DNA from: a virus
Reading direction: 5' to 3' (one strand)
IMG/VR virus record: IMGVR_UViG_3300036801_000401
Coordinates: 1-22,603 of that record
DNA length: 22,603 nt
This document shows, piece after piece, positions 1 to 22,603 of the stretch (positions are counted from its first letter, which is position 1; every line of letters begins with the position of its first letter). The notes under the pieces were generated by a model. That model ran no database searches and was not told the DNA's origin. It saw only the letters and a list, made by a program, of their open reading frames with translations. Both the position numbers and the translations under genes were made by a program.

Positions 1-747
1 GCAATCCTCGGGCTATTACTGGTTCCTCAATCGTCCAGCCCACTTCTTTCTGGGCGCATTGTGGACTCGAACGGCCACGCGGTTCCTGATGTGGCCGTCT
101 TAAGTCAGCTCTTTAATCCCACCGGCGGTTACAGCACTGTTAAGACCCACACCAATCCAGACGGCCAGTTCTCTCTGGCTGCTGACGGCAAAGTGGTTTT
201 CGTTAGGAAAGCCGGATTTGTTCCGTTTACGCACGTGCTGGCGCGCGATGAAAGGCAAGTGCAGCTCGTCCTGGAGCCACTCTCCCAGCTCAAGACCTTG
301 CATGTAGCGGGATGCTGGGACACGTATGGCGTGAATCGCCAGGTTTTGTCTTCACACAAGTTCAACCCCAAAGGCGTGACTCTATACGGCGAAGCTCATC
401 TTTACCCTGTTCCGAACAATGCAGCAGTTGAACATCAAAGTGACGTCGACTATGGCGCTCACATAGTTTCTTCCCCCAAAGGCCGCAAGAACCGCATGTT
501 CATTTACTGGGGTTTCTCGTATATCGGCGACTATCCCAACGTGCACCTTTTCGATAATGTGGTGGCGTTTACTGAGCGTGCTTTGAGCACGGCGGAAGAC
601 ACCGAAGAGATCAAAGGTACTCTCAAGAACGGGCACAAATTCCGCTGGGTCGGCGCAAGCCTGGGCTCTGTCTTTTATCATGACGTTACTCCTCAGGCCG
701 CGGAATATTTTGATCGCATTATCGACCAGGGCTGTGTATTGGATTGA
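1..747 (+). CDS. Secreted protein with N-terminal carboxypeptidase-regulatory-like domain (5' end outside window)
   Basis: The frame is open from base 1 and ends with TGA at 745-747, so the true start lies upstream. A GTG at 61 could be called as a start, but the residues before it (ILGLLLVPQSSS) look like the end of a signal peptide and run directly into the domain. Residues following this, GRIVDSNGHAVPDVAV and then TNPDGQFSL, fit a carboxypeptidase regulatory-like/CNA-B-type beta sandwich, a module common in exported Bacteroidota and Acidobacteriota proteins. The C-terminal ~150 residues are rich in aromatics and match no family I recognise. The protein is probably periplasmic or surface exposed. 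It converges on the nuclease-like gene, with only 23 bp between the stops and no clear terminator. Function unknown. Confidence 0.7.
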   Translation, partial: AILGLLLVPQSSSPLLSGRIVDSNGHAVPDVAVLSQLFNPTGGYSTVKTHTNPDGQFSLAADGKVVFVRKAGFVPFTHVLARDERQVQLVLEPLSQLKTLHVAGCWDTYGVNRQVLSSHKFNPKGVTLYGEAHLYPVPNNAAVEHQSDVDYGAHIVSSPKGRKNRMFIYWGFSYIGDYPNVHLFDNVVAFTERALSTAEDTEEIKGTLKNGHKFRWVGASLGSVFYHDVTPQAAEYFDRIIDQGCVLD

Positions 748-770
748 TTATCGCAAGCCAGCTCACAGGG

Positions 771-1466
771 CTAGACCCCTCGGCTAAACATTTTGACCTG
801 TTTTGCCGGATACGCACAAAGTTCTTTCACGGGACATTGATAGCACTGCGGAGATTTGTCTCGGCAGATTTCTTTTCCATGTTGCCGCAGCAGCAAATGC
901 GCTTGGGCAATGGCTTCGGGCTTGCGTGGAAGCTCCGGCTTCAATGCTTCCTGTACTGATCGGTAAGCTGCGCCGTAGTTTTCCTGCCACCGTCCATACC
1001 CAACGCGGGTCAACACACGCAGCCCGTTCCACTCCAGCGGTAGTCCGGGCGACGCGCCGCAAAACATCAGTATCTTTTCCGCTCCCGGGTCGCCGATATT
1101 AGGGAATTGCTTCAACGCTTTCTTGGCCTGCGCATATGGAAGTTTGAGTATCTGGTCCAGGTCGCCGCCGAACTGGCTTATCGTGATTCGTGCAATCTCC
1201 TGCCAGCGGAAAACACGCACCTTGGGGCGCATGCCGCCCATCGTGGCCAACGCCAGCAGCGTTTCGGGATCGGCGTTCAGTATTGCCTTGGGATTCAGGC
1301 CAACTTGCTTTCGCAGGCCTTCGAATACTTTGGCGCGCCGTTCATCCGGTAGTAGATAACAGGCGTTTTCCCACATCACCAGCTCAAACGGTCCCTTCGC
1401 CGGTGGCAGTTTGGGAGCGCCGTAAGCCCGCTTCAACGCGACAATGAGTTTCTTAAGATCAGGCAT
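771..1466 (-). CDS. Endonuclease III-like HhH-GPD protein with FeS cluster, atypical catalytic positions
   Basis: A 231-residue protein in the endonuclease III/MutY fold superfamily (base-excision DNA glycosylases). A helix-hairpin-helix lies at residues 121-133 (FPNIGDPGAEKIL). A C-terminal [4Fe-4S] loop has Cys201, Cys208, Cys211 and Cys217, in exact C-X6-C-X2-C-X5-C spacing. Aligning the hairpin with E. coli Nth (LPGVGRKTANVVL) puts Pro127 where catalytic Lys120 sits. Eighteen residues later, where Nth has Asp138, this protein has Glu145. It may therefore be a monofunctional glycosylase of unusual type, or a DNA-binding relative without lyase activity. ATG 1466 was chosen because the 25 residues upstream (from GTG 1541) look non-homologous. 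Neither start has a strong Shine-Dalgarno (SD) sequence. Family call is firm; activity is uncertain. Confidence 0.8.
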   Translation of the reverse strand: MPDLKKLIVALKRAYGAPKLPPAKGPFELVMWENACYLLPDERRAKVFEGLRKQVGLNPKAILNADPETLLALATMGGMRPKVRVFRWQEIARITISQFGGDLDQILKLPYAQAKKALKQFPNIGDPGAEKILMFCGASPGLPLEWNGLRVLTRVGYGRWQENYGAAYRSVQEALKPELPRKPEAIAQAHLLLRQHGKEICRDKSPQCYQCPVKELCAYPAKQVKMFSRGV

Positions 1467-1551
1467 CGCTGAGGAGCATAACCCAACGGGCAACTGTCTT
1501 CTATGGTGGGGGCGATCCACACGCAACAGTATATCTATCACTTTCTTTCGT

Positions 1552-1582
1552 GGGCTTTAGCCCCTGTAAACCGCTTCAGCGG
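1552..1582. repeat. Intergenic 15-mer hairpin (copy 1) plus adjacent short hairpin
   Basis: GGGCTTTAGCCCCTG at 1552-1566 folds as GGGCT/AGCCC. The identical 15-mer recurs at 6377-6391; both copies are preceded by TTCG (directly at 6377, two bases removed here) and lie upstream of a plus-strand ORF with a good SD. A second small hairpin, CCGCT-tc-AGCGG, follows at 1571-1582. Probably a dispersed genomic intergenic element; no function can be assigned. Confidence 0.55.
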
Positions 1583-1628
1583 CTGATTCGATCCACAAAA
1601 CATTTACAACCCAGCACAGGAGAACCCC

Positions 1629-1793
1629 ATGCCGCAATTCACCGACGATGAATTTATCGCCCGGCTCAGCGCCTGTCTCAGTCAATCCACCGACGGCATC
1701 GAACCCGAAACTCCCATTTTCAAAAATGACGACGGCTCCATCAACCGCGAAAAAACCCTGGCTTTACCTTGCTACTGGAATTTCAAACTCTAG
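1629..1793 (+). CDS. Small acidic hypothetical protein (54 aa)
   Basis: ATG at 1629 is preceded by a strong SD (AGGAGA 1618-1623, five bases away). The frame ends in TAG at 1791-1793. The product starts MPQFTDDEFIARLSACLSQS and ends CYWNFKL; it is acidic in the middle and has two cysteines, no signal peptide and no membrane segment. I do not recognise a family. The stop overlaps the stop of the convergent outer-membrane-type gene in the palindrome CTAG (1790-1793), so the two genes share stop bases on opposite strands. The SD and sensible composition argue for a real gene. It could also be the remnant of a longer gene cut off by its neighbour. Confidence 0.5.
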   Translation: MPQFTDDEFIARLSACLSQSTDGIEPETPIFKNDDGSINREKTLALPCYWNFKL

Positions 1794-3199
1794 AACAAAC
1801 TCGGCCTCGCTGAACTACCCAGCAATGACGTATTCACGTTCACGATCGTGTGCGTGCCCTCGTGCCCGCCAAACGCAAACAGCAGATACACCATCGGGAA
1901 CCCGCCGGCGCGCAGGTTCAGGCCTGCAGCATAGCTGTGCCTCCATGGATTGCTGCCCAGGTCGCCACGCAAAAGAGCGACCTTGCCCTGATCGGCGCGC
2001 ACCGTGATCCCCAATGGCAGTTTGCCGATCGAATGATCGAAGTTTTCCTGCAACAGCAGGACGTTGGGTGCCCGGAAACGGTAATCCTGATAGCTGCTCA
2101 GCGACGGATTTCCATTCAGGTCTGATCCGCCCAGCGTCGGCTGGAAATAAAACGGCACAACATTCGTTCCTGGCGTCATCGACAGGGAGTTGAACACCCG
2201 CAGCCCCAACGTCCCCACCTGGCTCGTTGTGGTAGTCGCATGCGGGCATGTCGAATCATCACTCGTGGCATCTTGGCGGCAATCGTTCGGACCATTGGCG
2301 TCCCTCGCTACGTACATGTTCGTGTGATGGATCGAAATTTCCTGGTAAAGATCGAACGTCAGCCGCTGGAATGAAAAACCCGAACCGTCTGTATCGATGA
2401 ACGGCTGATACATCGCGGCGTAATTGAAATGCAACAAATTATTCTTCGTCGCGGGCCGCATTCTCACTCCGACCCCCGGCTGCAGGAAGAAAGGCTGGTG
2501 CGCCAGTCCCGGCGCCGTCGTCGGCGTGTACAGCGTTTCGGTCGAAGGCGACCCGTTTCCGGTGCTCGAGCGAATATCCGGCAATCGCCCGTTCAACTCG
2601 GCGAAGATGCCCGCGTTGAGCTTCTGAAAGACCGGCCACACCGCGTTCCCGCCAACAATGTGTTCGGTCATCCCGAAGAACGATCGTCCGGCAGTTGTCG
2701 TTGCCGGCCCTTCGCCGAAGAACGCCAGTTTGTTGAGTGAGGTCGATTGCGCGTAGAAGTTGTAAACTGGTCGCTCCACATACGCTTGCACGTCGCCAAC
2801 GTCTTTCGGGACTCCCATTGTCCCCTCTGATCGTTCAATGTGCGTGCCCACAAATTTCAGGTAGAAGCCCGCACGCCATGATCCATTGCTCGATCCGATG
2901 GCATCCGCGCTCCAGGCTTTACTCCAGTCGTCGCCGTCTTTGTGGCCGACGTAAGCTAGTCCAGCGCCAAAGCCATTCTGCGGAGCAATGCTTCCCACCG
3001 CGATGTGCAGCGGCTGTCCGGTGAAGAGCACTTCAGCGCAGCCAACAATGTGCTTAGGACAGTTCTTTTTGAACTTGCCCGGCTCGGTTGCCGGCTCCTG
3101 CTCTTGTTCATTTTTCACGCCTGGACTTGGAGTCGGAGTGGGCTGTTGTGCCCAAACACTTGCCGAGAGCAACATGAATGCGAGAATAATTCGACGCAC
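1790..3199 (-). CDS. Exported protein, probable outer-membrane beta-barrel or surface protein
   Basis: A 469-residue protein starting at GTG 3199, six bases after AGGAG of the SD AGGAGA. The N-terminus RRIILAFMLLSASVWAQ is a signal peptide with likely cleavage after the final AQ. A Pro/Thr/Glu-rich linker follows, then long stretches of alternating hydrophobic and polar residues with many aromatics and glycines, typical of an outer-membrane beta barrel. Pairs of cysteines (NCPKHIVGC, NDCRQDATSDDSTC) suggest disulfides. A longer reading to 3331 would overlap the Lys-rich end of the upstream gene and bury the signal peptide, so it was rejected. Last gene of a three-gene minus-strand operon, 10 bp after its neighbour. 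No named family; the barrel assignment is inferred from pattern only. Confidence 0.7.
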   Translation of the reverse strand: MRRIILAFMLLSASVWAQQPTPTPSPGVKNEQEQEPATEPGKFKKNCPKHIVGCAEVLFTGQPLHIAVGSIAPQNGFGAGLAYVGHKDGDDWSKAWSADAIGSSNGSWRAGFYLKFVGTHIERSEGTMGVPKDVGDVQAYVERPVYNFYAQSTSLNKLAFFGEGPATTTAGRSFFGMTEHIVGGNAVWPVFQKLNAGIFAELNGRLPDIRSSTGNGSPSTETLYTPTTAPGLAHQPFFLQPGVGVRMRPATKNNLLHFNYAAMYQPFIDTDGSGFSFQRLTFDLYQEISIHHTNMYVARDANGPNDCRQDATSDDSTCPHATTTTSQVGTLGLRVFNSLSMTPGTNVVPFYFQPTLGGSDLNGNPSLSSYQDYRFRAPNVLLLQENFDHSIGKLPLGITVRADQGKVALLRGDLGSNPWRHSYAAGLNLRAGGFPMVYLLFAFGGHEGTHTIVNVNTSLLGSSARPSLF

Positions 3200-3209
3200 T
3201 GACTTCTCC

Positions 3210-3563
3210 TTACTTGCGCGACGTACGCTTCTTTTGAGCTGATTTGGTTTTTTTTCTGGACTTGCCGGTAGCCTTCTTGGCGGATGCTTTTTTCTTGGCC
3301 GGCTTCGATTTCTTTGTGGCTTTCTTCCCATGCTTGTGCAGCAGCGCCGTAACCTTTTGTATGTACTTGCTGGCCTGCCGCTCCGTGTGTAACGTATTGA
3401 TGTTAATATTCGTGTGCTCTTCCGGCGGGACCCTCAACTGCTCTGCATGGTGTAGATGCAGCAACTGCGTGCGGACCAGGCTCGAGATCGGCCGGTCAGG
3501 GTTGTAGGCCTCTTTTTCGTCAAACTCAATAATATCGACTGTGGGAGCGTCTTTGATCGCCAT
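3210..3563 (-). CDS. Small protein with histone-H1-like lysine-rich C-terminal tail
   Basis: 117 residues with two halves. Residues 1-79 form an acidic, His-containing globular part (LLHLHHAEQLRVPPEEH, then ERQASKYIQKVTALLHKHG). Residues 80-117 are a tail of Lys, Ala, Ser and Thr resembling histone H1/HU-type extensions (KKATKKSKPAKKKASAKKA). Such tails usually bind nucleic acid or polyanions; here that is inference. AAAGG lies a few bases upstream of ATG 3563. It sits 3 bp after the phosphoesterase stop and 10 bp before the exported-protein start, so the three are probably co-transcribed and translationally linked. I do not recognise the N-terminal family. Confidence 0.7.
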   Translation of the reverse strand: MAIKDAPTVDIIEFDEKEAYNPDRPISSLVRTQLLHLHHAEQLRVPPEEHTNININTLHTERQASKYIQKVTALLHKHGKKATKKSKPAKKKASAKKATGKSRKKTKSAQKKRTSRK

Positions 3564-3566
3564 ATC

Positions 3567-4811
3567 TCAGCCTTTCATCGCCTTGGGGAAAAATATGCAG
3601 TCATTGTCTGGACGCAGCGTGTCACCCAGCAGATCAAGAAAAGTTTCCGCGTTCTGCTCGCGCACCGTTCCGTGGTCCTGGCCGCCCAGGAAATGCTTGC
3701 TCACCGTCGCCGGTATCGACGAATGCTCGAAAATCCTGGGGTTCGGATCTTCAGTCCCTGGAACCACCGTTCCGCGCGGAATGTAAGGCGAAACCAGGAT
3801 CGCCGGTACGCGAATCCCCAATCGGTCGAACTTGAACGTGAGTCCGGGGACTCCGGTTGCCGCTTCGGGCGCCTTAAAGCCGTCCGGAGTGCAGTTTGGC
3901 GGAACCACGTGATCGTAGAGCCCGCCGTGCTCATCATAGACAATCAGCAGCACCGTGCTCTTCCATAGGTCAGGATTGATGCGGATGCAGTCATAAACTT
4001 TTCCGATGAAATTATCGCCCGCGAGCACATGATGATCGGGATGCTGGTCCGTGGCCAGCAACTGTCCGCCGCCCGGCCCCGGATGGTCCGTATAGTTTGG
4101 CTCCACAAAGCTGTACTCCGGCAGGTTCCCGGATTTGCAGTCGGCGACGAAGTCGCTGAAGACGCCAAAGAAGCTCTGGTCCTTGATCAGGTTTACGATC
4201 TCCATGGTCGAGCTCGGCAGATCGTAGTAATAAAGTTTGGCACCGTGCCCGCCAGCCGCCAGCCGCTCGTATATCGCCGGGATTTTCGCGCGGTCGGCGT
4301 CGCTGACCAGAAACATGTTCATGTCCACGTTGCCGAATGACGTGCCATAGTGCGCAAACGCCCGATTGCAGATTGTCGGGCCCGGAATCGAGGCAAACCA
4401 CCCGTTGAACACCGCGTACTCAGTCGCCAGCGAGGTCAAAACCGGAATCTTCTCTGGCGAAAAATATTTCATGATCGCGTGCGAATCCTGCACATTCGCC
4501 CCTTGCGTCCCGTAGCTCTGCACAAAGCCCTGCATGTTGGCCGCGCGTCCTGGAGCGAACGGCGCGCCGCCGTAAATCTGCACATCGACACCCGGAAAAT
4601 GATGGTCCGGATCATGGCTCAACTGCCCGCGATAATCCGCCGTCGGCGACACTTGCACCACGCTTCCCGCGCTGTCCGGGTTCGACTCGTTCCCGGTCAG
4701 CCCGTCTATCTTGGGAAATTTTTTCTTGAGTCCGCCCAGCATGTGGTCGAAGGAGCGGTTTTCCATCATCAGCACGACAATATGTTTCAGGTTATCCAAA
4801 CCTTGCGGCAT
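3567..4811 (-). CDS. Phosphoesterase of the phospholipase C/acid phosphatase family
   Basis: A 414-residue protein of the non-specific phospholipase C/AcpA phosphoesterase family (alkaline phosphatase superfamily; Pfam Phosphoesterase). Residues 11-23 (IVVLMMENRSFDH) carry the metal-binding Glu17-Asn18. IPGPTICNRAF contains the expected catalytic Ser/Thr position in the GPT motif. VYDEHGGLYDHVVPP supplies the second Asp-Glu pair and the DHV motif, and LGIRVPAILVSPYIPRG with a later EHSS is the typical C-terminal signature. It should hydrolyse phosphate mono- or diesters such as phospholipids. No signal peptide or twin-arginine motif precedes the fold, unlike secreted PLCs, so location is unclear. 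First gene of the operon with the Lys-rich and exported proteins. Substrate not predictable. Confidence 0.9.
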   Translation of the reverse strand: MPQGLDNLKHIVVLMMENRSFDHMLGGLKKKFPKIDGLTGNESNPDSAGSVVQVSPTADYRGQLSHDPDHHFPGVDVQIYGGAPFAPGRAANMQGFVQSYGTQGANVQDSHAIMKYFSPEKIPVLTSLATEYAVFNGWFASIPGPTICNRAFAHYGTSFGNVDMNMFLVSDADRAKIPAIYERLAAGGHGAKLYYYDLPSSTMEIVNLIKDQSFFGVFSDFVADCKSGNLPEYSFVEPNYTDHPGPGGGQLLATDQHPDHHVLAGDNFIGKVYDCIRINPDLWKSTVLLIVYDEHGGLYDHVVPPNCTPDGFKAPEAATGVPGLTFKFDRLGIRVPAILVSPYIPRGTVVPGTEDPNPRIFEHSSIPATVSKHFLGGQDHGTVREQNAETFLDLLGDTLRPDNDCIFFPKAMKG

Positions 4812-4970
4812 GCAGGCATCTCACTTTCATCTCAATGTTCAAAGGGGCTGTGTCCGTATAAAACACCACACCTGGTAGTTTAGTGGCGCAAGCGCTCGAA
4901 TCGTTACAGAAAACGGGACGAATTGTTTCATCCATCCAATTCAAGCATTGCTTGGAATGGAACAAATACT

Positions 4971-5375
4971 TTAATTCGGCAGCCGAAACTTGGCGTCCTC
5001 AGTCTTTTCAATTTCGCCCCCTTCTGCCATTCGGCGCAAAACGGTATGGATGGACGACAACAGATTCACTTGGCCCACGCCAATACCCATCTTCACCAGG
5101 TCCTCGCGGATATCGACTGGGCTTAGCGCCGTCTGGTGTATGCGGAACAGCCGCCTTATGGATTCGGTGAATCCCGGCTTGGCGTCAATGGCAAAGCCCT
5201 CCACCAGCAGCAGCTTGTCGATCTCCTCCGGAGGGGCGCCGCACATTTCGCCCAGGGCCTTGACTGTCTGTTTAAGTTTGCGGATCTTCTGGTCCAGGTC
5301 GTCTCGTTTCTGGAGCTGTTGCAGCAGATCGGCCTTTGCTGTCGCATAAGCCTGCTTGTAAGTTTCGCGCGCCAT
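4971..5375 (-). CDS. Coiled-coil plus winged-helix (HARE-HTH-like) small protein
   Basis: 134 residues. Residues ~10-45 (DLLQQLQKRDDLDQKIRKLK) are strongly heptad-like. Residues ~72-133 (FTESIRRLFRIHQTALSPVD through SSIHTVLRRMAEGGEIEKTE) resemble the HARE-HTH/winged-helix domain found at the C-terminus of many small acidobacterial proteins and in RpoE delta. It probably binds DNA or a transcription factor as a coiled-coil oligomer; target unknown. ATG 5375 was chosen over TTG 5396. No SD is visible for either, but a TTGACA/TAGACT promoter on this strand places transcription start only a few bases before 5375, so the mRNA may be leaderless. Confidence 0.75.
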   Translation of the reverse strand: MARETYKQAYATAKADLLQQLQKRDDLDQKIRKLKQTVKALGEMCGAPPEEIDKLLLVEGFAIDAKPGFTESIRRLFRIHQTALSPVDIREDLVKMGIGVGQVNLLSSIHTVLRRMAEGGEIEKTEDAKFRLPN

Positions 5376-5385
5376 AAGTGTCTGA

Positions 5386-5414
5386 AGTCTAAGCAATGTC
5401 TAAATAATTGTCAA
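5386..5414 (-). promoter_or_regulatory. Sigma-70-type promoter for the coiled-coil/HTH gene
   Basis: On the minus strand, a perfect -35 TTGACA (5414-5409) is followed after 17 bp by TAGACT (5391-5386, 4/6). Predicted +1 is about 5379-5380, four or five bases before ATG 5375. Confidence 0.5.
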
Positions 5415-5477
5415 TGCTTTACATGTCTGATAATAAGCGAATATTTCAGAAAATTTGAGAAAAAATGATTTTTGCTC

Positions 5478-5507
5478 TTGACTTCAGAAAGTTATTTGTC
5501 GTATAAG
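5478..5507 (+). promoter_or_regulatory. Sigma-70-type promoter firing rightward
   Basis: TTGACT (5478-5483, 5/6) and TATAAG (5502-5507, 5/6) are separated by 18 bp in an AT-rich stretch. It is divergent from the minus-strand promoter at 5386-5414. The next convincing gene starts at 5897, so the transcript would have a leader of about 380 nt. Confidence 0.5.
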
Positions 5508-5511
5508 ATGT

Positions 5512-5741
5512 CTATGCAGGGCGGTAGTTGGTTCTGCATAGCCGGGAGCGGCGCCGGCTTAATCAAACGGCCTGCACCCTTTCCAAGGCCGGCGTACCGT
5601 TTGCGTCTGCTGCGGGAACCTCATTCTGGGCTTTTGCATGTGGCGTCTTTTCCTGTTTCGTCGGGAATGCGCGCGCACATCGGAAGCAGAGCAAAAGGAC
5701 CTCCGTAGGTTCTTACTCCATCGCAGAATGATAGGTTCCCG
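5512..5741 (+). other. Leader region with several inverted repeats (candidate structured RNA)
   Basis: Just downstream of the rightward promoter there is a perfect 8-bp inverted repeat, CTATGCAG (5512-5519) with CTGCATAG (5534-5541), at the predicted RNA 5' end. AAACGGCCT can pair with the later AGGCC and CCGTTT blocks. CGGGAACCT (5613-5621) is complementary to AGGTTCCCG (5733-5741), and its inner six bases also match AGGTTC at 5707-5712, so two mutually exclusive pairings exist. No known riboswitch, 6S, SRP or tmRNA consensus was recognised. It could be a cis-regulatory leader of the zinc-ribbon gene or an independent small RNA. Confidence 0.3.
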
Positions 5742-5762
5742 AAAACCGTCAAAAAGAGCCTG

Positions 5763-5800
5763 TAAATACCAAGTACGAAATACTAAGTACCAAGTACTGC
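5763..5800. repeat. Short degenerate tandem repeat around AAGTAC
   Basis: The unit ATACYAAGTAC occurs twice with a 3-bp spacer and is followed by a third CCAAGTAC, giving three AAGTAC blocks in under 40 bp. No coding potential. Such low-complexity intergenic repeats are probably slippage products. Confidence 0.5.
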
Positions 5801-5896
5801 TTCTCTACCGCTGTCTCAATCCAGAACATTTAAATAAACCCGCCGTCCAGCCCCTTCTTCTGCTCATCGGTCTGCGTCCGGCGCAGAGGTGTTTCT

Positions 5897-6106
5897 ATGG
5901 CACACGATCATAACGGACGTGTCGGTCCGCCGCGCTGTGAAGAATGTAACGCTCCTATGAACTCCGATGATCGTCGCTCGTCTTCAGAGTTTGCACGGTC
6001 GCTTTGCTTCGATTGCCACCGCGAACGCAATCCCTTTCCGGTAATCAAAAAGAAGAGAGGTCGTCCGTCACGTGTCGGTTTTCACCCTTTGGAACTGCCA
6101 TGCTGA
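5897..6106 (+). CDS. Small zinc-ribbon protein with AT-hook
   Basis: 69 residues with two CXXC knuckles, Cys14/Cys17 (CEEC) and Cys37/Cys40 (CFDC). These are enough for one treble-clef or zinc-ribbon site with 19 residues between the pairs. The tail KKKRGRPSR (51-59) contains the GRP core of an AT-hook, which binds the minor groove of AT-rich DNA. ATG 5897 has GAGG seven bases upstream. Zinc ribbon plus AT-hook suggests a small nucleoid or transcription-associated DNA binder; that is inference from motifs. It sits alone after a ~380-nt leader and before a repeat-rich intergenic stretch. It could be the last host gene or the first gene of the phage-like element. Confidence 0.7.
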   Translation: MAHDHNGRVGPPRCEECNAPMNSDDRRSSSEFARSLCFDCHRERNPFPVIKKKRGRPSRVGFHPLELPC

Positions 6107-6134
6107 ACTCGGATGTCGAGTCCTTAATGAGACC
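6105..6134. repeat. Imperfect 30-bp direct repeat, copy 1
   Basis: This block begins at the stop of the zinc-ribbon gene and ends in TGAGACC. It matches 6208-6237 with a few substitutions and two compensating one-base indels; shared blocks include GAACT, GTCGAG, CCTT and TGAGACC. It also folds internally as ACTCG/CGAGT. Confidence 0.45.
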
Positions 6135-6181
6135 GTAAATGGAATTTCTTAAGCACATCGAATAATCAGAAGGCCCGCAAA

Positions 6182-6250
6182 CCCTCACCCTCTCGACATG
6201 CTATCCCGAACTTCGAGGTCGAGCCTTGAGTGAGACCAAGTGGGTGAGGG
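6182..6250. repeat. Nested inverted repeat containing direct-repeat copy 2
   Basis: CCCTCACCC (6182-6190) pairs perfectly with GGGTGAGGG (6242-6250), and inside it CTCGAC (6192-6197) pairs with GTCGAG (6218-6223). The second copy of the 30-bp direct repeat (6208-6237) lies within. No T-tract follows, so it is not a standard intrinsic terminator. The rest of 6107-6410 holds no ORF I can support. Confidence 0.5.
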
Positions 6251-6376
6251 AACGGCTCCGCTGCTGCATCGCGTGAGCCAGGATCGATAAAGAGGATCCA
6301 AACGAAACCGTATCCAGAACAAGACAAGTGTCAGGGCACGAGTTTACTCGCGCCATCAATCGTCCCCAACTCATTC

Positions 6377-6391
6377 GGGCTTTAGCCCCTG
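6377..6391. repeat. Intergenic 15-mer hairpin (copy 2)
   Basis: Identical to 1552-1566 (GGGCTTTAGCCCCTG), again preceded by TTCG. It lies 20 bp upstream of the GTG start of the secreted-protein gene and is followed by a run of six A. Confidence 0.55.
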
Positions 6392-6410
6392 AAAAAACCT
6401 GGAGATAACC

Positions 6411-6950
6411 GTGAACAAAAGAACTTTGTACCTCGCCATCCTTGCCCTCCTGTCCATCACCACGCTCCTCGTCTTCTCGCAAACTTCCAGCCAGTTTCCT
6501 GAGTTGGATAAAAATGGCAGGCCCGTGTTGCCTCACCCGATGCCTCACTTGGTTTACTCTCCCACGGACCTCGCGCATAGCGGGGTTGCTCTCCCCGCTT
6601 CCATCGGTGGCGCCACGCCAAACACCAACATCATCCGCGTGGGCGACGCCACCAAAATGACCGTCTTTACCTCTTGCACCCAGAACTTTGATCTGGTCAT
6701 GAGCGTGTACATTGCCGACGATCAGGGTCAGTCGAGTCCCAATTTCACTCTCTATAACAGTTACGTCATCGCCACCAACATGGCGTCTGGTGCGCAGCAG
6801 GCTTTCCTGGCCACTGAACTTGCCCCCACTGTAACCAGTGGAACACTCGGTGCACCTGTCCGGCTTCCTCAACTCGCCGTTTCCTTCTTTGAGAAAAATG
6901 ACGTCGCCACCGCCGGCACATGCACTGATCGCGTGATCGTTGGCTACTAA
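6411..6950 (+). CDS. Secreted hypothetical protein
   Basis: 179 residues beginning at GTG 6411, with GGAG (6401-6404) six bases upstream. Residues 1-24 (KRTLYLAILALLSITTLLVFSQ) are a signal peptide. The mature part is Ser/Thr/Asn-rich with beta-strand character and exactly two cysteines (Cys89, Cys171), possibly a disulfide in the periplasm or outside the cell. I recognise no family. It is the last large gene before the portal gene. Its stop overlaps an ATG (TAATG, 6948-6952), so translation could couple to a downstream frame. Whether it belongs to the host or to the phage element cannot be decided from sequence. Confidence 0.65.
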   Translation: MNKRTLYLAILALLSITTLLVFSQTSSQFPELDKNGRPVLPHPMPHLVYSPTDLAHSGVALPASIGGATPNTNIIRVGDATKMTVFTSCTQNFDLVMSVYIADDQGQSSPNFTLYNSYVIATNMASGAQQAFLATELAPTVTSGTLGAPVRLPQLAVSFFEKNDVATAGTCTDRVIVGY

Positions 6951-7129
6951 TGCGATCAATTTCTCGATTACCCTCCGAAAAAGCGGTGCGGAGCAAAGGT
7001 ATTGGTAATTGGCTGCGGGAGGCGCGAGGCCCGTGTGGCGCTGAGCGCCATGCTTCAGGTGCGGAATTAAGTCCGAGGCGAGAATACGCGCCGGCAGTTT
7101 GCAGCGACATTATCAAGCGGAGCGACATT

Positions 7130-7297
7130 ATGAAATGGATAGGGGAATACATCATCGATGACGCAGGCCAGTGCCGCTGGCATGAAGGCCTGCGCATTCA
7201 GGATGAGCACATGAAGTCCGCGTATCGCAAAAACTCTCTGATTGAATTCATGATTGAAACTTCCGCCGTCATGGGCGTGAAAGTGGGGATTGCCTGA
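7130..7297 (+). CDS. Small hypothetical protein immediately upstream of portal
   Basis: A 55-residue product (MKWIGEYIIDDAGQCRWHEG...) from ATG 7130, with GGAG nine bases upstream. It ends two bases before the portal ATG, so the pair is probably co-translated. The frame is open back to ATG 6950, overlapping the preceding stop, and would give 115 aa. The extra 60 residues are Arg/Ser-rich without domain character and span a perfect 6-bp hairpin (TGGCGC/GCGCCA), so the short form is preferred. No family recognised. In related clusters this place is taken by terminase or head genes, but nothing here resembles a terminase. Confidence 0.5.
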   Translation: MKWIGEYIIDDAGQCRWHEGLRIQDEHMKSAYRKNSLIEFMIETSAVMGVKVGIA

Positions 7298-7299
7298 CT

Positions 7300-8748
7300 A
7301 TGGCTGAAACACTCAATGGCGGAAAAATTACCACGCTGGAACCTGGATTGGTGCAGAGCAGCTTCGTGGAGCGCATTGGACGCAAACTGCGCAACACGCT
7401 AGATGTCTGGTTTGGCCCCGATCTGCCCATGGCGCCCAGCGCTCCCGCAGGCACTCCACCGCGGATGCTCGACTATCCTGTCGGCTACAACATCAATATC
7501 CAGCCGCGTAACATGGAGCCAATCTCTTTTGACCAGATGCGGTCTCTGGCTGATTCGTTCGATCTTGTTCGTCTCTGCATTGAAACGCGCAAAGACCAGG
7601 TCAGCCGGATGCCGTGGGCGTTTCGCTTGAAAACGCAACCCGGCGCACCAAAGCGTTCCGTCAACACCAGCAACAGCGCCATTAGCGGCAATGACGATGA
7701 AGAGCAGGACCCACGTCTTACGCAGCTCACAAATTTCTTTTCTTACCCGGATCGCGAGCACAGCTGGCAGCAGTGGGTTCGCCTCCTGCTGGAAGATCTG
7801 CTTGTCCTCGATGCTCCGGTGCTCGTCCCGATCGTTTCCCCGGAAGGAGAACTGTGGTCAACAGGAAAGACGCTTTATGCGTTGGAAGTTATTGACGGGT
7901 CCACGATCGCTCGCAAGATTGACGCCATGGGACGCACGCCTGCATCTCCGGCAATCGCCTACCAGCAAATTCTCAAGGGCTTGCCGGCCGTAGATTTCAC
8001 TGCAGACCAGCTCATCTATCGCCCGCGCAATGTTCGAGCACACAAGTTTTTTGGCTTCTCGCCGGTCGAGCAAATCATTCTCACCATAAACATCGGCTTG
8101 CGCCGCCAGATCCATCTGCTCAATTACTACACTGAAGGCAATGTGCCGGAAGCTCTGGCGCAGGTCCCAAAGGAATGGTCCGCTGACCAGATCAGCGAAT
8201 TTCAGGAATGGTTTGACAGCGCCTTGGCCGGAAATTCCGCCCGTCGCCGTCGCATTACTTTTGTTCCCGAATGCGGCAATCTTCAATTCACGCGCGATCC
8301 CATGTTGAAAGACGCGCTCGATGAATGGATCACCCGCATCGTCTGTTACGCCTTTGGTCTCTCGCCGCAGCAGTTTGTCAGCGTCATGAACCGCGCCACG
8401 GCTGAAACCAGCGTGGAGCAGGCCGCCGCGGAAGGACTGGTGCCGATCCTTGGCTACCTGGCAGACATCATCAACTTCATCGTGGCTCGCCACTTCGGCT
8501 TCAACGATATCGAATTTGTCTGGGAGCAAGACCGCACCTTGAATCCGCTTGAACAGGCCAAGATCGACGATATTTATGTTCGTGCCGGCGTGCTCTCCAT
8601 CGACGAAGTACGCGAAAGTCTCGGCAAACATCTCATCGGCGTCAAGAATGCCGTTATCACCACCACAGGTGTTTTCGCTCTTCAAAACAATGGTTTGCCG
8701 CAAACCTCCGGATCGCCACAAGAAGCTCCGTCGAACGGACCCCAATGA
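7300..8748 (+). CDS. Phage portal protein
   Basis: 482 residues, typical for an HK97/SPP1-type portal. This is the dodecameric ring at the capsid vertex through which DNA is packaged and ejected and to which the tail joins. Supporting stretches are FDLVRLCIETRKDQVSRMPW near residue 88 (conserved wing region), DQLIYRPRNVRAHKFFGFSP, and GLSPQQFVSVMNRATAETSV followed by EQAAAEGLVPIL, the usual portal stem and crown signature. It is the first recognisable gene of the structural cluster and corresponds to g3 of the Rhodobacter GTA. ATG 7300 starts 2 bp after the preceding stop; the SD is weak (GGGGA), consistent with coupling. A hairpin plus T-rich tract follows the gene. Confidence 0.92.
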   Translation: MAETLNGGKITTLEPGLVQSSFVERIGRKLRNTLDVWFGPDLPMAPSAPAGTPPRMLDYPVGYNINIQPRNMEPISFDQMRSLADSFDLVRLCIETRKDQVSRMPWAFRLKTQPGAPKRSVNTSNSAISGNDDEEQDPRLTQLTNFFSYPDREHSWQQWVRLLLEDLLVLDAPVLVPIVSPEGELWSTGKTLYALEVIDGSTIARKIDAMGRTPASPAIAYQQILKGLPAVDFTADQLIYRPRNVRAHKFFGFSPVEQIILTINIGLRRQIHLLNYYTEGNVPEALAQVPKEWSADQISEFQEWFDSALAGNSARRRRITFVPECGNLQFTRDPMLKDALDEWITRIVCYAFGLSPQQFVSVMNRATAETSVEQAAAEGLVPILGYLADIINFIVARHFGFNDIEFVWEQDRTLNPLEQAKIDDIYVRAGVLSIDEVRESLGKHLIGVKNAVITTTGVFALQNNGLPQTSGSPQEAPSNGPQ

Positions 8749-8781
8749 CGCCCGGCTCTCAATCCGGTTCAAACTGATAAT

Positions 8782-8813
8782 TCAGGACTGATTCTCAAGC
8801 CCTGTAGTCCTGA
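8782..8813. repeat. 8-bp inverted repeat after portal gene
   Basis: TCAGGACT (8782-8789) pairs perfectly with AGTCCTGA (8806-8813) across a 16-nt loop. It sits just before the terminator-like hairpin at 8825-8854, giving two consecutive stems in this short intergenic region. Confidence 0.4.
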
Positions 8814-8824
8814 GCACCACCACC

Positions 8825-8854
8825 AAGGCAGCCCACCGGCTGCCTTTTCCTTTT
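8825..8854 (+). terminator. Intrinsic terminator-like hairpin between portal and protease
   Basis: Stem AAGGCAGCC (8825-8833), loop CACC, stem GGCTGCCTT (8838-8846), then TTTTCCTTTT overlapping the stem end. The SD of the protease gene (GGAG, 8855-8858) follows immediately. Confidence 0.65.
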
Positions 8855-8863
8855 GGAGCCAAC

Positions 8864-9949
8864 ATGAAATCTATGAACCTTTTTGCCCAGATTGCCAAGA
8901 TCGACGAATTACTCCACGAAGTCTGGGGCGTCGCCACTGCAGAAGTCGTCGACAAAGAGGGCGAAATCTTCGACTACCAATCCTCCAAGCCTTATTTCAA
9001 GAGCTGGAGTGACGAAATCTCCAAAGCCACTGACGGCAAGAGCCTTGGCAATGTACGTGAGATGCACGAGCCCAGCGCAGTCGGCAAGCTCGTTGCTATC
9101 GCGTTTGATGATGACCTAAAGCAAATTCGCGTCGGCGCGCGCATTGTTGACAGTGTTGCCTGGCAGAAATGCACGCTCGGCGTTTATACCGGCTTCTCCA
9201 TCGGCGGCGCTTACGTCAAAGCCTGGAAAGATGGCGAATATGTTCGCTTCACTGCAAACCCCGTCGAAATCAGCGTAGTCGATAATCCATGCGTTCCCGG
9301 CGCGCACTTTACCGCGGTCAAGGTCGATGGTACTTGTGAAGTCCGCAAATTCACAGCGGTAGCCGACGCTCAACAGGTCCTAAAGATTGGTGCGCGCCAT
9401 TCCAAAGCCACTCTGGCGCATCTTGATGCGATCAAGACTTGCATGGATAAGATGGCGCAAAACCATGAAGAAGCCGCCACACACATGGACGCGCTTCTTG
9501 ATACCGGCGATTCCGCCACTCGCGCGGCCTCGGCAGACATGAAAAAGATCCCGGGCGATTCACGCACCGGAGTAAAGACAGGAGATCAAAGCACAATGCT
9601 GGAAGCAAATGACAAAGCGCAATTGGAAAAGGCACGGGCCGGCTCTGCATCTGCGCTCGCTAAGCTGGCTGAAATGGAGCAGGAAGTGGCCGGCTTGCGC
9701 AGCGAAATGGAGAGCAATAACCAGGAGATCCAGCGTTCGCTGAGCAATCTCCTTTCACTGGTGGAAAAATTCGTATCGCCGCAGGAATCTACGGGCCGCG
9801 TGGCGCGCACCGGCGTGCCAACACAAACCGTAACCAAAGAAGACGACGCGCGTCCTCCGCTGGCCAAGTCTGCCGGCGAGCCAGGCGTCCATGAGCTGCT
9901 CAAGCGCACGCTGCAACAGCCGCAGCCTGCCTCCGTATACCTGCGCTAG
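8864..9949 (+). CDS. Prohead protease with C-terminal scaffold domain
   Basis: 361 residues. Residues ~18-155 are a head-maturation serine protease. VWGVATAEVVDKEGEIFDY is followed by NVREMHEPSAVGKL with candidate catalytic His68, YTGFSIGGAY with candidate Ser112, and PVEISVVDNPCVPGA with a candidate acidic residue (Glu135 or Asp140). The spacing matches the HK97 gp4 His/Ser arrangement. Residues ~245-300 (QLEKARAGSASALAKLAEME) are helical and coiled-coil-like, as expected for an internal scaffold. The enzyme assembles in the procapsid, cleaves scaffold and capsid N-termini, then digests itself. ATG 8864 has GGAG at an optimal distance. An in-frame ATG at 9596 with its own AGGAGA could give a separate scaffold. 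Corresponds to RcGTA g4. Confidence 0.9.
   Translation: MKSMNLFAQIAKIDELLHEVWGVATAEVVDKEGEIFDYQSSKPYFKSWSDEISKATDGKSLGNVREMHEPSAVGKLVAIAFDDDLKQIRVGARIVDSVAWQKCTLGVYTGFSIGGAYVKAWKDGEYVRFTANPVEISVVDNPCVPGAHFTAVKVDGTCEVRKFTAVADAQQVLKIGARHSKATLAHLDAIKTCMDKMAQNHEEAATHMDALLDTGDSATRAASADMKKIPGDSRTGVKTGDQSTMLEANDKAQLEKARAGSASALAKLAEMEQEVAGLRSEMESNNQEIQRSLSNLLSLVEKFVSPQESTGRVARTGVPTQTVTKEDDARPPLAKSAGEPGVHELLKRTLQQPQPASVYLR
9596..9949 (+). CDS. Putative internally started scaffold protein (in frame within protease gene)
   Basis: An in-frame ATG at 9596 (codon 245 of the protease gene) is preceded by AGGAGA (9580-9585). From this start the product has 117 residues: a helical, charged segment (EANDKAQLEKARAGSASALA through SEMESNNQEIQRSL) and a short Pro-rich tail. 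This mirrors lambda Nu3 inside gene C and similar nested scaffolds. The SD-to-start distance is about 11 nt, longer than ideal, so independent translation is plausible but unproven. Confidence 0.4.
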   Translation: MLEANDKAQLEKARAGSASALAKLAEMEQEVAGLRSEMESNNQEIQRSLSNLLSLVEKFVSPQESTGRVARTGVPTQTVTKEDDARPPLAKSAGEPGVHELLKRTLQQPQPASVYLR

Positions 9950-10029
9950 AGCGTCCATCCGCGATCTCTCGCAAAGTTTCATTTCAACTTTAAAACCGCA
10001 ACTCTCTAGCGGAGAAAAGGACTAGAAAA

Positions 10030-11523
10030 ATGTTTGGCGATCTCAGTCAGCAGACGTTCGATCTGCTCAACAAGGCGGACCTGTCCTCCTTGAACAAAAC
10101 CACCATTAGCCAGGCGACCATCAGCGGCGTGGCCGGCAACTTGAACGCGTTTGATCTGCGCGGACCGGCGCTTCAGCTTTATCCGGTCATCACGCCGCTG
10201 CGTAACCGCTTGCCTCGCCAAGTAAGTGACCGTGGCGATCTGGCCACGCGCTGGAAGGCGATTACCGGCGTCAATACATCGGGCTTCGAACTCGGCGTTG
10301 CTCCGGGCCGACGCTCGGCGGAAATGGCCGTGACAGAGCAGGACTATGTTGCGTCTTATGCCGGCATCGGACTGGAAGCTTCTATCGATTGGGAAGCCGT
10401 TTGGTCCGGCGGCAAAGAGTTCGATAACAAAGCGACTCTGGTCCAGTCGCTGCTTCGCGCCGTTATGATCGGGGAGGAAAACATCATTCTGAATGGCAAT
10501 GCTTCCATGCCGATCGGCCCAGTCTCTACTCCTACACTTTCCGCGGGAACGAATAGCGGCGGCTTTCCGACTTCTGGTACCAACGTATTTGTCGGAGTTT
10601 CCGCTCTCACCGCCCGTGCCCTGGCCAACTCCAGCGTAACCGGCGGCGTTACCTATGGCAACGTCACGCGTGTCAACATTGACGGTACCACCACGGCTTA
10701 CGGGGCGGGCGCCAGTGCAATCACTGCCTTGGTGTCATTTACAACTACTGCGGCCAATCAACAGGTCAATGCGATTGTCTCGGCGGTCAAAGGCGCCGCA
10801 GGATATGCCTGGTATGTTGGAACTTCAGCCGGTACGGCAACACTGGCTGCGATCACCACCATTAATAAAGCCACCTTCACCGCAGCCGGTACCGGCACCC
10901 AGAACTCCTCTGCCGGCATCGGCGCCCAGGATGGCTCGGCCAACGCTTTGGTCTTCGATGGTTTTCTCACGCAAACCTTAAAATCTAGCGCCAGCTACTT
11001 TGCCTCACTCGATGGCAACACTCTCACCGCTGACCAGGCAAATGGAATCCTGGAAATTGATACCGCGCTGCAGTGGTTCTGGGACAACAAGCGCCTCAGC
11101 CCCACGGAAATCTGGGTGAACTCGCAGGAAGCGCGCAACATCAACAAGAAGATCGTTGCATCCGGTGGCGTTCCGCTGTTCCGCTTCACTTTGCCGGGCG
11201 GCACAGGATCGGACGACGACAAGCCGGCTCTGCTGGGCGGCGCCAGTATTGCCAAGTACTGGAACAAGTTCACGCAGCAGTTCCTTGACATCCGCATCCA
11301 TCCCAATTTGGCTCCAGGCACAATCTTCTTTAACAGCTCGGAGATCCCGTACCCGCTTTCCGGCGTGGACAACGTCTCATTTGTCCGCTGCCGCCGCGAT
11401 TACTACCAGATCGAGTGGCCCGTCGTCTCGCGCCAGTATGTCTATGGCGTCTATGCCGACGAAGTCCTCGTCTGTCGCGCACCGTTCTCGCTTGGCGTGA
11501 TTGCCAACGTTGCCAACGGGTAA
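10030..11523 (+). CDS. Major capsid protein (HK97 fold) with inserted Ser/Thr/Ala-rich domain
   Basis: 497 residues, longer than usual for the fold. Residues 1-160 and ~305-497 carry the capsid-like parts: PVITPLRNRLPRQVSDRGDL, TALQWFWDNKRLSPTEIWVN and the C-terminal RDYYQIEWPVVSRQYVYGVY. Between ~163 and 295 lies a Gly/Ser/Thr/Ala-rich segment with a fibronectin-III-like pattern (TTAANQQVNAIVSAVKGAAG, then AWYVGTSAGTATLAAITT), probably a surface-decorating insertion. It forms the icosahedral shell, matured by the upstream protease. ATG 10030 is preceded by GGAG/AAGGA. It corresponds to RcGTA g5 by position. A 12-bp-stem terminator follows 77 bases downstream. Capsid call is firm; the fold of the insert is inference. 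Confidence 0.88.
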   Translation: MFGDLSQQTFDLLNKADLSSLNKTTISQATISGVAGNLNAFDLRGPALQLYPVITPLRNRLPRQVSDRGDLATRWKAITGVNTSGFELGVAPGRRSAEMAVTEQDYVASYAGIGLEASIDWEAVWSGGKEFDNKATLVQSLLRAVMIGEENIILNGNASMPIGPVSTPTLSAGTNSGGFPTSGTNVFVGVSALTARALANSSVTGGVTYGNVTRVNIDGTTTAYGAGASAITALVSFTTTAANQQVNAIVSAVKGAAGYAWYVGTSAGTATLAAITTINKATFTAAGTGTQNSSAGIGAQDGSANALVFDGFLTQTLKSSASYFASLDGNTLTADQANGILEIDTALQWFWDNKRLSPTEIWVNSQEARNINKKIVASGGVPLFRFTLPGGTGSDDDKPALLGGASIAKYWNKFTQQFLDIRIHPNLAPGTIFFNSSEIPYPLSGVDNVSFVRCRRDYYQIEWPVVSRQYVYGVYADEVLVCRAPFSLGVIANVANG

Positions 11524-11600
11524 ACAATTCATCGGCGGCTTGATTGCCGCGAATCGCCGCTGATGCTCCTGGCCTGCCAACCAGCAGGTTGCAGGAGACC

Positions 11601-11641
11601 AAAGGCAGTCTGCGGTCCCTCTACCCAGACTGCCTTTCCCT
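11601..11641 (+). terminator. Intrinsic terminator-like hairpin after capsid gene
   Basis: A perfect 12-bp stem, AAAGGCAGTCTG (11601-11612) with CAGACTGCCTTT (11626-11637), has a 13-nt loop. It is followed by a C/T-rich tract rather than a pure U-run. The core resembles the GGCAGCC/GGCTGCC stem after the portal gene. Confidence 0.6.
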
Positions 11642-11696
11642 TTCAATTTCACAAACCATATCTGTGCTGCGAAGCTGCTTTTTTTGGAGGTCACCG

Positions 11697-12269
11697 ATGG
11701 CTGCCGCTCCTGACGATCTTTGCACCGTTGCAGAACTGAAATCGTGGCTGCCCAACCAGGGCAATAACGATGACGCTACTCTGCAGAGCCTTATCACCAA
11801 CGCCAGTCTGCAAGTGTTGCAGTACATTGACCGGCCCCACATTTTGTCGTCGGTGCTTGGTCCACTGACGGAGAACTATGACGGAAATGATTCTGCCCGG
11901 CTGCTGCCCCGCAACTTTCCGATTATTTCCGTCAGCAGCGTCAGCATCGATGGCGTGCCCATCCAGGCGGCTACAACTCCTACTACCGCTGGTTATCTGT
12001 GGGACGGACGACGCATTCTGCTGCGCGGCTTTCGCTTCTGCCGAGGTGTGCAGAATGTCCAGCTTTCATATTCCGCAGGCTATCCCAGTGTGCCGCTTGA
12101 CTTGAAGCAGGCGGCGATTGAGGCATTCGCCTTGACGTATCGCCAGCGCGTGCGCATCGGCGAAAAATCCAACAGCATGAGCGGCCAGGTGAATGTGTCG
12201 TTCGATATGGGCGATGTTCCGCCGCGCTCCATGGCCATCTTCAGCCAGTACCGGAGGTTAGCGCTGTGA
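11697..12269 (+). CDS. Head-tail connector (HK97 gp6-like)
   Basis: 190 residues from ATG 11697, with GGAGG six bases upstream; a longer in-frame reading from 11544 crosses the terminator hairpin and was rejected. The N-terminal helical part (LCTVAELKSWLPNQ, TLQSLITNASLQVLQYIDRP) is the hallmark of gp6-like connectors. A beta-rich middle follows (NYDGNDSARLLPRNFPIISV), then SYSAGYPSVPLDLKQAAIEA and a helix. Such proteins form a ring under the portal. The gene corresponds to RcGTA g6. It overlaps the next gene by 4 bp (GTGA), indicating translational coupling. Confidence 0.85.
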   Translation: MAAAPDDLCTVAELKSWLPNQGNNDDATLQSLITNASLQVLQYIDRPHILSSVLGPLTENYDGNDSARLLPRNFPIISVSSVSIDGVPIQAATTPTTAGYLWDGRRILLRGFRFCRGVQNVQLSYSAGYPSVPLDLKQAAIEAFALTYRQRVRIGEKSNSMSGQVNVSFDMGDVPPRSMAIFSQYRRLAL

Positions 12270-12730
12270 TTAGCGTTCAAATTGACGATTCAGCCGTGCA
12301 GCAACTTCAGCAGCGGCTTACCGGGCTCGCGCCTCGCGTGGTCGCTGAGGTTTACAAGGCATTGCAGCCACTCATCTATCAATCCTTGCAGACTGCAGTA
12401 CCGAAGTATTTTGCGGGATCAGCGAGCAAAAGTAGTTCCAGCGATTTGCTGACCCCGCGCAGTGGCAATCTGCTGAATTCGGTCTTGCAATCTATTCAGA
12501 CCAAGGTCGACGGCGATAGCCTGACCGTCAGTATTGGATCGAAGCTGCCCTACGCCCACATCCACGAATATGGCGGCTTTGCCGGGCGTAAAGGGCCGTT
12601 CAAGAAAAGAACCGGGCATCGACCCTACATCAAGCCGCGACCGTACCTCCGTCCGGCAATTAATGATCTGCAAAAGGCATTGCCTGACCTGCTTGAGCAG
12701 GCAATCCAGCAAGTTCAGGTGTCGCAGTGA
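12266..12730 (+). CDS. Neck/tail morphogenesis protein (HK97 gp10 / Mu gpG-like)
   Basis: 154 residues starting at GTG 12266 with GGAGG eight bases upstream, overlapping the connector stop by 4 bp. The motif LPYAHIHEYGG near residue 95 followed by RPYIKPRPYLRPAI is the conserved signature of phage virion morphogenesis proteins of the gp10/gpG group, which complete the head-tail joint. N-terminal and C-terminal helices flank it (VVAEVYKALQPLIYQSL and the terminal DLLEQAIQQVQV). It overlaps the following gene by another GTGA. Position matches the neck genes of the RcGTA cluster. Confidence 0.85.
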   Translation: MISVQIDDSAVQQLQQRLTGLAPRVVAEVYKALQPLIYQSLQTAVPKYFAGSASKSSSSDLLTPRSGNLLNSVLQSIQTKVDGDSLTVSIGSKLPYAHIHEYGGFAGRKGPFKKRTGHRPYIKPRPYLRPAINDLQKALPDLLEQAIQQVQVSQ

Positions 12731-13179
12731 TCTTTCCCCGCGAGCAAATTTATTCGGCGTTGTTCTCCGTGTTGCAGGGCGCGCTCCTCACGCCGGCTGG
12801 TCCGTTCAAAACGGTCAGCCGGCGCTGGCAGGATCCCTCGCAGCTCTCGCCAGCGGATCGTCCGTCGTTGTATCAGGTGCAGAAGGACGAACTGACAGGC
12901 ACCAGCGTAAATGGATTGCCCATCCACGCAAAGTTGGCGGTTGATCTTGTTATCTATACCGCTGGGGACAGCGAACCTAATTCTGTCCCTTCCACCGAGC
13001 TCAATTCTCTTCTGGATGCAGTGGAAGCAGCCATTCGCAATGCGACGCCAGGGATTGCGCAGTCGCTTGGCGGCAAAGTATCGCACTGCCGCATTGAAGG
13101 AAAGATTGAGATCGTTGAGAACGTCATTGGCTCCATGGCTCTTGCCGTGGTGCCCATAGAAATTCTCACCACCGCGTAA
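12727..13179 (+). CDS. Tail terminator / minor tail protein
   Basis: 150 residues from GTG 12727, sharing GTGA with the previous stop. The profile fits tail terminator proteins (lambda gpU/gp17-like): an N-terminal helix (EQIYSALFSVLQ), a beta segment with a Pro-rich turn (RRWQDPSQLSPADRPSLYQV), strand AKLAVDLVIYTA, helix NSLLDAVEAAIRN and a final strand (MALAVVPIEI). Such rings cap the finished tail and dock to the neck. The call rests on gene order and secondary-structure pattern rather than a strict motif. RcGTA g8 is the expected counterpart. Confidence 0.7.
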   Translation: MIFPREQIYSALFSVLQGALLTPAGPFKTVSRRWQDPSQLSPADRPSLYQVQKDELTGTSVNGLPIHAKLAVDLVIYTAGDSEPNSVPSTELNSLLDAVEAAIRNATPGIAQSLGGKVSHCRIEGKIEIVENVIGSMALAVVPIEILTTA

Positions 13180-13271
13180 GACGCCGCATTCAGTTCGCAA
13201 AACCGCAGCCGTTCCGCGAGAGCTTCAATTTATGGGAGTGCAGGGCCGGCTCCCCAAAAGGAGAAAGAAAA

Positions 13272-14024
13272 ATGTTTGAATTTGGTGCAGGTACCTTGTG
13301 GGGCTTTCCCGTAGGCGGCAATACCGCCGCCAACCCCACTCCCATGAAATTCGGAACGCTGCAGGATGTATCGCTCGATATCTCGGGCGACGTCAAGCAG
13401 CTTTACGGACAAAAGCAGTTTCCTGAGGCTGTGGCACGTGGGAAATGCAAGATCACCGGCAAATCCAAGTTTGCCGCCATCAACGGCAAAATGCTGAATG
13501 ACCTTTTCTTCGGACAGACAATGCCTGCCGGCATGAAACAAGTGTCTCTGGATGAATCTCACCCCATCCCCGCTACGCCTTTCCAGGTGACGATTGTCCC
13601 ACCAAACTCCGGCGTGTTTGTCCAGGATTGGGGAGTACGTTACGCGGCCACCGGGCTCCCATTTACCCGCGTTGCCTCTGCCCCTGTGTTGGGACAGTAT
13701 TCCGTCACTGCAGGCGGGGTTTACACGTTTGCCTCGGCGGATAACGTGGCTGGCGCCGTAGCTCTTATCAGCTACACATACTCGCTTGCGGCTGTCGGAT
13801 CACAGCTCAATATCACCAACCAGCTCATGGGCTTCGCGCCGACCATCCAGGTGCTGCTGGAAAATGTTTACAACGGCAACCAATTCAACGTGCTTCTCTA
13901 CTCGGTTGTGGCATCCAAGCTCACGTTTGCCACCAAGCAGGAAGACTTCATCATTCCTGAGTTTGACTTTGAGGCCTTCGCTAACGCCGCCGGCCAGGTC
14001 ATCGACATGTACTCCAACGAATAG
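13272..14024 (+). CDS. Major tail tube protein
   Basis: 250 residues from ATG 13272 with AGGAGA just upstream. MKFGTLQDVSLDISGDVKQL and GKCKITGKSKFAAINGKMLN are characteristic of siphoviral tail tube proteins, as is the C-terminal EDFIIPEFDFEAFANAAGQV. Residues ~118-170 contain an inserted beta module, GQYSVTAGGVYTFASADN followed by ALISYTYS, that recurs in shorter form in the host-specificity protein at about 20490. Hexameric rings of this protein form the tail tube. Expected counterpart is RcGTA g9. A strong intrinsic terminator follows at 14036-14069. Confidence 0.85.
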   Translation: MFEFGAGTLWGFPVGGNTAANPTPMKFGTLQDVSLDISGDVKQLYGQKQFPEAVARGKCKITGKSKFAAINGKMLNDLFFGQTMPAGMKQVSLDESHPIPATPFQVTIVPPNSGVFVQDWGVRYAATGLPFTRVASAPVLGQYSVTAGGVYTFASADNVAGAVALISYTYSLAAVGSQLNITNQLMGFAPTIQVLLENVYNGNQFNVLLYSVVASKLTFATKQEDFIIPEFDFEAFANAAGQVIDMYSNE

Positions 14025-14035
14025 CTCTCTCCAAT

Positions 14036-14069
14036 GCGGGCCGGGCTCCTTGCCGCGCCCGCCTTTTTT
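14036..14069 (+). terminator. Intrinsic terminator after tail tube gene
   Basis: GCGGGC (14036-14041) pairs with GCCCGC (14057-14062), extended by CGG/CCG inside around a bulged C. A run of six T (14064-14069) follows. It is the best match to a Rho-independent terminator in the structural region. Confidence 0.7.
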
Positions 14070-14107
14070 ATCCATCGGCTTTGCAAATTTCTTATCAGGA
14101 GAAAATC

Positions 14108-14419
14108 ATGCTTAAGCAGCAAACTGTCCCCACATCGCTGGGACAACTTACGGTTTCATCGCTCACGCTGGGTGAATTGCGCCAGCTGGACTCGCTGTTC
14201 CAGGATAAGTCTTCCGCGGAAAACCCCGGGCTGGCTTCATTGCTCCGCTATCTGCCCGTGATCCAGAATGCCATTAGGAAGGTACACCAGGACCTCACTG
14301 CGGAGCAGCTTGAGAACGGCCTTACCTTTGACGATTTCAATGTTCTTTTCAATGCCATGCTTGAGGTCTCCGGCCTGAAGAAGGCGGCCGCGGGGGAACC
14401 GACTCCGGTACCGGTATAG
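14108..14419 (+). CDS. Tail assembly chaperone, N-terminal frame (gpG-like)
   Basis: 103 residues from ATG 14108 with AGGAG immediately upstream. SLTLGELRQLDSLFQDKSSA and TFDDFNVLFNAMLEVSGLKK fit small helical chaperones that coat the tape measure during tail assembly. The gene lies in the expected place between tail tube and tape measure. Near its 3' end the -1 frame opens at 14365 and continues to 14700 without its own start codon before 14488. It therefore probably also makes a frameshifted longer product, as lambda G/GT does. Confidence 0.8.
   Translation: MLKQQTVPTSLGQLTVSSLTLGELRQLDSLFQDKSSAENPGLASLLRYLPVIQNAIRKVHQDLTAEQLENGLTFDDFNVLFNAMLEVSGLKKAAAGEPTPVPV
14392..14398 (+). promoter_or_regulatory. 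Candidate -1 frameshift slippery site
   Basis: The heptamer G GGG GAA, read as codons GCG GGG GAA, is the best run of identical bases in the window where both frames are open (14365-14418). P-site re-pairing would be perfect; the A-site would pair imperfectly. No other XXXYYYZ-like site is visible there. Confidence 0.4.
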
Positions 14420-14700
14420 CCGACTGGCCGTTCGTTTTTGGCCACGTTGCCACCGCTACCGGATGGACATTCTCCGAGATCGAGCAGATGACTCTGTGGG
14501 ATCTGAATGATTTGATGGCTTACTGGAAAGACTATCCGCCGACCCACGTGCTGGTGGCAGCTTACCTAATGGGCGGCAAACGACATTCAGCCAACAAATC
14601 ACTAAGGCAAGCTGACAACAGTTTTGGTGAATTGGCGCAGGCTGTGTCTTTTGCTGGCGGAAGTGTAACCAAAAAACTTCCGCAGTTTTATAAGACCTAA
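14398..14700 (+). CDS. Tail assembly chaperone, -1 frame extension (gpGT-like)
   Basis: The -1 frame relative to the preceding chaperone is open from 14365 to the TAA at 14698-14700. It encodes ADWPFVFGHVATATGWTFSE, then MTLWDLNDLMAYWKDYPPTH and a basic tail. The W...E.M.L.DL..L..YW...PPTH pattern is typical of the second domain of tail assembly chaperones. The similarity begins well before the first ATG (14488), and no ATG, GTG, TTG or CTG exists between 14365 and 14487 in this frame. Expression by -1 frameshift is therefore the most economical reading, giving a fusion of about 197 aa. An independent start at ATG 14488 (70 aa) would lose the domain start. Confidence 0.65.
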   Translation, partial: TDSGTGIADWPFVFGHVATATGWTFSEIEQMTLWDLNDLMAYWKDYPPTHVLVAAYLMGGKRHSANKSLRQADNSFGELAQAVSFAGGSVTKKLPQFYKT

Positions 14701-14778
14701 CTTTGTAAAGCGTAACGGAGCGACAGCGAGCGGCATCTCTTTAGAAAATATGTTTTTCACACACAGCTCATTTTGATC

Positions 14779-14808
14779 TTTACAAGCGGCGAAACCTTCC
14801 CATAGTAT
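14779..14808 (+). promoter_or_regulatory. Promoter candidate for the lipoprotein cargo gene
   Basis: TTTACA (14779-14784, 5/6) and TAGTAT (14803-14808, 4/6) are separated by 18 bp in an AT-richer gap between the chaperone and the lipoprotein gene. Predicted +1 is near 14815, with the SD GGGGAGA directly downstream. Confidence 0.4.
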
Positions 14809-14833
14809 CGGCAGTCCTAGGGGAGAGTAGCTC

Positions 14834-15238
14834 ATGCAAAAGGTGGTCGTACTGTTGCTGTTCGTCTTGTTGGGGTGTTCCTCCAACAAGTTGGATCAGG
14901 GTAAGCACACCGTCAGAGACGGGTGTGATTCGGTGGCTTTTTTTTTCACGGTTGCTTCAAAGGCCGTGGCGGAGATTCAGAATATTTACGAAATAACCAG
15001 TCAGAAGACCGAAGTCGAATACACATGGAAATGGACGCTGGAGTGGTCAGGAGTCAAATTGGTCGACAACTTGACCCAGCCCGACCTGATTGAAGTAAAT
15101 GCCAATTTACAAGAAGTGGAACTGCATCGCCGACCAAACCCAACGTTCAATTTGGCGGACATGGTTCAAAGCGTTACGCCTCGCCCCGGAAAAGCAATGC
15201 TGAAGAAGTCCGGCGACGGCTGGGTCCTGGACGAGTAG
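14834..15238 (+). CDS. Small lipoprotein, cargo (moron) gene within tail cluster
   Basis: 134 residues. Residues 1-15 (MQKVVVLLLFVLLGC) are a lipoprotein signal with lipobox LLGC, so Cys15 would be lipidated and the protein anchored in the inner or outer membrane. The mature part contains DSVAFFFTVASKAVAEIQNI, a WKWTLEWSG strand and a Lys-rich end; no family recognised. ATG 14834 has GGGGAGA upstream. The gene sits between tail chaperone and tape measure, a spot normally without extra genes. It has its own promoter candidate and is closed by an intrinsic terminator, the classic moron layout. It might act in lysogenic conversion or superinfection exclusion (inference). Codon use is less GC-rich than its neighbours. 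Confidence 0.75.
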   Translation: MQKVVVLLLFVLLGCSSNKLDQGKHTVRDGCDSVAFFFTVASKAVAEIQNIYEITSQKTEVEYTWKWTLEWSGVKLVDNLTQPDLIEVNANLQEVELHRRPNPTFNLADMVQSVTPRPGKAMLKKSGDGWVLDE

Positions 15239-15260
15239 TTGTCCTTGTTCAAACTTTCAT

Positions 15261-15284
15261 AGGCAGCCTCCGGGCTGCTTTTTT
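15261..15284 (+). terminator. Intrinsic terminator after lipoprotein gene
   Basis: GCAGCC (15263-15268), loop TCCG, GGCTGC (15273-15278), then six T (15279-15284). The stem core is the same as in the hairpins after the portal gene and after the membrane-protein pair. Confidence 0.75.
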
Positions 15285-15317
15285 ATTGCAGTGAAACCAG
15301 TCTGGAGAGACACAGTT

Positions 15318-17150
15318 ATGTCCGAAACCGTCACCATCGAGCTCAAGGCCGACCCGTCTGGAGCGAAAGAAGCGCTCCAGCAGGTCAACAATTCTCTGAA
15401 GGAAGGCACAGAAGCTGCCGAAGCTCTAAGCCATGTTCTCGATGGCGATGTGGCGGGCGCATTCAAGTCTCTTGGCGAACTGAGTAAAACCTTGGGGATC
15501 GAGCTCGGCCTGGCGTTTAGCCCGGCTGAAATCATCGCCTTTGTTCAGGTCATTGCCGATGTAACCGACAAGCTGAGCAAGTTAATCGCGGACACCTTCA
15601 TCTATACGGACGAGCAAAAGGCTCTGGATGCCCAGATCAAATCGTCAAATCAAGTTATTGCGGGCTATGCAACGGATATCAAAAAGTTAGACGACGAATT
15701 CGAGAAGATGGGCAAAACCGCGTCGCAGAAGACCGCGATCGATATCGCAAAGCTGGAATCCGAATTGAAAGACGCCAGCAACGCGGTGTATACGCTCACG
15801 GGAGATCTGAGGCAGGCGAAAGAGAACGCTGCGGACCCCAACCTCATTAATGCGCTGGGCAACGAGAAGGCAATACCCGGCATCACTGACGCGCTCGGAG
15901 TTGCCCAACAGCATCTAAAACTCCTTCTCGCCCAGATGCGCAATCTCAAAGAGGCGTTCCGAGAGCAGCACGCCGCCGAATTAGAGGCAGATACTGAAGC
16001 ACAGAGGAGTAAGGCCGCATTCGAAAAAACGCAGAAAAGCAAAGTTACCACGGTAGATACGACCACCTCGGCCATTATTTCAATCGACGAAAAGGGCAAT
16101 CAGCAAACAATGGCGGCAGATTTTGCCGCCATTAAAGCTGAAAACGACGCAGTCATTAAAGCCGCCAATGAGCAGTTGCAGACCTGGGACGAGGGATACA
16201 AAGGCCAGATTGAAGTCGCTAAGATCGCCAGCGAAACCAAAATCCAACTCATCACGCAAGACTTTGAAAAAGGCAAAATTAGCCAGCAACAGGAAATAGC
16301 GTTGATTGCGAAGGCGAAACAGGATGAGCTGCAACTGGAAATCTTTTATCAGCAGCAGCGCCAGGCGCTTTGGGATAAAGACCCGAAGAAGGTTCAGGAA
16401 ATCCAGAATCAGATCGACAAGATTAAGGCGCAAGGCGAACTGGTTGCGGCCAAAGCACAGACTGACAGTTTGAGGCTACAGGAAAAGAATCTTACCCAGT
16501 TCTTCTCCAAGGTCAAGAGCGCCATGGATCAATCCATCAGCGGCTTCCTCAAGGGAACAGAGAGCTTCGCTAAAGCTTGGCAAAACATGTGGTCGGATAT
16601 GGTCGTTTCCATGGTGCAAAAGCTGGCAGACATGATGCTGAAGTGGGTTGAGCATCACGTAGCCATGCTTGTGATACATGCAACAGAAAAAGAAGGCGAG
16701 GTGGCGGCGGATGCTTCCGCAGCAGCCGAATCAAAAGGGATAAGCCTGGCTGATGCGATTGCCAAAATTCATCACAGCGCAGCAGCGGCAGCTTCACGAG
16801 TGTACGAAGCGGAAGCGCCTCTTGGACCCGTTATTGCCGGATTGCTGGCAGCCGGAACCTACACCGCAGTGCTGGGTTTTGGGGCCATGGCTTCCGCCGA
16901 GGGTGGTCAGTACTACGTTCCCAACAATCAGCTCACCATGTTGCATCCGCAGGAAATGGTGCTGCCGGCCGGAATCGCCAATCAAATGCGCAATGTGATT
17001 GGAAGCGGAGGCGGCGGAGGCGTGACGGTAGTCGTCAATCATTCCGTCAGTGCAGTAGACGCTTCCTCATTCCAGTCGCACATCCGCCGGTACAGCAACA
17101 TGATCGCCAATGAGGTAACGCGAGCGCTCAAGCGGAAAGGAGTCAGATGA
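15318..17150 (+). CDS. Tail tape measure protein
   Basis: 610 residues from ATG 15318 with GGAGAG eight bases upstream. The N-terminal two thirds are long helices and coiled coils (EQKALDAQIKSSNQVIAGYA, QIEVAKIASETKIQLITQDF). They are followed by a hydrophobic, Ala-rich segment (EAPLGPVIAGLLAAGTYTAV) and a conserved C-terminal part, GGQYYVPNNQLTMLHPQEMV, where tape measures of this group end in a Gly-rich linker and helix. The protein sets tail length and probably passes into the target cell envelope. At about 1.5 angstrom per residue this predicts a tail near 90 nm (inference). It overlaps the next gene by ATGA. Counterpart of RcGTA g11. Confidence 0.9.
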   Translation: MSETVTIELKADPSGAKEALQQVNNSLKEGTEAAEALSHVLDGDVAGAFKSLGELSKTLGIELGLAFSPAEIIAFVQVIADVTDKLSKLIADTFIYTDEQKALDAQIKSSNQVIAGYATDIKKLDDEFEKMGKTASQKTAIDIAKLESELKDASNAVYTLTGDLRQAKENAADPNLINALGNEKAIPGITDALGVAQQHLKLLLAQMRNLKEAFREQHAAELEADTEAQRSKAAFEKTQKSKVTTVDTTTSAIISIDEKGNQQTMAADFAAIKAENDAVIKAANEQLQTWDEGYKGQIEVAKIASETKIQLITQDFEKGKISQQQEIALIAKAKQDELQLEIFYQQQRQALWDKDPKKVQEIQNQIDKIKAQGELVAAKAQTDSLRLQEKNLTQFFSKVKSAMDQSISGFLKGTESFAKAWQNMWSDMVVSMVQKLADMMLKWVEHHVAMLVIHATEKEGEVAADASAAAESKGISLADAIAKIHHSAAAAASRVYEAEAPLGPVIAGLLAAGTYTAVLGFGAMASAEGGQYYVPNNQLTMLHPQEMVLPAGIANQMRNVIGSGGGGGVTVVVNHSVSAVDASSFQSHIRRYSNMIANEVTRALKRKGVR

Positions 17151-17815
17151 GCAACCTTCTGTTTCCCAAAGTTCGGGGACTGGGCTGGACAATTACCAAG
17201 AATCCCACGTTCTCAACGGAGATCCAATCGTCACTTGCGGGCCGCGAAGTGAGAGTGCAAAACTTCCAGAATCCTATCTGGGAGTTCACCCTGGCCTATG
17301 AGTATCTGTTGAATGATCCCCGCTCCAGAGACGAAAACGAGCAGACGCCGCTGGAGACTCTGGTCGGATTTTTTCTGGCCCGCGGCGGACAGTTTGATGA
17401 TTTTCTGCTGAACGAAAGCGACCTGACGCAGCGGCTTGAGGATTCAGTGTATTCAGGGCAGCCCATCGGCACCGGGGACGGCGTGACCAGGAATTTTCAA
17501 CTTGTGCGGAATTACGGCGGTTTTCTGGAAGCTTGCCAGAATCCGGCCAACCAAACAGCGACTGTCTACGATAACGGAACGGTGCAAGCCACCAATACTT
17601 ACACGATCACCAACGGCCTGGTGCAGTTTACAGCTGCGCCGGCAGCAGGGCATGCCATCACGGCGGACTTTACTTTCCTGCATCGCGTCCGCTTTGATGC
17701 CGGAACGTCGCGAGGCAGTTCTGCCAGCGGAACGCGTGAGGGAATCGAGTTCAGCAACTTTTATTTCAACCTGTATGAGTGCAAGGAAGTCCAGTTGATT
17801 TCAGTGCGTAAGTAA
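17147..17815 (+). CDS. Distal tail protein, DUF2460 family (RcGTA gp12-like)
   Basis: 222 residues, starting in the tape measure stop (ATGA). LFPKVRGLGWTITKNPTFST, an AYEYLL segment and LVGFFLARGGQFDDFLLNE are diagnostic of DUF2460 (TIGR02217). In RcGTA this gene product forms the distal tail ring that links tube and hub. The middle, GTGDGVTRNFQLVRNYGG and later TYTITNGLVQFTAAPAAGHA, is the beta sandwich typical of the family. Directly downstream, instead of the usual gp13-like gene, two small membrane genes are inserted. No intrinsic terminator is seen between. Confidence 0.9.
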   Translation: MSNLLFPKVRGLGWTITKNPTFSTEIQSSLAGREVRVQNFQNPIWEFTLAYEYLLNDPRSRDENEQTPLETLVGFFLARGGQFDDFLLNESDLTQRLEDSVYSGQPIGTGDGVTRNFQLVRNYGGFLEACQNPANQTATVYDNGTVQATNTYTITNGLVQFTAAPAAGHAITADFTFLHRVRFDAGTSRGSSASGTREGIEFSNFYFNLYECKEVQLISVRK

Positions 17816-17860
17816 CGCGCACTTGGCCATTAGCTATTGGCCCTTGGCTAAAGAAAGTTT

Positions 17861-17889
17861 TTGGCCCAAAGCCGCTACTCTGGTAAGAT
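17861..17889 (+). promoter_or_regulatory. Promoter candidate for the small membrane-protein pair
   Basis: TTGGCC (17861-17866, 4/6) and TAAGAT (17884-17889, 4/6) are spaced 17 bp, downstream of a degenerate TTGGCYATTRGC-like repeat at 17823-17850. Weak matches, but the position between genes and ahead of a good SD is right. Confidence 0.3.
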
Positions 17890-17910
17890 TTCCGCCTTTG
17901 GAGGCCGATT

Positions 17911-18093
17911 ATGGAGGAGTTGGTTTACGTTCTGGCGCTGTTGATCAGCGTGGTTGCTCTATTTGCACTGCTGCGGCTATTCAGCATTTCAAACGATGTG
18001 AAGGCGATTCGGGAACATATATGCAGCGTTAAAGCGGATGCGGATCGTTTGGCGTCGGCTGCTAAAAGCGGAAGCGGGCCGTTAGGAATATGA
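17911..18093 (+). CDS. Small membrane protein (cargo gene 1 of 2)
   Basis: 60 residues from ATG 17911 with a strong GGAGG six bases upstream. Residues 4-25 (LVYVLALLISVVALFALLRL) form one membrane helix with a short acidic N-terminus. The remaining ~35 residues are mixed charged and soluble. The stop overlaps the ATG of the next gene (ATGA), so the two are translationally coupled. No family recognised. The size and pairing resemble holin/spanin-type or exclusion genes, but there is no specific motif to decide. The pair interrupts the DUF2460-DUF2163 order that is contiguous in related clusters. Confidence 0.6.
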   Translation: MEELVYVLALLISVVALFALLRLFSISNDVKAIREHICSVKADADRLASAAKSGSGPLGI

Positions 18094-18323
18094 AGCGATG
18101 GGAACTGGTAGCCGGCATCATAGTCTTACTGGTGGCATCGCTAATCGTGCCGCGGCAAATATGGCTTCACGATAAACGTGAGCGATTCAAAGAACTAACA
18201 TCGCAGGTGCCAAACTGCAAGACTCTTCCGTGTTTGAGTAAGCTGACGGAGGATTTACATGCGTTGAATGACGAGATTGATCATCGCCCATGGTATGTGT
18301 GGGGAGATGTCGATTTGAAATAA
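18090..18323 (+). CDS. Small membrane-anchored protein (cargo gene 2 of 2)
   Basis: 77 residues from ATG 18090, overlapping the previous stop by 4 bp. WELVAGIIVLLVASLIVPRQ (residues 4-23) is a single N-terminal membrane anchor. The outer part holds two cysteines close together (NCKTLPCLSKL), likely a disulfide if periplasmic, and a helix ending DEIDHRPWYVWGDVDLK. An N-in/C-out membrane protein partnering the preceding one would fit a two-component spanin (inner-membrane part) or an exclusion pair. The second protein has no lipobox, which argues against a classical spanin. An intrinsic terminator follows at 18349. Confidence 0.6.
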   Translation: MKRWELVAGIIVLLVASLIVPRQIWLHDKRERFKELTSQVPNCKTLPCLSKLTEDLHALNDEIDHRPWYVWGDVDLK

Positions 18324-18348
18324 CAAGTTCGAACATTATTCAGACGCA

Positions 18349-18372
18349 GCAGCCCTTACCGGGCTGCTTTTT
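18349..18372 (+). terminator. Intrinsic terminator after membrane-protein pair
   Basis: GCAGCCC (18349-18355), loop TTACC, GGGCTGC (18361-18367), then five T (18368-18372). Same stem core as the terminators after the portal and lipoprotein genes. Confidence 0.75.
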
Positions 18373-18521
18373 ATTTCTGCTTGCTGTATAAGCTCGCGCG
18401 GCCCCCGGACCTTTTCGTGGCAGCTAAGTATTGCACTGGGAAATCGTTGCCTTTTGACCCATCGCGGCGATAGGGCTTCTCTTCGGGCAAGTTCAGGGTT
18501 CGAGCCTTTGGAAAAAAATAT

Positions 18522-19400
18522 ATGAAAACACCCACAAATATCGGCGGCAACAACCTGGTCACGTGGCTCCAGAGCGCAACAGAAATCCGCATGGCCGATC
18601 TTTACACCATTACTCTCAAGAACGGCACAGCGCTGCGCTATACAAGCTGGGACACAAACCTGGCGGTGCTGGGAAATACATTCCTGACCGGCCCGCCGAA
18701 TATCGCCCGATCGGCGATAGAAGAAAAGCTCGGCATGGACGTGGCGACGCTGGAGGTCACGATCGAAGCCAGCCTGACCGACCCCATTAACGGCGTGCCG
18801 ATCCTGCAAGCTATTGGGCAGGGACTGTTCGATGGCGCTGCGTTTCGTATTGACCGTCTGTTCATGGATTCCGCTTCAAATCAGATTGGCACTGTTATCA
18901 GGTTTTCCGGCTTCATCGGCGCGTTGGACGAACTTACGCGCTCTTCGGCCAAGCTGTCAGTCAATGCCGGCACGGCTTACCTGAGTATGCAGCTACCGGC
19001 AGTGATTCTGCAGCCAGGCTGCACAAATACGCTGTTTGATGCACGTTGTGGATTGATCAAGGCCAGCTTTGCGGAGGCGAATGTGGTGCAGGCCGGAAGC
19101 ACTGTTAATAAGCTGCTCTCCCTTTCGGCGAAAGGCGACGGTTACTACGACAATGGGCAGGTTGTTTTCACGTCAGGCGCGAACGCAGGGTTAGTCAAAG
19201 CGGTGAAGACATACTTTGGCGCGCCCAACCAGTTTTTTACTTTCAATTCGCCGCTGCCTTTCCTGCCAAGCGCGGGAGATACGTTTATCGCTTATCCGGG
19301 ATGCGACAAAACTCAAGCTACCTGTGCATCACCAAAATTTTCCAATCTGGTCAACTTTGAGGGCTTTCCTTACGTGCCTGCTCCGGAAACCGCTATTTAG
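18522..19400 (+). CDS. Tail hub protein, DUF2163/BR0599 family (RcGTA gp13-like)
   Basis: 292 residues. LYTITLKNGTALRYTSWD near residue 27 is the typical N-terminal segment of DUF2163. The C-terminal half has the four-cysteine pattern of the BR0599 family: Cys167 and Cys176 (PGCTNTLFDARCGL), then Cys261 and Cys268 (YPGCDKTQATCASPKFSN) running into NLVNFEGFPYVPAP. In RcGTA the homologous hub protein binds an iron-sulfur cluster through such cysteines; all four are present here. The trimeric hub sits between the distal tail ring and the gp15-like tip. ATG 18522 has a modest GGA SD. ATG 18591 is an alternative but would drop the first helix. Confidence 0.9.
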   Translation: MKTPTNIGGNNLVTWLQSATEIRMADLYTITLKNGTALRYTSWDTNLAVLGNTFLTGPPNIARSAIEEKLGMDVATLEVTIEASLTDPINGVPILQAIGQGLFDGAAFRIDRLFMDSASNQIGTVIRFSGFIGALDELTRSSAKLSVNAGTAYLSMQLPAVILQPGCTNTLFDARCGLIKASFAEANVVQAGSTVNKLLSLSAKGDGYYDNGQVVFTSGANAGLVKAVKTYFGAPNQFFTFNSPLPFLPSAGDTFIAYPGCDKTQATCASPKFSNLVNFEGFPYVPAPETAI

Positions 19401-19412
19401 GAGGACTGCCAA

Positions 19413-19913
19413 ATGCAACGACTGACAACCGAGCAGCGGAGCAATATTGTGCGCGCAGCCAAAGACTGGCTAGGCACGCCATATCACCATCATGCGCGGA
19501 TAAAAGGCGCGGGCGCGGATTGCGCTATGTTCCCACTGGCTGTGTATCAGGAGTGCGGCGTCTTGCCGCGAGAATACAGGCCGCCGCAGTACTCGGTCCA
19601 GTGGCATCTGCACCGAAGCGAAGAACTCTACTTGAATGAAATTGAAAAGTTTGTGACGGAAATTCAAACGCCTCCGCAGCCAGGAGATTTCATTGTATTT
19701 CGCGTTGGGCGGACGTTCTCACATGGCGCTATTGTGGTGAGCTGGCCGATCGTAATCCATGCCTACATTCCCCACGGCGTTCTTTTGAGCGATGCTTTGC
19801 GCGATGGCGAACTGCTGGGCAGGGAACACAAATGTTTTGAAGTGCGGCCAGGAGCAGCAATGGAAGCGGCGAATCGGCTCAACGACGATTCACCGATGAC
19901 AGTCAACTTATAA
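19413..19913 (+). CDS. NlpC/P60 tail peptidase (RcGTA gp14-like)
   Basis: 166 residues of the NlpC/P60 cysteine peptidase family. The catalytic triad is visible as Cys37 (GADCAMF), His104 (TFSHGAIVV) and a third polar residue, His116 (IVIHAYI). WLGTPYHHHARIKG precedes the nucleophile as is usual in the tail-linked subgroup (TIGR02219). It should cleave peptidoglycan cross-links or stem peptides to let the tail pass the cell wall during DNA delivery. AGGAGG (19399-19404) ends eight bases before ATG 19413. The gene is sandwiched between hub and tip genes as in RcGTA, so it is virion-associated rather than a host-lysis endolysin. Confidence 0.9.
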   Translation: MQRLTTEQRSNIVRAAKDWLGTPYHHHARIKGAGADCAMFPLAVYQECGVLPREYRPPQYSVQWHLHRSEELYLNEIEKFVTEIQTPPQPGDFIVFRVGRTFSHGAIVVSWPIVIHAYIPHGVLLSDALRDGELLGREHKCFEVRPGAAMEAANRLNDDSPMTVNL

Positions 19914-19939
19914 ACAGCAGAAAAGACGAGGGTCGGCGT

Positions 19940-22603
19940 ATGGCTTTGATGGGCGGAAAAGGCGGCGGAAAGAACGCTCTTGCGGCAAAACCGAATCTGC
20001 TTTCCGCGTTGCGCGTGCAAACCAGCTCATATGGCCAGGTGATCCCAATTCTCTACGGGCAGAACCGCATTGCAGCGCGGCTGATCTGGGCTGGCGATTT
20101 CGCGGCGATTCCGCACACGTCCACCACTAAGGTCGGCGGCAAAGGGCTGGGCTCAGGCGGTGGCAATGCAATTTCAAACACCACTTACACGTATCAAACC
20201 GCAGTAGCGATGGCGCTGTGTCAGGGGCCAATCCTCAACATCCATAATGTCTGGGACACCAAAGGAAAGTTGACGCTGATCACCGCCACGGTCCCATTTA
20301 CGGTTCCGGGCGGCGGAGGAGGAATTACGGTCACGCCTCCAGGAACGGGAGTATTCCATTCCCACAAAGGTATAAGCCGCGGGGATGCGTTCAGCCTCAA
20401 TCCAAACGATTTCGGTTCCGATGGCCCAGTTCCATTGAATGGCACACAGCAAACGCCGATGACTCAGGTGGGAAGTTCCCCCGGCGCAGGGCAGTTCACG
20501 CAATCCGGCGCAGTCTTTACTTTTTCGGCCGCCGATGCCGGCAGGGTGATGACCATCACCTATGTCTACTCAGTTCCGGATTCCAACTCCAATGGTCAGC
20601 CACAACAAAAGCTGAGTCTTACGCTGTTTCTCGGCTCGCGTCCGCAGACGCCGTGGAGCTATCTCACGTCGCAGCATCCCGGGCAGGACCTTGGCTATAA
20701 CGGCATCGCTTACGTCGCTGCGTCCGCCATGGACCTGGGCGAATCCGGTACCCTGCCGAATTTGAGCTTTGAAGTGCTGAGCGCCATCACGTTTGGCGCG
20801 GGCATTGCCGATGCAGAGCCTTCAGCGATTATTGCCGATCTTCTGGCCAATCAGTTTTATGGACTGGCAGGGGCGGTGACTCCGGGAGATCTAACGCAAT
20901 ACCGGAATTTTTGCACCGCGGGCGACGGCCATGGTAATGGGCTGTTTCTTTCGCCCGTATTGGATGCGCAAAAAGCCGCAAGTGACTGGATACAGGAAAT
21001 TCTCGACATCACCAACGCAGCGGCAGTTTGGAGTGAAGGCGTTCTAAAAATCATTCCCTATGGCGATACGACCGCAGTGGGCAACGGGGCAACGTTCATT
21101 CCTAATACATCGCCCATCTATGACCTCACCAGCAGTGATCTTCTCACGCCCGTGGTGATCAAGCGCCCATCGGTGGCGGACGTGATGAATTCTGTCTCCA
21201 TCGAATTTGCCAATCGCGCCAATGATTACAACCCAGACGTTGCAGAGGACAAGGACGATGCCATGATTGCGCTTTACGGTTTGCGTAAGGCGTCACCGGT
21301 GCAGGCGCACTCAATCACCACAACCACGGTGGCAAAGTTTGCCGCCAATCTGTTGCGCAAGCGATCAGTGGAGATCCGCGCTACATATACGTTCTCTCTG
21401 GGCTGGCAATTCAACCTGCTTGAGCCTATGGACCTGGTCACGCTCACTATCCCTGAATTGGGATACAACAAAAAGCCGGTCCGGATCACGGCTATGCGGG
21501 AAGACGATTCCGGCAAGCTGGAAGTGGATTGTGAAGACTTTCCCTGGGGAACGGCGACGCCAACACTCTACCCACATCAGCCCGGCGCAGGATTCATTAC
21601 GCAAGCAAATTCAGATCCGGGCGCGGTCAGCACGCCGATTATTTTTGAAGCGAATGATCGCTTGAGCCTGACCGGGAATTACGAAGTGTGGCTCGGCGTT
21701 TGTGGACCAACGGTGGCAATCACGGCGGTAACGTACCCTGCGCCGCCGCCTCTGGCGCCTTCGCCAATCCAGATCACGGCCACAAATCACGGCTACAAGA
21801 CTGGACAGAAAACCACCATCTCAGGAGTTGGTGGAGTCCCCGCGGCGAACGGCACATGGACTGTTACCGTGGTTGATCCAAACAACTTCACGCTGAATGG
21901 ATCCATCGGCAGCGGCGCGTACACTTCCGGCGGCGTGGCGGTGAATCAGGATTGGGGCGGCGCTTCCGTCTGGATATCGCCAGACAACAGCAATTACGTG
22001 CAGATGGGCAAGATGTACGGGCCTTCGCGGATGGGCGTATTGACGGCGCAACTGGTATTGGCTGCCGATCATGACACAACGCATACGCTAGCCGTCGATC
22101 TAACGCAGTCGAACGGGATTCTGAATTCCGGCACGCAATCAGACTGCGACAACTTCCGCACGCTTTGTTATGTGGATGGCGAACTGATCAGCTATGAAGA
22201 CGCGACGCTTACCGGGTCGTTTAAATATGATCTGGGCGCTCACGGCTCAGCGCAAAGCATCACCGGCGCCACAAATGCCAGCCCCATTCAGATTACAGTA
22301 GCCAATCATGGCCTTGGCACAGGTGAAACCGTGGTCGTGGCCGCAGTTGGCGGGAATACGGCGGCCAATGGAACATGGGTGATCAACGTCACCGGAGCCA
22401 ATACTTTCACGCTGAATGGATCAACCGGCAACGGCGCATACACGTCCGGCGGAACGGCCGCAGTGGCAGCGCGGCTCAGGCGCGGCGTCTTTGGCGCGCC
22501 TAGCGGAACGCACAACGCAGGTTCTGTTTTTCTTCGGCTGGATAACGGAGTTTTTGTCTGGGAGGCGGATCCTACGCTGGTGGGCACAACCATTTATTTC
22601 AAG
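19940..22603 (+). CDS. Host-specificity/tail tip protein (gpJ-like, RcGTA gp15-like), 3' end outside window
   Basis: ATG 19940 follows GAGGG by seven bases and the frame is open for all 888 codons to the window end. The N-terminus (LRVQTSSYGQVIPILYGQNR, YTYQTAVAMALCQGPI) and the middle (AASDWIQEILDITNAAAVWS, YTFSLGWQFNLLEPMDLVTL) match the Phage-tail_3/gpJ-like family that forms the central baseplate tip and carries the receptor-binding end. Residues 609-668 and 782-841 are two copies (36/60 identical) of a beta repeat (ANGTW, FTLNGS, GAYTSGG) of the kind labelled E1-FCCH in phage tail proteins. They interrupt otherwise conserved stretches: WGGASVWISPD follows copy 1 and ARLRRGVFGAP follows copy 2. 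Residues ~185-200 resemble the beta module of the tail tube protein. Confidence 0.88.
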   Translation, partial: MALMGGKGGGKNALAAKPNLLSALRVQTSSYGQVIPILYGQNRIAARLIWAGDFAAIPHTSTTKVGGKGLGSGGGNAISNTTYTYQTAVAMALCQGPILNIHNVWDTKGKLTLITATVPFTVPGGGGGITVTPPGTGVFHSHKGISRGDAFSLNPNDFGSDGPVPLNGTQQTPMTQVGSSPGAGQFTQSGAVFTFSAADAGRVMTITYVYSVPDSNSNGQPQQKLSLTLFLGSRPQTPWSYLTSQHPGQDLGYNGIAYVAASAMDLGESGTLPNLSFEVLSAITFGAGIADAEPSAIIADLLANQFYGLAGAVTPGDLTQYRNFCTAGDGHGNGLFLSPVLDAQKAASDWIQEILDITNAAAVWSEGVLKIIPYGDTTAVGNGATFIPNTSPIYDLTSSDLLTPVVIKRPSVADVMNSVSIEFANRANDYNPDVAEDKDDAMIALYGLRKASPVQAHSITTTTVAKFAANLLRKRSVEIRATYTFSLGWQFNLLEPMDLVTLTIPELGYNKKPVRITAMREDDSGKLEVDCEDFPWGTATPTLYPHQPGAGFITQANSDPGAVSTPIIFEANDRLSLTGNYEVWLGVCGPTVAITAVTYPAPPPLAPSPIQITATNHGYKTGQKTTISGVGGVPAANGTWTVTVVDPNNFTLNGSIGSGAYTSGGVAVNQDWGGASVWISPDNSNYVQMGKMYGPSRMGVLTAQLVLAADHDTTHTLAVDLTQSNGILNSGTQSDCDNFRTLCYVDGELISYEDATLTGSFKYDLGAHGSAQSITGATNASPIQITVANHGLGTGETVVVAAVGGNTAANGTWVINVTGANTFTLNGSTGNGAYTSGGTAAVAARLRRGVFGAPSGTHNAGSVFLRLDNGVFVWEADPTLVGTTIYFK
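21764..21943 (+). repeat. Coding repeat copy 1 (FCCH-like module) in tip protein
   Basis: Encodes residues 609-668 of the tip protein (PIQITATNHG ... GAYTSGGVAV). It matches copy 2 at 22283-22462 in 36 of 60 residues, with stretches of near-identical DNA such as the block beginning TTCACGCTGAATGGATC (21887 and 22406). Confidence 0.75.
22283..22462 (+). repeat. Coding repeat copy 2 (FCCH-like module) in tip protein
   Basis: Encodes residues 782-841 (PIQITVANHG ... GAYTSGGTAA). Inserted just before LRRGVFGAPSGTHNAG, a block that in simpler gpJ-like proteins follows directly after the ISYEDATLTG-type segment. Confidence 0.75.

Follow-up and report, generated by a model that had tools for sequence, protein, structure and literature searches.

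Predicted −1 ribosomal frameshifting at a conserved G GGG GAA heptamer in a lambda G/GT-type tail assembly chaperone gene pair of a soil phage

The window described here is the whole of a 22,603-nt stretch of IMGVR_UViG_3300036801_000401, a soil phage. On its plus strand, an ORF at 14108–14419 encodes a putative, gpG-like tail assembly chaperone of 103 amino acids, whose ATG at 14108 is immediately preceded by the SD sequence AGGAG and which ends at a TAG at 14417–14419. A second plus-strand frame, displaced by −1, is open from 14365 to 14697 and stops at 14698–14700. Direct reading of the sequence confirmed what a first-pass annotation had stated of this frame: it opens at 14365, overlapping the chaperone ORF, and scanning from that point shows no ATG, GTG, TTG or CTG before 14488, where the first of these, an ATG, is found. 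By our count the opening lies 52 nt 5′ of the chaperone TAG. The frame encodes a T-like domain from about 14395, and the conserved domain sequence (...DWPFVFGHVATATGW...) already begins 5′ of the ATG at 14488, also as the annotation had it.

The short chaperone ORF sits between a plus-strand ORF at 13272–14024, which matches phrog_8234 (of unknown function, E 6.1e-66) and from gene order is probably the major tail protein gene, and a tape measure protein gene at 15291–17150 on the same strand (phrog_2854, E 1.9e-16). This is the lambda-type gene order, with the tail protein assigned by position. An ORF for a lipoprotein-like protein of 134 amino acids (14834–15238, plus strand; MQKVVVLLLFVLLGCSSNK...) follows the T frame and precedes the tape measure gene. 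ORFs with a lipobox occur at the same place in about 9 of the 22 relatives checked (L005, L006, L008, L016, L018, L037, L039, L045 and L050), and the gene is possibly of the superinfection-exclusion type. Elsewhere, positions 1–5400 of the window carry long minus-strand ORFs unlike phage structural genes (3567–4811 and 771–1541, for example), possibly host DNA beside a prophage.

The structural model of the upstream protein (pLDDT 82) matched by VIA the HK97 tail assembly chaperone (2OB9, Z 6.3), YqbN (3KLU, Z 6.2) and 5IR0 (Z 5.3); these three chains stand clear of unrelated chains, which scored Z 3.2 and below. Foldseek of the same model against the PDB alone returned no significant E-value; near the top among viral models, many entries carry the name tail assembly chaperone, GT of phage N15 being one, at E above 0.01. 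The predicted structure, at moderate Z values, thus indicates a tail-chaperone fold for the upstream protein. The model of the T domain is of low confidence (pLDDT 67.8). A Pfam search with both domains gave nothing relevant, and in PHROGs the window's own proteins match phrog_7947 (first part) and phrog_8018 (second part), both listed as families of unknown function.

Searches with the downstream domain as query gathered 17 viral loci at first, 23 in a later round and 44 in the end, plus a further locus in an Acidobacteriaceae MAG, whose chaperone is 94% identical to that of the window. Because this MAG carries so closely matching a locus, the host of the window phage is probably an acidobacterium. 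Distant relatives have roughly 27–46% identity in the T domain. In every intact locus compared, the domain is encoded at −1 relative to a chaperone-like ORF, and a +1 or −2 shift was rejected on this ground. When the window's own two proteins were used in tblastn against named phages, one gave a single weak match and the other none; searches that started from distant relatives led to three named phages. A scan for the DNA pattern gave 64 stretches, and contigs of relatives already known account for many of these.

At 14392–14398 on the plus strand, in phase with the chaperone frame, lies the candidate slippery heptamer G GGG GAA, read in the zero frame as GCG GGG GAA CCG. It is the single copy of GGGGGAA on the plus strand of the window, and because this sequence is rare (7 further copies in 338,701 plus-strand bases across all compared loci), chance alone would not be expected to place an in-phase copy within so short an overlap. 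The heptamer is in phase in 30 of 30 intact close loci, the window included, and in 18 distant records, among them the named Acinetobacter phages 5W and vB_AbaSI_5 and Pseudomonas phage KT1; in 5W it abuts the stop codon (GGG GAA TAG). GGG GAA is kept in all 30 distinct close loci after a GCG, ACG, GTG or CAG codon, and distant relatives have NNG GGG GAA with CCG, TCG, CAG, CGG, TTG or ATG ahead. The residue encoded before GGG varies accordingly (Ala, Thr, Val, Gln, Pro, Ser, Arg, Leu or Met), and the codon always ends in G. Given Gly-Glu at the site and local codon use, NNG GGG GAA would be expected by chance at about 1–4% per locus, a figure that does not describe independent trials because the loci are kin; the distant loci nevertheless share little else there, keeping the heptamer while most of the flanking sequence is unrelated. 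Both the offset of the frames and the GGGGGAA run, whose conservation the first-pass annotation had proposed as a check, are kept in close and very distant relatives.

The place of a shift can be narrowed further in some relatives. Among the first 18 loci, 7 have a −1 frame stop, made by CTT AAG or CTT AAA, that delays the opening of the frame to just 15 nt before the GGA codon. In those loci the shift is confined between this opening and the TAG, to about 40 nt that contain no slippery sequence other than the G run. Two loci depart from the common pattern. At 3923–3929, close to where its chaperone ORF ends, L059 carries G GGA AAG, the heptamer of lambda, in place of G GGG GAA, possibly a natural swap of slip sites. 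At about 3990–4010 of L045 there are six Gs rather than five, and the chaperone and T domain form one continuous ORF; the fusion may be natural, as a mutant, or may stem from an assembly error.

Elements that could stimulate a shift flank the heptamer on both sides. From the anti-SD pairing profile, the candidate on the 5′ side is an SD-like AAGG at 14381–14384 on the plus strand, 7 nt before the heptamer. An SD-like core (GGAG, GAGG, AGGA or AAGG) lies 7–13 nt before the heptamer in 28 of the 30 close and 13 of the 18 distant loci, whereas 9% of the control positions taken upstream within those genes have one. The SD spacing reported for −1 sites is 9–14 nt (PMC5009743); that in the window is somewhat closer, whereas a spacing of 9 or 10 nt is common among the distant loci. 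On the 3′ side, a stem-loop is predicted at 14404–14463 (plus strand), with one helix formed by 14404–14415 and 14452–14463 and a second by 14419–14430 and 14439–14450. Starting 5–6 nt 3′ of the heptamer, it has the zero-frame stop inside it, with an energy of −32.4 kcal/mol and a z of −3.97 in the window and a z of −3.0 to −5.2 in five close relatives. Across 31 sequences, 95.9% of the stem-loop cells are paired; compensatory changes are few (3 cells in 2 pairs), and most pairs never vary. In the 3′ arm, the silent third positions of GCT ACC GGA, which is coding in one frame only, are 97–100% constant, versus 37–73% in flanking degenerate codons. In the overlap region both frames constrain the sequence, which is by itself enough to freeze some sites. 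The stem-loop is thus argued for by silent-site conservation and energy better than by covariation, which is weak. Strong stems are found at near-equal distance in distant loci such as L040, L056 and L060, and weak ones in others such as L059 and L065. A stem-loop 3′ of 14398, for which the first-pass annotation had suggested a search, is therefore predicted and conserved in relatives.

The arrangement of the frames, the heptamer, its conservation, the absence of alternative starts, the stem-loop and the chaperone-like predicted fold together make it very likely, as read from sequence and models, that the two frames form a tail assembly chaperone pair of the lambda G/GT type and are expressed through −1 programmed ribosomal frameshifting. 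The first-pass annotation had proposed such a frameshift in the chaperone, and the comparison with close and distant relatives supports that prediction. We infer the slippage itself, its efficiency, the tRNAs that move and a lambda-like division of labor to be as follows. The majority of ribosomes would translate the chaperone ORF as far as its TAG at 14417, giving the short form of 103 amino acids. A minority would slip back one base on G GGG GAA, aided by the AAGG upstream and the two-tier stem-loop downstream, and read the −1 frame to 14697, giving a chaperone–T fusion of about 197 amino acids. If both tRNAs moved, the predicted length would be 197 amino acids, which agrees with the length annotated earlier, and the junction would read AAAGE-TDSG; if the P-site tRNA alone moved, it would read AAAGG-TDSG. 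If the division of labor follows that of lambda (PMC5009743), the short form may coat the tape measure protein and the T part may recruit the tail tube protein.

Could the downstream domain reach its place by another route? If it were translated alone, the ribosome would have to start by termination-reinitiation at the AUA at 14416–14418 or at the internal ATG at 14488. The former is suggested by the overlap of ATA with the stop, as ATAG, in 28 of the 30 close loci, but L032 and L044 carry GTA there, and the frozen silent sites extend 5′ of the ATA as far as the heptamer, which distant relatives keep even though its distance from the stop differs. The latter is present in the window but in only 2 of 30 loci, where the others mostly have CTT or CTG, and a start there would lose the conserved first part of the domain. 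With neither start conserved, and with no conserved start for the downstream frame among the relatives compared (the first-pass annotation had named such a start in homologues as evidence that would refute its reading), we reject translation from an own start and regard it as very improbable.

Two other explanations seem to us less probable still, and about equally so. One holds that a single frame has been split by an indel, through sequencing error or gene decay, and L045, with one extra G in the run, does show the fused state. Yet L045 may itself be an assembly error, and every other contig shows the two frames split, whether it comes from one of many separate metagenomes, from a MAG or from a cultured phage. 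Fused homologues, which would likewise have spoken against the earlier annotation, are absent but for this 1 locus in about 50. Both frames are conserved at the protein level with the same heptamer, and 48 loci have the same arrangement; sequencing error is excluded by about 50 loci. The other would have the fusion made by transcriptional rather than ribosomal slippage on the G run, as its homopolymeric nature and the extra G in L045 might suggest. Five Gs, however, are few for known transcriptional slippage; moreover, the AA after the run is invariant too, L059 has in G GGA AAG a ribosomal site without a long run, and the SD-like element and 3′ stem are positioned as at ribosomal −1 sites. 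Transcriptional slippage was rejected because the run is too short and the AA is conserved.

The preferred reading, −1 ribosomal frameshifting, nevertheless involves an imperfect re-pairing. The shift from GGG to GGG lets the Gly-tRNA re-pair, but that from GAA to GGA leaves the Glu-tRNA with a U–G pair in the middle position. At a canonical X XXY YYZ site both tRNAs are matched at the first two codon positions, and at GGGGGAA they are not; because of the middle-position mismatch, the site is of the GGGGGAA class rather than strict XXXYYYZ. A more doubtful extension, to which we give clearly less than even chances, is that, for a widespread chaperone family (phrog_7947 plus phrog_8018) in phages of unrelated hosts, G GGG GAA is both the ancestral and the near-universal signal and works mainly by slippage of a single P-site Gly-tRNA. 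If it were so, the protein should contain the ...AAAGG-TDSG... junction, not ...AAAGE-TDSG....

More generally, the analysis suggests a function for phrog_7947 and phrog_8018. The pair also occurs in annotated phages as unconnected genes; in Acinetobacter phage 5W, for example (L131, 1187–1761), its members are entered as two hypothetical proteins, QKN84138.1 and QKN84139.1. How a class of site with a mismatched second codon works is a mechanistic question, for which this family offers a clean natural test set.

Among known systems, the nearest in organization is the conserved tail-assembly frameshift of long-tailed double-stranded DNA phages, as in lambda gpG/gpGT (PMC5009743). The window shares with it the order of genes (by position, tail protein, then chaperone, then tape measure), a conserved overlapping −1 frame whose domain has no start of its own, and a conserved in-phase slippery sequence near the end of the first ORF, where the shift would occur. 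It differs in having G GGG GAA rather than lambda's G GGA AAG, and a Pfam search detects no sequence homology. With HK97 2OB9 and YqbN 3KLU the upstream protein shares a predicted fold, at an identity of 7–15% and a Z of only about 6. The first-pass annotation had called the heptamer a variant slippery site, and the description holds in that it differs from the lambda heptamer, but the variant is not new (PMC10885494, PMC5506516). GGGGGAA (“fivetwo”) has been reported by PRFect in about a thousand chaperone genes of SEA-PHAGES actinobacteriophages, with G:U re-pairing proposed for the second tRNA (PMC10885494). Those sites have the identical heptamer, in tail assembly chaperone genes and in the −1 direction, whereas the host group is another and here the stem and SD-like element emerge from comparing relatives. 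In corynephage phi16, a frameshift was predicted in tail assembly genes from an internal SD (GAGG), GGGGGAA and a 3′ RNA structure (PMC5506516). The same three parts recur in the window, but the structure given for phi16 is an H-type pseudoknot and that predicted here is a two-tier stem-loop. The gene pair is thus a solid further case of a known kind of frameshift rather than a new kind.
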